Assembly: GCF_022811685.1 (NCBI RefSeq)
Contig: NZ_CP094532.1
Coordinates: 2,770,501-2,834,500, forward strand
Length of the DNA: 64,000 nucleotides
DNA from: Chryseobacterium suipulveris
Lineage (GTDB): Bacteria; Bacteroidota; Bacteroidia; Flavobacteriales; Weeksellaceae
Reading direction: 5' to 3'
This document shows, piece by piece, positions 1 to 64,000 of the stretch. Every line of letters begins with the position of its first letter. Positions within the stretch are counted from its first letter, which is position 1. Both the position numbers and the translations under genes were made by a program. The notes beneath the pieces were generated by a model. It was not told where the DNA came from. It ran no database searches and worked only from the letters and a program-made list of their open reading frames with translations.

Positions 1-2778
1 ACGCCGATCATTATTTTTCTTCCGACAGTTTTCGCAGTTGGGATTGCGTTGTGCAGCATCTATTTTTTGCGCGACAGGATTTCGGCGATTTCGCTGAGCG
101 TGGGTGCAATTTTGCTGGGAATCACCGTTGATTACGCACTTCACGTTTTGACACACCTTAAAAAAAGCGGCAATATCGAAGAGCTTTACCGCGAAATCAC
201 ACAACCTGTTCTAATGAGCAGCTTTACGACGGCGATCTCTTTTCTGTGCCTGGTTTTCGTGCATTCCGAGGCGTTGATCGATTTAGGAATTTTTGCATCG
301 ATAAGCGTCCTGAGTTCTTCATTTTTTGCATTGATCATTGTTCCCCAACTTTATCATCCGAAAGAAGTCGAAAACCAAAAACCCAACTTTATCGACCGTA
401 TCGGTTCCTACGATTACGACAAAAACAAGTTTCTGCTGATCTTCTGCTCCATCGTGATTATCGCGTGTTTCTTCGGTTTCAGCAAAGTGAAATTCAACGA
501 AAATATCGGCAACCTGAATTTCGTGCCCGATGAAATGAAAAAGACCGAGCGCAAACTGGAACAACTTTCCGACATCACGTCGAAATCCATCTACACCGTT
601 TCCTACGGAAAATCCGAAGCCGAAGCCCTAGAAAAAAACACCCAACTTTTCGAATTTTTAAACGACAACAAAACCAAAAACGGCATCATCAGCTTTTCAT
701 CGGTTGGCGAAGTGGTTCTGAGCAAAAAAGAGCAACAGGAAAAAATTGAAAAATGGAACAGCTTCTGGAATGCCGAACGAAAAAAACAGGTGACAGAAGA
801 CCTTGTTAAAAACGGCAACAAATTCGGCTTCAACGAAAATGCTTTTTCAGATTTTCAGGGATTGCTCACTAAAACTTTCGAACCCATTTCGCTCGACGAA
901 TACCAAACGCTGAAACCGCTTCAGCTCCAGAATTTCATTAATGAAAAAGATGGACTTTATACGGTTTCGAATATCGTGAAGATCGACGAAAAAAGCCGCG
1001 ACCAATTTATAAAATCTGTTGAAGAAAAAGGAGGAATCATCGCAATCGACCGACAACAAATGAACGAGAACTTTCTCGGACTGCTCAAAAAAGATTTCGG
1101 CTCGCTCATCAATTATTCGCTTATCGCGATTGTTCTAATCCTGTTTGTGTTTTTTAGAAAGGTGGAACTCACAATGCTTGCGATGGTTCCCATCATTTTA
1201 ACGGGGATTGTTACCGCGGGAATTCTGTATTTCTTCGGAATGCAGCTGAATATTTTTAGCACGATTGTGTGCACTTTGGTTTTCGGAGTTGGTGTAGATT
1301 TCAGCATTTTCCTTACACAGGCGCTGATGAAGGAAAACACCACAGGAAAAAATGTGCTTCCAACATACCGCACCTCGATTATTCTGGCTGTCTTAACTAC
1401 GGTTTTGGCGATCGGAACTTTGATTTTCGCAAAACATCCCGCACTGCATTCCGTCGCATCAGTCGCATTGATTGGAATGTTTTCGGTGCTCATCATCACT
1501 TTTTCGCTCTACCCTTTTCTATTCCGACTTCTCATTATTAAAAGACAGAAAAAAGGTCTTTCGCAACTGACGCTCAGATTGTTCTTGCACTCGGTTTTGT
1601 CTTTTGCCTATTACGGAATTGGCGGATTTCTTTTCTCTCTTTTCGGGCATTTCTTCGTGCCAAAAGCTGGAAAAAAAGGACTGTTAAGTATTAAGAAAAC
1701 AATGGCCGCTTTCCTGAAATCGGTATTGTATTCGAATCCATTTGTAAAGAAAAAAGTCATTAATCCCAACAATGAAACCTTTGAAAAACCCGCAGTAATC
1801 ATCGCAAACCACACCTCTTTTCTGGATACTTTGGTTATTGCGATGGTGACTCACAAAGCGGTTTTCCTTGTAAATGACTGGGTGTATAACTCGCCCGTTT
1901 TTGGAAAAATGGTGAGAGCTTTGGGATTTTATCCCGTTTCGCAGGGAATTGAAAACGGTACCGAACAACTCCGCGAAAAGGTGGAACAGGGTTTTTCGTT
2001 AATGGTTTTTCCCGAAGCGACGCGATCTTCAGACAATAACGTGAAGCGATTTCACAAAGGGGCTTTTTATCTCGCGGAAGAATTTGGGCTCGATATTTTG
2101 CCGATCTACATCCACGGAAATTCCGAGGTTCTGCCCAAAAACGACTATATTATCTACAACGGTTCGATTACGGCGAAAGTGGGAAACAGAATTTCAAACA
2201 CCGACCTGAGTTTCGGCAAAAATTATTCGGAAAGAGGCAAAAATATCAACAGACTTTTCCGTGAAGAATTTGCGAAACTGCGGACAGAAATTGAGGATGA
2301 AGATTATTTTAAAGAAAAACTTTTCCTTTCATTCCTTTATAAAGACAGCGAAGTGGTCGCAGAAGTAAAAAATGATTTTAACGCCAACAAGAAAAAATAC
2401 CACGCATTAAATTCCCTGATCGGAAAAGACGATGTGGTGCTGCATTTCTCCTCAGATTTCGGGCAGAAAGATATTTTGCTTACGTTGCAGGAAGCATCAC
2501 GAACGGTGTATTCCTTTAATTCCAATCTTGAAAAAAGAGAGATTGCAAAGCAGAACCACAATGTGAAAACTCGCAAGATTTTCTACATCGATTCACTTTC
2601 TGAAATGAAGAAATCTCCCGATGTACTACTCATTTCTGATAAAGATTTCGATTGGAAATTCATCGAAACCATTCCAAAAAAAGTTGTTTTTCTTAATGTG
2701 GAACCCTTCTTTCCAGAGCATACAAAATTTTTACCCATAAATAATTATGACGGAATTTTTATTTATGGCATAGAATGA
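1..2778 (+). CDS. MMPL/RND exporter fused to lysophospholipid-type acyltransferase and a C-terminal methyltransferase-like domain (5' partial)
   Basis: The frame is open to base 1, so the gene starts upstream; the first in-window TTG (49) is not a convincing start. Bases 1-1550 encode membrane segments of an RND/MMPL exporter: the TM4-type motif GITVDYALH occurs near base 120 and its second-half counterpart GVGVDFSIF near base 1285, each with the proton-relay Asp, separated by a soluble loop. Bases 1680-2290 encode a PlsC-type acyltransferase with HTSFLD (HX4D, about 1810) and FPEATRS (about 2008). The last ~130 residues look like a remnant SAM-methyltransferase fold. Such trifunctional fusions are known from flavobacterial flexirubin clusters and are thought to move or attach the lipid-like pigment at the envelope. 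Substrate is inferred from context. Confidence 0.9.
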   Translation, partial: TPIIIFLPTVFAVGIALCSIYFLRDRISAISLSVGAILLGITVDYALHVLTHLKKSGNIEELYREITQPVLMSSFTTAISFLCLVFVHSEALIDLGIFASISVLSSSFFALIIVPQLYHPKEVENQKPNFIDRIGSYDYDKNKFLLIFCSIVIIACFFGFSKVKFNENIGNLNFVPDEMKKTERKLEQLSDITSKSIYTVSYGKSEAEALEKNTQLFEFLNDNKTKNGIISFSSVGEVVLSKKEQQEKIEKWNSFWNAERKKQVTEDLVKNGNKFGFNENAFSDFQGLLTKTFEPISLDEYQTLKPLQLQNFINEKDGLYTVSNIVKIDEKSRDQFIKSVEEKGGIIAIDRQQMNENFLGLLKKDFGSLINYSLIAIVLILFVFFRKVELTMLAMVPIILTGIVTAGILYFFGMQLNIFSTIVCTLVFGVGVDFSIFLTQALMKENTTGKNVLPTYRTSIILAVLTTVLAIGTLIFAKHPALHSVASVALIGMFSVLIITFSLYPFLFRLLIIKRQKKGLSQLTLRLFLHSVLSFAYYGIGGFLFSLFGHFFVPKAGKKGLLSIKKTMAAFLKSVLYSNPFVKKKVINPNNETFEKPAVIIANHTSFLDTLVIAMVTHKAVFLVNDWVYNSPVFGKMVRALGFYPVSQGIENGTEQLREKVEQGFSLMVFPEATRSSDNNVKRFHKGAFYLAEEFGLDILPIYIHGNSEVLPKNDYIIYNGSITAKVGNRISNTDLSFGKNYSERGKNINRLFREEFAKLRTEIEDEDYFKEKLFLSFLYKDSEVVAEVKNDFNANKKKYHALNSLIGKDDVVLHFSSDFGQKDILLTLQEASRTVYSFNSNLEKREIAKQNHNVKTRKIFYIDSLSEMKKSPDVLLISDKDFDWKFIETIPKKVVFLNVEPFFPEHTKFLPINNYDGIFIYGIE

Positions 2779-2787
2779 TTTTTTTGA

Positions 2788-2795
2788 TATTTTTG
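2788..2795 (+). promoter_or_regulatory. -7 box upstream of darA
   Basis: TATTTTTG matches the Bacteroidetes -7 consensus TAnnTTTG and ends 19 bases before the darA ATG. No clear -33 TTG is visible, because it would fall in the end of the upstream gene. It suggests darA can be transcribed apart from the exporter gene. Confidence 0.45.
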
Positions 2796-2814
2796 CAATA
2801 CACAACCCGAAAAA

Positions 2815-3720
2815 ATGGCGAAGAACATCCTTGTCACGTATTATTCCCAAACCGGACAGCTCGAGGAAATTGTAAAAAATGTCACCAAAGCACTCGCTGA
2901 AAAAAAGGAGGAATTCAACGTTGTCTATTACGAAATCAAACTGAAAAACGACTTTGAATTCCCCTGGAAATCTGAGGTTTTCTATGACACCTTTCCAGAG
3001 TCTTACCTGCAGGTTCCACGAGAAATTTTGCCACCTCCCGAAGAAGTTCTGAACACCAAATTCGATCTGGTTATTTTTGGTTATCAGGTTTGGTTCCTCA
3101 CTCCTTCGATTCCTGTAATCTCTTTTCTGAAAAGCGAATATGCCGAAAAAATATTGAGCAATACGAAACTTATTACGGTTTCAGGAACAAGAAATATGTG
3201 GATGCTTTCTCAGGAAAAACTGAAAGTTTACTTCAGAAAACTCAATATGCAGTTGGTCGGAAACATCGCTCTGGTCGATCGTCACGACAATTATACCAGT
3301 GTAATCACCATTCTGAACTGGATGCAGACCGGCAAAAAAGAACAGCCAAAACCACTCCCAAGCGCTGGAGTTGACGATAAGGAAATCGCGGCTTCCACCA
3401 AATACGGAACCATTATTCTACCTTATGCCGAAAAAGAAAATTACGACGGAATGCAGCAGGAACTCGTGAAAAACGGAGCTGTAGAAGTACGACCATTTCT
3501 GTTAAAAGTTGAAACCGTTGGAAATAAACTCTTTACGGTTTTCTCTAAACTGATCAAAAACAATCCGCACAAAAGGAAGTTTTGGGTGAGTGTTTACAAA
3601 TTCTATTTATTTTTTGCAATTTGGATTGTTTCGCCGATTGTGTTGTTTTTTTTCACTATTTTAACACCGTTTTTTTGGAATAAAAGACAAAAGCAAATCA
3701 AACATTTTCAAGGAATTTAA
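2815..3720 (+). CDS. darA: DarA, dialkylresorcinol biosynthesis aromatase/oxidoreductase-like protein
   Basis: The N-terminus (YYSQTGQLEEIV, residues 9-20) has the phosphate-binding loop of a flavodoxin-like fold, and the C-terminus carries a hydrophobic hairpin (about residues 262-292) that should anchor it to the membrane. It is followed directly by a DarB-type ketosynthase, the pairing that defines dialkylresorcinol loci. In the known pathway DarB condenses two acyl chains into a cyclohexanedione and DarA oxidises/aromatises it to the resorcinol. An FMN cofactor is inferred from the fold. Length (301 aa) is typical of flavobacterial DarA. Confidence 0.85.
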   Translation: MAKNILVTYYSQTGQLEEIVKNVTKALAEKKEEFNVVYYEIKLKNDFEFPWKSEVFYDTFPESYLQVPREILPPPEEVLNTKFDLVIFGYQVWFLTPSIPVISFLKSEYAEKILSNTKLITVSGTRNMWMLSQEKLKVYFRKLNMQLVGNIALVDRHDNYTSVITILNWMQTGKKEQPKPLPSAGVDDKEIAASTKYGTIILPYAEKENYDGMQQELVKNGAVEVRPFLLKVETVGNKLFTVFSKLIKNNPHKRKFWVSVYKFYLFFAIWIVSPIVLFFFTILTPFFWNKRQKQIKHFQGI

Positions 3721-3738
3721 AAATCAGACCTTATCACT

Positions 3739-4878
3739 ATGAACGAAGTATATATCACAAAATCATCAGTTTACCTTCCGAACGAACCCATCAATAACGA
3801 TGAAATGGAGAATTATCTCGGTTTGGTCAACGGAAAACCCTCTAAAGCGAAAGCATTAATTTTAAGAAACAACGGAATCACGACCCGTTATTACGCTTTA
3901 GACAAAAACGGAAAGTCAACTCACACCAATGCCGAAATTACTGCAAATGCCGTTGAACAACTGTTTGACGATCAGTTTACAAGAGATGATCTGCAGCTGA
4001 TTTCGTGCGGAACAACTTCGGCGGACCAGATTCAGCCATCACATTCTTCGATGGTTCACGGACTTTTGAATAATGGGAAATCGATTGAAATCAATACTTC
4101 TACTGGATTGTGTAATGCGGGAATGAACGCTTTCAACTACGCTTTTCTTTCAGTAAAAGCGGGAACTGTTGACAACGCGGTTTGTGTCGGTTCCGAGAGA
4201 TTTTCTGCGTGGATGACCGCGGATAAATTCAACCACGAAGTTGAAAATTTAAAGCAATTGGAAGAAAAACCAATTGTCGCCTTCAAAAGAGAATTCCTTC
4301 GCTGGATGCTTTCCGACGGAGCTGGAGCGTTTTTGCTACAAAATAAACCGAGAGAAAATTCCGTGAACCTCCGTGTGGAATTCATCGATTTTTATTCCTA
4401 CGCACACGAAATCGAAACCTGTATGTATTCAGGCGCTGAAAAGCAGGAAGACGGAACTTTGAAATCCTGGGCAGATTACCCGTCCGACGAATGGCTGAAA
4501 GAATCGATCTTCGCACTGAAGCAGGATACGCGGCTTTTAGATGAATTTATTTTGAAGAAAGGAGCGCAGTCTTTGCGGGCATCTTTCGACAAACACAATA
4601 TCAAACCCGAAGATATGGACCACGTTTTGGCGCACATTTCTTCGAACTATTTCAAAGTTGGTTTGAAGGAAGAATTCGCCGCAGTTGGTCTGGATTTCCC
4701 TTGGGAAAAATGGTATTACAACCTTTCGGAAGTTGGAAACATCGGTGCAGGTTCGATCTTTATCGCCACCTCGGAACTGATGAATTCAGGAAAACTGAAA
4801 AAAGGTGAAAAAGTGTTACTCTGTGTTCCAGAAAGTGGAAGATTTGCATATTCCTGCGCTTTATTGACGGTTTGTTAA
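3739..4878 (+). CDS. darB: DarB, ketoacyl synthase III-type dialkylresorcinol condensing enzyme
   Basis: A 379-aa thiolase-fold KASIII-like protein. The catalytic triad is readable: Cys125 in NTSTGLCNAG, His299 in LAHISSNYF and Asn334 in VGNIGAGS. DarB joins a beta-ketoacyl and an enoyl/beta-keto partner head to head and cyclises the product, which DarA then aromatises. It starts 18 bases after darA, and its TAA overlaps the ATG of the next gene by one base, so darA-darB-dehydratase are almost certainly one transcript. It supplies the resorcinol half of flexirubin. Confidence 0.9.
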   Translation: MNEVYITKSSVYLPNEPINNDEMENYLGLVNGKPSKAKALILRNNGITTRYYALDKNGKSTHTNAEITANAVEQLFDDQFTRDDLQLISCGTTSADQIQPSHSSMVHGLLNNGKSIEINTSTGLCNAGMNAFNYAFLSVKAGTVDNAVCVGSERFSAWMTADKFNHEVENLKQLEEKPIVAFKREFLRWMLSDGAGAFLLQNKPRENSVNLRVEFIDFYSYAHEIETCMYSGAEKQEDGTLKSWADYPSDEWLKESIFALKQDTRLLDEFILKKGAQSLRASFDKHNIKPEDMDHVLAHISSNYFKVGLKEEFAAVGLDFPWEKWYYNLSEVGNIGAGSIFIATSELMNSGKLKKGEKVLLCVPESGRFAYSCALLTVC

Positions 4879-5321
4879 TGGAAATCAAACTTCCCATTTT
4901 CGATGCTGCATTTGTAGAAACATTAATTCCACAAAAAAAACCTTTCGTGATGGTCGATGCGCTGATTTCTTTTTCTGAAAGGGAATTGGAATCCGCATTT
5001 ACACCCGACGAAACCGCGATTTTTTGTGAGAACGGCTACTTTCAGTCCGCAGGAATTTTGGAACATCAAGCGCAAAGTGTCGCACTGCACACTGGCTACA
5101 AATGCTTCCTGCGAAACGAGATTCCACCAGTTGGATACATCGGCGCAGTAAAATCCTTTGAAGTTTTCGAGCTGCCAAAAATTTCAGAAAAACTGCAAAC
5201 CAAAATTCAGATTCTGGAAGAACTGATGGGAGTGACTTTAGTAGAAATCTCGACAACAGCAGCTGGGAAAGACATCGCAAAATCAGTAATGAAAACTGTT
5301 TTGAACAGCAGCTCAACTTAA
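4878..5321 (+). CDS. Hotdog-fold 3-hydroxyacyl-ACP dehydratase-like protein, catalytic His replaced
   Basis: ATG at 4878 overlaps the darB stop (TTAATG), so I use it rather than the TTG six bases upstream. The protein (147 aa) has the FabZ/ApeP-type opening LIPQKKPFVMVD (about residues 16-27). At the active-site turn it reads GYFQSAGILEHQAQ: Glu62 is present, but the usual catalytic His (GHF or DHF) is Tyr54. It is therefore either a non-catalytic partner or contributes only the acid half of a composite site. Aryl polyene systems use paired dehydratases (ApeI:ApeP), and two more hotdog proteins are in this cluster (5321-5767 and 17162-17530). Confidence 0.8.
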   Translation: MEIKLPIFDAAFVETLIPQKKPFVMVDALISFSERELESAFTPDETAIFCENGYFQSAGILEHQAQSVALHTGYKCFLRNEIPPVGYIGAVKSFEVFELPKISEKLQTKIQILEELMGVTLVEISTTAAGKDIAKSVMKTVLNSSST

Positions 5322-5767
5322 TACCAAAGCTCATTAACCAAGAAAATATCAATATCCGCGATTTTCTTCCGCACCGCGAACCGATGCTGATGGTGGATTA
5401 CATCCTGGAGATTTCTGAAGAAAAAGTGGTGACTAATTTTTTGATTAAAGAGGAGAATCCCTTCGTTGAAGAAGACCATTTTTCTGAACCTGGGCTGATC
5501 GAAAACGCCGCTCAAACCTGTTCGGCAATTGTAGGACAAAGTTTCTTTGGCGACGGAAAGGAAAACGTGAAGCTCATCGGATTTATTACCAATATCAAGA
5601 AAGTCAGTATTTTTGAAGTTCCGAAAGTTGGAGAACAAATTCTGACAAAAGCAGAACTGGTCGCAAAATTTGGAAATATCTGCACAATGAAATGCAGCAC
5701 TTTTTGTGGCGAACGTTTATTGAGCGAGGCAGAAATCAACCTTTTCATTAAAGAGACCAACGCATGA
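5321..5767 (+). CDS. Hotdog-fold 3-hydroxyacyl-ACP dehydratase (ApeP-like), unusual start codon
   Basis: The conserved FabZ/ApeP opening DFLPHREPMLMVDYI begins at about 5360, well upstream of the first in-frame ATG (5384), which would remove it. No ATG, GTG or TTG lies upstream in this frame. The best candidates are ATA at 5321, which overlaps the previous stop in the same way as the TAATG junctions elsewhere in the operon, or ATT at 5333. From 5321, His53 (DHF) and Glu61 (GLIENAAQ) form an intact dyad in a compact loop eight residues apart. The role is dehydration of ACP-bound hydroxyacyl chains for the polyene or resorcinol precursor. Function is well supported; the start is not. Confidence 0.75.
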   Translation: MPKLINQENINIRDFLPHREPMLMVDYILEISEEKVVTNFLIKEENPFVEEDHFSEPGLIENAAQTCSAIVGQSFFGDGKENVKLIGFITNIKKVSIFEVPKVGEQILTKAELVAKFGNICTMKCSTFCGERLLSEAEINLFIKETNA

Positions 5768-6171
5768 AAAAAGAAGATATTCCGCAGGATGACAGCACAT
5801 TACAGTCGGCAAACATGACCGAAGTGATGTACGTAACCGACGAATACGACAACTACACCACCGCACGAAGCACCGGTTGGGAAGCGAAAAACCTCGCGCT
5901 AGACGAATCGATGACGCTCATCAACGAAAGAATCGAGGAAGCACGAAAAAAAGTTGAAGCGGGAACAGCAAGTCCGATCGCGTACTTTATGGAAAAAAAT
6001 AAGATGGATTTGGGCGTACTTTCTGCGTATGTCGGAATCTGGAGTTTCTTTGTGAAAAGGCATTTGAAACCAGGAGGATTTAAGAAACTAAGTGAAAAAA
6101 CCTTAAAAAAATACGCAGCCGCTTTCGACATCACAGTTGATGAGCTAAAAAATTTTGACGGTAAACAATGA
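5764..6171 (+). CDS. Conserved flexirubin-cluster protein with a C-terminal HTH-like segment
   Basis: A 135-aa soluble protein overlapping the dehydratase stop by four bases (ATGA). The N-terminal ~45 residues are acidic and look flexible. Residues 70-130 resemble a Cro/XRE-type helix-turn-helix core: MDLGVLSAYVGIW, then LSEKTLKKYAAAFDITVDELKNF, of which the last part is the usual 'age of the repressor' helix ending. It overlaps the following BtrH-like gene by four bases, suggesting the two work together. I do not recognise a characterised family. It could be a DNA-binding regulator of the cluster or a structural adaptor. Confidence 0.7.
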   Translation: MKKEDIPQDDSTLQSANMTEVMYVTDEYDNYTTARSTGWEAKNLALDESMTLINERIEEARKKVEAGTASPIAYFMEKNKMDLGVLSAYVGIWSFFVKRHLKPGGFKKLSEKTLKKYAAAFDITVDELKNFDGKQ

Positions 6172-7163
6172 AAGTAGATTTTGAACATCACCAAACGGCA
6201 CACTGCGAAAACGGCGTAGCTTCGAACTTACTCAGAAACAAAGGGATAGAAATCAGCGAACCGATGATTTTCGGGATCGGATCGGGTTTGTTTTTTGTGT
6301 ACCTCCCTTTTCTTAAAGTTAATTTTTCGCCTGGTTTCAGCTACCGACCGATGCCTGGAACAATTTTTTCTAAGGCGGCTAAACGTTTGGGAATCAAGAT
6401 CAAGAGAGAAAAATTTTCAGACTCGAAAAAGGCGCAGCAAAGACTTGAAGAAAACCTCAAAAGCAATAATCCGACCGGTTTGCAGGTCGGCGTTTTCAAC
6501 CTCACCTATTTTCCTGAAGAATATAAATTCCACTTCAATGCCCACAATCTCGTGGTGTATGGAAAAGAAAACGGCAAATTCCTGATCAGCGATCCCGTGA
6601 TGGATTTCGTGACGGAGCTTTCCGAAGCCGAACTCGAAAAAGTGCGTTTCGCAAAAGGCGCGCTTTCGCCGAAAGGTCATATGTACTACCCAATTTACGT
6701 TCCCGAAAATCTTCATTTGGAAGAAGCCATCAAAAAAGGAATCCGCGAAACCTGCAATAAAATGCTCGCTCCAGTTCCTTTAATCGGCGTGAAAGCGATT
6801 CGTTGGGTAGCGAGAAATATCCCGAAATGGGCAGAAAAAAAAGGTGCAAAAACCACCAATCACTATCTCGGTCAGCTCATCCGAATGCAGGAAGAAATCG
6901 GAACCGGCGGTGGTGGATTCCGATATATTTATGGCGCATTTCTTCAGGAAGCTGCAGATGTTCTTCAGAATGAAAAGCTACGTGAACTCTCAAAAGAAAT
7001 TACTGAAATCGGTGATCTGTGGCGGGATTTTGCGGTTGATATCGCACGAGTTTATAAAAACCGAAACTCGAAATCCGACATTTACAACCACCTCTCAAAA
7101 TCGATGCTCCACATTGCAGATCTGGAGGAAGCTTTCTACAAGAAACTGAAAAAGGCGATTTAG
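6168..7163 (+). CDS. BtrH N-terminal domain protein (DUF4872 C-terminus), putative acyl-ACP acyltransferase
   Basis: The N-terminal third has the BtrH_N signature (HHQTAHCENGVASN, residues 7-20, with Cys13) followed by a strand-rich region with HNLVVYG and LISDP. The C-terminal half is helical, as in DUF4872. BtrH of butirosin synthesis transfers an aminoacyl group from an acyl carrier protein to the aminoglycoside. By analogy this protein could transfer the ACP-bound aryl polyene to another molecule, for example the resorcinol hydroxyl to form the flexirubin ester. The start overlaps the HTH-like gene by four bases. Family assignment is good; the substrate is inference. Confidence 0.75.
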   Translation: MKVDFEHHQTAHCENGVASNLLRNKGIEISEPMIFGIGSGLFFVYLPFLKVNFSPGFSYRPMPGTIFSKAAKRLGIKIKREKFSDSKKAQQRLEENLKSNNPTGLQVGVFNLTYFPEEYKFHFNAHNLVVYGKENGKFLISDPVMDFVTELSEAELEKVRFAKGALSPKGHMYYPIYVPENLHLEEAIKKGIRETCNKMLAPVPLIGVKAIRWVARNIPKWAEKKGAKTTNHYLGQLIRMQEEIGTGGGGFRYIYGAFLQEAADVLQNEKLRELSKEITEIGDLWRDFAVDIARVYKNRNSKSDIYNHLSKSMLHIADLEEAFYKKLKKAI

Positions 7164-7208
7164 CAAAAAGATAAAAAAAAAATTCTAACTTTGTTAAAAT
7201 TAGAAAAA

Positions 7209-7397
7209 ATGAAAAACGGCGATCGAGTTTTAATTTCCCCGCAAGTTACAGGACGCCCCGATTGGATCGAGGGAACTGTGATACAGGTTGAAAACAATCC
7301 TTTTGTCGGAATTGTAATAACGGCAAAATCTGATGATGGAGAAACTTTTTTTGAAAAAGAATATCTGTTCAAGAAAGTGGAATTATGTACGCGATAG
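7209..7397 (+). CDS. Small beta-rich protein, candidate VapD antitoxin
   Basis: ATG at 7209 is preferred over the TTG at 7191. The 62-aa product starts MKNGDRVLISPQV and reads like a small beta-barrel (KOW/SH3-like strand pattern: GDRVLI, EGTVIQVE, FVGIVITA, EYLFKKVEL). Its 3' end overlaps the vapD start by 13 bases, the tight arrangement expected of an antitoxin-toxin pair. It does not resemble the Haemophilus VapX sequence as far as I can recall, and I know no named family for it. The frame is intact although the downstream toxin is shifted. Confidence 0.6.
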   Translation: MKNGDRVLISPQVTGRPDWIEGTVIQVENNPFVGIVITAKSDDGETFFEKEYLFKKVELCTR

Positions 7398-7662
7398 TTT
7401 TCGATATGGTGATTTCTGACCTTAAGGAACATTATGGCGAGAAATATCACAGTGCTTACACCGAAATAAAAAACACGCTTTCCGATAATGAATTTTATTG
7501 GATTCAGGGAAGTACGTCCGTCACAAAGAAAAATCTGGATGCTGTTTATCTGGCAATAAATTCTTTATCAAAAATCTCGTGGTTAAGAAATCCGTTCGAG
7601 ACATCAGAGTTTTCAGAATTGAGGACTGGTCTGATTTCACATTGATTGTAAAAGGAGACTAA
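7385..7662 (+). pseudogene. vapD: vapD, Cas2-like endoribonuclease toxin, frameshifted
   Basis: The N-terminus MYAIVFDMVISDL and the central QGSTSVTK match VapD, a Cas2-fold mRNA-cleaving toxin. After SLSKISWL (about 7585) the open frame ends in unrelated residues with a stop at 7645. The next frame encodes the classical VapD tail SVRDIRVFRIEDWSDFTLIV and stops at 7662. One missing base, most simply an A in the run at 7584-7590 (TTAAGAAA for TTAAAGAAA), explains the shift. The toxin is therefore probably inactive unless slippage restores the frame. A sequencing error is possible. It sits inside the pigment operon, between the BtrH-like gene and the ABC exporter. Confidence 0.85.
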
Positions 7663-7722
7663 CCTTTTCATATCTTATTTTAAGGCAAGCTTTTCTCAAA
7701 AATCTCTTTTTATTTTCCTATT

Positions 7723-8499
7723 TTGCATCCTCAAAAACAGAAAGTGCCCGAATCTATTATCAAAATCCAAAACCTTTACAAGAAGTACAAAAACGCAGAT
7801 GATTTTTCTGTGAACAATATTTCTTTAAATATCGAGGAAAACGAGATTTTCGGAATCCTCGGTCCCAACGGCGCAGGAAAAACCACGCTGATTTCGATGC
7901 TTTGCGGATTGCTAAAACCCACTGCAGGAACCTACACCATCAACAGTCTTTCCCCTAAAAATAACAGAACGAAAATCCAGCGACAAATCGGAATTGTTCC
8001 GCAGGAATATGCGCTTTATCCAACTTTAACCGCTAGAGAAAACCTTATGTTCTTCGGAAGTTTGTATGGTTTAAAACATAAAGTTTTGCATTCCAAAATC
8101 GAAAATGCACTTCAACGTGTCGGATTGGAAAATTTCGCCAACAGAAAAATCGACAATTTTTCCGGAGGAATGAAGCGACGCTGCAACCTTATCGCAGGAA
8201 TTATGCACGAACCGAAAGTTCTGTTTCTCGACGAACCTACCGTCGGCGTCGATGTGCAGTCGCGAAACGTAATCATCGAATATTTGCAGGAGCTTAATAA
8301 AAATGGTACTACGATCATCTACACTTCTCACCATTTGCAGGAAGCAGAGGAGTTCTGCACCAAAATCGCCATCATCGACCACGGAAGAATCTACGCCATC
8401 GGAAGTCCAAAAGAACTGATCGCGCAAACCGAAAACGCCAAGAATTTAGAAGACGTTTTCATTGCATTAACTGGTAAAGAATTACGGGATGCTGTATAA
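7723..8499 (+). CDS. ABC-2 type exporter, ATP-binding subunit
   Basis: Complete nucleotide-binding domain: Walker A GPNGAGKTT (residues 47-55), signature FSGGMKRR, Walker B VLFLDEPTVGVD and H-loop TSHH. The start is TTG 7723 or GTG 7744; there is no ATG in front of the first strand. The stop overlaps the permease gene by 11 bases, so the two form one transporter. ABC-2 exporters of this kind move lipids, polysaccharide precursors or drugs. In this cluster it may export pigment or a pigment intermediate. The toxin-antitoxin cassette separates it from the upstream genes. Confidence 0.9.
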   Translation: MHPQKQKVPESIIKIQNLYKKYKNADDFSVNNISLNIEENEIFGILGPNGAGKTTLISMLCGLLKPTAGTYTINSLSPKNNRTKIQRQIGIVPQEYALYPTLTARENLMFFGSLYGLKHKVLHSKIENALQRVGLENFANRKIDNFSGGMKRRCNLIAGIMHEPKVLFLDEPTVGVDVQSRNVIIEYLQELNKNGTTIIYTSHHLQEAEEFCTKIAIIDHGRIYAIGSPKELIAQTENAKNLEDVFIALTGKELRDAV

Positions 8500-9763
8500 A
8501 CTTTGGCGCGCAATATGGAAGGAAATCCTTTTGCTGAAAAGGGATATCGGCGGAATCGTGATTATTTTCGTGATGCCGCTCGTTCTCATCATCACCATTA
8601 CGCTGATTCAGGATTCATCGTTCAAATCGCTGGAAGGTTCGAAAATGCCGATGATTCTTGTGGACAACGACAAAGGAGAAATTTCCCAAACCATTATTAA
8701 TGAATTGAAGGCGGGGAAAACTTTCGAAATCGTCTCGAAAAACTATGATGAAAATACTGCCAAAAAAGCAGTGTACAACGGCGAATATCAACTGGCAATC
8801 GTGATCCCGAAAGATTTATCGAATGATCTGAATGCGCACATCAACCAAAAAGTTGAGGAAATCGTGAGTCAGTTTGGTGCGGAAGTTCAGCAAAACACTT
8901 CTTTACAGCAAATCAAGATTCCCGAAAACAAAGAAATCCATCTCTATTTCGATCCCGCGACAAACCCAGGTTTCAAAAGCGGAATCATCAATACGGTGGA
9001 TAAAATGATCTTTAAGATCGAGAACAAAAAAATCTACAAAGCGTTTCAGGAGCAGCTCGGAACGGGGGAAGATCTCGACAACAGCAAGAATTTCATCACT
9101 TACAAAGAAGTCACTCCTAAAGCTGAAGACAACTTCATTCTCCCCAATTCTGTGCAGCACAATGTTCCAGCGTGGGCTTTGTTTGCGATATTTTTCATCG
9201 TGGTTCCGCTTTCCATTAACCTTGTTAAAGAAAAAAATCAGGGCACGATCATTCGGTTGAATTCTTCGCCGACTCCTTATTTCATCCATGTTTTGGGAAA
9301 AACTTTTACGTATCTTGTCATCTGCATCATTCAGTTTTTGCTGATGGTTGCGGTAGGAATTTACCTTTTTCCGTATTTTGACCTTCCTGTTTTTGAGGTA
9401 GGCGGAAAATTAGCGGCAATGCTTTTCGTGACCTTTTTTGCGGGATTAGGCGCGATCGGAATTGGTGTTTTGCTGGGAACTTTGGCAGAAACACAGGAGC
9501 AGTCAGCTCCTTTTGGCGCGACAAGTGTGGTGATTTTGGCAGCAATTGGCGGAATCTGGGTTCCCGTTTTTATGATGCCCGAATTTATGCAGCTCGTCTC
9601 TAAATTTTCGCCGATGAATTGGGGATTAAATGCGTATTATGACATCATCCTCAGAAATAGCGGAATACAGGGCGTTCTGAAATATTGCGGAATGTTGTTT
9701 TTGTTTTATTTGGTGATGGTTTCCATTGCGTTGATTTATGAAAAAAGAAAAAATGCATCCTGA
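8489..9763 (+). CDS. ABC-2 type exporter, permease subunit
   Basis: One N-terminal membrane helix (GGIVIIFVMPLVLIITITLI, about residues 21-40) is followed by a ~190-residue extracytoplasmic domain and about five C-terminal helices (residues 230-420), the YhgE/ABC-2 layout. It overlaps the ATPase gene upstream and the thioesterase gene downstream (25 bases), showing tight coupling in the operon. The substrate is not evident from sequence; cluster context suggests the flexirubin or its precursors. Confidence 0.88.
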   Translation: MLYKLWRAIWKEILLLKRDIGGIVIIFVMPLVLIITITLIQDSSFKSLEGSKMPMILVDNDKGEISQTIINELKAGKTFEIVSKNYDENTAKKAVYNGEYQLAIVIPKDLSNDLNAHINQKVEEIVSQFGAEVQQNTSLQQIKIPENKEIHLYFDPATNPGFKSGIINTVDKMIFKIENKKIYKAFQEQLGTGEDLDNSKNFITYKEVTPKAEDNFILPNSVQHNVPAWALFAIFFIVVPLSINLVKEKNQGTIIRLNSSPTPYFIHVLGKTFTYLVICIIQFLLMVAVGIYLFPYFDLPVFEVGGKLAAMLFVTFFAGLGAIGIGVLLGTLAETQEQSAPFGATSVVILAAIGGIWVPVFMMPEFMQLVSKFSPMNWGLNAYYDIILRNSGIQGVLKYCGMLFLFYLVMVSIALIYEKRKNAS

Positions 9764-10178
9764 TAAAGAACTGAAATTTTCTGAAACAGTGCGCGTTCGT
9801 TTCAACGAGACCGATCCGCTCGGAATTGTGTGGCACGGTCACTATATCGTGTATTTCGAGGACGGCAGAGAAGCGTTCGGAAGACATTTCGGACTTTCTT
9901 ACCTCGACATTCAGCGGAACGGATTTGTAACCCCGATTGTGAAAAGTACCTGCGAACATTTTCTTCCGTTAAAATATGGCGAGACTTTCAGGATTGAAAC
10001 GACTTTCGTGAATTCTATTTCAGCCAAAATGATTTTCAGATATGAACTTTTCAATGAAGCTAATCAATTGGTTTGTTCAGGCGAAACAGTTCAGGTTTTC
10101 TTGGATAATGAGGGAAATCTACAATTATATAATCCAGAATTTTTCCAGAAATGGAAGGAGAAAATGGGAATTTCGTAG
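9738..10178 (+). CDS. Acyl-CoA/acyl-ACP thioesterase, 4-hydroxybenzoyl-CoA thioesterase type
   Basis: A 146-aa single hotdog domain with the YbgC/4HBT motif FNETDPLGIVWHGHYIVYFE (residues 22-41). Asp26 is the expected catalytic acid and His33 the conserved neighbour. It may hydrolyse thioesters of aromatic or polyene acyl intermediates or clear stalled chains from ACP. The start MKKEKMHPD lies inside the permease 3' end; a later Met at residue 6 is also possible. Its place among ketosynthase genes supports a role in the aryl polyene arm. Confidence 0.85.
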   Translation: MKKEKMHPDKELKFSETVRVRFNETDPLGIVWHGHYIVYFEDGREAFGRHFGLSYLDIQRNGFVTPIVKSTCEHFLPLKYGETFRIETTFVNSISAKMIFRYELFNEANQLVCSGETVQVFLDNEGNLQLYNPEFFQKWKEKMGIS

Positions 10179-10225
10179 AGACAAATCGTGATTTGTTTGA
10201 AACGTAAGGTTTTCAGAAAAATAAA

Positions 10226-11359
10226 ATGAGTCAGAAAAAAGTTTACATCACCGATTCCAACTGCATCACTCCGTTAGGATTCGATGTGGGAAGTAATTTC
10301 GATGCTTTGTTAAATGGTGAATCTGGAATTCGGAAACATCACCTATTTGAAAATCAAAATCCTTTTTTTGCTTCGGTCATTAATGATGAAACTTTAAACC
10401 AAAAATTCATCCAAGAATTTGAAGATCAGGAGTTCACCCGGCTCGAAAAAATGCTGCTTCTTTCACTGAATGCTTTAGTGCAGAACCACGAAATCACCGA
10501 AAAAACCGCTTTCATTCTATCGACGACAAAAGGTAATATTTCCGCGCTGCAAAACCAGAAGCAATTACCGGAAAGCGTTTACCTCTCCAATTTAGCCAAG
10601 AAAATTGCTGACTTTTTTGCATTTAAGAGCAAACCCATTATCGTTTCAAATGCCTGTGTTTCGGGAGTTTTGGCAGTTTCTGTGGCAAAGAACCTTATCC
10701 GTTCTGGGAAATTTGAGAACGCGTTTGTCGCAGCTGCAGACGAAGTTTCTGAGTTTGTGGTTTCGGGCTTTAATTCGTTTCAGGCAATGAGTGCGAATCC
10801 CTGCAAACCTTATGATGAAAGCAGAGACGGAATCACGCTCGGTGAAGCTGCTGCAGCGGTTTTTATCACTTCCGAACTTTCTCAAAACGAAAAATTTAGT
10901 TTTGAAATTCTGGGCGATTCTTCCATTAACGACGCGAATCATATTTCGGGACCATCAAGAACTGGAGAAGGACTTTTTCAAAGTATTTCCAATGCGGTGA
11001 AGGAGGCAAAAATTCTTCCCGAAGAAATCGACTTTATTTCCGCGCATGGAACCGCAACCATTTACAACGACGAAATGGAAGCATTTGCGTTGAACAGAAT
11101 TGGGCTTCAGCACGTTCCACTCAACAGTTTAAAAGGATTTTACGGACATTGTCTCGGTGTATCCGGACTTTTGGAAACGGTGATTTCGATGGAAAGTGCT
11201 TTGAGAAATACGCTGATAAAATCCGTCAATTTCGAAAAGTTGGGAACTACTCAGGAAATCAATGTCATTAATGAAAACCAATCCGCAGAAATCAAGACCA
11301 TTCTGAAGACTGCTTCTGGTTTTGGTGGGTGTAATTCTGCAGTGATTTTGAGAAGGTGA
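10226..11359 (+). CDS. Beta-ketoacyl-ACP synthase (KAS I/II family)
   Basis: A 377-aa ketosynthase with a complete Cys-His-His triad: Cys144 in SNACVSG, His274 in SAHGTAT and His308 in FYGHCLG. It should perform decarboxylative Claisen condensation on an ACP-bound chain. It is shorter than FabF, with a reduced N-terminal region. It opens a run of ketosynthase-type genes (this one, 11509, 12329, 13525) around an ACP, as in aryl polyene clusters. A 137-base gap follows in which I see no gene. Confidence 0.9.
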   Translation: MSQKKVYITDSNCITPLGFDVGSNFDALLNGESGIRKHHLFENQNPFFASVINDETLNQKFIQEFEDQEFTRLEKMLLLSLNALVQNHEITEKTAFILSTTKGNISALQNQKQLPESVYLSNLAKKIADFFAFKSKPIIVSNACVSGVLAVSVAKNLIRSGKFENAFVAAADEVSEFVVSGFNSFQAMSANPCKPYDESRDGITLGEAAAAVFITSELSQNEKFSFEILGDSSINDANHISGPSRTGEGLFQSISNAVKEAKILPEEIDFISAHGTATIYNDEMEAFALNRIGLQHVPLNSLKGFYGHCLGVSGLLETVISMESALRNTLIKSVNFEKLGTTQEINVINENQSAEIKTILKTASGFGGCNSAVILRR

Positions 11360-11508
11360 ATTAAGTGAAAATTCAGTTAGTTCCATTTTGGAACATACTG
11401 CATCAGACGGAAAAAAATGAAACAAAACTCAAAAAATAATCTCAGATTTTGATAAGGAAGTAGAAAAATTAAACCAGAGCCGATCCAATAAAAATCGTGA
11501 CAAATAAG

Positions 11509-12051
11509 ATGAAAACCGAAAAAACCTGCATCATCGAAAATTCAAAAATAATTCTGGACAACGAAATTATTTTTGAGAACCAATCCGATTCTTTTCCGGA
11601 ATTTGCGAAATCGGCGTACAAACATTTCGATGTCAATTATCCGAAATTCCATAAAATGGACGAGTTGAGCAAACTCGCTTTTCTGGGTGCAGAAATCATT
11701 CTCAAAAATGAAGAAAACAAAGACACCGCGCTGGTTTTCGCCAACCGATCTTCGAGTTTGGACACCGATTTCAAGTACCAGCAAACCATCAATTCGGCGG
11801 AGGAATATTTCCCAAGTCCCGCTGTTTTCGTCTATACGCTTCCCAACATCTGCATCGGCGAAATCGCCATCAAACATCAGCTGCAAACGGAAAATGTCTT
11901 TTTTGTTTTGGATGAATTCGATGAGGATTTTGTCAACAGTTACGCCGAACAGATTTTGGTTTCGCAAAAAGCGGAAAAAGTTTTGTGCGGTTGGGTGGAA
12001 TTGTTCCAAAATAGTTACAAAGGATTTGTATATTTGCTATCTTTAACATAA
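11509..12051 (+). CDS. Half-size ketosynthase-like protein without active-site Cys
   Basis: I start at ATG 11509 rather than GTG 11497. The 180-aa protein resembles only the N-terminal half of a ketosynthase: [24 protein letters not shown] and [10 protein letters not shown] parallel the region before the nucleophile in the neighbouring KS proteins. The segment aligned with TACSS reads [10 protein letters not shown], so there is no nucleophilic Cys, and both His regions are absent. It is not a simple truncation relic, because the frame is clean and a coupled ACP gene follows 16 bases later. It may be a structural or chain-length partner of a full KS. Confidence 0.75.
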
Positions 12052-12067
12052 AATACTTTTGAAATTC

Positions 12068-12325
12068 ATGGACAATCTTAAAGAAGAATTAAAACATAAA
12101 ATCATCGAAGTACTCAATCTGGAAGATGTTTCCGCGGACGAAATTAAAACCGACGCACCACTTTTCGGCGGCGGTTTAGGTCTGGATTCTATCGATGCTT
12201 TGGAACTTATTGTACTTTTGGACAAGGAATACGGCATTAAACTTTCTGACCCTAAAAAGGGAAAAGAGATTTTCGAATCGATCGACACGATGGCAAAATT
12301 TATCGAGGAAAACCGCACAAAATAA
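12068..12325 (+). CDS. Acyl carrier protein
   Basis: An 85-aa acidic four-helix ACP starting at ATG 12068. The phosphopantetheine attachment site is Ser41 in LGLDSIDALEL. The GGGLGLDSIDALE surroundings resemble ACPs of aryl polyene systems (ApeE/F type) rather than housekeeping AcpP. It lies three bases before the next ketosynthase and should carry the growing aryl polyene chain. A second ACP is encoded at 23259-23519. Confidence 0.93.
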   Translation: MDNLKEELKHKIIEVLNLEDVSADEIKTDAPLFGGGLGLDSIDALELIVLLDKEYGIKLSDPKKGKEIFESIDTMAKFIEENRTK

Positions 12326-12328
12326 AGG

Positions 12329-13528
12329 ATGAGTCACCAAGTTGCCATTACCGGAATGGGCATCATTTCCTGCATCGGAAACAATGTGGAGGAAAATTTC
12401 AGCTCGCTCATCAATTCCAGACATGGCATTTCCGAGATTGAAATTCTGGAGACCAACCGTCGCGGAACTCTCAATACAGGTGAGATCAAACTCACCAACG
12501 AAGAACTCACGACAATTCTTCAAATTCCTGAAAACCATAATTTTACACGCACCACTCTACTTGGAATGGTTGCCGCAAAAGAAGCGGTAGAAAGCGCAGG
12601 AATCACCGATATCAATTCCGGAAAAACAGGATTGATTTCTTCCACAAGTGTCGGCGGAATGGACGTTACCGAAAAATACTTCTACGAATACCGCCATCTT
12701 CCCGAGAAACAGAAATTCATCCAGTCGCACGATGCAGGATATTCCTCCGAAGCAATTGCAGAGTTTTTGGGATTAAAGGGTATGGTTTCAACAATCAGTA
12801 CCGCCTGTTCATCGGCTGCAAACGCGATTATGATGGGCGCGAAACTCATCAAATCAGGTGTTCTCGACCGGGTAATTGTCGGCGGAACCGATGCACTTTC
12901 GAAATTTACCTTGAACGGTTTCAGCAGCTTGATGATTGTAACCGACACTTTTAATACTCCTTTTGACCAAAACCGAAAAGGTCTGAATCTCGGTGAAGCA
13001 GCTGCATTCCTTGTTTTGGAATCTGAGGAAAGTGTGAAAAAGTCAGGTAAGAAAGTCTTGGCGTATCTTTCAGGTTATGGCAATGCAAACGATGCGCACC
13101 ATCAAACCGCGTCATCGGAAAATGGTGAAGGTGCATTTCTCGCGATGGAAAAAGCGATGAAAATCTCAGGACTAAAAAATTCAGAAATCGACTATATCAA
13201 TGTTCACGGAACGGCGACTCCCAACAACGATTTGTCAGAAGGAATCGCGCTGCAAAGAATTTTTGGCGAGGGAAAAGTTCCCGACTTCAGTTCCACAAAA
13301 GCTTTCACGGGTCATACTTTGGCGGCAGCTGCGGCGATTGAGGCGGTGTACTCGATTTTGGCAATGCAGCACAATGTCGTTTTCCCGAACCTGAATTTCA
13401 AAACAAAAATGGAAGAATTTGATTTAGTGCCAATTACGAAAGTAAAATCGAAAGAAATCAACCATGTCTTATCGAACTCTTTCGGATTTGGCGGAAACTG
13501 TTCAACCCTAATTTTCTCGAAATCATGA
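12329..13528 (+). CDS. Beta-ketoacyl-ACP synthase, catalytic subunit of a KS/CLF-like pair
   Basis: A 399-aa FabF-like enzyme with Cys160 (STACSSAAN), His293 (NVHGTATPNND) and His329 (FTGHTLAAA) all in place. Its stop overlaps the start of the next gene, a KS homologue lacking both His residues. That pairing matches the KS/chain-length-factor heterodimer (ApeO:ApeC) of aryl polyene synthases, which repeatedly adds malonyl units. Preceded three bases upstream by the ACP. It is probably the main polyene elongase. Confidence 0.9.
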   Translation: MSHQVAITGMGIISCIGNNVEENFSSLINSRHGISEIEILETNRRGTLNTGEIKLTNEELTTILQIPENHNFTRTTLLGMVAAKEAVESAGITDINSGKTGLISSTSVGGMDVTEKYFYEYRHLPEKQKFIQSHDAGYSSEAIAEFLGLKGMVSTISTACSSAANAIMMGAKLIKSGVLDRVIVGGTDALSKFTLNGFSSLMIVTDTFNTPFDQNRKGLNLGEAAAFLVLESEESVKKSGKKVLAYLSGYGNANDAHHQTASSENGEGAFLAMEKAMKISGLKNSEIDYINVHGTATPNNDLSEGIALQRIFGEGKVPDFSSTKAFTGHTLAAAAAIEAVYSILAMQHNVVFPNLNFKTKMEEFDLVPITKVKSKEINHVLSNSFGFGGNCSTLIFSKS

Positions 13529-14586
13529 AACCCGTTTTTGTAAATAGCGCGGTGTGTATTTCGGCGCAAAATACTTTGGCGGAAGATGTTTTCGCAGAAC
13601 TGAAACTTCCTGAACGAACAAATCTTCTGAATGCGATCGAACCGTCATATAAAGAATTTATAACACCCGGACTGATTCGAAGAATGTCGAAAGTCGTGAA
13701 AATGAGTTCGGTTGCCGCACAGAAATCTTTGCAGGAAGCGGAAGTCGAAAATCCTGACGCGATCATCGTGGGAACAGGAATGGGTTGCTCCGAAGATTCA
13801 GAAAAATTCCTGAAAAATCTCATCGAAAACGGTGAAGAATTCCTGACGCCCACTTATTTCATACAGTCCACACACAACACTGTTGCTGGACAAATCGCGC
13901 TTTCGATTCCGTGTCATTCCTATAATTTCACTTATGTAAACTGCGGTTCGTCGTTTGAATTTTCACTGCTTGATGCAAAACTTCAGCTTGAAAACGGTGA
14001 AGCGCAAAACTGTCTGGTCGGCGGAACCGACGTGATTGCCGATCACACCGAAGAACTGTACGAACTCAACAAAACCATCAAAGCAAAAAACGAGATTCCC
14101 GAGAATCTTTTGGACTCAAAAACCGAAGGCGTTGTTTGGGGAAACGGTTCGGCTTTCTTCGTTCTGGAAAATGAAAAAAGTGAATCTTCGTATTCGCAAC
14201 TTGTTGATATTTCGATTGTTAATATTTTAGAAAAGAGCGAAATCAAGAATTTCATCAATGATTTTCTAACCAAAAACAATCTGGAAAATTCAGAAATCGA
14301 TGCCGTGATTTTTGGTTTCAGTGGAGATCACGACTCAGATAATTTCTATAGAGAAGCTCAGCAACTGTTTGAAAATTCTCCGCAGCTCTACTTCAAGCAT
14401 TTGTGTGGCGAATTCAATACCGCAGCTGCTTTTGCGTTTTTTATGGCGAACCAAATTCTGAAAAAACAGGAGATTCCCGAACTGATAAAAATCAATAATT
14501 TTGAGAAAAAAGAAATTCGCAACATTCTGATTTACAATAATTTTTTCGGAAAAGAACACAGTTTGGTTTTGCTGAAAAAGCCCTAA
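13525..14586 (+). CDS. Ketosynthase-like protein lacking both catalytic His, chain-length-factor type
   Basis: A 353-aa thiolase-fold protein overlapping the upstream KS by four bases (ATGA). A Cys aligns with the nucleophile (Cys140 in VNCGSSF), but the HGT motif is replaced by FGFSGDHD and the GH motif by CGEFNTAA, so decarboxylation chemistry is not expected. The fold markers FLTPTYFIQSTHNTVAGQIA and VGGTD remain. The best reading is the CLF-like partner of the enzyme at 12329-13528. Confidence 0.82.
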   Translation: MKPVFVNSAVCISAQNTLAEDVFAELKLPERTNLLNAIEPSYKEFITPGLIRRMSKVVKMSSVAAQKSLQEAEVENPDAIIVGTGMGCSEDSEKFLKNLIENGEEFLTPTYFIQSTHNTVAGQIALSIPCHSYNFTYVNCGSSFEFSLLDAKLQLENGEAQNCLVGGTDVIADHTEELYELNKTIKAKNEIPENLLDSKTEGVVWGNGSAFFVLENEKSESSYSQLVDISIVNILEKSEIKNFINDFLTKNNLENSEIDAVIFGFSGDHDSDNFYREAQQLFENSPQLYFKHLCGEFNTAAAFAFFMANQILKKQEIPELIKINNFEKKEIRNILIYNNFFGKEHSLVLLKKP

Positions 14587-14598
14587 AATCTTTGTGGG

Positions 14599-15351
14599 AT
14601 GAAACATTATTTCAACATCGGTTTCCTCATTATTCTGCTGTTGATTTTGGCCGCACTGAAAGTTGAATTCTGGATTTTCCTTATTCCTATTCTGATTTTT
14701 CTCGTGGTACTTTTCATTGGGGTTTACAATATCCGGTTCAATTATTTCCTGAAATCTTATCATCAAAATTCAACTTTAAAGGAAAAGAAAATCGCACTGA
14801 CTTTCGATGATGGACCAACCGAATTTACGCCGCACTTTTTGACATTGTTAAAAACCTTTGACCAAAAAGCCACTTTTTTCTGCATCGGGAAACAGATCGA
14901 AAAACATCCTGAAATCTTCAGACAAATCATCGAAGAAGGCCACGAAATTGGGAATCACACGTTTTCGCATTCCAACAAAACGGGGTTTCTTTCTACCCAA
15001 AATATGACTAACGAAATCCTGAGAAACGGCGAAACTATTTTCCATCAAGGAAAAATCAGAACAGATTTGTACCGACCACCTTTCGGAATCACCAATCCGA
15101 ATATTGCGAAAGCGATTAAGAAAACCGGCAAAAAATCCATCGGCTGGAATATTCGCTCGTTTGATACCGCCATTAATTCCGAAGAAAAAATCCTGAACCG
15201 AATTCTACCGAAAGTAAAACCGGGAAGCGTAATCCTGCTTCATGACACGAGCGAAAAATCTGCAAACGTGTTGGAAAAATTATTGGTATTTTTGCAGCAG
15301 AATGCTTACGAAAGTATTTCTGTAAGTGAACTTTATAATTTTAAAAAATGA
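14599..15351 (+). CDS. Membrane-anchored polysaccharide deacetylase (NodB family)
   Basis: Two N-terminal membrane helices (residues 8-42) precede a NodB domain: TFDDGP (68-73) supplies the catalytic base and metal Asp, NHTFSH (119-124) the two metal His, then YRPPFG and LLHDTS. Such hydrolases remove N-acetyl groups from peptidoglycan or polysaccharides. Family members recur in flexirubin/aryl polyene clusters, though their role there is unclear; one option is trimming cell wall or glycolipid during pigment installation. Its stop overlaps the LolA-like gene start by four bases. Confidence 0.88.
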   Translation: MKHYFNIGFLIILLLILAALKVEFWIFLIPILIFLVVLFIGVYNIRFNYFLKSYHQNSTLKEKKIALTFDDGPTEFTPHFLTLLKTFDQKATFFCIGKQIEKHPEIFRQIIEEGHEIGNHTFSHSNKTGFLSTQNMTNEILRNGETIFHQGKIRTDLYRPPFGITNPNIAKAIKKTGKKSIGWNIRSFDTAINSEEKILNRILPKVKPGSVILLHDTSEKSANVLEKLLVFLQQNAYESISVSELYNFKK

Positions 15352-15968
15352 AAAAACATATAGCGGTCGTTCTTGTTTTTCTGTCGGTTTTCGGATTCTC
15401 GCAAACCAAAATGAGCGATGCGGAAGTGAAAAGTTTTGTGGCAAAAGTTTCCTCAGAAAATAAAAATATGCAGTCGCTGCAAAGTGATTTTGTGCAGACC
15501 AAAAAAATGGATTTCCTAAACAAAGACATCGTCACCTCTGGAAAAATGGCGCTGAAAACACCGAACCAACTCAGCTGGAAATATACCAAACCGTACCAGT
15601 ACAGCGTGGTTTTCCAGAATAATAAAATCTACATCAACGATCAGGGAAAAAAATCTTCGGTCGATGCAAAAAGCAAGATGTTTGAAAAAATCAACAAACT
15701 GATTGTGGGAACTTCTGGCGGAAATCTTTTCAATGACCCCGAATTTACGGTACAATATTTCAAAAACGGCTCCAACAAAATTGCACGTTTTACCCCGAAA
15801 TCGGCACAGCTTCTGCGATACATAAAACAGGTGGATCTGACTTTTGCCGAAAACCAAACCACCGTTTCGCAAGTCAATATGTTGGAAGCTTCAGGCGACA
15901 CGACGACGATCACCTTCAAAAATACCAAGATCAATGCGGCAATTCCTGCGGAAGCTTTTTCTCTTTAG
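15348..15968 (+). CDS. LolA-like outer membrane lipoprotein carrier protein
   Basis: A Sec signal peptide (first ~19 residues, MKKHIAVVLVFLSVFGFSQ) is followed by a LolA-type half-barrel: MQSLQSDFVQTK, SGKMALKTPNQLSWKY, and hydrophobic strands. LolA shuttles lipoproteins across the periplasm. LolA paralogues in aryl polyene clusters are thought to ferry the hydrophobic pigment lipid to the outer membrane with the MMPL exporter. It overlaps the genes on both sides and is likely the cluster-specific paralogue rather than the housekeeping LolA. Confidence 0.88.
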   Translation: MKKHIAVVLVFLSVFGFSQTKMSDAEVKSFVAKVSSENKNMQSLQSDFVQTKKMDFLNKDIVTSGKMALKTPNQLSWKYTKPYQYSVVFQNNKIYINDQGKKSSVDAKSKMFEKINKLIVGTSGGNLFNDPEFTVQYFKNGSNKIARFTPKSAQLLRYIKQVDLTFAENQTTVSQVNMLEASGDTTTITFKNTKINAAIPAEAFSL

Positions 15969-16575
15969 CATCGGTTTTCTGGTTTTTCAAAGCTGTAAAA
16001 GTTTCAAAACCGAAAATTTGGGAACCGGCGAGAACCATTCGCAAATCATTGACAATCTTTATTTTAGCTCAAAGAACACCGATTATATTTACAAATCTCA
16101 GGTTGATATTTACGATAATCAATTGAGCGGAATATTGATCATTAAAAAAATTAATGACGATTTTCACCGAGTTGTTCTGACTTCGGATTTCGGGAACAAA
16201 CTCTTCGATTTCGAAATCTCGCAAAAGGACTTCAAGCTGAACTACATCATTCCCGATATGGACAAAGGAATGGTGAAACGCTTTCTGGAAAAGGATTTCA
16301 GAATTATGTTGAGAGAAAAGTTTACTTCGGACAAAATGTTTACCAATGAACAGTTTATAATTTATCAGTCAGAAGAAAACAAGGAAAATTACTTTCTCTA
16401 TTTCGATAAAGCTAATGAACTGCTCACAAAAATCATCTACACCGAGCACGGCCGCGAGAAAATTAATTTCAGTTTTGAAGCGAAAAAAAGTATCTTCGCA
16501 GACGAAATTGAGATCGCGCATAAGGATTTCAAAATCAACATCAAACTCAATCAGATAACAGAAAACATGCAATAA
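15934..16575 (+). CDS. Lipoprotein of the flexirubin cluster
   Basis: I place the start at ATG 15934, inside the 3' end of the LolA-like gene, because it gives a clean lipoprotein signal (RKLFLFSIGFLVFQSC with lipobox Cys about residue 20). The longer frame from 15844 only adds shadow sequence. The mature part (about 190 aa) alternates hydrophobic and charged residues as in beta-rich LolA/LolB-like proteins (GILIIKKINDDFHRVVLTS). It may accept pigment from the LolA-like protein at the outer membrane, a LolB-like role. That is inference from order and secondary-structure pattern. Confidence 0.75.
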   Translation: MRQFLRKLFLFSIGFLVFQSCKSFKTENLGTGENHSQIIDNLYFSSKNTDYIYKSQVDIYDNQLSGILIIKKINDDFHRVVLTSDFGNKLFDFEISQKDFKLNYIIPDMDKGMVKRFLEKDFRIMLREKFTSDKMFTNEQFIIYQSEENKENYFLYFDKANELLTKIIYTEHGREKINFSFEAKKSIFADEIEIAHKDFKINIKLNQITENMQ

Positions 16576-17162
16576 TGAAAAAGTTTTATCTTTTATTTTT
16601 AGTGGTATGTGGCTTTGCAGCCAATGCACAGGTGACTTTCAACCCAGGACTTAGAGCGGGTGCCAATTTCTCGCACTATTCCGGAAGTACCGACAATTTC
16701 TTCTTTTGGGACAACTGGTATTCGTCGCCGACACCAACTTCGTTTAAAAGCCGTACCGATTTCTACGTCGGATTTCAGGGAAACATCCGCTTTACGAAAT
16801 ACTATGGACTGCAGCCGGAAATCGTGTATTCACGACAGGGAAGTAAGGTAGAATCCGAAGGAAAAAACGGAGAAATCAAAGTTTCATACCTCTCGCTTCA
16901 AATGGTGAACAAATTCTATATGGACAAGTTCAACATCCACGCAGGTCCGACCATCGATTTCGTGGTTGACAAAAATACCAATATCAACGATGGCGAAACA
17001 GACCTTGGTTTCCTTTTGGGTGTTGGTTACGACATTACGGAAAATATCGGAATCGAAGGACGCGTGAAACGTGGAATCATCCCGGTTTTCAGCTATGATG
17101 GGAACCATTCGAACGTAGTTTTCCAGGCGGGAGTTTACTACACCTTTAAGCTGAAGCAGTAA
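16575..17162 (+). CDS. Outer membrane beta-barrel protein (porin family)
   Basis: A signal peptide (FLVVCGFAANAQ) precedes an eight-strand-like barrel: GLRAGANFSHYSG, FYVGFQGNIRF, YGLQPEIVYSRQGSK, INDGETDLGFLLGVGYDI and a C-terminal strand FQAGVYYTFKLKQ. It matches the PorT/OMP_b-brl_2 style of Bacteroidetes. The start overlaps the lipoprotein stop (TAATG) and its stop overlaps the dehydratase start in the same way. It probably completes an envelope route with the exporter, LolA-like and lipoprotein genes. Confidence 0.8.
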   Translation: MKKFYLLFLVVCGFAANAQVTFNPGLRAGANFSHYSGSTDNFFFWDNWYSSPTPTSFKSRTDFYVGFQGNIRFTKYYGLQPEIVYSRQGSKVESEGKNGEIKVSYLSLQMVNKFYMDKFNIHAGPTIDFVVDKNTNINDGETDLGFLLGVGYDITENIGIEGRVKRGIIPVFSYDGNHSNVVFQAGVYYTFKLKQ

Positions 17163-17530
17163 TGATTCTGGAAGATTTCTATACGTTAAAAAGTATAAGC
17201 GAGCAAGAGCCGGGAAATTTCCTGGCTCAAATATCGCTGAACAAAAACCACGAAATCTTTAAGGGACATTTCCCAGGAAATCCTGTGACTCCCGGAGTTT
17301 GCATGATGCAGATTGTAAAGGATTTGACTGAAAATATTCTTCAGCAAAAACTATTTCTCAACTCGGCTTCGAATGTGAAGTTTATGGCGATCATCAATCC
17401 GGAGGAAAACCCCGACCTTGATATTGAACTCCTTATTTCCCAAAACGGCGACGAGGTGAAAGTGAGAAACACGTCTTCTTTTGGCGGGACTATTGCATTG
17501 AAAATGTCGGTGAACTATAAACTCATTTAG
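17162..17530 (+). CDS. 3-hydroxyacyl-ACP dehydratase-like hotdog protein (ApeI type), Glu replaced by Gln
   Basis: A 122-aa hotdog domain with the FabZ/FabA motif FKGHFPGNPVTPGV. The catalytic His36 is present. Fourteen residues on, where FabZ has its catalytic Glu, the sequence has Gln50 (GVCMMQIVKD). It thus complements the protein at 4878-5321, which has the Glu but not the His. It probably forms a heteromeric dehydratase, as ApeI does with ApeP, making each double bond of the polyene. TAATG coupling to the upstream barrel gene shows cotranscription. Confidence 0.83.
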   Translation: MILEDFYTLKSISEQEPGNFLAQISLNKNHEIFKGHFPGNPVTPGVCMMQIVKDLTENILQQKLFLNSASNVKFMAIINPEENPDLDIELLISQNGDEVKVRNTSSFGGTIALKMSVNYKLI

Positions 17531-17531
17531 T

Positions 17532-18014
17532 ATGAAACTGATTTTTTCATTCATAGCGGCTTTCGTTTTACTGTTTCAACAATCTGATTTAGAAATGATT
17601 AGAGAAACTTACAGCACCGCAAATCTTTCAAAACAGAATTCGGATAAGCTTGCAAAAGCAGTTGAAAACTCCTCTTCTTCAGATTTTATTTTCAAAGGAT
17701 ACAAAGCCGCATCTGAAATAGTAGCGGCAAAATTCATGAAAGGACCTGAAAGAAAAAATGCAATTTCTTCAGGAATAAAATCTTTGGAAAGTAATATCAA
17801 AGCCAACCCGAGTAGTACCGAACTTCGGTTGATCAGACTGAGTGTGCAGGAAAATTTGCCAAAAATTGTCGGCTACCACAAGAATATGGGGGAAGACAAA
17901 GACTATATCCTGAAAAACTACGGTCAGCAAAATGCAGCACTGAAAAAGTACATCAGGAATTTTGCAGCAGGTTCCAAAACGATGACGGCGCAGGAAAAGA
18001 ATTCTTTGAGATAA
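17532..18014 (+). CDS. Secreted alpha-helical protein of unknown function
   Basis: A 160-aa protein starting one base after the dehydratase stop. A short signal peptide (MKLIFSFIAAFVLLFQ) is followed by helical, Lys/Ser-rich sequence (residues 25-160). Proteins of this kind accompany flexirubin clusters in related flavobacteria, but I know no function. It ends the tightly overlapping part of the rightward operon; 236 bases follow before the glycosyltransferase ATG. Confidence 0.65.
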   Translation: MKLIFSFIAAFVLLFQQSDLEMIRETYSTANLSKQNSDKLAKAVENSSSSDFIFKGYKAASEIVAAKFMKGPERKNAISSGIKSLESNIKANPSSTELRLIRLSVQENLPKIVGYHKNMGEDKDYILKNYGQQNAALKKYIRNFAAGSKTMTAQEKNSLR

Positions 18015-18091
18015 TAGTCTTTCTCCGTTGCGATTTAGATGTTACATAAAGTCCGCGGAGAATTTTTCACAAAGCACACAAAGTTTTCGTA

Positions 18092-18173
18092 CACAAAGAC
18101 GCTGGCTTTACAAAGTCGACCGTTGCGCAACCGTTTTCAAGCGAAGCGTAACTTAATAATGGCTAACTTTGTG
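18092..18173. repeat. Palindromic intergenic element flanked by CACAAAG / CTTTGTG
   Basis: The ends CACAAAG (18092) and CTTTGTG (18167) are inverted repeats, with further internal symmetry (GTTGCGCAAC at 18122). It resembles in design the elements at 48191 and 49808, which have GCAAAG/CTTTGC ends. A REP-like dispersed element or a transcript-end hairpin are the two readings; there is no T-run. Confidence 0.4.
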
Positions 18174-18250
18174 AACTCTGAGCAACTTCAGTGAAATTTG
18201 TGTTAGTAAAGATTTCGAAGTTGTTTCACAAGTTTGAAGACCCGATATTT

Positions 18251-19063
18251 ATGAACTTATCCAAAAATTTTTCCGGTTCAAAAAACGAAATGACTCTTTC
18301 TGAAATTCAGGAAACGATGCAGCAGAAAGGAATCTGCGTACTTGTTCCCACCTACAACAACCACAAAACTTTGCGCCGCGTTATCGACGGCGTTTTGATT
18401 TACACTCAAAATATTATCGTGGTTAATGATGGTTCCACGGATTTAACTTCCGAGATTTTGAAGAGCTATGACAATATTATAACCATTTCATTACCAGAGA
18501 ATAAGGGTAAAGGAAACGCACTGAAAATAGGATTCCGAAAGGCGAAAGAGTTGGGTTTTAATTATGCGGTCACGATCGATTCCGATGGGCAGCATTTTCC
18601 CGACGATATTCCCGTTTTCGTTGAAGCTTTGGAAAAAGAAAAGCAGGACGTTCTACTGATCGGCAACCGAAATATGTCGCAGGAAGGAATTCCGAAAAAG
18701 AGCAGTTTCGGCAACCGGTTTTCTAATTTTTGGTTTTGGTTTGAAACCGGAATTAAGCTCGAAGATACACAATCAGGATTTCGGTTGTACCCGTTAAATA
18801 AAATTCCAAAAAACTATTACACCCCAAAATTCGAGTTTGAAATCGAAGTCATCGTACGCACAGCGTGGAAAGGAATTCCCGTAAAAAATGTGCCGGTAAA
18901 AGTACTCTACGATCCGCTGGAAAGAGTTTCGCATTTCCGACCTTTTCAGGATTTCACGAGAATCAGTATTCTGAATACGGTATTGGTTACGGTGACGCTT
19001 TTGTATATTAAACCTCGTGATTTCTTCAGAAGTTTATTGGGAGTTGGCAAGCAAAAGAAGTAA
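18251..19063 (+). CDS. Glycosyltransferase family 2
   Basis: I choose ATG 18251 over the GTG at 18191, because the GT-A domain starts at GICVLVPTYNNH. Nucleotide-binding IIVVNDGSTD and the metal-binding DSDGQHFPDD are present, and a C-terminal amphipathic stretch (RISILNTVLVTVTLLYI) suggests membrane contact, as in dolichyl-phosphate mannose synthase-like GT2 enzymes. It may glycosylate a lipid or pigment intermediate. The stop lies one base from the stop of the convergent C45 gene. Confidence 0.88.
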   Translation: MNLSKNFSGSKNEMTLSEIQETMQQKGICVLVPTYNNHKTLRRVIDGVLIYTQNIIVVNDGSTDLTSEILKSYDNIITISLPENKGKGNALKIGFRKAKELGFNYAVTIDSDGQHFPDDIPVFVEALEKEKQDVLLIGNRNMSQEGIPKKSSFGNRFSNFWFWFETGIKLEDTQSGFRLYPLNKIPKNYYTPKFEFEIEVIVRTAWKGIPVKNVPVKVLYDPLERVSHFRPFQDFTRISILNTVLVTVTLLYIKPRDFFRSLLGVGKQKK

Positions 19064-19064
19064 A

Positions 19065-20720
19065 TTATCTTAGTTTCCGGTTTGTCTTTTTCAGATAACT
19101 TTCAATATTCTCTTTTTCGGGAACGGTGGAAATTTCTTTAGTTAAAGCTGTTTCAAATGATTTTTTTGCTTCAACGAAATTTTTAGTTTGGAAATAATAT
19201 TTCCCGGTTTTAAAATGAACGATCCATAATTCAGGATTAAGGTTCCGGTACTTATTAATGAAATCCTCGCTCAGCGATTTTTTGTGCTTAATGGCATCAT
19301 CGATTTCGCGGTCGGCAATTCTGAATTTCTGATAGTTCTTAAAATCATCTGAATCAGCGAATGAATCCCGATGAATATTGAGTTTCCCGTTTGAAAAATT
19401 TCCAGCTGCAACATTCCCCGAAAAAATCTCATTCAAATCGTAACATACAAACTCCCCCAACTGAAACGGCTTAGTTGAAACCCAAACCAATCTTTTTTCC
19501 GGCGAGAAAACAATTCCATGATGCCCAAGAAGTTGATTAATCGCCTTTTCGTTTCCATAACCGATTTGGGAATGGTTCAGTCCGGAAGTATTGCGCAAAG
19601 CTTCGACCATTTTCTGCGGATTCATCTTTTTATTTTCAGCTAATATTTCCTGAAGTTTTTCGTATCGGTATTTCGAGTGGCTTTCAGAAAACTGTTTGAT
19701 GTTTCGTCGGTCATTCTTATAACTTTCCGACTGGAAGTGATTGGTGCAGATTACTTTGTCTGAATTCGGCACATCATACACACCGAAATTTTTAGGTGAG
19801 ATTTCGATCAGCACCGCCTTTTTGTCGCTCGCACTTCCGACCATAATCGATTCCGAGACGAAGACTTTTCTTTTTTTGGCAATTTCAATGGCTTCATCGA
19901 TATTTTTGGCAAACATCAAAATTTCCTTTGTTACCAATGAAACCGGAGTTTTCGCAACCAGCGGAATTTTCGATTTACCGGCGTTGATGGTCACTGTGAT
20001 TCCCTCCAGATTCATTCCTGAAACCACACCCGTCATTCCCGGCCACGAATACGACATATACGGAATTCCTTTTTCGGGTTTGATGAACTGCACCACTTTT
20101 TCTTTGGCAAAATTGTCGCCCGCGTAAAAGTCGAAATTTCTTCCGATGAGCAGTTCGCCGTTTTCCGAATTGTCGTTCCACACCGCCATCGACGAACAAC
20201 CGACCATCATCAGATCCTGCATCGCATGACCAATATCGTGAGCTGCGTGAAGATACATGCTGCGCTGGAATTTCGGAGCTACCCAATCGTAAACATCCGA
20301 TGAATACTGAGAAAGTCCATAGATTTCAGTCTGAAAATCGTTTCTTACATTCAGGTACATTTTGCGGTTGTACCACTTCAGAAACTTGCTCAGCAGTTTT
20401 TGCCGGGAATTCGATGGCACCAATTCTTTGACTTTGGAAAAGAAAACATCTTCCTGCTTCTGCATCATTTTCTGGCTCAAAGCACCCGAGTTGTAGCCAA
20501 TCTGCAAAGGATTTCCTTCCGCATAAAGTTCCCAGATTCCCCATTTATTCTTGGCAAAAGAATTTTTTTTAAACAGAAAAACGGAATCATTTTTCTTCAC
20601 CACTGCAGGAATTTCAAGCGGATACTGACTGATTTCCGGAAGATGTTTCAGCGATCTTGAAGTTCCGCACGAAACTGTGGAAATGACGATTGCCAGATAA
20701 AAAATGTACTTTCTAAACAT
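19065..20720 (-). CDS. C45-type autoproteolytic acyltransferase/hydrolase lipoprotein (Ntn fold)
   Basis: I start at the Met encoded at 20718-20720, giving a clean lipoprotein signal (FYLAIVISTVSC); an upstream ATG at 20735 is also in frame. The nucleophile of an Ntn hydrolase is visible in MMVGCSSMAVWND (Cys about residue 175), with IGRNFDF downstream, as in acyl-CoA:isopenicillin N acyltransferase and acid ceramidase relatives. Members cleave or form amide/ester bonds to fatty acyl chains after self-cleavage. As a lipoprotein in a pigment cluster it could act on the acyl ester at the envelope. The C-terminal ~100 residues are TPR-like. It overlaps the FAD enzyme gene by eight bases. Confidence 0.82.
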   Translation of the reverse strand: MFRKYIFYLAIVISTVSCGTSRSLKHLPEISQYPLEIPAVVKKNDSVFLFKKNSFAKNKWGIWELYAEGNPLQIGYNSGALSQKMMQKQEDVFFSKVKELVPSNSRQKLLSKFLKWYNRKMYLNVRNDFQTEIYGLSQYSSDVYDWVAPKFQRSMYLHAAHDIGHAMQDLMMVGCSSMAVWNDNSENGELLIGRNFDFYAGDNFAKEKVVQFIKPEKGIPYMSYSWPGMTGVVSGMNLEGITVTINAGKSKIPLVAKTPVSLVTKEILMFAKNIDEAIEIAKKRKVFVSESIMVGSASDKKAVLIEISPKNFGVYDVPNSDKVICTNHFQSESYKNDRRNIKQFSESHSKYRYEKLQEILAENKKMNPQKMVEALRNTSGLNHSQIGYGNEKAINQLLGHHGIVFSPEKRLVWVSTKPFQLGEFVCYDLNEIFSGNVAAGNFSNGKLNIHRDSFADSDDFKNYQKFRIADREIDDAIKHKKSLSEDFINKYRNLNPELWIVHFKTGKYYFQTKNFVEAKKSFETALTKEISTVPEKENIESYLKKTNRKLR

Positions 20721-22212
20721 GATCTTCAAAAACATCTTTTCCTAAAAGCTCCGAACAGGTGTTGAAAGCACCGATGGTCACTCCCAAAATTCCGTGTAAG
20801 TTGACGCTTTGTCCGGTAAGGAAAAGATTTGGAATTTTTGTTCGCGGCGAAAACATCGATTTCAGCGGATTATTGGATTCCTTAACAAATCCGTACATAT
20901 TTCCGTTGGTATTCCCGATGTAGTCGCGGTACGAAAGCGGCGTCGAAGTATAAATTTTCTCAATCGCAGAACGGATTTTGGGGAATTTTTTCTCGATTTC
21001 CGATATAAGGTTTTCTGCTTTTTCCCGCTTAAAGTCTTCATAATCTTCCCCACGAAATTCTTTATCGGCGGCAGTATTCTTCGTGTGTTCCCATGCTTTA
21101 ACCTCATCAAAATCCATATAGGAAATCGCAGTGATACTCTCTGCAAAACCGGGATGTTTCTTCGAAGGGGAACAGGAAAGCATATAATTTCGCGGCCAGT
21201 TTTCTTTGCTGTTTTTCGCGGATTCCCAAACCGATTTTTCGTTCCGGTAATGGTAATAATTATGGTTAAAGTAATCGACCGTTTCCGGCTTCAGCACGAG
21301 ATAAATACTGAAACAGGAAGTGGTTGTAATCAGCGTATCTACACGACTGGTCAACGATTTTTTAAAACGTTGTTTTCCGGCGAGATCAATGGTTCTCTTA
21401 AGATCAATATTCGAAATAAACCGATCAGCGAAATACTCTTTTTTATCCTTGGTTTTTACCGATTTCAGCACATTGTTTTCATCGAAGTAGAATTCTGTCA
21501 CTTCGTTATGTTTATGGATTTCTGCACCGTATTTTCTCAGTTTTCTGATCAGCGCTTTCGAAATTTGGCTTCCTCCGTTCAAGCAGCGATATGCACTTTG
21601 AATATAAGAATTTACCGTTAAAGCATGCACATACAGCGGAGTTTCCGAAGTTCCTGCATACAAAAAGTTGGAACCGGCAAGAACTGAACGCAGTTTGCTA
21701 TTTTCAGTAACTGATTCAATAAAATCCTTCGCATTTTCGTAGAGAATTTCCTCGTTGTAGCTTTTGTTTCCCGTCAAATAACGTGGAAAATGATCACAAA
21801 CATTTCGTATGGTCTCTATATATTTTTGAAGGTTCTCTTTTTCTTCGGGAAAAAATTGACCGAGTTGACGCACGAAATTTTCACCGCCTTGAGAATGTGG
21901 ATATTCCGCATCATCGCCATCGAAAGTAATTCTGTCAAAACCATCATCGTCGAGTTTCGAAAGCTTTAACTCATCAAAAATTTCAAGCCATTTGAAATAC
22001 CTGTTGAGATTTTGCCCTTCAGAAAGTCCGCCCAAGTAATGAACTCCCGAATCGAAAATCAATTTGTCGCGCGAAAAAGTTTGCAGATTTCCGCCGAACT
22101 GGTTGTTTTTTTCGAGCACGCAAACCTTCAATCCTTCTTTCGCCAAGATCAGCGCGGAAACCAATCCAGCCAATCCACTGCCGATAACGAGAATGTCGAA
22201 ATGCGCTTTCAT
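20713..22212 (-). CDS. NAD(P)/FAD-dependent oxidoreductase, CrtI/phytoene desaturase family
   Basis: A 499-aa flavoprotein with N-terminal dinucleotide fold ILVIGSGLAGLVSALILAKE, the second FAD motif FGGNLQTF, and a C-terminal FLTGQSVNLHGILGVTIGAF matching the carotenoid desaturase/isomerase signature. It probably dehydrogenates or saturates part of the acyl chain or modifies the polyene; the reaction in flexirubin synthesis is not known to me. It begins the coupled pair with the C45 gene. Confidence 0.87.
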   Translation of the reverse strand: MKAHFDILVIGSGLAGLVSALILAKEGLKVCVLEKNNQFGGNLQTFSRDKLIFDSGVHYLGGLSEGQNLNRYFKWLEIFDELKLSKLDDDGFDRITFDGDDAEYPHSQGGENFVRQLGQFFPEEKENLQKYIETIRNVCDHFPRYLTGNKSYNEEILYENAKDFIESVTENSKLRSVLAGSNFLYAGTSETPLYVHALTVNSYIQSAYRCLNGGSQISKALIRKLRKYGAEIHKHNEVTEFYFDENNVLKSVKTKDKKEYFADRFISNIDLKRTIDLAGKQRFKKSLTSRVDTLITTTSCFSIYLVLKPETVDYFNHNYYHYRNEKSVWESAKNSKENWPRNYMLSCSPSKKHPGFAESITAISYMDFDEVKAWEHTKNTAADKEFRGEDYEDFKREKAENLISEIEKKFPKIRSAIEKIYTSTPLSYRDYIGNTNGNMYGFVKESNNPLKSMFSPRTKIPNLFLTGQSVNLHGILGVTIGAFNTCSELLGKDVFEDHV

Positions 22213-22218
22213 TGTATT

Positions 22219-22250
22219 AGATGTCAGATGTCAGATTTCAGATTTCAGAC
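22219..22250. repeat. Short dispersed repeat GATGTCAGATTTCAGAC, copy 1
   Basis: Reads AGATGTCAGATGTCAGATTTC and then CAGATTTCAGAC, a small tandem of TCAGAT units between two minus-strand genes. The same core recurs at 37055 and 38981, each time just outside a coding sequence. Nature unknown. Confidence 0.45.
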
Positions 22251-22301
22251 TTGAATCTTGGAAAAATTCGTCTTCATTTGAAGATGCTCAAAAGTACTAA
22301 T

Positions 22302-23183
22302 TTAATTGAAATCGTCCCAAAAATCGTAGTAGTTGAACCACTGCAGCGGATATTTTTCGAGCATGGATTCCAAGCTCCTGACGAAAGAATTGAGCAGTCC
22401 GTTCGCATCGCGGTGCTTCACTTCGGCGATTCTCGCGTAAAGATGGTAATGTAGATTGGGTTCCTTCATCACGTACACAAACGCGACAGGAACCTTCAGT
22501 CGTGAAGCAATAGAAAAAGGACCTGCCGGAAATTTTGCAGGTTTACCCAAAAGTTCGGCTTCAAGAAATTTGGAACCTTCGAAATACCGGTCGCCGGTGA
22601 AACAGATGATTTCATTTTTTGAGAGCGCCTCGCTGATTGCGAAAATGTGCGACATATCGTCATTAATGAAAATAAACTTGATGGACGACCGTTTCTCGGA
22701 AACACTTTCCAGATATTCCTTAATCACATTATGTTCCTGATCGGTGGTAACAAGATTGATTTGGTAGTCGAAATCAATTTCCGCAAAGAATCGTTCTGCA
22801 ATCTCGAAGTTCCCGATGTGTGCGCTGATCAGGACTCCGCCTTTTTTGTCCTGCATCATTTTCTTGAGGTTTTCAATCCCGTCAAATTCGTAGGTGAACT
22901 GATTTCGCAGTCCCGCAGAAATGGCGGTTTTGTCGATCAGGGTTTGCCCGAAAGTAAAGTAGCTCCAGAAAACAGATTTCTTTGACTTAAAGTTTGACCA
23001 GCGTAACCTTCTTCGGAAGTAGGTGAAAATGTGTTGGTTGCTCTTCTTTAAGAATAAAAAATAATACGCGGCGACGAAGTAGAGAACGGAATAGGCGAAA
23101 CGCACCCCAAAGTTTTTGATGGAAAAAACAAATATCTTGTATCCCAACAAAGTTCCTCTGGATTTTCCGCTCCATTTTGCCAT
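22302..23183 (-). CDS. LpxL/HtrB-like lysophospholipid acyltransferase
   Basis: A 293-aa protein with an N-terminal hydrophobic region (residues 15-45) and the HX4E motif HIGNFE (His122, Glu127), followed by FTGDRYF and PAKFPAGPFSIASRLKVPVA, the lauroyl-acyltransferase pattern. Housekeeping relatives acylate lipid A from acyl-ACP. Because a dedicated ACP, FabF and FabG follow directly in the same operon, this one probably transfers a cluster-made acyl chain to a lipid or aromatic acceptor. It is one of several acyltransferase candidates for flexirubin ester formation. Confidence 0.87.
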   Translation of the reverse strand: MAKWSGKSRGTLLGYKIFVFSIKNFGVRFAYSVLYFVAAYYFLFLKKSNQHIFTYFRRRLRWSNFKSKKSVFWSYFTFGQTLIDKTAISAGLRNQFTYEFDGIENLKKMMQDKKGGVLISAHIGNFEIAERFFAEIDFDYQINLVTTDQEHNVIKEYLESVSEKRSSIKFIFINDDMSHIFAISEALSKNEIICFTGDRYFEGSKFLEAELLGKPAKFPAGPFSIASRLKVPVAFVYVMKEPNLHYHLYARIAEVKHRDANGLLNSFVRSLESMLEKYPLQWFNYYDFWDDFN

Positions 23184-23258
23184 GAGAAAATATTTCAGAA
23201 ACCCGAAATAATCGGGTGGACTAAAATAGTTTTAAATAAAATTAAAGAAATAAAAATC

Positions 23259-23519
23259 TTACGATACCAGCTGCTTCTGCGATATCTTATTTTGGATGGT
23301 GCTGTAGAAATCGTCGAAAGTCACGATCTGCTTGAAATCTGCTTCACCAAGCTTCACACCGAAATTCGATTCGATGATCACCACCATATCGATATAGTCT
23401 AAACTGTCTAAACCTAACGTTTTTTTCAGATTTGCGTCGTGCTGAATATCATCTCTGTCAACCTCGAACTCGTTAACCAAGAAATCATTGACGATGGAGA
23501 CGATCTGTTCCCTTTCCAT
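23259..23519 (-). CDS. Acyl carrier protein, second of the cluster
   Basis: An 86-aa ACP with phosphopantetheine Ser39 in LGLDSLDYIDMVV. Helix II and the acidic character are typical; the LDSLDYIDM context differs from the LDSIDALEL of the ACP at 12068, suggesting distinct partner enzymes. It sits six bases from the FabF-like gene and probably serves that enzyme and FabG in making one of the two flexirubin halves. Confidence 0.92.
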   Translation of the reverse strand: MEREQIVSIVNDFLVNEFEVDRDDIQHDANLKKTLGLDSLDYIDMVVIIESNFGVKLGEADFKQIVTFDDFYSTIQNKISQKQLVS

Positions 23520-23525
23520 GTGTTT

Positions 23526-24746
23526 TTATGAAGTTTTTTTAATGATAATTGATGAATTTGTTCCCCCGAATCCGAAAGAATTCGACAAAAGTACATTAAT
23601 TTTTTGATTCTGCGTTTTCGAGATCAGATTAATATTCTGTGCGGCTTCATCAGGATTTTCGAGGTTGATGTTGGGCGCGATAAAATCGTTCTGCATCATC
23701 AGTACGGAATAGATTACCTCGCTTGCTCCCGCCATCCAACACTCGTGTCCCGTCATCGATTTGGTCGAACTTACCGGGATCTCGCCACCAAAAATTTTAT
23801 GGATTGCTTTGGCTTCATTCGCATCACCAATCGGTGTTGAAGTTGCGTGAGCATTGATATAGTCGATTTCTTCGGGATTCAATGACGCCTGTTTTAAAGC
23901 GCGCTCCATTGCTAAAGCGGGACCGTCGACATTCGGGGTCGAAATATGACCACCGTTTGAAGAAAATCCGTAACCCACAATTTCTGCGATAATCGGAGCG
24001 CCTCTCTTCACCGCCGATTCGTAACTTTCTATAATTAAAGTCGCTGCACCACCGCTCGGAATCAGTCCGTCTCGATCTTTGTCGAATGGTCGTGATGCTT
24101 TCTGCGGCTCATCTTCCCTCACCGAAAAAACGCCGAGTCCGTCGAAACTTGCCATCGAAAGTTTGTTGGTTTCCTGTGCTCCGCCACAAATAATGATATC
24201 TTGCAAACCTTGCTTAATCAGGAGGTAACCCAATCCGAGAGAATGCGATCCGCTTGCGCACGCTGCACTCACGGTGAGATTGATTCCGGTAAGCCGAAAA
24301 ATCGTCGAAAGGTTCATGGTTACCGTAGAATTCATCGATTTGAAAATCGCGCCGGAACCGATGAGTTGGGTATCTTTTTTTTCTTTGACGATGTCGATAG
24401 CTTCTACAACTGCTTCTGATACGCTGTCGTTTCCGTAGAGGATTCCCACCTCGTTTTGGTCAATGAAATCCTGATCGATTCCCGCCTGTTTCAGCGCGTC
24501 GATCGTTGCCAGATAAGCGTACTCGCTTTCCTCGCCCATGCTAATTCTTTGGCGGCGGCTGAGTAAATTCTTCAGGTTGGGTTTCGGAACTTTTCCGGTG
24601 AGTCCGGATCGGTAACCAAACGCTTTTCTTTCTTCATCTAAAACAATTCCCGATTTGCCGTTGTACAGCGAATCTTTTACTTCATCCAAAGTAATTCCGA
24701 TGCATGAGTAAATTCCCATTCCGGTAATTACAACCCTATTTTCCAT
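23526..24746 (-). CDS. Beta-ketoacyl-ACP synthase, FabF family
   Basis: A 406-aa ketosynthase with complete catalytic residues: Cys163 (SAACASGSHS), His300 (NAHATSTPIGD) and His334 (MTGHECWMAG). Note NAHAT in place of the more usual NAHGT. It lies between its ACP and FabG in one operon (gaps of six bases each side), so it probably elongates chains on the second ACP. Confidence 0.92.
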   Translation of the reverse strand: MENRVVITGMGIYSCIGITLDEVKDSLYNGKSGIVLDEERKAFGYRSGLTGKVPKPNLKNLLSRRQRISMGEESEYAYLATIDALKQAGIDQDFIDQNEVGILYGNDSVSEAVVEAIDIVKEKKDTQLIGSGAIFKSMNSTVTMNLSTIFRLTGINLTVSAACASGSHSLGLGYLLIKQGLQDIIICGGAQETNKLSMASFDGLGVFSVREDEPQKASRPFDKDRDGLIPSGGAATLIIESYESAVKRGAPIIAEIVGYGFSSNGGHISTPNVDGPALAMERALKQASLNPEEIDYINAHATSTPIGDANEAKAIHKIFGGEIPVSSTKSMTGHECWMAGASEVIYSVLMMQNDFIAPNINLENPDEAAQNINLISKTQNQKINVLLSNSFGFGGTNSSIIIKKTS

Positions 24747-24752
24747 GATTAT

Positions 24753-25484
24753 TTACGAATAAATTCCCCCGTTGATATTGATAATTTCGCCCGTAATGTA
24801 TGAAGATTTTTTCGAAGCCAAAAACGCGACCAGATCCGCAACCTCTTCCGCTTCGCCAAAACGGTTTGCCGGAATCATCGACTTGAGTTCCTGCTCATTG
24901 ATTTGTGAAGTCATATCGGTCCTGATAAATCCGGGAGCGACGGCGTTTACGGTGATGTTTCTTTTCGCAACTTCCTGTGCAAGTGCCTTTGTTGCCCCGA
25001 TTACCGCACCTTTTGCAGCAGAGTAATTGGTTTGTCCCGCAGTTCCTTTCAATCCGGAAACCGAAACCATGTTGATGATTCGGCCATATTTGTTGCGAAG
25101 CATTTTCTGGATGAAGAAGTTGGTCACGTTGAAGAAACCATTCAAACTCGTGTTGATTACGGAGTTCCAGTCTTCTTCCTGCATCCACATGAAGAGTCCG
25201 TCTCTGGTAATTCCGGCATTATTTACGATTACTTCTACCGTTGCTTCGGGATTATTTTCCTGCCACGACTCGAGAACAGATTTTGTTTCCGTTGAATTGG
25301 CGACGTCAAATTTCAAGATTTCGCCTGTTTTTCCCAAAGCTTTGATTTCATCCAGAGTTTCGTTGGCTGCAGCATCGTTACTTTGGTAAGTAATCAGGAT
25401 ATGGTAATCCGTTTCTTCGGCAAGCTTGATGCAGACTGCTTTACCGATTCCTCTGGATCCTCCTGTGATGATTGCACACTTCAT
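24753..25484 (-). CDS. fabG: 3-oxoacyl-ACP reductase, FabG type
   Basis: Short-chain dehydrogenase of 243 aa. TGGSRGIG binds NADPH, NNAG is the structural motif, and Ser-Tyr-Lys catalysis is visible in MVSVSG and YSAAKGA. VAPGFIRTDM and the C-terminal GEIININGG are FabG-like. I use the ATG at 25484, since the frame upstream begins with TTG. It reduces beta-ketoacyl chains made by the adjacent FabF. It is a cluster paralogue, so the symbol denotes family rather than the essential fabG. Confidence 0.88.
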   Translation of the reverse strand: MKCAIITGGSRGIGKAVCIKLAEETDYHILITYQSNDAAANETLDEIKALGKTGEILKFDVANSTETKSVLESWQENNPEATVEVIVNNAGITRDGLFMWMQEEDWNSVINTSLNGFFNVTNFFIQKMLRNKYGRIINMVSVSGLKGTAGQTNYSAAKGAVIGATKALAQEVAKRNITVNAVAPGFIRTDMTSQINEQELKSMIPANRFGEAEEVADLVAFLASKKSSYITGEIININGGIYS

Positions 25485-25494
25485 GATCAATCAA

Positions 25495-26598
25495 TTATTT
25501 TTGAAAAGGTTCGGCATTTTCGAACCATTTGTTTCCCAGTAAATTTCCTTTGGTGTCAAGAAATCCCCATTTGCCATTTTTCTTCACTCTCGAAAGTCCG
25601 TTGATAAAGCCCTTTGAACTTTGCCAGAAAGCAAACGGGACCGAAATATCGTATTCTGCAGGAATCATCATTTTACCTGTAGTATCGATGAATCCCCAGT
25701 TTTTTTCTTTTACAGGAGCCAATCCGTCATTGCTGAAAACTTCCGCATCGTCGTATTTTGGTTCTACCACATAATTGCCTTTCGTATCGATATAGCCCCA
25801 CTTTTTACCTTCAGAAACGGGAGCGAGATTTTTATTGAAAGCTCTGGCTTTATCAAATTTTGGCTCGATTACCCATTTCCCGTCAGCATTCACAAAACCG
25901 ATTTTCCCACCTTTTCTTGCATAGGTAATGGTTTGTCCATCAAAATCCCAAATTTTTTCGGCACCGTCAATCTCATTGAAAACACTACCTTTTATTGTGC
26001 CGAAAGAATTTCCTTTTTTCGCCCAAGTCAAATTCTGCTGATATTCGCCGATTTCGTCGTATTCCGGCTGAATAATCACCTTGCCTTTACTGTTTACGAT
26101 TCCCCATTTATCATCTTTCTTAATCCTTGCAAAACCATTTTCAAAATCACGGATCGTTTCGTATTCGGGTTTCAAGATCACATCTCCTTTCGTATTGATT
26201 AAGCCGATGGATTTTCCTTGCTTGATGAATGCTGCACCGCCATTAAAATCGTACAGCTTGTCAGATTCAGGCATGTTCAGCGCATTTCCTTTTTTATCGA
26301 TGTAAAAGGTTTTTTTGTCTTTGGAAACGATAGCAATGCCGCTGTTGAAATACTTAGCATCGTCAAACTGTGGTTCGATCACCCAATTTCCGGAGGGAGC
26401 GATGTAGCCCCACTTTTTTCCGTCTTTTGCAGCAGCTAAACCATCGGAGAAGTTTTTGGCACCGCTAAACTTCGCGGGAATTGCAAAATCTCCCTTTTTG
26501 TTAATGTAACCAAAGTTTTTTCCATCTTTAACCAAAGCAAGTTCCTGTGCAAAAAACAGTTGCGAAAACGCAATCAGTAAGAACAATAGTTTTTTCAT
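25495..26598 (-). CDS. Secreted WG-repeat protein
   Basis: A signal peptide (LLFLLIAFSQLFFAQ) is followed by roughly nine ~35-residue WG repeats, with units such as KWGYIAPSGNWVIEPQFDDA and WGFIDTTGKMMIPAEYD, spanning nearly the whole 367 aa. WG repeats form beta-rich solenoids of unknown biochemical role, usually secreted. It is inserted between fabG and the lyase gene, both on the same strand, and is probably a cluster passenger with an envelope role. Confidence 0.85.
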   Translation of the reverse strand: MKKLLFLLIAFSQLFFAQELALVKDGKNFGYINKKGDFAIPAKFSGAKNFSDGLAAAKDGKKWGYIAPSGNWVIEPQFDDAKYFNSGIAIVSKDKKTFYIDKKGNALNMPESDKLYDFNGGAAFIKQGKSIGLINTKGDVILKPEYETIRDFENGFARIKKDDKWGIVNSKGKVIIQPEYDEIGEYQQNLTWAKKGNSFGTIKGSVFNEIDGAEKIWDFDGQTITYARKGGKIGFVNADGKWVIEPKFDKARAFNKNLAPVSEGKKWGYIDTKGNYVVEPKYDDAEVFSNDGLAPVKEKNWGFIDTTGKMMIPAEYDISVPFAFWQSSKGFINGLSRVKKNGKWGFLDTKGNLLGNKWFENAEPFQK

Positions 26599-26628
26599 GG
26601 CGTTAAATTTTCGTAATTAATGGTAAAT

Positions 26629-28146
26629 TTAGGAATTTTTTAAATAGGTTTTCACTTTCCCCACAAAAGGATACATTACCAAATCTTCCGAAAAAGCAGG
26701 AACGATTTCTCGCACATCGTCATAAAGTTTCCTCGTCGATGCAGAAACCTTGTCCTTAAAACCTAAATATTCTATCGCCTGAACAATGGTGATAAGCTCG
26801 ATTGCCAAGACTTCAAACGCATTTTCAATGACCTTTTCACAGATCAGTGCGGCGTTGGTTCCCATACTCACAATATCCTGGTTATCGTTGTTGTTGGGAA
26901 TACTGTGAACGTACATCGGGTTCGAAAGCATTTGATTTTCAGCGGTTGTAGAAGTCGCCGTAAACTGCACTCCCTGCATTCCGAAGTTGAAACCCAGTTT
27001 TCCGAGGTTGACGAACGGCGGCAGAATCTCGTTGATTTTGGAGTTCAGTAAATAGTTGAGCTGTCTCTCAGCGAGCATTGTGAGTTTGGTTACCACGATT
27101 TTCAGCTTGTCCATTTCTAAAGAAATATAGTCGCCGTGAAAATTTCCGCCGTGGTAAACGTGCTCTTCTTCTGGAATAATGATCGGGTTGTCGTTTGCAG
27201 AATTCACCTCGTTTTCAAGAACGTTTTCAGTAAACTCCACCGTATCGAGAACAGGGCCCAAAATCTGCGGAACGCATCTAAGCGAGTAGTATTCCTGCAC
27301 TTTATCTTTGAAGATTTCCTCATTATTTTCCCCGTTGTAAAGGTAATCTTCTCTTTTTCTAATGAGTTGTGAATCTGCAAGATAACCTCTCATCAACTGC
27401 GCAACTTTTTGTTGTCCCAAATGTTTTTTGGTCGCATTGAGGGATTCTGAATAATGGTCGTCAAACGCCTGAACAATTTCATTGATCGCACACGAAAAAC
27501 GCACGGAATAATCTACCATTTTTTTTGCGTAAAAAGTATTGTTGATCCCGATTCCGGTCATTACGGAAGTTCCGTTCATCATTGCAATTCCCTCACGGAT
27601 TTCGATGTTGAGCGGGGTTAGATTTTCTGCGTCAAAAACTTCTTTCGTTGATTTTCTTTCACCTTTATAAAAAACCTCGCCTTCACCGATCAAGACAAGT
27701 GCAAGATGCGCCAACTGAACCAAATCGCCACTTGCGCCAACTCCGCCGTGCTCGAAAATCAAGGGCGTGATGTCTCTGTTAATCAATTCTTTAAGCAACA
27801 TAATTACCGACGGATGCACCGCTGATTTTGCCTGAGAAAGTGAACTGAGCCGAGCAAGCATCGCCGCTTTCACCGCATCGGGTTTCAGGGGATTTCCGGT
27901 TCCGGAAGAATGGCTCCTGATCAGGTTATACTGCAGCTGGTGTTTGTCGGAATCTTTTATTCGGTACTGCGCCATCGGACCAAATCCGGTATTGACGCCA
28001 TATATTATCTTTTTCTCGGAAAATTTTTTTAGAAACTGGAAACTTTCGTTAACCTTCTCCAAAAGCGAGTCGTCTAACTCTATCTTTTCATTTTCAAAAA
28101 TAACACGCTGAAAATCATCGATTTTCAAATTATTGGTAAGCTTCAT
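26629..28146 (-). CDS. Aromatic amino acid ammonia-lyase, tyrosine ammonia-lyase type
   Basis: A 505-aa MIO enzyme: Ala138-Ser139-Gly140 in GGVGASGDLVQLAH cyclise to the electrophilic MIO group, with YGVNTGFG (49-56) upstream. The selectivity loop reads LIRSHSSGTG. The sequence is very close in my memory to the Flavobacterium johnsoniae enzyme characterised as a specific tyrosine ammonia-lyase. It would make 4-coumarate, the aryl starter of flexirubin; the PaaK-like ligase at 30103 is a likely next step. Start ATG 28146; promoter at 28201-28208. Confidence 0.9.
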   Translation of the reverse strand: MKLTNNLKIDDFQRVIFENEKIELDDSLLEKVNESFQFLKKFSEKKIIYGVNTGFGPMAQYRIKDSDKHQLQYNLIRSHSSGTGNPLKPDAVKAAMLARLSSLSQAKSAVHPSVIMLLKELINRDITPLIFEHGGVGASGDLVQLAHLALVLIGEGEVFYKGERKSTKEVFDAENLTPLNIEIREGIAMMNGTSVMTGIGINNTFYAKKMVDYSVRFSCAINEIVQAFDDHYSESLNATKKHLGQQKVAQLMRGYLADSQLIRKREDYLYNGENNEEIFKDKVQEYYSLRCVPQILGPVLDTVEFTENVLENEVNSANDNPIIIPEEEHVYHGGNFHGDYISLEMDKLKIVVTKLTMLAERQLNYLLNSKINEILPPFVNLGKLGFNFGMQGVQFTATSTTAENQMLSNPMYVHSIPNNNDNQDIVSMGTNAALICEKVIENAFEVLAIELITIVQAIEYLGFKDKVSASTRKLYDDVREIVPAFSEDLVMYPFVGKVKTYLKNS

Positions 28147-28165
28147 TTAAATTTAATGGGCTGAA

Positions 28166-28199
28166 TTTGAATTAATTCAAATTATTGTCTTTAATTTTG
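28166..28199 (+). promoter_or_regulatory. Rightward promoter for the halogenase-like gene
   Basis: The -7 box TAATTTTG (28192-28199) is an exact TAnnTTTG match. An upstream TTTG (28166-28169) lies 22 bases before it, a spacing used by flavobacterial promoters. The expected start site is about 28205, roughly 30 bases before the ATG at 28235. Confidence 0.6.
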
Positions 28200-28200
28200 G

Positions 28201-28208
28201 CAAAGATA
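28201..28208 (-). promoter_or_regulatory. Leftward -7 box for the tyrosine ammonia-lyase operon
   Basis: On the minus strand this reads TATCTTTG, an exact TAnnTTTG match about 55 bases before the lyase ATG. It lies one base from the rightward -7 box, so the two polymerase footprints overlap completely. Confidence 0.6.
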
Positions 28209-28234
28209 TAATTTTATTAAAAAAATATCCCGCT

Positions 28235-29482
28235 ATGGTTAAAGAATTTGTGGATGTATTGGTAGTTGGAGCCGGTCCGTCCGGATGCGTATCTTCAGCT
28301 TGGCTGCAGCAAAACGGTGTGAAAGTGAAGGTGGTCGAAAAAGCTAAATTCCCACGATTCGTCATCGGAGAAAGCTTAATTCCGCGAGTGATGGATCATT
28401 TCGAAGAAGCGGGACTTTTCCCGGCATTGGATGAGATGGGTTTTGAGAAGAAATTAGGGGCGCGATTTTTAAGGGGCGATCAGGTTTGTAATTTTAACTT
28501 TAGCGACAAGTTTGGTGAAGGTTGGGACTGGACTTGGCAGGTTCCCCGTGCTGATTTCGATGATACTTTGGCTAAAGCCGCCATTTCAAAAGGTGTGGAT
28601 ATCGAGTTTGAAACAGAACTCACCGATATTAAATTCAACGGTACAGATTCGGTTTCAACCGTGAAAAACAAAAATGGCGATACTAAAGAAATCCACGCGA
28701 AATTCGTGATCGACTCCAGCGGATACGGAAGAGTTCTACCGCGACTTCTCGACTTAGAGAAACCCTCAAAACTCGATCCGCACTCTGCAATTTTTACCCA
28801 CGTGAAAGACGATACGCGAGTTCCGGGACAGGAAGGGACATTGATTACTTTCGACGTTTTGCAGACGAAAGTTTGGCTATGGGTCATTCCTTTTTCCAAT
28901 GGAAATACGAGCATCGGTATTGTAGGACCAACTGATTTTATCGAAGGACTTTCCGAAAGTGGTGATAATACAGAAGCGCTGCGAAACGCAATCAACCAAT
29001 CCGATTACTACCGCGATCGCTATCTGAATTCGGAATTTCTTTTTGAGCCGAGAAAACTCACCAATTATTCCTGTTCTGTGAAAAAACTTTACGGCGACGG
29101 ATTTGCATTAACCGGAAACGCTTCGGAATTCCTGGATCCCGTTTTTTCTTCGGGAATGGCCTTTGCAACTGAAGGCGGAATGCTTGCCGCAAAACTTGCA
29201 AAACGGCAGATCGAGGGAGAAACCGTCGATTGGGAGAAAGATTTTAAGGAATATATTCTTTACGGCGTCGATGTTTTCTCGACCTATGTGCAGGAATGGT
29301 ACACCGGAAATCTGCAAACATTATTCTTCCACCAACCGGAAAATCCTGAGGTGAAGAAAAAAATCTGTGCGGTTTTGGCGGGATACGTTTGGAATAAGGA
29401 AAATCCGTATGTGAAAAAGCACAAGAATGCCATTCGGAATATCGCCAAACTTCTTGAGGAAAATAAGTCGGTGGATTTTTAG
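28235..29482 (+). CDS. FAD-dependent oxidoreductase of the tryptophan halogenase family
   Basis: A 415-aa flavoprotein: VVGAGPSGCVSSAWL binds FAD, then FVIGESLIPR, DWTWQVPRADFD, and GDGFALTGNASEFLDPVFSSG in the second FAD motif. The fold is that of flavin-dependent halogenases and related monooxygenases. I could not identify the halogenase catalytic Lys with confidence, so hydroxylation or desaturation of the aryl group is as likely as chlorination (some flexirubins are chlorinated). It is divergent from the lyase gene and shares its promoter region. Confidence 0.85.
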   Translation: MVKEFVDVLVVGAGPSGCVSSAWLQQNGVKVKVVEKAKFPRFVIGESLIPRVMDHFEEAGLFPALDEMGFEKKLGARFLRGDQVCNFNFSDKFGEGWDWTWQVPRADFDDTLAKAAISKGVDIEFETELTDIKFNGTDSVSTVKNKNGDTKEIHAKFVIDSSGYGRVLPRLLDLEKPSKLDPHSAIFTHVKDDTRVPGQEGTLITFDVLQTKVWLWVIPFSNGNTSIGIVGPTDFIEGLSESGDNTEALRNAINQSDYYRDRYLNSEFLFEPRKLTNYSCSVKKLYGDGFALTGNASEFLDPVFSSGMAFATEGGMLAAKLAKRQIEGETVDWEKDFKEYILYGVDVFSTYVQEWYTGNLQTLFFHQPENPEVKKKICAVLAGYVWNKENPYVKKHKNAIRNIAKLLEENKSVDF

Positions 29483-29495
29483 CGATCCGCGCGAG

Positions 29496-30101
29496 TTATT
29501 TCTTTAAGTTTTTGCTGATTTCTTTCATCAGCAGTTTCCCGGTTTTCTGGTAAGCAAGCGCGACTCTGCCGTACTCCATGACCAGGTTTCTGCCTTTTGC
29601 GCCAATTCCGTCAATCTTATCGCCTTCCAGCTTGAGCAGGACTTGTGTCGGATTATCGGTTTCCACAAACTTCAATACCGAAGTAAGTTTTGCGGGCTGC
29701 ATCATCATACCGCCGTACCAACCGGGATAAAGCCACTTGGTTTCCACGATCAGCGTGTACTTTGAGGGAAGGTCTTTACCAAAAACGATATTTTTCATCG
29801 GGCTTAATCCTTTTGCAAAGTCATCGGCGAACCGGGTTTTGTTTTGCTGCCAATCTTCGCTCCACTTCTTCCATTCGTCTTCGTTTTTTGGATTTCCATC
29901 CAGAATATCTCTTTTTCGGTTTTCCAGGTATTGCTCTTCGGTGAGATTTTCCGCCATCATTTTCATATCGTCAAAAGTAACCTTTACATTGACTTCTTTC
30001 TGACCTTTCAAGAAATCGAAACTTCCAGAAACAACATTTAGCTTTTGTGCGGAAATCATTACCGATAAAGCGGCAAATACAAGAAGAAGTGATTTTTTCA
30101 T
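29496..30101 (-). CDS. Secreted protein of unknown function
   Basis: A 201-aa protein with a signal peptide ending ISAQ (MKKSLLLVFAALSVMISAQ). The mature part contains charged helical sequence (KRDILDGNPKNEDEWKKW) and then beta-rich stretches (KYTLIVETKWLYPGWYGG). I recognise no family. It lies one base after the ligase gene on the same strand and so is cotranscribed; its stop converges with the flavoprotein gene 13 bases away. Confidence 0.65.
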   Translation of the reverse strand: MKKSLLLVFAALSVMISAQKLNVVSGSFDFLKGQKEVNVKVTFDDMKMMAENLTEEQYLENRKRDILDGNPKNEDEWKKWSEDWQQNKTRFADDFAKGLSPMKNIVFGKDLPSKYTLIVETKWLYPGWYGGMMMQPAKLTSVLKFVETDNPTQVLLKLEGDKIDGIGAKGRNLVMEYGRVALAYQKTGKLLMKEISKNLKK

Positions 30102-30102
30102 T

Positions 30103-31407
30103 TTAGTAATTTTTGTCGCGCAAATCTATAAAATTAATCGGTTTTCTACTTAACGCATGGTGCACTTCCCTGAAAAGCTCTTCGTGGGTGCAAACCTCGA
30201 TTTCGGGTGAAACCCTGATCTTCGCGCGAAAGTGGTCTTTCACTTCTTTGATAAATTTCTCCGATTCGTCTTTGCAGCTGACTTTCACCAGTATTTCATC
30301 CATCCCTACCTTATCTTTCCTAATAATGATTTGATAACAGGAAATCCCCTGATAAGAACGGAGCAGATCACTCAGAACTGGCGGATAAAGCGTCGTTCCT
30401 TTGTATTTAATCATCTGTTGTTTTCGCCCGATTACCGGACCGAGCCGCATCGTTGTTCTGCCGCATTCACATGGTTCGTAGTGCGGCTTTACGATATCTC
30501 CCGTCCTGAATCTCAGCAGCGGAATTGCTTCAACTCCTAAAGTTGTGATGACCAGTTCGCCGCTTTCACCTTCTTTGACGGGGTTTTGGTCATCATCCAG
30601 AATCTCAGTAATGATCAGCTCCGGATGGTGATGCCCACCTTTTTGAAATTCACATTCGGTAAAGGCGGTACTCATTTCAGTGGAGGCATACGTTGAAAAC
30701 AGTTTGATGTTCCACTTTTCAGCAATTTTTTTTGAAAGTTCCGAGTCGGTGAAATCCTGTTCGCGCAAGCTTTCACCAATGCAAACCGCGCCGTAAACGG
30801 ATGAATTCTGATAGTCAATTCCGTGATTTTCAGCGTACTCGATCATTTTCAGAAGAAATGACGGAACGGTAATCAACCATTTCGGTCGGTAACGCAAAAT
30901 GCTGTCCCACTGAAGTTCAGGAATTCCGGGTCCCATTCGGATGACTCCTGCTCCCATTTTTCGTAAACCAAGAAAATAAGCCATTCCTGCCATAAACCGC
31001 TTGTCGATGGTGGTCATCATCTGTACCAAATCACCTTTTTCTATTCCTGCACAGGCAAAAGAAATCGCCTCATTATAAGCAAGCCGTTCCAAATCTTGGT
31101 CTGAAAGTCCGAAAGTGACCGGATCGCCGAGTGTGCCGGAAGTTGTGCTGTAATCCACAATTCTATCCGTGGGAACACAGAAGAAATCGAGGTTGTTTTT
31201 CTGAAGGTCGTCTTTGGAAGTGGTGGGTAATTTTGAAAGGTTTTCCAATGTTTTAATCGCCGAAATATCAATTTGATTCTCTGCAAAAAGCTTTTGGTAG
31301 AAGTCGGAATTTTCTTTTAAATAAGTTAGAAGTTCCCGCAGTTTCTGCTCCTGAAAAGATTTGATTTCTTCTTTGGAGGCGTATTCTATGGATGGTTTAA
31401 GGTTCAA
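30103..31407 (-). CDS. PaaK-like AMP-forming aryl/acyl ligase
   Basis: A 434-aa adenylate-forming enzyme of the phenylacetate-CoA ligase type. The P-loop-like motif is TTSGTLGDPVTFG, followed by YASTEMS and RTGDIV. It probably activates 4-coumarate (product of the lyase) as an adenylate and loads it on ACP or CoA for polyene extension; ApeH plays that part in aryl polyene clusters. It closes the cluster on this side. Confidence 0.85.
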   Translation of the reverse strand: MNLKPSIEYASKEEIKSFQEQKLRELLTYLKENSDFYQKLFAENQIDISAIKTLENLSKLPTTSKDDLQKNNLDFFCVPTDRIVDYSTTSGTLGDPVTFGLSDQDLERLAYNEAISFACAGIEKGDLVQMMTTIDKRFMAGMAYFLGLRKMGAGVIRMGPGIPELQWDSILRYRPKWLITVPSFLLKMIEYAENHGIDYQNSSVYGAVCIGESLREQDFTDSELSKKIAEKWNIKLFSTYASTEMSTAFTECEFQKGGHHHPELIITEILDDDQNPVKEGESGELVITTLGVEAIPLLRFRTGDIVKPHYEPCECGRTTMRLGPVIGRKQQMIKYKGTTLYPPVLSDLLRSYQGISCYQIIIRKDKVGMDEILVKVSCKDESEKFIKEVKDHFRAKIRVSPEIEVCTHEELFREVHHALSRKPINFIDLRDKNY

Positions 31408-31432
31408 AGTGTCAGAATTTTTTTTAAAAAAA

Positions 31433-32641
31433 TTATTGAAGCAAATATTCGTGAAGCGGAACCAACTCTATTGTTTTTCCATCGACATCAAATGAATCCT
31501 TCTGGTCAAAAGTAACTATTTTTCCTTTCGGTTCGTCGAAAAAATTCAGCGCATCGAGCAACCCGTCGAATTCGCGCTTCATATTGTCGGCGGTTATTTC
31601 GTAGCACGACTGAACGACTTGTGCTGCTTTTCCCTTTTCTATCGCCACAAAATCACACTCTTTTTTTTCATTAAAGTAATAGATTTCCTGATATTTTCTT
31701 CTCAAATGAAGGTAAACCGCATTCTCCAAACGCCTTCCTTTTTCTTCGGTAAAAACGATGGAATTATGGGTGAAAAGTCCCAAATCGATGACATAAACTT
31801 TCCTCGGATTCCGGATTTGCGTTTTAACGGAATAACTGAATTTCGGGAGGAACTGAACGATATATGAATTTTCCAAATGTGAAAAATAATCAGTGATAGC
31901 GCTCACAGATTTCAGTCCAAACAAATCCTTCATTTTGGTTGCTGAAACCGGTTTTCCGATATTCGAGATTAAATACACCGTCAACTGAAACAGCGAATTC
32001 ACATCACGGATTCCATATCTCACGGCGATATCGCGATTCAAAACATCGATTAAAAGTCGCTGCAGAACCAATCCGTTTCCTGTGATTAGAAATTCAGGAA
32101 AACCACCATCGGCAAGATATTTTTCGGTTGCAGAACTACTGCTTTCCAATTCTTTGAATTTTAAAAACTCGGAAAAAGAAAATGGCAAGAGTTCATATGG
32201 GAGATTTCTTCCGGTAAGTTTTGTTCCTAATTCGCGGCTCATCAATGAAGCATTAGAACCTGTAACAACAACTTTATAACCTTCGTCTAATTTTTGCCGA
32301 ACATAGAGTTCCCAACCTTCAAATATCTGTATTTCATCAAAAAAAAGTTGCTTTACATTTCTTTCTTTGATGATGGAATCCAAGCGCTGAAAGTCGGTCA
32401 TTTCAAAACCTGCCAATCTCGGGTCTTCAAAATTCAGAAAAAGAGAATTTTCAAGATTTTTGTTCATCAACTGAAGCATCATTGTGCTTTTTCCGGCTCT
32501 TCGAACACCCGTGATCAGGATAACAAAATTATCATACACCTCGATTTCATTTAGTTTTTCTCTTTCCAAACCGAGTTTTTTATCAAAAAATATTTCATTT
32601 TGATAATCGATAACTTCCATTAACTGACTCTCTGTTAGCAT
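31433..32641 (-). CDS. AAA-type ATPase with DUF4143 C-terminal domain
   Basis: Walker A TGVRRAGKSTMMLQ and Walker B QLFFDEIQIFEGWE mark an AAA_14 ATPase; the C-terminal DUF4143 part carries a nuclease-like segment (EKKECDFVAIEKGKAAQVVQ). Upstream in frame there is an ATG at 32659, but the -7 box at 32662-32669 would put transcription start inside it, so I use ATG 32641. Such proteins are common in anaerobes and Bacteroidetes and of unknown function. It stands alone. Confidence 0.85.
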   Translation of the reverse strand: MLTESQLMEVIDYQNEIFFDKKLGLEREKLNEIEVYDNFVILITGVRRAGKSTMMLQLMNKNLENSLFLNFEDPRLAGFEMTDFQRLDSIIKERNVKQLFFDEIQIFEGWELYVRQKLDEGYKVVVTGSNASLMSRELGTKLTGRNLPYELLPFSFSEFLKFKELESSSSATEKYLADGGFPEFLITGNGLVLQRLLIDVLNRDIAVRYGIRDVNSLFQLTVYLISNIGKPVSATKMKDLFGLKSVSAITDYFSHLENSYIVQFLPKFSYSVKTQIRNPRKVYVIDLGLFTHNSIVFTEEKGRRLENAVYLHLRRKYQEIYYFNEKKECDFVAIEKGKAAQVVQSCYEITADNMKREFDGLLDALNFFDEPKGKIVTFDQKDSFDVDGKTIELVPLHEYLLQ

Positions 32642-32661
32642 AATACTAATTTTATTCATTA

Positions 32662-32669
32662 CAAATGTA
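32662..32669 (-). promoter_or_regulatory. -7 box of the DUF4143 ATPase gene
   Basis: Minus-strand TACATTTG fits TAnnTTTG exactly. Its position favours the ATG at 32641 as start codon. Confidence 0.5.
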
Positions 32670-32829
32670 CATTTTTATTTGATACTATCAAATATTTTCG
32701 TTCGTTACTATCAAATAATATTGTAGTTTAATAACAAATACAATCTTTCATTTATAACGAAAACCTTTATCCATCAGTAACAAACAATATCTTCCATTTT
32801 AAATGAAAGTAATTTTTCACATTCATTAA

Positions 32830-32988
32830 GAGCCTGTTTAAATTTTACCAAATAAACCTGAATTTGTTTTCCCCAACCCTAAAAGGAGCAAATTCAGGTT
32901 TATTTGGAAGGAAATTTTCCTCCCTTTAGGAACGGGGTAAAGAAAATTTCCGATATAATTTTTTTTTGAATAAAATTTAAACAAGCTC
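32830..32988 (+). mobile_element. 159-bp MITE, copy 1
   Basis: Terminal inverted repeats of 18 bases (left GAGCCTGTTTAAATTTTA, right its complement with one mismatch) are flanked by direct repeats TAA at 32827-32829 and 32989-32991. The interior holds a perfect 19-base-pair hairpin (arms CCAAATAAACCTGAATTTG and complement) and a second hairpin with GGAAATTTTC arms. There is no coding capacity. The same element in inverted orientation, also 159 bp, is at 39026-39184. The TAA duplication would suit an IS5-type (TNA) transposase acting in trans; none is in the window. Confidence 0.9.
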
Positions 32989-33050
32989 TAAACAAGGTAT
33001 TTCAAACAAAAACCTCTTAGAAAATCAGTGAAATTTTCCTTAAAATTCCT

Positions 33051-33058
33051 TATATTCG
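33051..33058 (+). promoter_or_regulatory. Probable -7 box of ileS
   Basis: TATATTCG matches TAnnTTTG in seven of eight bases and lies 33 bases before the ileS ATG. The TTCG ending recurs in the box before the TPP riboswitch (59710). Confidence 0.4.
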
Positions 33059-33091
33059 CACTCTTAAAATTTGCAACAGAACAGTTTGAAA

Positions 33092-36000
33092 ATGAAGAAG
33101 TTTAACGAATACAAAAACCTTGATTTAACCGCAGTTGCCGACGGAGTTTCCAAATTTTGGAACGAAAACGACACCTTCAGAAAATCGGTTGAAATCCGTG
33201 AAGGACAACCGGAATATGTATTTTACGAAGGGCCGCCTTCCGCAAACGGAATGCCGGGAATTCATCACGTAATGGCGAGAGCGATTAAGGATATTTTCTG
33301 CCGTTTTCAGACGCAGAACGGTAAAAAAGTATTCAGAAAAGCAGGTTGGGACACTCACGGTTTGCCAATAGAACTGGGCGTTGAGAAAGAATTGGGCATC
33401 ACCAAAGAAGACATCGGAACCAAAATTTCCGTTGAAGATTACAATAAAGCCTGTCGTGAAGCCGTAATGCGCTACACCGACGTTTGGAACGACCTGACCG
33501 AAAAAATTGGTTATTGGGTGGATTTGGATGATCCTTACATCACCTACGAACCAAAATATATGGAAACCGTTTGGTGGTTGCTGAAACAACTCTACGACAA
33601 AGGGTTGCTTTACAAAGGTTACACCATTCAACCATATTCTCCAAAAGCGGGAACCGGACTTTCCTCGCACGAACTGAATCAGCCTGGAACTTACCGCGAT
33701 GTGAGCGATACGACGATTGTTGCACAGTTTAAGGTGAAAAAATTGTCTGAAGCTTTAAACAAAAAACTAGGGGCAGGAAGCACAGAAGCATGCGACATTG
33801 CAGAACATACTTGTGGTGGTGCGATGCACTGGGCAGAATTTGATAAAGAAAAAGAAGAGCCAATCCACATTTTAGCGTGGACGACCACTCCTTGGACACT
33901 TCCTTCAAACACAGCACTTGCAGTTGGTCGCGACATCGAATATGTTTTAGTAAAAACCTTTAACCAATATACTTTCGAGCCAATTAATATTGTTTTGGCA
34001 AGAGTTCTTTTGGTGAAAAATTTCGGTAAAAAATATGTTGAAGGAACAGAAGAAGATTTCAAAAATTACACTTCCGAAAGCAAAACGATTCCTTACCAAA
34101 TTTTAGCAGAATTTACCGGTGAAGATTTAGCCGGAACTGAATACGAACAACTGATTCCGTGGTTTTTGCCAAATGAAACTCCTGAGCAAGCGTTCAGAGT
34201 AATTGTTGGCGATTTCGTAACAACAGAAGACGGAACCGGAATCGTGCATATTGCGCCGACTTTTGGTGCGGATGACGCGCGTGTTGCGAAAGAAAACGGC
34301 GTTCCTCCGATGTTGGTGAAAGATGAAAACGATAATCTTGTTCCGCTTGTTGACCTTCAGGGAAAATTTTTGAAAGGTGAAAATGTTCCGGAAGTTTTCA
34401 GTGGAAAATACATCAAAAACGAATATTACGATGACGGAATTGCTCCTGAGAAATCTTGGGATGTGGAACTCGCCATTCTCTTAAAAACTGAAAACAAGGC
34501 ATTTAAGGTTGAGAAATACGTCCACTCTTATCCGCATTGCTGGAGAACGGACAAGCCGGTTCTTTACTATCCGTTGGATTCGTGGTTTGTGAAAATGACC
34601 GACAAACGTCAGCGTTTGGTTGAACTGAACGAAACCATCAACTGGAAACCGAAATCCACCGGTGAAGGTCGTTTTGCAAACTGGTTGGAAAATGTAAACG
34701 ACTGGAATCTTTCCCGTTCAAGATATTGGGGAATTCCTTTGCCAATCTGGAGAACGGATGATTTCAAAGAAGAAAAAATTATCGGTTCAGTTGAAGAATT
34801 AATTTCAGAAATTAATATATCAATCACTGCAGGTGTAATGTCCGAAAATCCGTTCAAAAATTTTGAAATCGGCAATATGTCGGCGGAAAACTATGCGGAG
34901 ATTGATTTGCATAAAAATATTGTGGACCAAATTGTCCTCGTTTCCGATTCAGGAAAACCGATGAAACGCGAAAACGACCTGATTGACGTTTGGTTCGATT
35001 CCGGTTCTATGCCGTATGCACAACTTCATTATCCTTTTGAAAATAAGGAAATGATTGATGAAGGACACGCTTTCCCAGCAGATTTCATTGCGGAAGGTGT
35101 TGACCAAACCCGCGGTTGGTTCTATACGCTTCACGCGATTGCGACGGCAGTTTTCGATTCGGTTGCATATAAAAATGTGGTTTCCAATGGTTTGGTTTTA
35201 GATAAGAACGGACAGAAAATGTCGAAACGTCTTGGAAATGCAGTTGATCCGTTTGAAACTTTGGCAAAATACGGTCCCGATGCAACACGTTGGTATATGA
35301 TTTCCAATGCCAATCCGTGGGAAAACCTGAAATTTGATGTTGAGGGAATTGATGAAGTTCGCCGAAAATTCTTCGGAACATTGTATAATACTTATTCATT
35401 TTTCGCACTTTATGCCAATGTTGACGGTTTTAAATACGAAGAAAAGGATGTGGAAAACCGTCCGGAAATCGACCGTTGGATTCTTTCTGAACTGAATCTT
35501 TTAATTAAAGAAGTAAAAGAATTTTACGAAGATTATGAGCCAACAAAAGTGGCGAGAGCAATCAATACTTTCGTTAATGACAATTTAAGTAACTGGTATG
35601 TAAGACTTTGCCGCCGCCGTTTTTGGAAAGGCGATTACACGGAGGACAAAATTTCTGCATATCAGACTTTATACACCTGCTTGGAAACCGTTGCAAAACT
35701 TTCTGCACCGATTGCGCCTTTCTTTATGGATCAATTATTCCAGGATTTGAATGCAGTGACTGGAAAAGAATCGAAGGTTTCTGTTCACTTAACGGATTTC
35801 CCGACTGCGGATGAAAGCAAAATCGATACAGATTTGGTGGAGAAAACGCATTTGGCTCAAACCATTACTTCAATGGTATTTTCATTAAGAAAGAAAGAAA
35901 ACATCAAAGTTCGCCAACCGTTGCAAAAAGTGATGATTCCGGTTTTGGATAAAAAAACAGAGGAGCAGATTTTAGCAGTTTCTGAACTGATTAAACAGGA

Positions 36001-36565
36001 AGTGAATGTGAAAGAATTACAGTTAATTAATGCTGAAGAAGCGGCTCATTTAATTGTAAAACAGATCAAACCGAATTTCAAAACTTTGGGTGCAAAACTC
36101 GGAAAAGATATGAAAGCAGTTGCCGCAGAAATCATTTCAATGAACTCTGAGCAAATTGCAAACCTTGAAAAAGAAGGAACAATGACCATTGCCGGACACG
36201 AAATCGGGCTTGAAGATGTGGAAATTTTCACCAAAGATATTCCGGGATGGACGGTGACGAGTGAAGGAAAAATCACTGTGGCACTGGATTTGACACTGAC
36301 TGACGATTTGAAATCTGAGGGAATTGCAAGGGAATTTATCAATAGAATTCAGAACTTGAGAAAAGACAAAGATTTTGAGTTAACTGACAGAATCTCAATT
36401 CAGTTGGAAGAAAATTCACCTTTTGAGAAAGAACTTATCAACAATAGTCAATATATTTCAGCCGAAGTATTGTCGGATAAAATAGAAATCGTATCTTCCC
36501 TCTCAATTTTTGACGAAATCGAAATTGACGAAGTGAAATTTAAAGTAAATGTAACCAAAGTTTGA
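33092..36565 (+). CDS. ileS: Isoleucyl-tRNA synthetase, type 2, with GIHH signature
   Basis: The 1157-aa protein starts at ATG 33092. The class I signature near residue 56 reads PGIHHVMARA where HIGH is expected, and the KMSKS loop reads KMSKR (709-713), the form found in IleRS2/eukaryotic-like enzymes. The editing domain is in the insert between them (IVHIAPTFGADDARV; WTTTPWTLPSNTAL), and the anticodon-binding domain follows at about 790-950. It charges tRNA-Ile. IleRS2 enzymes generally resist mupirocin, and the first/third residue swap HXGH to GXHH has been linked to extreme resistance. It is apparently the only ileS in view. Confidence 0.97.
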   Translation: MKKFNEYKNLDLTAVADGVSKFWNENDTFRKSVEIREGQPEYVFYEGPPSANGMPGIHHVMARAIKDIFCRFQTQNGKKVFRKAGWDTHGLPIELGVEKELGITKEDIGTKISVEDYNKACREAVMRYTDVWNDLTEKIGYWVDLDDPYITYEPKYMETVWWLLKQLYDKGLLYKGYTIQPYSPKAGTGLSSHELNQPGTYRDVSDTTIVAQFKVKKLSEALNKKLGAGSTEACDIAEHTCGGAMHWAEFDKEKEEPIHILAWTTTPWTLPSNTALAVGRDIEYVLVKTFNQYTFEPINIVLARVLLVKNFGKKYVEGTEEDFKNYTSESKTIPYQILAEFTGEDLAGTEYEQLIPWFLPNETPEQAFRVIVGDFVTTEDGTGIVHIAPTFGADDARVAKENGVPPMLVKDENDNLVPLVDLQGKFLKGENVPEVFSGKYIKNEYYDDGIAPEKSWDVELAILLKTENKAFKVEKYVHSYPHCWRTDKPVLYYPLDSWFVKMTDKRQRLVELNETINWKPKSTGEGRFANWLENVNDWNLSRSRYWGIPLPIWRTDDFKEEKIIGSVEELISEINISITAGVMSENPFKNFEIGNMSAENYAEIDLHKNIVDQIVLVSDSGKPMKRENDLIDVWFDSGSMPYAQLHYPFENKEMIDEGHAFPADFIAEGVDQTRGWFYTLHAIATAVFDSVAYKNVVSNGLVLDKNGQKMSKRLGNAVDPFETLAKYGPDATRWYMISNANPWENLKFDVEGIDEVRRKFFGTLYNTYSFFALYANVDGFKYEEKDVENRPEIDRWILSELNLLIKEVKEFYEDYEPTKVARAINTFVNDNLSNWYVRLCRRRFWKGDYTEDKISAYQTLYTCLETVAKLSAPIAPFFMDQLFQDLNAVTGKESKVSVHLTDFPTADESKIDTDLVEKTHLAQTITSMVFSLRKKENIKVRQPLQKVMIPVLDKKTEEQILAVSELIKQEVNVKELQLINAEEAAHLIVKQIKPNFKTLGAKLGKDMKAVAAEIISMNSEQIANLEKEGTMTIAGHEIGLEDVEIFTKDIPGWTVTSEGKITVALDLTLTDDLKSEGIAREFINRIQNLRKDKDFELTDRISIQLEENSPFEKELINNSQYISAEVLSDKIEIVSSLSIFDEIEIDEVKFKVNVTKV

Positions 36566-36661
36566 CGTGGTTTGAAATTGTTTGAAAAGGTTTGAAATTG
36601 TTATTTGAACCGAAAAATCAAACAAAATCAAACATTCAAATAAAATCAAACATAAGAAGAA

Positions 36662-37042
36662 ATGGCAGAAGACAGACAAAGATACAGCGACAGTGATCTA
36701 CAGGAGTTCAAGAGGGTAATCCTCGAGAAAATCGCGAAGGCAGAAAAAGATTTGGCACTAATCAACGAAAGTTTCCTGAACGACCAGAATAACGGAACCG
36801 ACGATACTTCCCCAACTTTCAAGGCATTCGAGGAAGGAGCAGAAACATTGAGCAAGGAGCAGAACGCGATTTTGGCGGGACGACAGGAGAAATTCCTGCG
36901 TGATCTGCGCAATGCATTAATCCGCATCGAAAACAAAACCTACGGAATCTGTAGAGTTACGGGAAAACTCATCCCGAAAGAACGCTTGATGGCAGTTCCA
37001 CACGCAACTTTGAGTATTGAGGCGAAAAATATGCAGCGATAA
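36662..37042 (+). CDS. DksA/TraR-family protein with degenerate zinc finger
   Basis: A 126-aa protein with a long coiled-coil (residues 10-90, including an acidic tip region NNGTDDTSPTFK) and a C-terminal segment YGICRVTGKLIPKERLMAVP. The C4 zinc finger is reduced to a single Cys: the CxxC partners read CRVT and PHATLS. This variant is usual in Bacteroidetes. It probably binds the RNA polymerase secondary channel and modulates transcription like DksA, without zinc. A short leader of 96 bases contains repeated TTTGAAATTG and AAATCAAAC units. Confidence 0.88.
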   Translation: MAEDRQRYSDSDLQEFKRVILEKIAKAEKDLALINESFLNDQNNGTDDTSPTFKAFEEGAETLSKEQNAILAGRQEKFLRDLRNALIRIENKTYGICRVTGKLIPKERLMAVPHATLSIEAKNMQR

Positions 37043-37054
37043 TTATAGACACGA

Positions 37055-37078
37055 GATGTCAGATTTCAGACATCAGAC
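37055..37078. repeat. Short dispersed repeat GATGTCAGATTTCAGAC, copy 2
   Basis: GATGTCAGATTTCAGACATC is partly palindromic (GATGTC/GACATC) and lies 12 bases after the DksA-like stop. Related to 22219 and 38981. Confidence 0.45.
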
Positions 37079-37128
37079 TTTTTTGTAATTTGAAGTTAAA
37101 TCGCATTCGATATCTAAAATTTATTAAA

Positions 37129-37371
37129 ATGGACAATGCTTCAACATCTTTAGGTAAACTGAATCCGCTTCAACTTGAGATTCTGAAACTTTTTTCGAGA
37201 AATTTAGATGAAAAAGATTTGAAGGAAATCAAAAAATTGATTGTGAGATATCTTGCGGAAAAAGCAATACATCAAGCCGATAAAATTTGGGAAAAAAATA
37301 ATTGGACAGATAAGGACATGGAGCGAATGCTTCTGAGGGAAGAAAGAACGCCATACAATCCCAAAAATTAA
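37129..37371 (+). CDS. Putative antitoxin partner of a PIN-domain toxin
   Basis: I start at ATG 37129 rather than the TTG at 37090. The 80-aa charged, helical protein (LNPLQLEILKLFSRNLDEKDL, then AIHQADKIWEKNNWTDKDME) has the shape of the small antitoxins that precede PIN toxins in Bacteroidetes, with a C-terminal WTDKDMERML-type toxin-binding tail. It ends six bases before the PIN gene. The frame is intact although the toxin is not. Confidence 0.75.
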   Translation: MDNASTSLGKLNPLQLEILKLFSRNLDEKDLKEIKKLIVRYLAEKAIHQADKIWEKNNWTDKDMERMLLREERTPYNPKN

Positions 37372-37377
37372 CATCAG

Positions 37378-37782
37378 TTGAAAGTCGTTTTAGATACCAA
37401 TGTTTTATTGATTGCCGTTTCACGAAAATCTAGATTTCATAAAATTTTCAGTTCTTTAGTTGACGGCGAATATACAATCTGCATTACCGATGACATTCTT
37501 TTCGAGTATGAAGAAATATTGAAAAAATATTTGGATGGTGTAGTTGCTGAATCCATTATGGAGATTTTTGAAAATGCGCAAAACGTAATTTGGATCAATA
37601 AATATTTTAAATGGAATCTGATTACCGAAGATCCGGACGACAATAAATTTGTGGATTGTGCTATCGCTTGAGGAGCACAATTTTTAGTAAGTACCGATAA
37701 GCATTTCAATATTTTAAAGAAAATAAAATTTCCGAAAGTGGATGTCGTAAAAGCCGAAGATTTCTTAAAAACATTAAAGTAA
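37378..37782 (+). pseudogene. PIN-domain toxin (VapC-like) interrupted by TGA
   Basis: Starts at TTG 37378 (VVLDTNVLLIAVS). All PIN acidic positions are readable: DTNV, then TEDPDDNKFVDCAIA, and after the stop VSTDKHF. The TGA at 37669-37671 falls between AIA and GAQFLV; the frame continues unbroken to the TAA at 37780-37782, giving a 135-aa family-length protein. The simplest event is GGA to TGA at a conserved Gly. The truncated 97-aa form lacks the last acidic residue and should be inactive. PIN toxins are Mg-dependent RNases. Confidence 0.87.
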
Positions 37783-37784
37783 CA

Positions 37785-38027
37785 ATGAACACTTTAATTA
37801 TAATCCTTCTTGTTATCGTAATTTTTGGATATTTTTTCAGGAAAGAAATCAAAGAGAAGATCGCGCCCGACAAAGAAAAGAATTATACGATCGACGATAA
37901 ATTTAATTCCGAAAAACGGGAGAAGGAAAAGGAAATTGATGAAATTTTGAGCAAGATTGGGAAGAACGGACTTGACGATTTAAGCGAAAAGGATCGAAAA
38001 AGACTGGATGAATTGTCAAAGAAATAA
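37785..38027 (+). CDS. Small membrane-anchored protein, DUF6576-like
   Basis: An 80-aa protein with one N-terminal membrane helix (LIIILLVIVIFGYFF) and a charged tail whose end, EIDEILSKIGKNGLDDLSEKDRKRLDELS, matches the short helical segment found at the C-terminus of Bacteroidetes rhomboid proteins (DUF6576). It begins two bases after the PIN gene. Function unknown. Confidence 0.7.
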   Translation: MNTLIIILLVIVIFGYFFRKEIKEKIAPDKEKNYTIDDKFNSEKREKEKEIDEILSKIGKNGLDDLSEKDRKRLDELSKK

Positions 38028-38093
38028 GAAAATAAACAGTTTTTCGCTAAATGCCACATAGAAAGAAACCGCATAAGTTATACACAATAGAAT

Positions 38094-38252
38094 ATGGAAT
38101 CACTTATCGTTCACCCCAAAAACCAAATGGAACTCAACGCCCTGAAAAGTATGTTAAAGGAAATGGGCATCAAGTTTGAAAAATTTCATACCCGAAATAC
38201 CAAAACAGACAGCAAGCCATTTGTAAAAAAAGAGACGAAACCTAAAAAATAA
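38094..38252 (+). CDS. Small DUF2683-like protein, possible orphan antitoxin
   Basis: A 52-aa ORF: MESLIVHPKNQMELNALKSM then LKEMGIKFEKFH and a Lys-rich tail. The opening (strand, then helix ALKSMLKEMGIKFE) is the pattern of DUF2683 proteins, which precede RelE-type toxins in Bacteroidetes. No toxin gene follows: the next gene is lspA. It could be an orphan antitoxin or a remnant. Confidence 0.6.
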   Translation: MESLIVHPKNQMELNALKSMLKEMGIKFEKFHTRNTKTDSKPFVKKETKPKK

Positions 38253-38297
38253 AAACAGACACGAGACGGAAAGACAAGAGAAACGAGACTTCAATAG

Positions 38298-38330
38298 TCT
38301 CCAATCTCCAATCTCCAAATCTCCAATCTC
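38298..38330. repeat. Short tandem repeat of TCTCCAA units
   Basis: About four and a half units of CTCCAATCT/CTCCAAATCT immediately before the lspA ATG (38334), so they lie in the translation initiation region. Slippage here could alter lspA leader spacing. Confidence 0.6.
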
Positions 38331-38333
38331 ATT

Positions 38334-38975
38334 ATGAAGAAAATCGCATTTGTAACATTCATCATTTTATTAATAGACCAAGTTTCAAAATTCTACATCA
38401 AAACCAACTTTCAGTTAGGCGAAAGCGTGGATGTTTTCCCAGGTTTCAAGCTGACTTTCGTCGAGAATCCGGGAATGGCGTATGGTTTTCATTTCGGGGG
38501 CTTGATCGGGAAGTATTTTCTGGTTATCGTGCGGATCTTTCTCATCGGAGGAATGGTCTATCTCTTTAGAAAATGGCTCAAAGAAGGCATTCACGGCAAT
38601 TACCTGCTGATTCCGATGGCGATGATTTTTGCAGGTGCAATCGGAAACCTCATCGACGGAATGTTTTACGGACTGATTTTCGACAGTGGAACCGTTTACG
38701 ACGAAAGTATCGGCAGATGGATCGATTACGGCGGTGTTTCCAAAGTGGTTCCTTTTGGCGAAGGATACTCGCATTTTATGAAGGGCTGCGTTGTCGATAT
38801 GCTGCATTTCCCACTTGTTGACTGGAATGTTCCGGAGAACTTTCCCCTTATCGGCGGAAAACATATTGAGTTCTTCAAATATATTTTTAATGTGGCAGAT
38901 TCGGCGATCACAGTTGGTGCCGCTTTGCTTTTGATTTTCAGAAAGAAAGCGTTTCCGAATGGGTTTGATTTCTAG
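38334..38975 (+). CDS. lspA: Lipoprotein signal peptidase (signal peptidase II)
   Basis: A 213-aa, four-helix membrane protease. ENPGMAYGF and GNLIDGMFYG (first catalytic Asp) and FNVADSAITVG (second Asp) are the LspA signatures. The insertion between them (residues ~120-175) is typical of Bacteroidetes LspA. It removes signal peptides from prolipoproteins such as those encoded at 15934, 19065, 45290 and 53237. The start follows a TCTCCAA repeat run. Confidence 0.95.
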   Translation: MKKIAFVTFIILLIDQVSKFYIKTNFQLGESVDVFPGFKLTFVENPGMAYGFHFGGLIGKYFLVIVRIFLIGGMVYLFRKWLKEGIHGNYLLIPMAMIFAGAIGNLIDGMFYGLIFDSGTVYDESIGRWIDYGGVSKVVPFGEGYSHFMKGCVVDMLHFPLVDWNVPENFPLIGGKHIEFFKYIFNVADSAITVGAALLLIFRKKAFPNGFDF

Positions 38976-38980
38976 AATAG

Positions 38981-39011
38981 ATGTCAGATTTCAGACACCA
39001 GATTTCAGACT
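38981..39011. repeat. Short dispersed repeat GATGTCAGATTTCAGAC, copy 3
   Basis: GATGTCAGATTTCAGACACC followed by AGATTTCAGAC, just after the lspA stop and directly before the original start codon of the ElyC-like gene (39013). Same core as at 22219 and 37055. Confidence 0.45.
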
Positions 39012-39012
39012 G

Positions 39013-39816
39013 ATGAATATTCTAAGAGCCTGTTTAAATTTTATTCAAAAAAAAATTATATCGGAAATTTTCTTTACCCCGTCCCTAAAGGGAGGAAAAT
39101 TTCCTTCCAAATAAACCTGAATTTGCTCCTTTTAGGGTTGGGGAAAACAAATTCAGGTTTATTTGGTAAAATTTAAACAGGCTCTAAGAAAAATATTTCT
39201 GTTATTCCTGATACTTTCTGTATTGGGAATTGTTTTTGTAACAGGTGCGAATTATCTTGTTGAAAATAGTACAGCGGATTATGTAACTGCGGATATTTCC
39301 AAACTGCCCAACGAAAAAGTCGGTTTGGTTTTGGGAACAAGTGAAAAAACCGATAGAGGTTACACCAATTATTATTTCAAATACCGTATCGACGCCGCAG
39401 AACAGCTTTACAAATCAGGAAAAGTGAAGTACCTGATTGTAAGTGGTTACAACTCCGTACATCATTACAACGAACCCGAAGACATGATGAATGCACTGAT
39501 TGCAAGAGGAATTCCGAAAGATCATATTTTTCAGTATTTCGCAGGTTTCCGGACTCTGGATTCGGTGATTCGGGCAGAGAAAATCTTTGGTCAGAAATCG
39601 TTCATCATTATTTCTCAAAAATTTCATAATCAAAGAGCAGTTTATCTTGCCAGAAAAAATAATATTGACGCATACGGTTTCAACGCGAAAGATGTCAACA
39701 ACAATTCGAGACTAAAAATCAAAATCCGTGAATATTTTGCAAGAGCGAAGGTTTTCGTGGATTTTGCTCTGGGTATAAAACCCAAGTTTGGTGGTGAGAA
39801 AGTAATGATTCCTTAA
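39013..39816 (+). pseudogene. ElyC/SanA/YdcF-family membrane protein, 5' end split by a MITE
   Basis: The downstream frame encodes one membrane helix (IFLLFLILSVLGIVFVTGANYL) and a DUF218/YdcF domain (VGLVLGTSEKTDRGYTNYYF, YLIVSGYN, SQKFHNQRAVYLAR); relatives act in envelope barrier function. Deleting the MITE plus one TAA joins ATG AAT ATT C with TA AGA AAA ATA, giving MNILRKIFLLF. With the MITE, translation from 39013 ends at a TAA inside the element after 34 codons. The only in-frame start left is TTG 39163, inside the MITE terminal repeat, which would give MVKFKQALRKIFLL and a full-length protein. It may be partly functional through that start. Confidence 0.85.
39026..39184 (-). mobile_element. 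159-bp MITE, copy 2, inverted relative to copy 1
   Basis: Same 18-base terminal repeats, 159-bp length and internal hairpins as at 32830-32988 but in the opposite orientation. TAA direct repeats are at 39023-39025 and 39185-39187. Element plus one duplication is 162 bp, a multiple of three. It lies in codon 4 of the ElyC-like gene. Confidence 0.92.
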
Positions 39817-39859
39817 AAAAACTAAACTTCAGCAAATTGTCTGAAGTTTTTCTTTTCGC

Positions 39860-39867
39860 TATTTTTG
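39860..39867 (+). promoter_or_regulatory. -7 box of trpS
   Basis: TATTTTTG, an exact TAnnTTTG match, 37 bases before the trpS ATG. Confidence 0.55.
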
Positions 39868-39904
39868 CAAATCTAAACCTCAATCTTTACTTCATCCTCA
39901 AAGT

Positions 39905-40873
39905 ATGTCACGAATCCTCACAGGAATACAGGCAACGGGAACGCCGCATTTGGGAAACCTTTTGGGAGCGATTATTCCCGCTATCGAACTTTCTAAAAAA
40001 TCTGAAAACGAATCGTTTCTTTTCATCGCCAATATGCATTCTTTAACACAAATTAAAAATGCTGAAGAACTGAAACTGAACACCTATCAGATTGCCGCGG
40101 CTTGGCTCGCAATGGGATTGGACACCGAGAAAACCTATTTTTACAGACAGAGCGATATTCCTGAAGTTTGTGAATTGTCGTGGTATTTGTCTTGTTTTTT
40201 TCCGTATTCGAGGTTGCAGTTGGCGCACTCTTTTAAAGATAAAGCCGACCGCTTGGAAGATGTGAATGCCGGGCTTTTTACCTATCCGGTTTTGATGGCG
40301 GCAGATATTTTACTTTACGATGCAGAAGTTGTTCCTGTAGGAAAAGACCAATTACAGCACTTGGAAATGGCGCGAGATATGGGTGCGAGATTTAATAATC
40401 AAATGGGTGAAGTTTTTGTTTTGCCGGGAGCGGAATTACAGAAAGACACGATGTATGTTCCCGGAACTGACGGACAGAAAATGTCGAAATCCAGAGGAAA
40501 TATCATCAATATCTTCTTGCCCGAAAAGCAATTGAAAAAACAGATTATGGGAATCGAAACCGATTCGAAAACGCTGGAAGAGCCAAAAGATCCGTCAACA
40601 GACAAGGTTTTTGCAATCTACGAACTCATGGCCACTCCTGAACAGACTGAAATCTTGAGACAAAAATATCTCGCAGGAAATTTCGGTTACGGACACGCGA
40701 AAACAGAATTGTTGAATTTAATTTTAGAAAAATTCAAAACCGAAAGAGAAAAATTCGACTACTACATGAACAACTTGCCAGAACTGGATGCCAAACTTTT
40801 TGAGGGCGCAGAAAAAACCAGAAAAGTTGCGGTTGCAACTTTGAAAAGAGTAAGGGAAAGTTTGGGAATGTAA
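39905..40873 (+). CDS. trpS: Tryptophanyl-tRNA synthetase
   Basis: A 322-aa class Ic synthetase. The HIGH motif is TGTPHLGN (residues 11-18) and KMSKS is KMSKSRGN. YPVLMAADILLYDAEVVPVGKDQ is the conserved central region that contacts Trp and the dimer partner. Length and order match bacterial TrpRS. It attaches Trp to tRNA-Trp. It is a single-gene transcript, with its own -7 box and a terminator hairpin after it. Confidence 0.97.
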   Translation: MSRILTGIQATGTPHLGNLLGAIIPAIELSKKSENESFLFIANMHSLTQIKNAEELKLNTYQIAAAWLAMGLDTEKTYFYRQSDIPEVCELSWYLSCFFPYSRLQLAHSFKDKADRLEDVNAGLFTYPVLMAADILLYDAEVVPVGKDQLQHLEMARDMGARFNNQMGEVFVLPGAELQKDTMYVPGTDGQKMSKSRGNIINIFLPEKQLKKQIMGIETDSKTLEEPKDPSTDKVFAIYELMATPEQTEILRQKYLAGNFGYGHAKTELLNLILEKFKTEREKFDYYMNNLPELDAKLFEGAEKTRKVAVATLKRVRESLGM

Positions 40874-40891
40874 CCCAAGTTTATCACAAGT

Positions 40892-40924
40892 AAAAAAGCA
40901 TCCTTTCGTGGATGCTTTTTAGTT
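40892..40924. terminator. Bidirectional terminator between trpS and the PUR gene
   Basis: Stem AAAAAGCATCC / GGATGCTTTTT with loop TTTCGT. T-runs on both strands let it end both convergent transcripts. Confidence 0.85.
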
Positions 40925-41263
40925 TTATTCAATTTCTTCGTCCGATTCAATCGTGAACGAGCGGGACTTAAAGTCTTTGTCGTGTTTCTCAGAGATTACG
41001 TCCTCCCCTTTCTGACTGATGATGAAATCCGTAGATTCCTTAAACATCTCTTCGAAACTCTTGAAATCTTCCTTGTAGAGATAGATTTTGTGTTTCTCGA
41101 AAGTCGCCTCACCATTCTCGCCGAAGTTCTTTTTGCTTTCGGTAATCGTCAGATAGTAATCCCCCGCTTTCGTCTCGCGCACATCAAAGAAATATGTTCT
41201 TCTTCCTGCCTTCAACACCTTTGTGAAAATTTCGTTTTCGTGGCGTTCCTTGTAATCACTCAT
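40925..41263 (-). CDS. PUR-family (DUF3276) nucleic-acid-binding protein
   Basis: A 112-aa single PUR-like domain: IFTKVLKAGRRTYFFDVRET, DYYLTITESKK and KIYLYKEDFKSFEEMF. Bacterial PUR-alpha-like proteins of this sort bind single-stranded DNA/RNA and are universal in Bacteroidetes. The acidic C-terminal tail (TIESDEEIE) is usual. A -7 box lies 31 bases upstream. Its biological role is not established. Confidence 0.88.
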   Translation of the reverse strand: MSDYKERHENEIFTKVLKAGRRTYFFDVRETKAGDYYLTITESKKNFGENGEATFEKHKIYLYKEDFKSFEEMFKESTDFIISQKGEDVISEKHDKDFKSRSFTIESDEEIE

Positions 41264-41293
41264 TTGTAGCTAAATTTTGAAATCTTATAAAAA

Positions 41294-41301
41294 CAAATAT
41301 A
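41294..41301 (-). promoter_or_regulatory. -7 box of the PUR gene
   Basis: Minus-strand TATATTTG, an exact TAnnTTTG match, 31 bases before the ATG. Confidence 0.5.
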
Positions 41302-41378
41302 AAAGATTTCTTTTAATTGCAAAATTATTTTTTAACTTTTTGTTAAGAAAATTGAATTATCGATAACGATTCTACATT

Positions 41379-43040
41379 TTAGGCAGATTCAATATTTTCT
41401 ATCGGGGTGAGATTCAATATTTTATCTGCACGTTTTGCGCTTGATTCGCGGTGAGTGATGATGATGGAAGTGCAGCTCTGGATCTCGTTTTCGATGTTTT
41501 GCAGGATGTTTTCTTCAGTTTCGGTATCTAAAGCGGAAAGCGAATCGTCAAAAATCAGGATTTTTGGTTGCTTGATCAAAGCTCTTGCAATAGCGATTCG
41601 CTGTTTCTGACCTCCGGAAAGCATCACTCCACGTTCGCCGACCATCGTTTTGTACTGGTCTTTGAACTCCACGATATTCTTGTGTACATCGGCTTTTTTC
41701 GCATATTCCTCCACGAGTTCTATACTTGGTTGATCGATCGCGAAACCGATATTATTTTCAATCGTGTCAGAAAAAAGGAAACTTTCCTGCGGAATATAAC
41801 CAATGTAGTTTCGGTAGTTATCGAGATTGTGCTCTTTCAGATTTTTACCGTCGATGAAGATTTCGCCTTCAGTTGGATCAATTAATCGAGCGAGCAAAAG
41901 TGCAATGGTAGATTTCCCGCTTCCCGTTTTTCCCATTATCGCCAAAGATTTACCGGCTTCAATTTTAAAGCTGAGATTTTCCAGCGCCCTGATTCCCGTA
42001 TTCGGGTAAGTATAGGAAACATTTCGGAATTCGATATCGCCCTTAATCGGATAAATTTCGTGGTTGTGGTTAATGATTTCGGTCTTCATATCGAGAAACT
42101 CGTTGATTCTCGCCATCGAAGCTTCCGCTCTCTGATTCACGGAGGTTACCCAACCCACCATCGAAAACGGCCAAATCAGAATATTGATGTAGAGGAAGAA
42201 ATCTGCGATTTTACCAACAGAAAGCTCGTTCGACATATATTTTTGTCCACCGATCAAAAGGATGACGACATTCAACAATCCGATCACAAACAAAATGATG
42301 GTGAAAAAATACGCCTCAGTTTTCGCCAAATCGAGGGCTTTATCCTGATAATCCTTCACCTTGATCCCGTAATTTTTCTCGATATACTTTTCTTTTGCAA
42401 AGAACTTAATGACGCGGATTCCCGAAAAACTGTCCTGCACGAAGGTCGAAATCGCCGACTGGCTTTTCTGCATAATCTTCGATTTCCTGTTGATGATGGA
42501 GCTTACTTTGTAGATCACAAACGAAAGCAGCGGCAGCGGAAGCAGCGACCAAAGCGTCATCGAAACATTGGTGTTGAGCATATAGATACTCGTGATAATG
42601 AGCAATACCAGGAGATTCACCACATACATCACACCTGGACCGAGGTACATTCTCACTGCAACCACGTCCTCGCTGAGTCGGTTCATCAAATCCCCGATCG
42701 TCGTTTTCTTGAAGTCGGTGAGCGAAAGTTCCTGGTAATGGTTGTAGATTTTGTTTTTCAGTTGGTACTCAATTCTTCTGGAAGCAACGATAATGGTTTG
42801 CCGCATCATAAAGGTGAAAAATCCCGTAAGTAACGATGACCCCACGATAATTCCCACATACATCAGGACTTCCTTGTTGAATCCGAGTTTTTCGGTCTGC
42901 GAAATCGCATCCACCGATTTCCCAACAAACTGAACTTTGTAAATATTAAAGAAATTACTCGCAACAATGAACAGGAATCCCCAAAACAGCAGGATGCGGT
43001 GTTTCCAGAAAGAAGGATTGAGGGTTTTAAGGGCGTTCAT
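41379..43040 (-). CDS. ABC exporter, fused permease and ATPase (MsbA/LmrA type)
   Basis: The N-terminal 300 residues contain six membrane helices of an ABC type I exporter. The ATPase domain has Walker A MGKTGSGKST, signature MLSGGQKQR, Walker B KILIFDDSLSALD and H-loop IITHRES. It functions as a homo- or heterodimer exporting lipids or drugs. Walker B is followed by Ser (DDS) rather than the usual catalytic Glu, which is typical of a non-catalytic half of heterodimeric exporters, so a partner elsewhere is likely. Confidence 0.9.
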   Translation of the reverse strand: MNALKTLNPSFWKHRILLFWGFLFIVASNFFNIYKVQFVGKSVDAISQTEKLGFNKEVLMYVGIIVGSSLLTGFFTFMMRQTIIVASRRIEYQLKNKIYNHYQELSLTDFKKTTIGDLMNRLSEDVVAVRMYLGPGVMYVVNLLVLLIITSIYMLNTNVSMTLWSLLPLPLLSFVIYKVSSIINRKSKIMQKSQSAISTFVQDSFSGIRVIKFFAKEKYIEKNYGIKVKDYQDKALDLAKTEAYFFTIILFVIGLLNVVILLIGGQKYMSNELSVGKIADFFLYINILIWPFSMVGWVTSVNQRAEASMARINEFLDMKTEIINHNHEIYPIKGDIEFRNVSYTYPNTGIRALENLSFKIEAGKSLAIMGKTGSGKSTIALLLARLIDPTEGEIFIDGKNLKEHNLDNYRNYIGYIPQESFLFSDTIENNIGFAIDQPSIELVEEYAKKADVHKNIVEFKDQYKTMVGERGVMLSGGQKQRIAIARALIKQPKILIFDDSLSALDTETEENILQNIENEIQSCTSIIITHRESSAKRADKILNLTPIENIESA

Positions 43041-43053
43041 AACTTTTTCACTG

Positions 43054-43061
43054 CAAAAATA
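43054..43061 (-). promoter_or_regulatory. -7 box of the ABC exporter gene
   Basis: Minus-strand TATTTTTG, an exact match, 14 bases before the ATG at 43040, so the leader is very short. Confidence 0.5.
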
Positions 43062-43119
43062 AGAAAATGAAAATGGTTTGATCGGATTTGTTTGTTTGAA
43101 TTCTTTTCAAAAACATCTC

Positions 43120-43131
43120 TAATACGTATTA
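43120..43131. promoter_or_regulatory. Palindromic operator candidate of the DUF6364-PIN operon
   Basis: TAATACGTATTA is a perfect 12-base palindrome, seven bases before the -7 box. It sits where a dimeric antitoxin would bind to repress its own operon. Confidence 0.5.
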
Positions 43132-43137
43132 AATTAT

Positions 43138-43145
43138 TATATTTG
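43138..43145 (+). promoter_or_regulatory. -7 box of the DUF6364-PIN operon
   Basis: TATATTTG, exact TAnnTTTG, 22 bases before the GTG start at 43167. Confidence 0.55.
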
Positions 43146-43166
43146 TTCGTATAAAATATAAAATAG

Positions 43167-43421
43167 GTGGATGCGAAACTGACTTTAAAGCTAAAAGAAT
43201 CTGTGATCGAGCGCGCTAAGAGATATGCTTCCGACAGGAAAACGAGTTTGTCACGACTGATTGAGAATTACTTGGACTCGTTGACAAGTGACTCGACTCC
43301 GGATTTCGAAATTTCCCCCTTTGTGAAAAGTATCGCGACTGGAAAAAGTGTTCCGCTTGATGTGGAAAAAAAGAACAATAATGACGACTACATTCAGTAT
43401 CAGGATCAAAAACACCGATAA
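43167..43421 (+). CDS. DUF6364 antitoxin (ribbon-helix-helix)
   Basis: An 84-aa protein from a GTG start. KLTLKLKESVIERAKRYASDRKTSLSRLIENYLDSL is a short strand plus two helices, the RHH DNA-binding fold; the C-terminal half should wrap the toxin. The stop overlaps the PIN start by one base (TAATG). It would neutralise the PIN RNase and repress the operon through the palindrome upstream. Confidence 0.85.
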   Translation: MDAKLTLKLKESVIERAKRYASDRKTSLSRLIENYLDSLTSDSTPDFEISPFVKSIATGKSVPLDVEKKNNNDDYIQYQDQKHR

Positions 43422-43834
43422 TGCAAAAGCTATTTTTAGACACCAACATCGTGGTAGATTTTCTCGGTGAACGCGAAGAAGTTTATCGATCTGCAGCCAG
43501 AGTGATGACTTTGGCGGATCAAAAGAAAATCAAAATCTTCACCACCTCCAATACGATTTCCACGAGTTATTATTTGCTGTCGAAATATGAAAGTCCGAAA
43601 GCTGCGCTGGAAAAAATCAGAAAATTCAAGGTGCTTTGCTCGGTTTCTGCAATGAGCGACGAAGTGATTGATAAGGCGATTGCCTCCGATTTCAAAGATG
43701 TTGAAGATGCGATCCAGTATTTTAGCGCAATTGCAACCCATTGCGACCTGATTATCACGAGGAACGGCAAGGATTTCAAAAACGCGTTGATTCCCGTGAT
43801 GAATGCCGAAAGTTTTCTGCAAACTTTGAAATAG
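43421..43834 (+). CDS. PIN-domain RNase toxin (VapC family)
   Basis: A 137-aa PIN protein with the acidic set Asp in FLDTNIVVDFL, Glu/Asp in DFKDVEDAIQY and Asp in DLIITRNGKDF. PIN toxins cleave tRNA or rRNA. One-base overlap with the antitoxin gene and intact catalytic residues indicate a complete, probably active module, unlike the other two toxin genes in the window. Confidence 0.88.
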   Translation: MQKLFLDTNIVVDFLGEREEVYRSAARVMTLADQKKIKIFTTSNTISTSYYLLSKYESPKAALEKIRKFKVLCSVSAMSDEVIDKAIASDFKDVEDAIQYFSAIATHCDLIITRNGKDFKNALIPVMNAESFLQTLK

Positions 43835-43874
43835 TTTTGCTCCTAAACCGTTCTATCCAGACTTATTTTCTACG

Positions 43875-44093
43875 TCAGATTCTTCCCGTCGTATCGGTGA
43901 TCTGCTTTTCTTTGTATTGAGAATCAGATACTTTCCCGAAATTATATTTTATTCCAACAGAAAAAGTTGGCATATTTCCGTAAAATGTTCCTTTCGTTAC
44001 AATTTTGGCTTTAGCGGATAAACTTTGTTTTCTTAAAACTGTGAATGATTTAAATAAACCTTTGCGATGAATATTCACAAAATTTGTTGCCAC
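43875..44093 (-). pseudogene. Remnant of an outer membrane beta-barrel receptor C-terminus
   Basis: The minus-strand frame ends GNMPTFSVGIKYNFGK and a short polar tail, the typical last strand of Bacteroidetes outer-membrane beta-barrel family proteins (compare the intact protein at 54620-56767). Only about 45 recognisable residues remain (roughly 43875-44020); upstream sequence is unrelated and repeat-like. No start, plug or signal peptide is present. Confidence 0.6.
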
Positions 44094-44218
44094 GAATGCA
44101 CGAATATTTCTTTTAAGAACCGCATTAATTTCGACCTCGGAGATTTTTGTGTAAAGAGAATTTCACCATTTTCTTATCTCACAGATTTCGCGGATTTTTT
44201 AATTAATGTTTGTTGCCT

Positions 44219-44260
44219 CGAAATCGAAGATTCGATGGAGTCAATGCACGAATGATTCTT
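44219..44260. repeat. Dispersed ~42-bp repeat, copy A
   Basis: CGAAATCGAAGATTC, a four-base variable part, then GAGTCAATGCACGAATGAT. The same string recurs at 49715-49757 with few differences. A partial echo (CGAATGCACGAATATTTCTTT) is at 44094-44115. All lie in intergenic DNA. Confidence 0.6.
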
Positions 44261-44351
44261 TTACATTTGGCTTAAAAATTTGATTTCAAAAAACTAAAGT
44301 TTCCTCCGTCTTCCAACTTCATTCTTCCCTCCTTCATTCCAACTTTTTCAT

Positions 44352-44359
44352 TATCTTTG
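44352..44359 (+). promoter_or_regulatory. -7 box of the nusB operon
   Basis: TATCTTTG, exact TAnnTTTG, 22 bases before the nusB ATG. Confidence 0.55.
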
Positions 44360-44381
44360 CCCGCATAAAAAGTTCTTTGAA

Positions 44382-45287
44382 ATGTTAGGAAGAAGACAAA
44401 TTCGTGAAAAAGTGGTGGGATCACTTTATTCTTACCACCAAAACCCCATCAAATACGATGTTCTCGAGAAAAATATGTTTACCGAAATCGAGAAAATCTA
44501 CAACCTCTACATTTACCAGCTTAATTTTTTGGTTGCCCTGAAACATTTGGCGGAAAAGCAGATTGAAATCGGCAAGAACAAATACATCAAAACCGAGGAC
44601 GAAATCAATCCCAACCAAAAATTCATCAACAACCAGATCCTGAAAAAAATTGAGGAAAACGACGAACGGCTTTCCTTTACCTCGAAACACCAGGAACTGA
44701 AATGGGAACTCCACGACGACTTGCTTGTAAAGACTTTCCAAAGGATGAAGGCAGGAAAAAGATACCAGGACTTTATGCAGGAAGAAGGGTATTCTTTCGA
44801 GGAAGACCAAAAATTTATCGGGAAACTTTTCCTTCGATATATTGCTGAAAACGAGGATTTTCACGAGCATCTTGAGGAAAAGGAAATGAGTTGGGGCGAC
44901 GATTTCCATATCTCGAACTCGATGATCCAAAAAACCATCGGATTTTTCAGGGAAAACGAACCGAGCCACACTTTGATCAAGATGATTAAAGATGACGAGG
45001 ACCGCGAATTTGCATCAAAACTTTTGAAACAATCCCTCAATCATTGGGAAGAAAGCGAAGAGAAAGTGAAAGTACGCCTCGAAAACTGGGACTTGGAAAG
45101 GATTTCACTCATCGACAAAATCATCCTGATCGCTGCAATTACCGAACTCGACTATTTCCCACTGACTCCAGGAAGAGTGATTATCAACGAATATATCGAG
45201 ATTTCTAAAGTTTTCTCGACGGATCGTTCCAACATTTTCATTAATGGAATTTTAGACAAATACACTAAAGAAATAAATCGTAACTAA
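44382..45287 (+). CDS. nusB: Transcription antitermination factor NusB, long Bacteroidetes form
   Basis: A 301-aa protein, about twice the length of E. coli NusB. It starts LGRRQIREKVVGSLYSY, the NusB helix 1 pattern, and the C-terminal third (LIDKIILIAAITELDYFPL, VIINEYIEISKVFSTDRSN, FINGILDKY) is the classical NusB core. The extra middle part is charged and helical. NusB with NusE binds boxA in rRNA leaders. It is followed two bases later by the DUF1573 gene. Confidence 0.92.
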   Translation: MLGRRQIREKVVGSLYSYHQNPIKYDVLEKNMFTEIEKIYNLYIYQLNFLVALKHLAEKQIEIGKNKYIKTEDEINPNQKFINNQILKKIEENDERLSFTSKHQELKWELHDDLLVKTFQRMKAGKRYQDFMQEEGYSFEEDQKFIGKLFLRYIAENEDFHEHLEEKEMSWGDDFHISNSMIQKTIGFFRENEPSHTLIKMIKDDEDREFASKLLKQSLNHWEESEEKVKVRLENWDLERISLIDKIILIAAITELDYFPLTPGRVIINEYIEISKVFSTDRSNIFINGILDKYTKEINRN

Positions 45288-45289
45288 AT

Positions 45290-45769
45290 ATGAAAAATTT
45301 AATTAAAGTATTACCACTCGCTGCAGCAATGACTTTGATGAGCTGCAAAAAAGACCAGAAAGCAGACCAACTAATCACCGAGGAAGAAACTGCAATTGTG
45401 GCACCAACACCGCCAACTCAGGAAGAAATGGTAACCGAAGCGCAGTCGAAACCATTGACGACTTTGGCACTTTCTGAATCAAATTTTGAGTTCGGAAAGG
45501 TGAAGAAAGGCGAACATGTTGAACATGTTTACGAAGTAACCAACACGGGAAAAAACCCCCTGATCATTTCGCAGGTAAAACCTGGATGTGGCTGTACTGC
45601 GCCTGACTACACAAAAGACCCGATCCTTCCTGGACAAAAAGGACAGATTACGCTGAAGTTTGATTCCACCAACTTCGATGGATTGGTCAACAAACAGGCG
45701 GAAGTTTACGCTAATGTAGAAACAGCTCCTGTCGTGATTTCTTTCACTGCAGACGTTCAACCTAAATAA
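45290..45769 (+). CDS. DUF1573 lipoprotein
   Basis: A 159-aa lipoprotein: signal VLPLAAAMTLMSCKK with lipobox Cys, a Pro/Thr/Glu linker (residues 25-55), then a DUF1573 immunoglobulin-like domain (FEFGKVKKGEHVEHVYEVTN, VKPGCGCTAPDY). The Cys-Gly-Cys pair is a family hallmark. In Bacteroidetes it commonly sits between nusB and yajC, as here. Function unknown; probably cell-surface or periplasmic. Confidence 0.88.
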   Translation: MKNLIKVLPLAAAMTLMSCKKDQKADQLITEEETAIVAPTPPTQEEMVTEAQSKPLTTLALSESNFEFGKVKKGEHVEHVYEVTNTGKNPLIISQVKPGCGCTAPDYTKDPILPGQKGQITLKFDSTNFDGLVNKQAEVYANVETAPVVISFTADVQPK

Positions 45770-45772
45770 TGC

Positions 45773-45822
45773 AAAAATGAAATTTTTTACCGCGTCCCTA
45801 AAGGGTGAAGAATTTCATTTTT
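45773..45822. terminator. Hairpin between the DUF1573 gene and yajC, related to the MITE interior
   Basis: Arms AAAAATGAAATT (45773) and AATTTCATTTTT (45811) are perfectly complementary, and the 3' arm ends in a T-run, so it could terminate or attenuate. The loop CCGCGTCCCTAAAGGG is nearly identical to the inner hairpin of the two MITE copies (CCCCGTCCCTAAAGGG). Confidence 0.6.
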
Positions 45823-45866
45823 GATTAACAGCATTTAATCAAATAGTTAATTTTAAACAAAAAAGA

Positions 45867-46193
45867 ATGATTACCATATTTTTACAGGCATCTCAACCGG
45901 ACTCGATGATGCCGACGCTTCTGATGATGGGCGCAATGTTCGTGGGATTTTATTTCCTGATGATCCGTCCGCAGATGAGAAAACAGAAACAGGAAAAAAA
46001 CTTCCAAGATAATCTGAAAGTTGGAAGCAGAGTTGTAACGACTTCGGGACTTCACGGAAGAATCGCTCAAATCCAAGACGACGGAGTGGTGATCGAAACC
46101 CTTTCCGGAAAACTGAAATTTGAGAAAGCAGCAATTTCGAGAGAATTTACACAGCAAAGATTCCCAGATTCTGCAACAGACGAAAAGAAATAA
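45867..46193 (+). CDS. yajC: Preprotein translocase subunit YajC
   Basis: A 108-aa protein with one N-terminal membrane helix (MPTLLMMGAMFVGFYFLMI), the signature RPQMRKQKQEKNFQDNLKVG, and VVTTSGLHGRIAQI. It associates with SecDF. The usual order nusB, DUF1573, yajC of flavobacteria is preserved. A terminator follows. Confidence 0.94.
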   Translation: MITIFLQASQPDSMMPTLLMMGAMFVGFYFLMIRPQMRKQKQEKNFQDNLKVGSRVVTTSGLHGRIAQIQDDGVVIETLSGKLKFEKAAISREFTQQRFPDSATDEKK

Positions 46194-46211
46194 TTCAAAC
46201 TGAATAATACG

Positions 46212-46241
46212 AAAAAGCAACCTGATCGAGGTTGCTTTTTT
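46212..46241. terminator. Terminator after yajC
   Basis: Stem AAAAAGCAACC / GGTTGCTTTTTT with loop TGATCGA. It works in both directions between convergent transcripts. Confidence 0.88.
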
Positions 46242-46327
46242 GTGAAGAAGAGTCATAAAACTCCCAAATAAAATTTGTTTGACCGAGAGAAAGGAGTCAA
46301 TCTTTTGTGACTTTGTGGTTTTAGATT

Positions 46328-48016
46328 TTACGAAAAAATCAGAATCAGCAAACTCGCGACAAATATCCTGAAAATCGTCACCAGCGGATACACCTGCGCA
46401 TAACTTTGAATCGGAATATCAGAATCCAGATAATTGGTACTGAACGAAAGTGCGGCGGGATCGGTATAGCTTCCGCTCATAATTCCAGCGAGTTGCAGGA
46501 AATTGATCTTCATAAAAAACCTTCCGATAATCACCATAATAATTAATGGAATAAAGGTGATCGCCGAACCAAAAAGCAACCAGTTCCAGCCGTTGTACTT
46601 CACGAAATTTTCATAGAATCCGTCTCCCGCGTGAATTCCGACCGCGGCAAAAAACAGACAGATCCCAAAATCCTTCATAAAATAAATCGCACCATTGTTG
46701 ATATAGGAATGGATGAACGAAATTCCGCCATATCTCGAAATAAGAAGTGCAACAATCAGCGGTCCTGCTGCGAAACCGAGCTTGATCGGAACAGGAAGAC
46801 TTGGAATCACAATCGGAATCGAACCCAAAATCACACCCAAAAGAAGACCACCAAAAAGGGAGAGAAAATCGGGCTCCAACAGTTTTTTTTCAGAGTTTCC
46901 GATGATTTTTTCGACTTCGGCAATGGCTTCGTCGGAACCGATGACCCGCAATTTATCGCCGTAGAAAAGTTCGAGAGACGGTCTCGGCAAAATTTCGCGA
47001 CCTGCACGGAAAACTCTCGTCACCTTTAAATCGTAAGTATTGAACAAGTCGAGTTCAGCCAAGTTTTTATGGATCGCAGATTCTTTGGTCACGAAAATAT
47101 TTTTCTTCCGTACATCCGAATCCGATTCGATAAATTGGTCAGTTGAAGGACGACCCACTTTTGCGATGAATTCGGCCAGGTCTTTTTCAAGTCCGACCAG
47201 CATCAACACATCTCGTTCACGCAGTTCCATATCGAGTGTCGGCGATTTCACCGCTTCACTTCCGCTGTGTTTAAGTCGGGAAATCACTATTTCTTTTCCC
47301 AATTCTTTCGTCACCTGATGGATGGTTTTTCCAAAGAATTCAGGATTGGTCACCCTCATTTTTTTGTGGGTTAAAGGCAGTTCGCGGTTAATCTTCGACA
47401 TTCTGAACTTCTTCATTTCCTCATCGCTGTTGATTCGCAGAAGAAATTTTGTAAAGATGATCGTCCCAATAATTCCGAAAACACCGAGTGGATAAGTAAT
47501 GGCGTAACCGATGGTGGGATCGTTAAAAACCCTGTCTGGAAAAGAGTTTTTGATTTCCTCAATCGTATTTTTCGCTGCTCCCAATCCAGGAGTGTTGGTC
47601 ACGGAACCACTCATTATTCCGACCAGGTCTTCAATTTTTAGACCTGTAAGTTTGTACAGAACAATCGTGACCACGCCACCCAAAAGCACGGTGGAAACTG
47701 CAAGGATATTGAACTTTAATCCCTCATTTCGAAAAGATGAAAAAAACGACGGACCCACTTGAAGTCCGATTCCGTACACAAACAAAATCAAACCGAAATC
47801 TCTGATAAAATCGAGAATTCCTGGCTGAATTCGATAACCGAAATGTCCCAGAATCAATCCCGTAAACATTACCGCGGAAACTCCGAAAGTGATCTTCCCC
47901 AACTTGAGTCGCCCAAAAAATATTCCCGTACCAATTGCAAGCATAATGGCGACAATGGATTGCGTAACGGTCGGATTTTCAACAGGAAACAGCAGCGCTT
48001 TTAACCATTCGAACAT
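46328..48016 (-). CDS. AspT/YidE-family transporter with two TrkA-C domains
   Basis: A 562-aa protein with two five-to-six helix membrane blocks (residues 10-190 and 380-560), each with an inverted duplication-type motif (GIMSGSVTNTPGLGAA and GIMSGSYTDPAALSF), flanking two TrkA_C regulatory domains (about 205-370). This is the aspartate:alanine exchanger superfamily; substrates of the Bacteroidetes members are unknown. It is a single gene with a -7 box 18 bases upstream. Confidence 0.87.
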   Translation of the reverse strand: MFEWLKALLFPVENPTVTQSIVAIMLAIGTGIFFGRLKLGKITFGVSAVMFTGLILGHFGYRIQPGILDFIRDFGLILFVYGIGLQVGPSFFSSFRNEGLKFNILAVSTVLLGGVVTIVLYKLTGLKIEDLVGIMSGSVTNTPGLGAAKNTIEEIKNSFPDRVFNDPTIGYAITYPLGVFGIIGTIIFTKFLLRINSDEEMKKFRMSKINRELPLTHKKMRVTNPEFFGKTIHQVTKELGKEIVISRLKHSGSEAVKSPTLDMELRERDVLMLVGLEKDLAEFIAKVGRPSTDQFIESDSDVRKKNIFVTKESAIHKNLAELDLFNTYDLKVTRVFRAGREILPRPSLELFYGDKLRVIGSDEAIAEVEKIIGNSEKKLLEPDFLSLFGGLLLGVILGSIPIVIPSLPVPIKLGFAAGPLIVALLISRYGGISFIHSYINNGAIYFMKDFGICLFFAAVGIHAGDGFYENFVKYNGWNWLLFGSAITFIPLIIMVIIGRFFMKINFLQLAGIMSGSYTDPAALSFSTNYLDSDIPIQSYAQVYPLVTIFRIFVASLLILIFS

Positions 48017-48033
48017 AGCGAGAAATTTTTATG

Positions 48034-48041
48034 CAAAATTA
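48034..48041 (-). promoter_or_regulatory. -7 box of the AspT-like gene
   Basis: Minus-strand TAATTTTG, an exact match, 18 bases before the ATG. Confidence 0.5.
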
Positions 48042-48370
48042 CAGCTAAAAATAGTGATTAAAAATGAACTTAAGGTGAAGTTTGTCAGATTTAGACATTA
48101 GATTAAAAGGTAAGGTAAAGAGTTTTTGTCAATAAAAAAATTCTCTTTTATTAACGCAAAGTCTTCAAATCAAAAACAAAATATTAGAGAGCAAAGAATG
48201 ATTCGCAAGCGAATTTGATGAAGCGAAAGCTTCAAAACGAATTTATTCGTCGTCTTTGCTATCCTTAATCATAATGTAAGTCATTGAAATTCTTTGCGTT
48301 TCAAAAGAACTTTAAACACACAACATATCCCATTAAATTAGAAGGCAAGGTATTTTATCCAAAGGAATCA
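48042..48370. other. Noncoding stretch of about 330 bases with one palindromic element
   Basis: AT-rich and without a credible ORF. The visible structure is an imperfect inverted repeat at 48191-48259: outer arms GCAAAGA / TCTTTGC, inner arms GAAGC / GCTTC around GAAA, and ATTCGC / GCGAAT. It resembles the element at 49808-49880. Confidence 0.55.
48191..48259. repeat. Palindromic dispersed element, GCAAAG/CTTTGC type, copy 1
   Basis: A 69-bp near-palindrome that could fold as a long cruciform or RNA hairpin. Arms are conserved relative to 49808-49880, but the arms between differ. No T-run follows, so it is unlikely to be a simple terminator. Confidence 0.55.
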
Positions 48371-49636
48371 TTATCCTTTTCTAAGAAGCTGCAGTCCGAT
48401 TCCACAGTTCAGGCAATCCTTTCTTTGACAGAAATTTTTGTAGTGAAAAAGCAGTGCCTGACTTTCAAGGGCATTGTTGACTGGAAGTCCGAGTTTTTTC
48501 CAGCCATCGATGATGGTGTTTTTTTCGGGAGCGATATTTCGGTAGAAATCAAGGATTTCGTCGCTGATGTTTTCTTCGAAATTTTTGTGGTAAGTATATT
48601 TGATGGGCAACACTGCATTTAACAAAACAAGGTCAACGAAATCTTTAGTTAAAGTTTTTTCCCCCTCAACCGAAGAAATTTTACCAAAGTTGAAACGGTT
48701 GTTCCAGTAATCGCTTGCTTTCACCTCATCAAAAATCTTGTAGATTTCACCGATGTTTTTTGCGTAAACCAGTTTGGAGAAAAGGTTTTGATTTAAATGG
48801 TAAAGCGACGCCAACTGCGATAATCTTAGCGTTGGAAAGTTTGGTGGACGAAGTTTCGAAAACTTCGGCGGAATCCGAAAATCGGTTAACTGAAACTTGT
48901 TTTGAAGGAAGTCAAATTCCCGTTTCCAGATTTTCATCTGCTCGTCTTCGGGATTTTCGAGCCATCCGCAAATGCCGTAAAGCAGTGCTTCGAGCTGGGT
49001 TTGGTTCTGTCTTATTTTGTTGATGAGGGTAAAATCGATGCTTTCCGCAATCTGCCTAAAAATCTGCGCGTTAATCTTTAACCCAAAAGCATACGCCAAA
49101 TTCTGAAAGAGTACGGCTTCATAATTATTCTTGTTTTTGATCAAAGCTTCCTCGATTTCTATTGATTTTCCGTCGAGTTTGTTCAAAAGCGATTCATCAT
49201 AAAAAGCAAATGGAATTTTCTTTGGGTCAAAGATTTTTTCGCAGGGAATGAACTGGTTTTCGTCGAGAAGCGATTCGTATTTCCACAAGAGACTTTGGTC
49301 GATGTAATCTTTCAGTTCGAGGGTTGGAATATTTCTTTCGGTGAGTTCGGCGATCTCCACATCATGGTTAAACACTGCGTGGAGAATCATATTCTCAAAC
49401 TCTGGATTCCCCGAATGCTGGTGGAAAATCCAGTCCGAAGATTTCAAATGCAGCTCAATGTTACCCGCTAAAACTAAATCTTTCGTTTTGATTTTACTGA
49501 ATAGAAAATCGGGACCCGAATCGAAATTCCATTTTCCGAAATCGATGATTTCAAGTGGATTTCCTTCCACATCCTTAAAATCAAAACTGTTGAAAATTTT
49601 GAAATTCCAAAGATATTGAAGGAGTTTTTCGGTCAC
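48371..49636 (-). CDS. DUF2851 family protein
   Basis: A 421-aa protein that starts at GTG (49634-49636), since MTEKLLQYLWNFKIF is the conserved opening. GNIELHLKSSDWIFHQHS resembles a nuclease-like core (E..K and a downstream HxH), and a Cys pair occurs near the C-terminus (CQRKDCLNCGIGLQLL). DUF2851 is widespread in Bacteroidetes; function unknown. Confidence 0.87.
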   Translation of the reverse strand: MTEKLLQYLWNFKIFNSFDFKDVEGNPLEIIDFGKWNFDSGPDFLFSKIKTKDLVLAGNIELHLKSSDWIFHQHSGNPEFENMILHAVFNHDVEIAELTERNIPTLELKDYIDQSLLWKYESLLDENQFIPCEKIFDPKKIPFAFYDESLLNKLDGKSIEIEEALIKNKNNYEAVLFQNLAYAFGLKINAQIFRQIAESIDFTLINKIRQNQTQLEALLYGICGWLENPEDEQMKIWKREFDFLQNKFQLTDFRIPPKFSKLRPPNFPTLRLSQLASLYHLNQNLFSKLVYAKNIGEIYKIFDEVKASDYWNNRFNFGKISSVEGEKTLTKDFVDLVLLNAVLPIKYTYHKNFEENISDEILDFYRNIAPEKNTIIDGWKKLGLPVNNALESQALLFHYKNFCQRKDCLNCGIGLQLLRKG

Positions 49637-49714
49637 GAGTGAAAAATTAAGGAATTAAGGGATTAGGAAATTAAGAAATTAATTTGAATTTGGCCCTCTT
49701 TATTTTCAGGGCCA

Positions 49715-49757
49715 CGAAATCGAAGATTCACCGGAGTCAATACACGAATGATTTCTT
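49715..49757. repeat. Dispersed ~42-bp repeat, copy B
   Basis: CGAAATCGAAGATTC, variable ACCG, GAGTCAATACACGAATGAT. Pairs with 44219-44260. Confidence 0.6.
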
Positions 49758-49807
49758 TAAAAAAATGCAAACGCAAAGTTTTTCTTTTAATATGCAAATT
49801 TGAGGGC

Positions 49808-49880
49808 GGCAAAGATTGCGGATAAATCCGCTGATTAAGCGTACGCTTCATCAATTCGCTTTAGCGGATCAGTCTTTGCC
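49808..49880. repeat. Palindromic dispersed element, GCAAAG/CTTTGC type, copy 2
   Basis: Outer arms GGCAAAGA / TCTTTGCC, next GCGGAT / ATCCGC, and inner AAGCGTACGCTT, itself palindromic. Layout matches 48191-48259. Confidence 0.6.
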
Positions 49881-50022
49881 ATCTTAAAATAGGGAATGAT
49901 TTGAATAATTCTTTGCGGTTTTGCTCTGTTTATCGGTTAACATTGCGAGGAACGAAGCAATCTCCACAAATACACCAATGATTTCTTCATAAACATTCAA
50001 ACCAACCTCATCTCCTGATCCT

Positions 50023-51156
50023 TTAATTTTCAAAATTCTTAATCGTCTCCTCATACATTTTTTCGTACAGCGGGAGAATATTCTTTAAATCAAAACGCAT
50101 TGCCTGTTCTTTGGCGTTGTGTTTCATTTTTGCAAGGAGTTTTTCGTCCCTAAGAAGTTTGATGGTATAGTTGCTCATCGCCTCCACATTTCCGATTTCG
50201 GCAAGATAACCCGTTTCTCCCTGAATATTCACTTCAGGAATTCCGCCCGCGTTGGATGAAATTACGGGAGTGTTTGCAGCCATCGCTTCCAGTGCCGCCA
50301 AACCAAAACTTTCCTGTTCCGACGGAAGCAGGAAAACATCGGAAAGCTGCAGAATTCTGTACAAATCGTTCACTTTCCCCAACAAACGGATTTTCCCGAT
50401 CAGGTCTGGATTTTCTTCCATAAACTCGTTGATTTTTTCCATATCGGGACCTTCACCGATAATGATGAGCATGGATTTCACTTTCGCATGGACATTCTTG
50501 AAAATCTGCAAAACCTCCTCCACTCTCTTTACTGGACGAAGGTTCGAAACGTGTATCAGAATTTTTTCGTCAGCAGCGGCGAACTGCTTTCTTTGGCAAA
50601 TCATGTCCTCGTGAAACTCGGTATTGTCGATGAAATTGGTGATGACCTGAATATCTTTCCTGATGTTGAAGAATTTCAAGGTATCGGCTTTCAAGCTTTC
50701 GGAAACTGAAGTTACGGTATCGCTCTGGTTTATGGAAAACTCCACCGCGTGCTTATAACTCGGATGTTGACCAACCAAGGTAATGTCTGTTCCGTGAAGC
50801 GTCGTCACCAAAGGAATATCTTTTCCCTCTTCCTTCAGCATCTGCTTCGCTGTGAACGCCGCATATGCATACGGAATCGCGTAATGCGCGTGAAGCAGGT
50901 CAAGTTTGTACAGATTCACGACGCGGTAAATCATCGACGAAAGCGCAATATCATACGGTTGATACTGGAACAGCGGATAAGTCTGCACATTCACTTTATG
51001 GAAAAAAATATTGGGATTCGTGATGTCGAGACGTGCTGGAAGGTTGCTGGAGATGAAGTGCACCTCATAACCTTTGTTGGCGAGTGACATTCCCAGTTCT
51101 GTAGCGACGATTCCACTTCCGCCGTAGGTTGGGTAACAGAGTATTCCGATTTTCAT
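50023..51156 (-). CDS. bshA: N-acetyl-alpha-D-glucosaminyl L-malate synthase (bacillithiol pathway)
   Basis: A 377-aa GT4 glycosyltransferase. The N-terminal GILCYPTYGGSGIVATELG and HAHYAIPYA, then LHGTDITLVG and the C-terminal EX7E motif (PSEQESFGLAALEAMA) are BshA hallmarks. It joins UDP-GlcNAc and L-malate in the first step of bacillithiol, the low-molecular-weight thiol of Bacteroidetes and Firmicutes. The other bsh genes are not in the window. A 237-base gap upstream holds no gene. Confidence 0.93.
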   Translation of the reverse strand: MKIGILCYPTYGGSGIVATELGMSLANKGYEVHFISSNLPARLDITNPNIFFHKVNVQTYPLFQYQPYDIALSSMIYRVVNLYKLDLLHAHYAIPYAYAAFTAKQMLKEEGKDIPLVTTLHGTDITLVGQHPSYKHAVEFSINQSDTVTSVSESLKADTLKFFNIRKDIQVITNFIDNTEFHEDMICQRKQFAAADEKILIHVSNLRPVKRVEEVLQIFKNVHAKVKSMLIIIGEGPDMEKINEFMEENPDLIGKIRLLGKVNDLYRILQLSDVFLLPSEQESFGLAALEAMAANTPVISSNAGGIPEVNIQGETGYLAEIGNVEAMSNYTIKLLRDEKLLAKMKHNAKEQAMRFDLKNILPLYEKMYEETIKNFEN

Positions 51157-51393
51157 ATTTATTTCGAGTGAAACGATGCAATGCGTTTCTTTAATTTTTT
51201 ACGTTATAATTCTTTTAACCACAAAAGGAAAAGAAGATTTTTTCGTTCTTTAAAGATGTTATTCTTTATGCGGAGTTAGTTCGCAAAATACGAAAATCTC
51301 ACTTGAAGACTGCACACAGTTTTTTTCCTGTTTTACACCATATTTCAAGCATCATTCTTTTGCTCCTTTTGTGGTTAATTTCTTGTGGTTAAT

Positions 51394-53124
51394 CTATTCG
51401 ACCACTGTTTTGCTATTCTTGTTTTTTGTCGATGAATCCAAATCCACTCCCATTCCAGCTTTCAGCTTGTCGTTGACCAAAACAGGCAGTCTTCCCCAAA
51501 TTTTAGTTTTCCCGTTTAAAGCATTTGCTGTGGCAACCATTGAATCGTCGTTGTTTTCGTAGCTCACCAAAACGGTGGAAACTTTAGAAATATCCACATC
51601 AATTAAAGCATACGCAGAGCCGAAAACATTCAGAATCACATTTTGATTTTTACTTAAATCCGCCAAAATCTTTTTCGATGCATCCGAAATTTTATAAGGT
51701 TTATACGCTGTGGAATTGTCCTTATGAAAACCCACGATCACTTTCGAGTTTGCAGGAATGGTCGATATTTCGTTGGCATTCTTAATAATGACGGTCGTTC
51801 CCAAATTGAGCTGGTCGAGAAAGGTCTGATAAGGAGCTTCTTCCAGCGGTACATAATAATAAGTTTCCTTACAGTTCAGCGGCAGCAGTTTTTTCTCATC
51901 CTTTAACAAAGTCAAAGCGTTGGAATACATCTTCTGAACGATTTTCTTGTGCGATTCGTTGTTCAAATCTTGGTTAATATTTTCGGGATTTCTCGGTTGG
52001 TATTCGTGAAGTCCCAGAAAATATTTGGTAAGCAAGATTTTCTTTACACTTTCCTCCACTCTTTGCTGTGGGATTTCCTTATTGTCGATGGCGAGCTGGA
52101 TCAGGCGTTTTCCTTCCTTCACTCCGTCAGAAAAAAGCATAATGTCGTTCCCCGCTTTGAAAGCAAGCGCGTCGAGTTCTCCTGGCTTATAGCGTTTCGC
52201 AACGGCTCCCATATTCAGTGCGTCGGTAATGATGAGTCCTTTGTAGCCGAGCTTTTCTTTAAGCAAACCTGTGATGATGTTTTTTGAAACCGAAGCCGGG
52301 ATATTTTTCCCCGATTCCAAAGCCGGAACGTAAAGGTGAGCGACCATTACTCCACCAATTCCTTTATTCATCAAAGTTTTGAACGGTGCAAGTTCCACGG
52401 AATTCAAACGGTTCAAATCGTGGGAAACAACGGGGAGATCGTGATGCGAATCGGTGCTGGTGTCGCCGTGTCCCGGGAAATGTTTGATCGCCGCCAAAAT
52501 TTGGTGATTCTGCAATCCGTCGGAATACGCCGAAGCAGATTTTACGACATTCTCAACCTCGGAACCGAAACTTCTGTTGCCGATAATCGGGTTGTCTGGA
52601 TTCGTGTTGACATCGACAACTGGCGCAAAATCCCAGTTGATACCCATTCTGTGGCAGTCTTCCGCGATTTTTGCCGACATTTCAGCAATGAGGGATTTGT
52701 CCTGAATCGCCCCCAAAGTCATTGCCCACGGAAATTTGTGTGCCGCTGCAATTCTTTGGAAAAGTCCCCATTCTGCATCCATCCCGATCATTAACGGAAC
52801 TTTGGATTTTTGCTGGAATTCATTAACCAGATTAATTTCCCTTGCCGCGTCATCCTGCATCAGAATCAGTCCGCCAATTTTTTCATTAACCACGATGTTT
52901 CGCACATTGGTAATATAATCTTCACCCTTGTTGGTGTAAAGCGCAATGATGAAAAGCTGTCCCAATTTTTCGTCTTGGGAAAGTGAGTTGTAGGTTTTGT
53001 CAACCCATTCGTTCGCTTTCTTTAAATCGGCTTTGGAAAGATTCTTCGGTTGGTACTGCGACTGGAATTTCGCCACAAATAATAAAACTGTTAGAACTAA
53101 GATTTGACTTTTGAAGTTTTTCAT
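51394..53124 (-). CDS. Glycoside hydrolase family 3 (beta-N-acetylglucosaminidase type)
   Basis: A signal peptide (SQILVLTVLLFVAKFQSQ) is followed by a GH3 N-terminal barrel: IGMDAEWGLFQR, KHFPGHGDTSTDSHHDLP (the NagZ-type catalytic His-Asp dyad) and LIITDALNMGAV (nucleophile Asp). The C-terminal ~200 residues form the GH3_C-like domain. It probably removes beta-N-acetylglucosamine from muropeptides or other glycans in the periplasm or outside. Confidence 0.88.
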   Translation of the reverse strand: MKNFKSQILVLTVLLFVAKFQSQYQPKNLSKADLKKANEWVDKTYNSLSQDEKLGQLFIIALYTNKGEDYITNVRNIVVNEKIGGLILMQDDAAREINLVNEFQQKSKVPLMIGMDAEWGLFQRIAAAHKFPWAMTLGAIQDKSLIAEMSAKIAEDCHRMGINWDFAPVVDVNTNPDNPIIGNRSFGSEVENVVKSASAYSDGLQNHQILAAIKHFPGHGDTSTDSHHDLPVVSHDLNRLNSVELAPFKTLMNKGIGGVMVAHLYVPALESGKNIPASVSKNIITGLLKEKLGYKGLIITDALNMGAVAKRYKPGELDALAFKAGNDIMLFSDGVKEGKRLIQLAIDNKEIPQQRVEESVKKILLTKYFLGLHEYQPRNPENINQDLNNESHKKIVQKMYSNALTLLKDEKKLLPLNCKETYYYVPLEEAPYQTFLDQLNLGTTVIIKNANEISTIPANSKVIVGFHKDNSTAYKPYKISDASKKILADLSKNQNVILNVFGSAYALIDVDISKVSTVLVSYENNDDSMVATANALNGKTKIWGRLPVLVNDKLKAGMGVDLDSSTKNKNSKTVVE

Positions 53125-53144
53125 TATCTATAAAGTGAGGTGAA

Positions 53145-53152
53145 CAAAAATA
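53145..53152 (-). promoter_or_regulatory. -7 box of the GH3 gene
   Basis: Minus-strand TATTTTTG, an exact match, 21 bases before the ATG. Confidence 0.5.
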
Positions 53153-53236
53153 CAATTTTTAAAACTTAGAAACTTAAATTTTATTGGCATACATCTTGAA
53201 ATATTTGCGCAGATTAACCTTTTAAATAATAAAAAA

Positions 53237-53749
53237 ATGAAAAAATATTTTGCTATCCTTCTTTTGGCAGTTTTCGGATTTGTGGCGTTCAGTTGTACAG
53301 ACAGAAACGATCCAGTTCCGACGACAGACAACGACACCTATCCGATGATGCGCGATATCCGCGGAACATTCAATGCAGCGAACGGATATACCATCACACA
53401 AGGAATTACGATTGCGTCAACCGATGTGGTACTGGTTTATAGAAACATTAATTCCGGAAACTCCAACGGCGCAGTTTGGCAATTGTTACCTAAAACTGAA
53501 TATTTAACCAACGGTAGGGAACTCGATTATAACTTCCTTTTCGACACTAAGAATATTGAAATTTATACGGACGCAAACTTTGATCAGGCGACTTTTACTG
53601 CCGCAGAAGCAACAACTTACCTCAATAACCAACAGTTCCGAATTGTTCTAGTTCCGGCTTCACAAGGACGAAACAATGTAGATTACTCTGATTATCATGC
53701 TGTGATTCGCTATTTCGGACTGGATGATTCTAATGTGAAAGGATTCTAA
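53237..53749 (+). CDS. Lipoprotein of unknown function
   Basis: A 170-aa lipoprotein with signal ILLLAVFGFVAFSC (lipobox Cys about residue 20). The mature part is beta-rich and Asn/Thr-rich (GYTITQGITIASTDVVLVYRN), perhaps a small surface domain. I recognise no family. It is a single gene with a terminator hairpin after it, divergent from the GH3 gene. Confidence 0.72.
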   Translation: MKKYFAILLLAVFGFVAFSCTDRNDPVPTTDNDTYPMMRDIRGTFNAANGYTITQGITIASTDVVLVYRNINSGNSNGAVWQLLPKTEYLTNGRELDYNFLFDTKNIEIYTDANFDQATFTAAEATTYLNNQQFRIVLVPASQGRNNVDYSDYHAVIRYFGLDDSNVKGF

Positions 53750-53778
53750 TCATTCAAAACCTCATATATTTAAAATGC

Positions 53779-53812
53779 GGAACCTGCCTTTTTTGGTGGG
53801 TTTCGTTTTTTT
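53779..53812 (+). terminator. Terminator after the lipoprotein gene
   Basis: Stem AACCTGCC / GGTGGGTT (two G-U pairs), loop TTTTTT, then TCGTTTTTTT. Confidence 0.65.
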
Positions 53813-53886
53813 GATTAATGAACTAATTACTTTCGTAAATCAACCGAAATCTTTAACTTTATTGGTTCAAAAGATTTACAGAGATT

Positions 53887-54594
53887 ATGAGTGTACATAT
53901 CGCCGCCAAGATAGGAGAAATCGCCAAAACTGTGTTGCAACCTGGTGATCCGTTAAGAGCCAAATATATTGCCGAAAATTTTCTGACAGACATTAAATTG
54001 GTTAGTCAAACAAGAAATATCTTTTATTTCACGGGACTTTACAAAGGGAAAGAAGTTTCAGTTGGAGCAAGCGGAATGGGAGCTCCGAGTATCGGGATTT
54101 ATTCCTACGAACTTTTTACCGAATACGATGTGGAGACCATTATCCGAATCGGAACTTGCGGTGCATATACAACCGACCTTACATTATTTGATGTTTTGAA
54201 TGTGGAAAATGCAGCGAGCGAATCGACCTATGCAAAATTTGCTTGGGGAATCGAGGACGAGCTGATTGCCAATCAGGGTATTTCTTTCGAAAAAATTAAT
54301 GAAACAGCGAAAGAACTTTCTTTAGAAACGAAGTCGGTAAATATTCATACGAGTGATATTTTCTACAGAAAAGATCCCGCAATTCCTGCAATCGCAACGA
54401 AATACAATTGTCCCGCCGTAGAAATGGAGGCATTCGCACTGTTTGCCAACGCACGATACCTGGGTAAAAACGCTTCGACGATTCTTACGGTTTCAGACAT
54501 AATTCCGACCCGCGAACAGATTTCTGCCGATCAGCGCGAAAGAGCTTTAAGAACAATGATGGAGCTTGCTTTGGAGACAACGGTGAAACTTTAG
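53887..54594 (+). CDS. deoD: Purine nucleoside phosphorylase, DeoD type
   Basis: A 235-aa hexameric PNP. SVHIAAKIGEIAKTVLQPGDPLRAK is the conserved N-terminus, followed by GMGAPSIGIYSYEL, RIGTCGAY (phosphate site), CPAVEMEAFALF (ribose and purine contacts) and LTVSD (catalytic Asp). It phosphorolyses purine (deoxy)nucleosides for salvage. Single gene; convergent with the receptor gene 26 bases away. Confidence 0.95.
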   Translation: MSVHIAAKIGEIAKTVLQPGDPLRAKYIAENFLTDIKLVSQTRNIFYFTGLYKGKEVSVGASGMGAPSIGIYSYELFTEYDVETIIRIGTCGAYTTDLTLFDVLNVENAASESTYAKFAWGIEDELIANQGISFEKINETAKELSLETKSVNIHTSDIFYRKDPAIPAIATKYNCPAVEMEAFALFANARYLGKNASTILTVSDIIPTREQISADQRERALRTMMELALETTVKL

Positions 54595-54619
54595 CAACGG
54601 CATCACTTCATCCTAGAAT

Positions 54620-56767
54620 TTACTGCCCTTGATTCATCAATCCTCCCTCCTCTTTTTTGTCTTTGTTTAAAAGGTTCGGATCTTCTTTCGCCAGTTTGTT
54701 TCGGGTAGGAATTTTGTAATTCACGGAAATTCCGAATCTGCGGGAATCGTACTTTTGGCTCAAATATACAAACGGAGTCTGCGCGACAGAATGAAGCGCC
54801 ATTTTTTGCGAATTGAAAATGTCGTCCGCATAAAGGGAAACTGTCAAACGGTTGTCCAGAAATTTCTTGGAAACGTTGAGGTCGAGTGAATTATTAAAAG
54901 GTTTATCCGCCACAAAATAGTAATAACCCGCATTCGGAGTCAGATAGCTGTAATTCGCCACAAACTTGATTTCTTTAGGCAAAATCAGCTGAGTCATTAT
55001 ATTGAACATAAAGAAACCATTCGTCTTGATATCGGGAAGCTCGTGTTTTTGGTAACCAGCGTACAGATACATAAAATTGATCTTGTCGGGATTGAAGTTG
55101 AACTTCATAATCTCGTTAAATGGCTTGCTGAAAAGCATAAACGGAATCGGTACACCAAGGTTGAAATTGTGGATCTTCATTTCGGAAACGTTGGCTTGTG
55201 AAGTTCTGATGACATCGCCTTCTCTGGTAATTTTCTGCACCACCTGATTTTTTGCGACGCTTACACTATAACCGAGGAATGCATAATCGAACGCGCTAAT
55301 TTTCGCCTCGAAATTATCATAAATCGTGGGCTGCAAAAGCGGATTTCCTCCTGCCTGTGAATTGGGACCCGAGAAAGTGGTATTGTTAGGATTGAGCACC
55401 GATACACTCGGAAGCGTAATTTTCTTGTTATAGTTTAGCGCGAAATACACTTGTTTCATAAAGTTGTACTGAATACTCGCATTGGGGAAAAACTTGAATT
55501 TCTTAAACGGTGTTAAATCTTTTTCCTTCACCGTTCCCAAACTGTCGATGCGGGTATTTCCCGAAATATCGTAATCTTCGGCTCTAGTTCCCACGATGAA
55601 GTCGAACTTTTTCAGTTTTGCCTGAAGTTCAAGGTACGAAGCCGCGGTTTGCCTTTGATAGTCGAGGTTGGTGAGATTTCTGCTTTCCGTTTCGAAAGTC
55701 TGTCTATCGTAGAGTCCGCCAAAACTCACTTTTCCTTCGTCAAGTATTTTCACGGGCTGTGAATAATCCACTTTAAAGTTAACGTTGTTCATCATCGATC
55801 CGTTCTCCAGGTTTTGGGTGGAAATCGGTGGTACACGCAGAATATTATTTTGGCTAAAGTCATTTTTGGCATTAGAATACGCCAACTTGAAATCGAGTTT
55901 TCTGTTTTTGTCGTCGAATCTTTTCTGGTAGGTTGCAACCGCTTCATGACGGTCAATAAGCGTGTTCGCAAAATCTTCGGAATGATAAGGAACGCTCTGG
56001 AAACGACCATCACTTTTGGTAAGGTTGTCGTTATTGTTGTGGTAAAAGTCGTAATTCAACAAAAGCCGGTCAACACCCAATTCGAAAGTGAGCGCACTTT
56101 TCGCAAAATAACCGCGCATAATCCGGTCGGTATTCGAAAGCACCAAACCGTCCTGATCACCGTTCATCATACTTTCACGGTAGTTTTGCCCGAAATTCAG
56201 CTGCCATCCGAAATACTTATTTCTGGAATTCAAGCTCATTGAATTATTGACTCTGTGACGAAATTTATCGTAACTGGTAAAGTTGTAGTTCCCTGAATAC
56301 GTTGCGGTTAAATAATTTCTCGCAGTTTTAGAAGTGATGATGTTCAGAATTGCGCCGCCTGAAGTTGCAGGAAATTCAGCTCCGGGTTGGGTAATGATTT
56401 CAATCCTTTCCACGGAGTTTGCGGGCATTCCTTCGAGGAAAGCGTTGAGTTCGTTGGTAGAAATATTCAGCGGACGACCATCCATATACACCTGCAGCAT
56501 TTTTCCCTGGTAAAGCATTCCAGCGACATCGGAAACGATCAGTCCGGGAAGTTTCTTCACGCCCTCCATCAAACTTCCAGAGTTCAGATGCGGCTGTTCC
56601 GAGAAATCGAAAATGGTGCGGTCGGCTTTTTGCTCAACGGCTTTTTTGGTGGAAACGATGGTGACTCCCTCGATCTGTTTTTCTTTTGGTTCGGATTTTG
56701 GTTTTTCCTGTGCGCTGATGAAGTTTAATGAAAAAAGAAAAGCTGTTGCTGCGAAAATTCGGTTCAT
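54620..56767 (-). CDS. Outer membrane beta-barrel family receptor (TonB-dependent-like)
   Basis: I start at the ATG at 56767 (MNRIFAATAFLFSLNFISAQ), which opens a proper signal peptide; an upstream in-frame ATG is at 56785. An N-terminal plug (MLYQGKMLQVYMDGRPL, ERIEIITQPGAEFPATSGGAI) precedes a ~550-residue beta barrel ending RFGISVNYKIP. It lacks the usual carboxypeptidase-like N-terminal domain, as others of the OMP_b-brl_3 family. Substrate unknown. The remnant at 43875 is from the same family. Confidence 0.85.
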   Translation of the reverse strand: MNRIFAATAFLFSLNFISAQEKPKSEPKEKQIEGVTIVSTKKAVEQKADRTIFDFSEQPHLNSGSLMEGVKKLPGLIVSDVAGMLYQGKMLQVYMDGRPLNISTNELNAFLEGMPANSVERIEIITQPGAEFPATSGGAILNIITSKTARNYLTATYSGNYNFTSYDKFRHRVNNSMSLNSRNKYFGWQLNFGQNYRESMMNGDQDGLVLSNTDRIMRGYFAKSALTFELGVDRLLLNYDFYHNNNDNLTKSDGRFQSVPYHSEDFANTLIDRHEAVATYQKRFDDKNRKLDFKLAYSNAKNDFSQNNILRVPPISTQNLENGSMMNNVNFKVDYSQPVKILDEGKVSFGGLYDRQTFETESRNLTNLDYQRQTAASYLELQAKLKKFDFIVGTRAEDYDISGNTRIDSLGTVKEKDLTPFKKFKFFPNASIQYNFMKQVYFALNYNKKITLPSVSVLNPNNTTFSGPNSQAGGNPLLQPTIYDNFEAKISAFDYAFLGYSVSVAKNQVVQKITREGDVIRTSQANVSEMKIHNFNLGVPIPFMLFSKPFNEIMKFNFNPDKINFMYLYAGYQKHELPDIKTNGFFMFNIMTQLILPKEIKFVANYSYLTPNAGYYYFVADKPFNNSLDLNVSKKFLDNRLTVSLYADDIFNSQKMALHSVAQTPFVYLSQKYDSRRFGISVNYKIPTRNKLAKEDPNLLNKDKKEEGGLMNQGQ

Positions 56768-56838
56768 AAATTTAATTGTACCCAATTAGACAGCCGAAAT
56801 TGGGATTTGTTACGGGCAGGAAAAATATTTTTCAGTCG

Positions 56839-56867
56839 CAAAAAAACCGCTCATTACTGAACGGTTT
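56839..56867 (-). terminator. Terminator after the aconitase gene
   Basis: On the minus strand: AACCG, loop TTCAGTAATGAG, CGGTT, followed by TTTTTT. It separates aconitase from the receptor gene. Confidence 0.7.
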
Positions 56868-56891
56868 CCATTATCTATTTTATTTCCAAAA

Positions 56892-59162
56892 TTAATTGGC
56901 TTCCATCTGCTTGATCAGGTTCAGTGCGGATCCCGCTTTGAACCATTCGATCTGCTGCTCGTTGTAAGTATGGTTTGCAACAACGGTGTCTTTGCTTCCG
57001 TCGGCATGAACGAATTCCAAAGTCAATGGTTTTCCTGGCGCAAATTGGTCGAGATCAAGGAAGTTCACGGTATCGTCCTCCTGGATTTTGTCATAATCTG
57101 CTTTGTTGGCAAAAGTCAATCCAAGCATTCCCTGTTTCTTCAGGTTGGTTTCGTGGATACGTGCGAAGGATTTTACTAAAACCGCTTTTACACCAAGATG
57201 TCTCGGCTCCATTGCAGCGTGCTCTCTGGAAGAACCTTCGCCGTAGTTTTCGTCGCCCACCACGATAGAAGGAATTCCTGCTGCTTTGTAAGCTCTCTGA
57301 ACTGCAGGAACTTCACCGTATTCACCGGTCAGTAGATTTTTCACCTTGTTAGTTTCCATGTTGTAGGCGTTTACTGCACCAATCAACATATTGTTGGAAA
57401 TATTGTCGAGGTGACCTCTGTATTTCAACCAAGGACCCGCCATTGAAATGTGGTCGGTTGTACATTTTCCGAAAGCTTTGATTAAAACTTTTGCTCCCGT
57501 AATATTGAGTCCGTCCCAAGCTGGGAATTCCTCCAAAATCTGAAGTCGGTCAGAAGTCGGACTTACATTCACCTGAACAGAGGAACCGTCTGCAGATGGC
57601 GCTTGATAACCATTGTCATCTACCGCGAAACCTTTTGCAGGAAGCTCGGAACCTTTTGGCTCGTCGAGTTTCACCTGTTCACCTGCTTCGTTGGTCAAAG
57701 TATCTGTGATCGGATTAAAGTCTAATCTTCCTGAAATCGCAACTGCGGCAACCATTTCCGGCGAAGCTACGAAAGCGTGGGTGTTTGGATTTCCGTCGGC
57801 TCTTTTTGCGAAGTTTCTGTTGAAGGAATGGATGATGGAGTTTTTCTCCTCTTTCTCAGAACCCTCTCTGTCCCACTGTCCGATACACGGTCCGCAAGCG
57901 TTGGTAAAGATTCTGGCATTTTCGAATTTTCTGAAAGAATCAAGGAAACCGTCTCTTTCTGCAGTGAACTTCACCTGCTCAGAACCAGGGTTAATTCCAA
58001 GGATTGCTTTTGGTTTCACTCCTTTTGCGAAAGCATCTTCAACAATGGAAGCCGCTCTTGACAAATCTTCGTAAGATGAATTGGTACAAGAACCAATCAG
58101 CGCCCATTCAACGTCGATTGGCCAACCGTTCGCAACTGCCTTATCGTGGAATTCTGCAACTGGAGTCGCTAAATCCGGTGTAAAAGGTCCGTTCAAATGT
58201 GGAGTCAATTTGTCGAGGTCGATTTCAATTACCTGGTCAAAATATTGTTGTGGGTTTGCATAAACTTCGGCATCACCGGTCAAATGTTCTGCAATTTTAT
58301 CAGCAGCATCTACTACGTCTTGTCTTCCGGTTGCAGCAAGGTATCTTCTCATCGAATCATCATAACCGAAAGTTGAAGTCGTAGCTCCCACTTCTGCTCC
58401 CATATTACAGATGGTTCCTTTTCCTGTTGCGGAAAGCGACTGCGCTCCTTCGCCGAAATATTCGATGATGCAGCCGGTACCACCTTTCACGGTTAGAATT
58501 CCTGCTACTTTTAGGATAATATCTTTTGCCGAAGTCCAGCCATTCATTCTACCGGTAAGTTTCACTCCGATCAGTTTCGGCATTTTCAGTTCCCATGCCA
58601 TTCCTGCCATCACGTCAACTGCATCTGCACCACCAACACCGATCGCGACCATTCCCAATCCACCTGCATTTACGGTGTGTGAGTCGGTTCCGATCATCAT
58701 TCCTCCTGGAAATGCATAATTTTCTAAAACCACTTGGTGGATGATTCCTGCTCCCGGTTTCCAGAATCCGATTCCGTACTTGTCGCAAACCGAACTGAGG
58801 AAATTGAAAACTTCAGAGTTTTTGTTTAATGACTCCTGCAAATCCTTTTCAGCACCCACTTTTGCCTGAATCAAGTGATCGGCGTGTGCGGTAGAAGGCA
58901 CTGCAACCTTTGCTTTTCCGGCCTGCATAAACTGAAGAAGCGCCATTTGCGCGGTCGCATCCTGCATTGCCACTCTGTCCGGAGCGAAATCTACATAAGA
59001 ATTTCCTCTTTCATAAGCTTGTGTCGCGTTTCCTTCCCAAAGGTGCGTGTAGAGAATTTTTTCTGCAAGTGTAAGCGGTTTTCCCACAACTTCTCTCGCT
59101 TTCGCAATTCTTTCGGGATAGCGTTCGTACACTTTCTTAATCATATCAATGTCAAAAGTCAT
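56892..59162 (-). CDS. Aconitate hydratase
   Basis: A 756-aa enzyme of the mitochondrial type. Fe-S ligands are in [10 protein letters not shown] and [10 protein letters not shown] (three Cys), and [31 protein letters not shown] and the swivelling C-terminal domain are intact. It isomerises citrate to isocitrate in the TCA cycle. Its -7 box is 34 bases upstream of the ATG. Confidence 0.95.
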
Positions 59163-59195
59163 ATCGGTATGTTTTTAATGAAAATAATTGAAGTC

Positions 59196-59203
59196 CAAAA
59201 TTA
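59196..59203 (-). promoter_or_regulatory. -7 box of the aconitase gene
   Basis: Minus-strand TAATTTTG, an exact match, 34 bases before the ATG. Confidence 0.5.
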
Positions 59204-59271
59204 CGAAATTTTTAGGAGCAAAACGGGTTAAAATGATTAAGAATTAAAATAAATATTATCTCAAACATCTA

Positions 59272-59279
59272 TATTTTTG
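59272..59279 (+). promoter_or_regulatory. -7 box of the DUF2752 gene
   Basis: TATTTTTG, an exact match, 58 bases before the ATG at 59338. Confidence 0.45.
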
Positions 59280-59337
59280 TTAAATTTATCCGTTTTTTAC
59301 CCAAAAGCCATTTACAATAAAGAAGAAGCTGCCCATA

Positions 59338-59688
59338 ATGATTTCTGTTGCCGTAATTTTGATTTTAGGCGCGGCATATTTTTTCTTTAATCCGGCAGAA
59401 AACCCGTTCTTTCCGTCATGTCCTTTTAAGTCAGCGACAGGGTTAGATTGCCCCGGTTGCGGTTCGCAGCGAGCGGTTCACGAGTTGCTGCATCTGAATT
59501 TTAAGAGTGCCTTCATTCATAATCCACTGATTGTTGTGGCGATCCCCGTTTCATTTCTTTACCTAATCTTTAGTATTGATGCTGTAAAGAATAGATTTCC
59601 AAAGCTCTACCGCTTGTTATTCAACAGGATCTCATTCTACATTTTTGCCGTAATCGTGTTGCTCTTTTTTATTTTTCGAAATATGTAA
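59338..59688 (+). CDS. DUF2752 membrane protein
   Basis: A 116-aa protein with three hydrophobic segments (residues 2-20, 55-75, 93-113) and the family signature CPFKSATGLDCPGCGSQRAVHELLH. The Cys motif is the DUF2752 hallmark and may bind metal. Function unknown. It is divergent from aconitase and lies upstream of the TPP riboswitch. Confidence 0.83.
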   Translation: MISVAVILILGAAYFFFNPAENPFFPSCPFKSATGLDCPGCGSQRAVHELLHLNFKSAFIHNPLIVVAIPVSFLYLIFSIDAVKNRFPKLYRLLFNRISFYIFAVIVLLFFIFRNM

Positions 59689-59709
59689 AAAAAATGCAAA
59701 TATTTTTTG

Positions 59710-59717
59710 TAATTTCG
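59710..59717 (+). promoter_or_regulatory. Probable -7 box of the riboswitch transcript
   Basis: TAATTTCG matches TAnnTTTG in seven of eight bases and lies directly before the riboswitch; the start site would be about 59723. Confidence 0.4.
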
Positions 59718-59723
59718 CGGTCA

Positions 59724-59800
59724 GAAATAAAGGGGTGCTGCATCCGCGGCTGAGATTATACCCAATGAACCTGGAACAGGTAATGCTGTTTAGGGAACAT
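59724..59800 (+). ncRNA. TPP (THI) riboswitch
   Basis: The conserved core is readable in order: AGGGGTGCT (59731), GCGGCTGAGATTATACCC (P2/P3 with CUGAGA), GAACCTGGAACAGGTAATGC (P4/P5) and the closing AGGGAA (59792). This is the thiamine pyrophosphate aptamer. In Bacteroidetes it controls thiamine synthesis and uptake genes, including TonB-dependent receptors such as the one that follows. Confidence 0.93.
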
Positions 59801-59804
59801 ATAA

Positions 59805-59861
59805 AATGTACCAATGTAAAAATTGAACAATGTACCAATCTGATTGCTACATTGCTACATT
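59805..59861 (+). promoter_or_regulatory. Inverted repeat between the riboswitch and its gene, candidate expression platform
   Basis: AATGTACCAATGTA (59805-59818) and TACATTGCTACATT (59848-59861) pair with one mismatch; a third copy AACAATGTACCAAT (59827) lies between and could compete. No T-run follows, so control would be at translation or through alternative folding, unless this is a chance short repeat. Confidence 0.45.
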
Positions 59862-59923
59862 AAAAAATTGATGCATTTAATTTAATCGCCCCTTTTATTC
59901 AATTAATCTTAAAAATTAAAAGA

Positions 59924-62023
59924 ATGAAAGGATTGTTTTTTTTAGGACTTTTGAGTCCAGCCGTTTTTTACGCGCAAATTCAGCAGGATTCCATCAAGGA
60001 GTCACAAATCGAGGCCATCAATTTTACCAAACGGCTTCCCGTCGCCAAAGAAATCATCAATGTGCAAAAGGATCTGGACCAGAAAAATCTCGGTCAGGAT
60101 TTACCCGTGTTGTTGAAAAACCAGATGTCGGTTATTTCAACTTCCGATGCGGGAAATGGAGTTGGCTACACAGGTTTCAGAATCCGTGGAGTTGGCGGAA
60201 ACGGCATTAATGTAATGATGAACGGCGTTCCGTACAACGATTCCGAATCGCAGGGAACTTTCTTTGTGGATGTTCCTGATTTGACAAGTTCCGCTTCACA
60301 AATCGTGATTCAGCGAGGAGTTGGAACATCTTCCAACGGAGTTTCGGCATTTGGAGCGAGTGTGAACGTGATCTCGAAAAATCCCGATGAAAAATTCTAC
60401 ATAAAATCCGACAATACTTACGGATCTTTCAACACCTATAAATATTCTGCCGAAATCGGTTCCGGGAAGTTCTGGAACAACCGGCTGAGTTTGATGGGAC
60501 GTTACACGAAAATTCATTCCGACGGATATATCGACCGCGCTTTCTCGGATTTGGATTCCTACAACTTTACTGCGCTATTCGAACAAAACAAAACGAAACT
60601 CCGTTTTCTTGCTTTTGGTGGAAAAGAAAAAACCTACCAAGCTTGGAACGGCATCGATAAGGCGACTTGGGAAACCAACCCGAAATTCAATTTTTCGGGC
60701 GCGATTTATGATGCGAACTGGGAAAACATCGTGAGTTTCTACGATAACGAAACCGACAATTACGGGCAGAACCATTATCAATTATTGTGGGAGCAGAACT
60801 TCAACGACCGTTGGAATCTTGAAACCACTCTCCATTACACCAAAGGAAAAGGATATTACGAAAACTATAAGCAGGATGCGAAATACTCGAAATACAATCT
60901 GCCAAATCAAGGAGCTTCGAAACGTTCGGACTTCATCAGAAAAAAATGGCTCGACAATGATTTCTATGGAGCGGTTTCCACGCTTTATGGGAAGTTTGAA
61001 AACCTCGACCTGAACTTTGGACTCGTTGGAAACCAGTATTACGGAAGGCATTACGGAAATGTTTCCGACGTTTTTCTTCCCCAAATTTTCGAGCATGAAT
61101 ATTACCGAAACAATTCATTAAAAAATGAAATCGCAGGTTTTGCAAAAGCAATTGTTAAAGTAGACGCGTTCGAATTCTTTGGAGATTTGCAGTTGAGAAA
61201 CATCGGCTACAACACAGGGATCGTTCAGCAAGGCGATGAAGAAGGCGTTGAATTGAAAAAGGACTGGCTGTTCTTCAACCCGAAATTTGGTGTGAACTAC
61301 AAAATTCCTCAAGGAAAAATTTTCGTTTCCTACGCACACGCACACCGCGAACCGAACCGAGACGACCTCTTTTCAAATACAGAAACTCAAGCTGAAAAAC
61401 TCCACGATTTCGAGGCAGGAATCGAGAAAACTTTCGGTAACCTCTCCTTTACCACGAATCTCTATTATATGAATTATGTGAACCAGCTGGTTTTGAACGG
61501 ACAAATCAACAATATCGGAGAATTCATCAGAGTAAATTCGGGTAAAAGCTACAGGATGGGAATTGAGCTCGGCGCTTTGGCAAAACTGTCGGAACAGTGG
61601 AATCTTTCAGGGAATCTTGCTTTAAGTAAAAACGAAAACCAGGACTTCAAAAATGAAACCGGCAACGGAATTGATAATCTTGGAAACACGCCCATTTCCT
61701 TTTCACCAAATGTGATTGCGAACGCGTTGCTTAGTTATTCACCAACCAAAAACTTCTCGGTCGGTCTTCAAAATCAGTATGTAGGAAGCCAGTTTCTGGA
61801 CAATACCAATAATGCAGATCTAAAACTTAAGGAGTATTTCCTGACCGATTTTAATGCAAAATACACTTTACAATTAAACAGAACTGATATTGATTTCAAG
61901 CTTTTGGTTAACAATATTTTTAACCAAAAATATGTAAACAATGGTTATGTGTATGAAGGACCCATTTATTTTTCACAGGCGGGAACCAACTTCCTTTTCG
62001 GCGTAAGCGCTTGGTTCAGATAG
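59924..62023 (+). CDS. TonB-dependent receptor, probable thiamine uptake
   Basis: A 699-aa outer-membrane receptor: signal MKGLFFLGLLSPAVFYAQ, plug domain (GYTGFRIRGVGGNGINVMMN, GTSSNGVSAFGASVNVIS) and a 22-strand-type barrel ending in NFLFGVSAWFR with terminal aromatic. The TPP riboswitch in its leader indicates repression by thiamine pyrophosphate, so its likely cargo is thiamine or a precursor. No PnuT or thiamine kinase gene follows. A perfect hairpin terminator ends the transcript. Confidence 0.9.
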   Translation: MKGLFFLGLLSPAVFYAQIQQDSIKESQIEAINFTKRLPVAKEIINVQKDLDQKNLGQDLPVLLKNQMSVISTSDAGNGVGYTGFRIRGVGGNGINVMMNGVPYNDSESQGTFFVDVPDLTSSASQIVIQRGVGTSSNGVSAFGASVNVISKNPDEKFYIKSDNTYGSFNTYKYSAEIGSGKFWNNRLSLMGRYTKIHSDGYIDRAFSDLDSYNFTALFEQNKTKLRFLAFGGKEKTYQAWNGIDKATWETNPKFNFSGAIYDANWENIVSFYDNETDNYGQNHYQLLWEQNFNDRWNLETTLHYTKGKGYYENYKQDAKYSKYNLPNQGASKRSDFIRKKWLDNDFYGAVSTLYGKFENLDLNFGLVGNQYYGRHYGNVSDVFLPQIFEHEYYRNNSLKNEIAGFAKAIVKVDAFEFFGDLQLRNIGYNTGIVQQGDEEGVELKKDWLFFNPKFGVNYKIPQGKIFVSYAHAHREPNRDDLFSNTETQAEKLHDFEAGIEKTFGNLSFTTNLYYMNYVNQLVLNGQINNIGEFIRVNSGKSYRMGIELGALAKLSEQWNLSGNLALSKNENQDFKNETGNGIDNLGNTPISFSPNVIANALLSYSPTKNFSVGLQNQYVGSQFLDNTNNADLKLKEYFLTDFNAKYTLQLNRTDIDFKLLVNNIFNQKYVNNGYVYEGPIYFSQAGTNFLFGVSAWFR

Positions 62024-62049
62024 AATGTAAAACATAAATAATTGAATTT

Positions 62050-62084
62050 AGCTTCTGTAAAATATTTTACAGAAGCTGTTTTTT
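62050..62084 (+). terminator. Terminator after the TonB-dependent receptor
   Basis: AGCTTCTGTAAAAT / ATTTTACAGAAGCT forms a perfect 14-bp stem followed by GTTTTTTATT. Confidence 0.9.
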
Positions 62085-62100
62085 ATTGCAAATTTTATTT

Positions 62101-62108
62101 TAATTTTG
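62101..62108 (+). promoter_or_regulatory. -7 box of the T9SS cargo gene
   Basis: TAATTTTG, an exact match, 30 bases before the ATG at 62139. Confidence 0.55.
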
Positions 62109-62138
62109 TCCCCTTAACTTTAATTAAATAAAAACATT

Positions 62139-62822
62139 ATGAAAAAAATCTCTTCTTTGCTGGTTGCTTTATTTGCAATCATCACAGTTTCAGCTCAGGT
62201 ACAGGTTACAGTAACTTCAGCTGGAAAAGTAAAAATCATGTACGGAGCTTCAAATAATTACACATTTTATGCTCCGGGAGTAGGAACTCAGACTTTTTAT
62301 ATCCACATGTGGTCTGTACCAGCAGATAATGGTACCGGTGCACAACTTGATGACTCTTGGAACAACTCTAATGTAACAATGAACTGGAGCGCTGCAGACA
62401 ATGCTTACGTTGGAAATGTTGACTTTGCTACAAAGCTTTGGACCGGCACTAATAATGTAATCCCTGCAGGTACTACTTTAACCAACTTTGGAATGGTTTT
62501 CAAAGATCAACAAAACGGCGCAACGCACCAGTCTGCTGACGTTCAAGCGAACACAGTTGGTTTTACTCCGACAACAATTCCTGCATTGGCTGTTTCTAAC
62601 GTTTCTGCAAAAGCTAAATCAGCAGTAGTAGCAGGTAAACTTTATACTTCTGCAAAAGGAAACCTTACTCTTTCGGTATATGAAATGAGCGGAAAGCTGG
62701 TTAAGACTTTTAATGTAAACGCAGACGGAAACGCAATCGACTTGAATGTACCTTCTAACGGACTTTACCTTGTGAAAATCAGCAATGGTTCTGAAAACGA
62801 AGTAGTGAAGTTTGCAAAATAA
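62139..62822 (+). CDS. Type IX secretion cargo protein with C-terminal sorting domain
   Basis: Signal peptide MKKISSLLVALFAIITVSAQ, a ~130-residue beta-rich region of unknown fold (residues 22-150), and a type A sorting domain at the end: LYTSAKGNLTLSVYEMSGKL, then GLYLVKISNGSENEVVKFAK. The sorting domain targets it through the PorN/Sov outer-membrane machinery to the surface or medium. The function of the cargo part is unknown. It is a single gene between two terminators and its coding sequence is unusually rich in Ala/Val/Thr, consistent with an exported, abundant protein. Confidence 0.88.
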   Translation: MKKISSLLVALFAIITVSAQVQVTVTSAGKVKIMYGASNNYTFYAPGVGTQTFYIHMWSVPADNGTGAQLDDSWNNSNVTMNWSAADNAYVGNVDFATKLWTGTNNVIPAGTTLTNFGMVFKDQQNGATHQSADVQANTVGFTPTTIPALAVSNVSAKAKSAVVAGKLYTSAKGNLTLSVYEMSGKLVKTFNVNADGNAIDLNVPSNGLYLVKISNGSENEVVKFAK

Positions 62823-62842
62823 TCTTCATTAACAATTAATAA

Positions 62843-62875
62843 GAGACTGCCCAATTTCGGCAGTCTTTTTTTTTG
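62843..62875 (+). terminator. Terminator after the T9SS cargo gene
   Basis: GACTGCC / GGCAGTC stem, loop CAATTTC, followed by nine Ts. Confidence 0.9.
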
Positions 62876-62900
62876 TTTTGATAAACTCATGCAAAAAACA

Positions 62901-62908
62901 TAAATTTG
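62901..62908 (+). promoter_or_regulatory. -7 box immediately before the HU-like gene
   Basis: TAAATTTG, an exact match. It ends seven bases before the ATG (62916), so the expected start site is at or next to the start codon. Confidence 0.5.
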
Positions 62909-62915
62909 CCAAAGT

Positions 62916-63677
62916 ATGAATTTCACCGCACTGATTCTCGAATTTTTGAAACAAAACGGAACCGTTTCTCTACCCGGATTCGGAACTTTTTATCTAAAGA
63001 AAAGCAACGCGGTTCTGGACAGTGACGGCAAAAGTATTCTACCGCCGGGAAGTGAAATCGCTTTTCGTGAAACTGCAGCGAGAGATTCACAAAAGTTTGC
63101 ACAATTTGTTGCAAAACACAATAAAGTAAAACAGATTGACGCCGAAATCGAGATCACGAAACAGGTGAATTTCTGGAACGCAACTCTTTATAAAGAGAAA
63201 AAGCTTTCCGTTGAAAATTTGGGAACTTTTTTTCTGGACGACAGCAAACTGCATTTCAAAGGAATTAGAACAGAAAATCTTTCGCCCGATTTTTACGGAC
63301 TGGAAGAAATCAAGTTTTCCGAAATCAAGAGGAACAGAACAAAAGCGGGTGCATTCACCTTCAGCAATTCCGCTTGGTGGATCCTTCCGTTGCTTGCCGG
63401 TGTTTTAGGGCTCGCTTATGTGGGAATTACTCAGCCGGAAATGATCTTCGGCAAGAAATCATTCAACAATTTACACGAAGAAAAACCTGCTCCGAAAATT
63501 CAGAAAGACAGTGTCAAAACTGATTCTGCAAATGCAGCGATCGCGGTTCAGGACTCGATCCGAACAGATTCTATTGAAACTGTGGCAATTCAGCCCAAGA
63601 AAACAGCCCAAAAGTGGAGCTCAAAAAATTATTCAAAATCTAAATGGCAAAAATCAAAAAAGCGTCGGAATCATTAA
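62916..63677 (+). CDS. HU/CCDC81-type DNA-binding-like protein with a membrane helix
   Basis: A 253-aa protein. Residues 1-75 and 76-135 are two HU-CCDC81-type domains (FLKQNGTVSLPGFGTFYLKK; KLSVENLGTFFLDDSKLHF). A membrane helix (SAWWILPLLAGVLGLAYVGI, about 147-166) and a Lys/Ser-rich tail follow. Relatives link the nucleoid or cell division to the envelope, often with a SPOR domain, which is absent here. Its stop lies inside the thioesterase gene. Confidence 0.83.
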   Translation: MNFTALILEFLKQNGTVSLPGFGTFYLKKSNAVLDSDGKSILPPGSEIAFRETAARDSQKFAQFVAKHNKVKQIDAEIEITKQVNFWNATLYKEKKLSVENLGTFFLDDSKLHFKGIRTENLSPDFYGLEEIKFSEIKRNRTKAGAFTFSNSAWWILPLLAGVLGLAYVGITQPEMIFGKKSFNNLHEEKPAPKIQKDSVKTDSANAAIAVQDSIRTDSIETVAIQPKKTAQKWSSKNYSKSKWQKSKKRRNH

Positions 63678-64000
63678 CGGTGATGACGAATATCGTGCTT
63701 CCCAACGAAACCAATTCACTCAGAAACCTTTTCGGTGGCGAACTTTTGGCAAGAATGGACCGATGCGCGTCAATTTCCGCAGCAAGACATTGTGAAAGAC
63801 GCGTCGTAACGGCTTCTGTGAACCACGTTTCGTTCAACCACCCCATTCCTGAAGGCGGAATCGTTGTTTTGGAATCGAAAGTTTCAAGGGCGTTTTCTAC
63901 CTCAATGGAAATTTATGTCGATGTTTGGTTGGATGATCCGATCAATCAGAAAAAAATCCATACCAACGAAGGAATCTACACTTTCGTGGCGGTGGATGAA
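63644..64000 (+). CDS. Acyl-CoA thioesterase, YciA/hotdog type (3' partial)
   Basis: An ATG at 63644, 34 bases inside the end of the HU-like gene and in another frame, opens a sequence that runs off the window. MAKIKKASESLTVMTNIVLP, NSLRNLFGGELLARMDRCAS (with the Asp of the N-GGxxLxxMD motif) and HVSFNHPIPEGG match acyl-CoA thioesterase 2/YciA. It hydrolyses short to long acyl-CoAs. About 119 codons are visible; the family length is ~130-170, so most is present. Confidence 0.88.
   Translation, partial: MAKIKKASESLTVMTNIVLPNETNSLRNLFGGELLARMDRCASISAARHCERRVVTASVNHVSFNHPIPEGGIVVLESKVSRAFSTSMEIYVDVWLDDPINQKKIHTNEGIYTFVAVDE

What the first reader, a model, noticed from the sequence alone, without database searches (positions are those of the whole stretch)
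39013..39816. A MITE split an ElyC/SanA-like gene at codon 4 and now may supply its start codon
Seen directly: TAA duplications flank the 159-bp element (39026-39184). Removing element plus one TAA restores ATG AAT ATT CTA AGA AAA, in frame with the remaining membrane helix and YdcF-like domain. In the present sequence translation from the ATG stops inside the element, while a TTG in the terminal repeat (39163) is in frame with the rest. So an inserted element may have become the translation start of a nearly intact gene. Since MITE plus duplication is 162 bp, only its internal stop blocks read-through.
Basis: seen in the sequence. Interest (0 to 1): 0.75.

Follow-up and report, generated by a model that had tools for sequence, protein, structure and literature searches.

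The report
Recent MITE insertion disrupts SanA-like gene
A small, recently moved piece of repetitive DNA has landed just after the start of a cell-envelope gene in a Chryseobacterium-type bacterium; the substitute start codon it carries is probably locked in an RNA hairpin, so the gene is most likely switched off, which is ordinary.

Summary
A 159-bp element (39026-39184) with matching TAA duplications sits just after the start of a SanA/DUF218-type gene downstream of lspA. Eight of 35 same-genus relatives carry the orthologue uninterrupted, lspA upstream in all eight, with a homologous start. At least 40 places in this genome match the element. It is an IS5-type MITE: a relative has a 908-bp IS with the same ends; this genome keeps only a transposase remnant.

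TTG 39163 is in frame but lies in a perfect 19-bp stem; predicted openness around it is 0.009 against at least 0.216 at 44 control starts. The old ATG opens a 33-codon ORF that meets three in-frame stops, not one. The copy has no private substitution among the six youngest, so an open frame downstream proves nothing. The protein lacks two aspartates present in 45 of 45 homologues, yet keeps the SanA T/H/E triad; whole-branch omega is not raised and control genes give no significant excess.

Best reading: recent insertional inactivation of a gene often absent in the genus. Coupled reinitiation through the hairpin is not excluded.

The parts
38334..38975 (+). lspA (signal peptidase II), upstream neighbour; probably transcribed into the interrupted gene (inferred from the 37-nt gap)
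   Evidence: PF01252 E 1e-32; NF011369 above its cut-off; upstream of the orthologue in 8 of 8 relatives that have it
39013..39114 (+). ORF of 33 codons now opened by the gene's old ATG, mostly element-coded; ends at the first of three in-frame stops
39023..39025 (+). Target-site duplication TAA, left copy
39026..39184 (+). 159-bp MITE with GAGCCTGTTTAAATTT terminal inverted repeats; no transposase frame
   Evidence: ends shared with a 908-bp IS5-family element in a relative
39107..39125 (+). Left arm of the perfect 19-bp inner inverted repeat; contains the stop 39112-39114
   Evidence: I2; fold
39148..39166 (+). Right arm of the inner inverted repeat; contains the TTG 39163-39165
   Evidence: I2; fold; openness
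39163..39165 (+). TTG, candidate start codon inside the terminal repeat
39185..39187 (+). Target-site duplication TAA, right copy
39163..39816 (+). Open frame holding the rest of the SanA/DUF218-type gene (217 aa plus stop)
   Evidence: PF02698; SanA model below its cut-off; 39% identical to E. coli K-12 SanA over 211 aligned positions
39448..39450 (+). TAC (Tyr, residue 96 counted from TTG) where 45 of 45 homologues have Asp
39535..39537 (+). TAT (Tyr, residue 125) where 45 of 45 homologues have Asp
39905..40873 (+). Downstream neighbour with the class I tRNA synthetase (W and Y) domain, called trpS here; behind a terminator-like hairpin 39824-39849
   Evidence: PF00579; the name trpS within that domain family is inferred

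Best explanation
A non-autonomous IS5-type MITE recently transposed into the TAA that spans codons 4-5 of a sanA-like gene behind lspA. Ribosomes that start at the old ATG now make a 33-residue, mostly element-coded peptide and stop. The rest of the gene has only a UUG as its next start, and that UUG is base-paired in the element's own hairpin, so little or no SanA-like protein is made. The gene is dispensable in this genus (27 of 35 relatives lack the orthologue, though all 35 keep a DUF218 match of some kind), so the insertion could persist; the open frame downstream is simply too young to have decayed. Shown: insertion, duplication, frame, stops, family, predicted hairpin, recency, loss of two conserved Asp. 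Inferred: co-transcription with lspA, low expression, tolerance of the loss.
For: Structure of the insertion and frame. Uninterrupted orthologues with a homologous start in 8 of 35 relatives; all 35 have at least one DUF218 match and this genome has a second, 39% identical one. RNA of 39000-39230: -88.4 kcal/mol, z -9.86, 0 of 200 shuffles as stable. Openness of the 31 nt at TTG 0.009 against a minimum of 0.216 in 44 control starts. No promoter-like match on the + strand of 38800-40000 and no Bacteroidetes-type match in 38900-39300 (consensus recalled; 0.48 expected, so weak). No private substitution in the copy against the five next youngest copies. At neutral divergence of 0.6% or 1.9% the frame would still be free of nonsense changes with probability 0.84 or 0.58. 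5 of 61 highly conserved columns are changed, including Asp to Tyr at two positions that are Asp in 45 of 45; the copy ranks 2nd of 38 in its family and 3rd of 46 overall for such changes.
Against: The SanA triad T/H/E, needed for function in E. coli (passages of PMC12176290), is intact. Omega on the whole branch is 0.078 against 0.084 background, p 0.86, but synonymous sites are saturated there and some other branches gave unstable estimates (koreense 19 on a near-zero branch). Against lspA, dksA and ileS the excess of changes at otherwise invariant columns is not significant (9 of 24 against 26 of 90, p 0.46; radical changes 6 of 10 against 11 of 15, p 0.67). At the codon alone, 1 of 44 control starts is as closed. 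No transcript or protein data.
Confidence: 0.72

Rival explanations
1. Coupled reinitiation: ribosomes translating the 33-codon ORF stop within the left arm of the hairpin, hold it open, and a fraction reinitiate at TTG 39163, 48 nt downstream, giving low-level SanA-like protein with five element-coded residues in place of the old N-terminus.
For: The stop 39112-39114 lies in the left arm (39107-39125) and the TTG in the right arm (39148-39166). With 39013-39114 or 39013-39127 held unpaired, openness around the TTG rises from 0.009 to 0.32 or 0.56, the range of normal starts. The old ATG and its upstream context are untouched; predicted openness there is 0.42. The TTG product keeps basic residues before the hydrophobic stretch (seen in sequence).
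Against: 48 nt after a stop is long for reinitiation and UUG is weak (general knowledge). The TTG codon itself stays mostly paired even then (0.11-0.18). The arrangement follows from palindromic ends and gives no sign of selection; of 60 ends in the 30 copies examined only this one leads into a frame of 100 or more codons.
Confidence: 0.14
2. One reading: the TTG of the terminal repeat is used directly as the start of a functional gene.
For: In frame, first ATG/GTG/TTG after the last stop; frame open for 217 codons; A at -12 and -13; triad intact.
Against: Buried in a perfect 19-bp stem, less open than all 44 control starts over 31 nt; U at 0 and -3; two Asp lost. An insertion with its TIR-borne TTG in frame has about a 1 in 6 chance (three phases, two orientations; my estimate), so the frame match needs no selection.
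Confidence: 0.09
3. The gene was already decaying before the element arrived, and the insertion is a late event in a pseudogene.
For: The copy has no private substitution whereas the protein has changed at 5 of 61 highly conserved columns, so most of those changes probably predate the insertion.
Against: No stop or frameshift in the rest of the frame; excess of such changes not significant against control genes; whole-branch omega low. It could also be altered function.
Confidence: 0.3
4. Translation of an N-terminally shortened protein from a start inside the gene (TTG 39223 or later).
For: In-frame TTG 39223, 39325, 39331, GTG 39424 and ATG 39484 exist.
Against: TTG 39223 lies within the hydrophobic stretch and its codon openness is 0.007; later starts remove the membrane anchor and part of the domain.
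Confidence: 0.03

Closest known systems
MITEs derived from IS5-family insertion sequences
   Same: Short, no transposase, terminal inverted repeats, 3-bp TAA/TTA duplications, many copies, ends shared with an autonomous IS5-family element
   Different: No intact parental transposase found in this genome; only a 63-of-256-aa remnant
MITEs that inactivate genes (Correia elements, MITEs in other genera; review PMC10969869, passages seen)
   Same: Insertion into a coding sequence that interrupts it
   Different: Here the insertion is at codon 4-5, so nearly the whole frame survives behind an element-borne TTG
Rickettsia palindromic elements (RPE), in-frame palindromic insertions in genes (review PMC10969869, passages seen)
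   Same: Palindromic element of about 150 bp in a protein gene; insert plus duplication here is a multiple of three
   Different: RPEs are read through in frame; this element carries three stops in the gene's frame
SanA (DUF218) of E. coli
   Same: 39% identity, T/H/E triad conserved
   Different: Below the NCBIfam SanA cut-off (172 against 363 bits); Asp90 and Asp119 of SanA are Tyr here

Membership tests
MITE of IS5 type | Short element without transposase | tested here: met
   159 bp; stops in all six frames
MITE of IS5 type | Terminal inverted repeats | tested here: met
   16 bp identical at both ends; 33-nt arms 85% complementary
MITE of IS5 type | Short target duplication (TNA for one IS5 subgroup; recalled) | tested here: met
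   TAA/TAA here; identical 3-mers at 4 of the 6 youngest copies (L001-L004), TTA against TAA at L005 and L006
MITE of IS5 type | Many copies in the genome | tested here: met
   40 places, 6 at 96% or more
MITE of IS5 type | Ends shared with an autonomous IS | tested here: met
   Relative G003: L116 1038-1945, same ends, transposase NF033580 at 190.9 bits (cut-off 110) and PF01609; its right end is a contig end, so its duplication could not be checked
MITE of IS5 type | Cognate transposase in the same genome | tested here: not met
   Only residues 194-256 of 256, 84% identical, plus a distant 33% match; six other PF01609 places lack these ends. Not a requirement for being a MITE, but for moving now
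SanA (DUF218) family | DUF218 domain | tested here: met
   PF02698, 73.4 bits, cut-off 27.6
SanA (DUF218) family | Thr/His/Glu triad needed in E. coli SanA | tested here: met
   T131, H155, E190 align with T125, H149, E182 (triad from passages of PMC12176290)
SanA (DUF218) family | NCBIfam SanA equivalog cut-off | tested here: not met
   172.2 bits, cut-off 363
SanA (DUF218) family | Two Asp conserved in the orthologues and in SanA | tested here: not met
   Tyr at 96 and 125; Asp in 45 of 45 homologues examined
SanA (DUF218) family | Single N-terminal membrane anchor | not tested
   One hydrophobic stretch seen by eye; no predictor run
   One hydrophobic stretch by eye; NCBIfam names SanA only

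The most novel reading that the evidence does not exclude
The palindromic MITE has turned a constitutive start into a translation-coupled one: translation of the element-coded 33-codon ORF melts the hairpin and exposes the element's own UUG, so the insert supplies both start codon and switch for a slightly altered SanA-like protein.
Probability: 0.13. Interest if true: 0.55.

Novelty: new member of a known kind. Interest (0 to 1): 0.22.

Why it matters
It is a clean, recent case of a MITE caught at the start of a gene, with uninterrupted orthologues, recognisable parent IS and relatives for comparison. It shows why an in-frame TTG in a terminal repeat must not be annotated as a start without looking at RNA structure: the palindrome that makes the element mobile also hides the codon. 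Among 30 copies examined it is the only one that overlaps the 5' end of a long frame.

Tried and rejected
Rfam search of 38400-40300: no family. Branch test of selection: uninformative because synonymous sites are saturated. Decay measured against lspA, dksA and ileS: not significant, so decay is stated as suggestive only. Solved-structure search: one match at E 0.91, an aldo-keto-like fragment alignment, not meaningful. Promoter inside the element: none found. Element as systematic start donor: among 60 ends of 30 copies only this one leads into a frame of 100 or more codons, next longest 64 codons beyond the element; for the 24 less similar copies the match limits, not the true ends, were used. 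Literature: eight searches, seen as listings; no title or abstract start listed there describes a MITE supplying a start codon, and 'start codon' does not occur in the main text of the MITE review PMC10969869. That is not proof that none is in print.

Full report
What is there. The element at 39026-39184 is 159 bp, with GAGCCTGTTTAAATTT at both ends and TAA on either side. It lies 13 bp behind the A of ATG 39013, in a gene whose remainder encodes a DUF218 domain, 39% identical to E. coli K-12 SanA. Upstream is lspA, 37 nt from the ATG; downstream, behind a terminator-like hairpin, is a class I tRNA synthetase gene.

Relatives. Of 60 genomes searched, 45 have a match. Of the 35 in the same genus all have at least one DUF218 match, but only eight have the orthologue proper (56-77% identity), each behind lspA and each uninterrupted, with an ATG directly before the corresponding residues. 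The other 27 lack the orthologue at this level of similarity, so the gene is often absent. It is nevertheless kept in 15 genomes of about 600 kb of one other family.

The element. 40 places in the genome match, 30 of which were fetched with flanks. Six are at least 96% identical. In these, the present copy has no substitution of its own; its one distinguishing base (C at TIR position 5) is shared with L006. Duplications are identical at four of these six. 26 of 30 copies are not overlapped by a frame of 100 or more codons; three overlap the 3' end of one by 9-26 bp; only this copy overlaps a 5' end. A relative (G003) has a 908-bp IS with the same ends and an IS5-family transposase. In this genome only the last 63 of 256 residues of that transposase remain, behind a matching end. 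Other DDE transposases exist but no copy of these ends was found beside them.

Is the TTG a start? It is in frame, and it is the first ATG/GTG/TTG after the third in-frame stop. But it is in the right arm (39148-39166) of a perfect 19-bp inner repeat. The region folds to -88.4 kcal/mol against a shuffle mean of -44.7 (z -9.86, 0 of 200). Mean openness of the 31 nt around the TTG is 0.009; 44 control starts in the window (longest non-overlapping ATG frames of 150 codons or more, not curated genes) have minimum 0.216 and median 0.48; at the three codon bases alone one control is as closed. Work on F. johnsoniae, seen in passages only (PMC6847099), ties weak initiation to structure and to U at 0 and -3, both present here; A at -12 and -13 is favourable. 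No promoter-like match was found on the + strand or of the Bacteroidetes type (absence weak, 0.48 expected).

An alternative worth a test. The old ATG and its surroundings are untouched, so ribosomes can load there (openness 0.42). They would stop at 39112-39114, inside the left arm of the same inner repeat. If 39013-39114 or 39013-39127 is held open, openness around the TTG rises to 0.32 or 0.56, though the codon itself stays mostly paired (0.11-0.18). Coupled reinitiation is thus physically possible, over 48 nt and at a UUG. This is the boldest reading left open.

Does the frame look used? With no private substitution in 159 bp, the insertion is at most about 1.9% old (rule of three; my estimate). 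At 0.6% or 1.9% the 627 downstream bases would still be free of nonsense changes with probability 0.84 or 0.58 (frameshifts not counted). So an intact frame says nothing. In the protein, Tyr replaces Asp at residues 96 and 125, Asp in 45 of 45 homologues; 5 of 61 columns conserved in at least 95% are changed. Counted leave-one-out, the copy is 2nd of 38 in its family (6 of 71; L157 has 8 of 71) and 3rd of 46 overall (5 of 61). The two Asp correspond to D90 and D119 of SanA; the second is also Asp in this genome's own paralogue, the first Glu. Against this: the T/H/E triad is intact; whole-branch omega is 0.078 against 0.084 (p 0.86); and the excess at otherwise invariant columns is not significant against lspA, dksA and ileS (9 of 24 against 26 of 90, p 0.46; radical 6 of 10 against 11 of 15, p 0.67). 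Because the insertion is so young, most of these changes probably came before it. I take decay as suggestive, not shown.

Comparison with what is known. MITEs that interrupt genes and palindromic elements read in frame are both described (review PMC10969869, passages; Coxiella QMITEs, PMC5896051, passages, where no element was seen to affect the 5' end of genes with known function). This is a further case of the first kind, set apart only by its position at codon 4-5. SanA acts on peptidoglycan synthesis in E. coli (PMC12176290, passages), and DUF218 genes are dispensable there under the conditions tested (PMC3879167, passages), which fits tolerance of the insertion.

Verdict. Observation confirmed; start-codon rescue unlikely; recent insertional inactivation most likely (0.72). 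Alternatives overlap in part: prior decay (0.3) can be true together with the main reading.

Noticed in passing
window 32830-32988: A second young copy of the same MITE (99% identical, opposite orientation) lies about 100 bp upstream of the likely ATG of ileS.
   Followed up: partly
L006 (G000:C1:534954-535113): One young copy sits directly behind another GAGCCTGTTTA end, as if inserted into an older copy's terminal repeat.
   Followed up: no
window 38985-39010; L032 1435-1479: The spacer between lspA and the sanA-like gene holds a 12-nt repeat twice in the window and a 7-nt repeat 6.4 times in C. koreense; it may be a repeat-prone spot before the gene.
   Followed up: partly
genomes of f16/g28: 15 genomes of about 600 kb in one genus of the order keep a homologue of this gene (E 1e-41 to 1e-43), which suggests that it matters in reduced genomes although 27 of 35 same-genus relatives lack the orthologue.
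   Followed up: no
window 37378-37671 and 43167-43834: Two PIN_3-domain frames: one of 97 aa behind a 93-aa frame without a Pfam match, one of 137 aa directly behind a DUF6364 frame; they look like toxin-antitoxin type pairs.
   Followed up: partly
L115 1469-1695 (G000:C1:2665274 onward): Remnant of the parental IS: an intact end followed by the last 63 residues of the transposase.
   Followed up: partly
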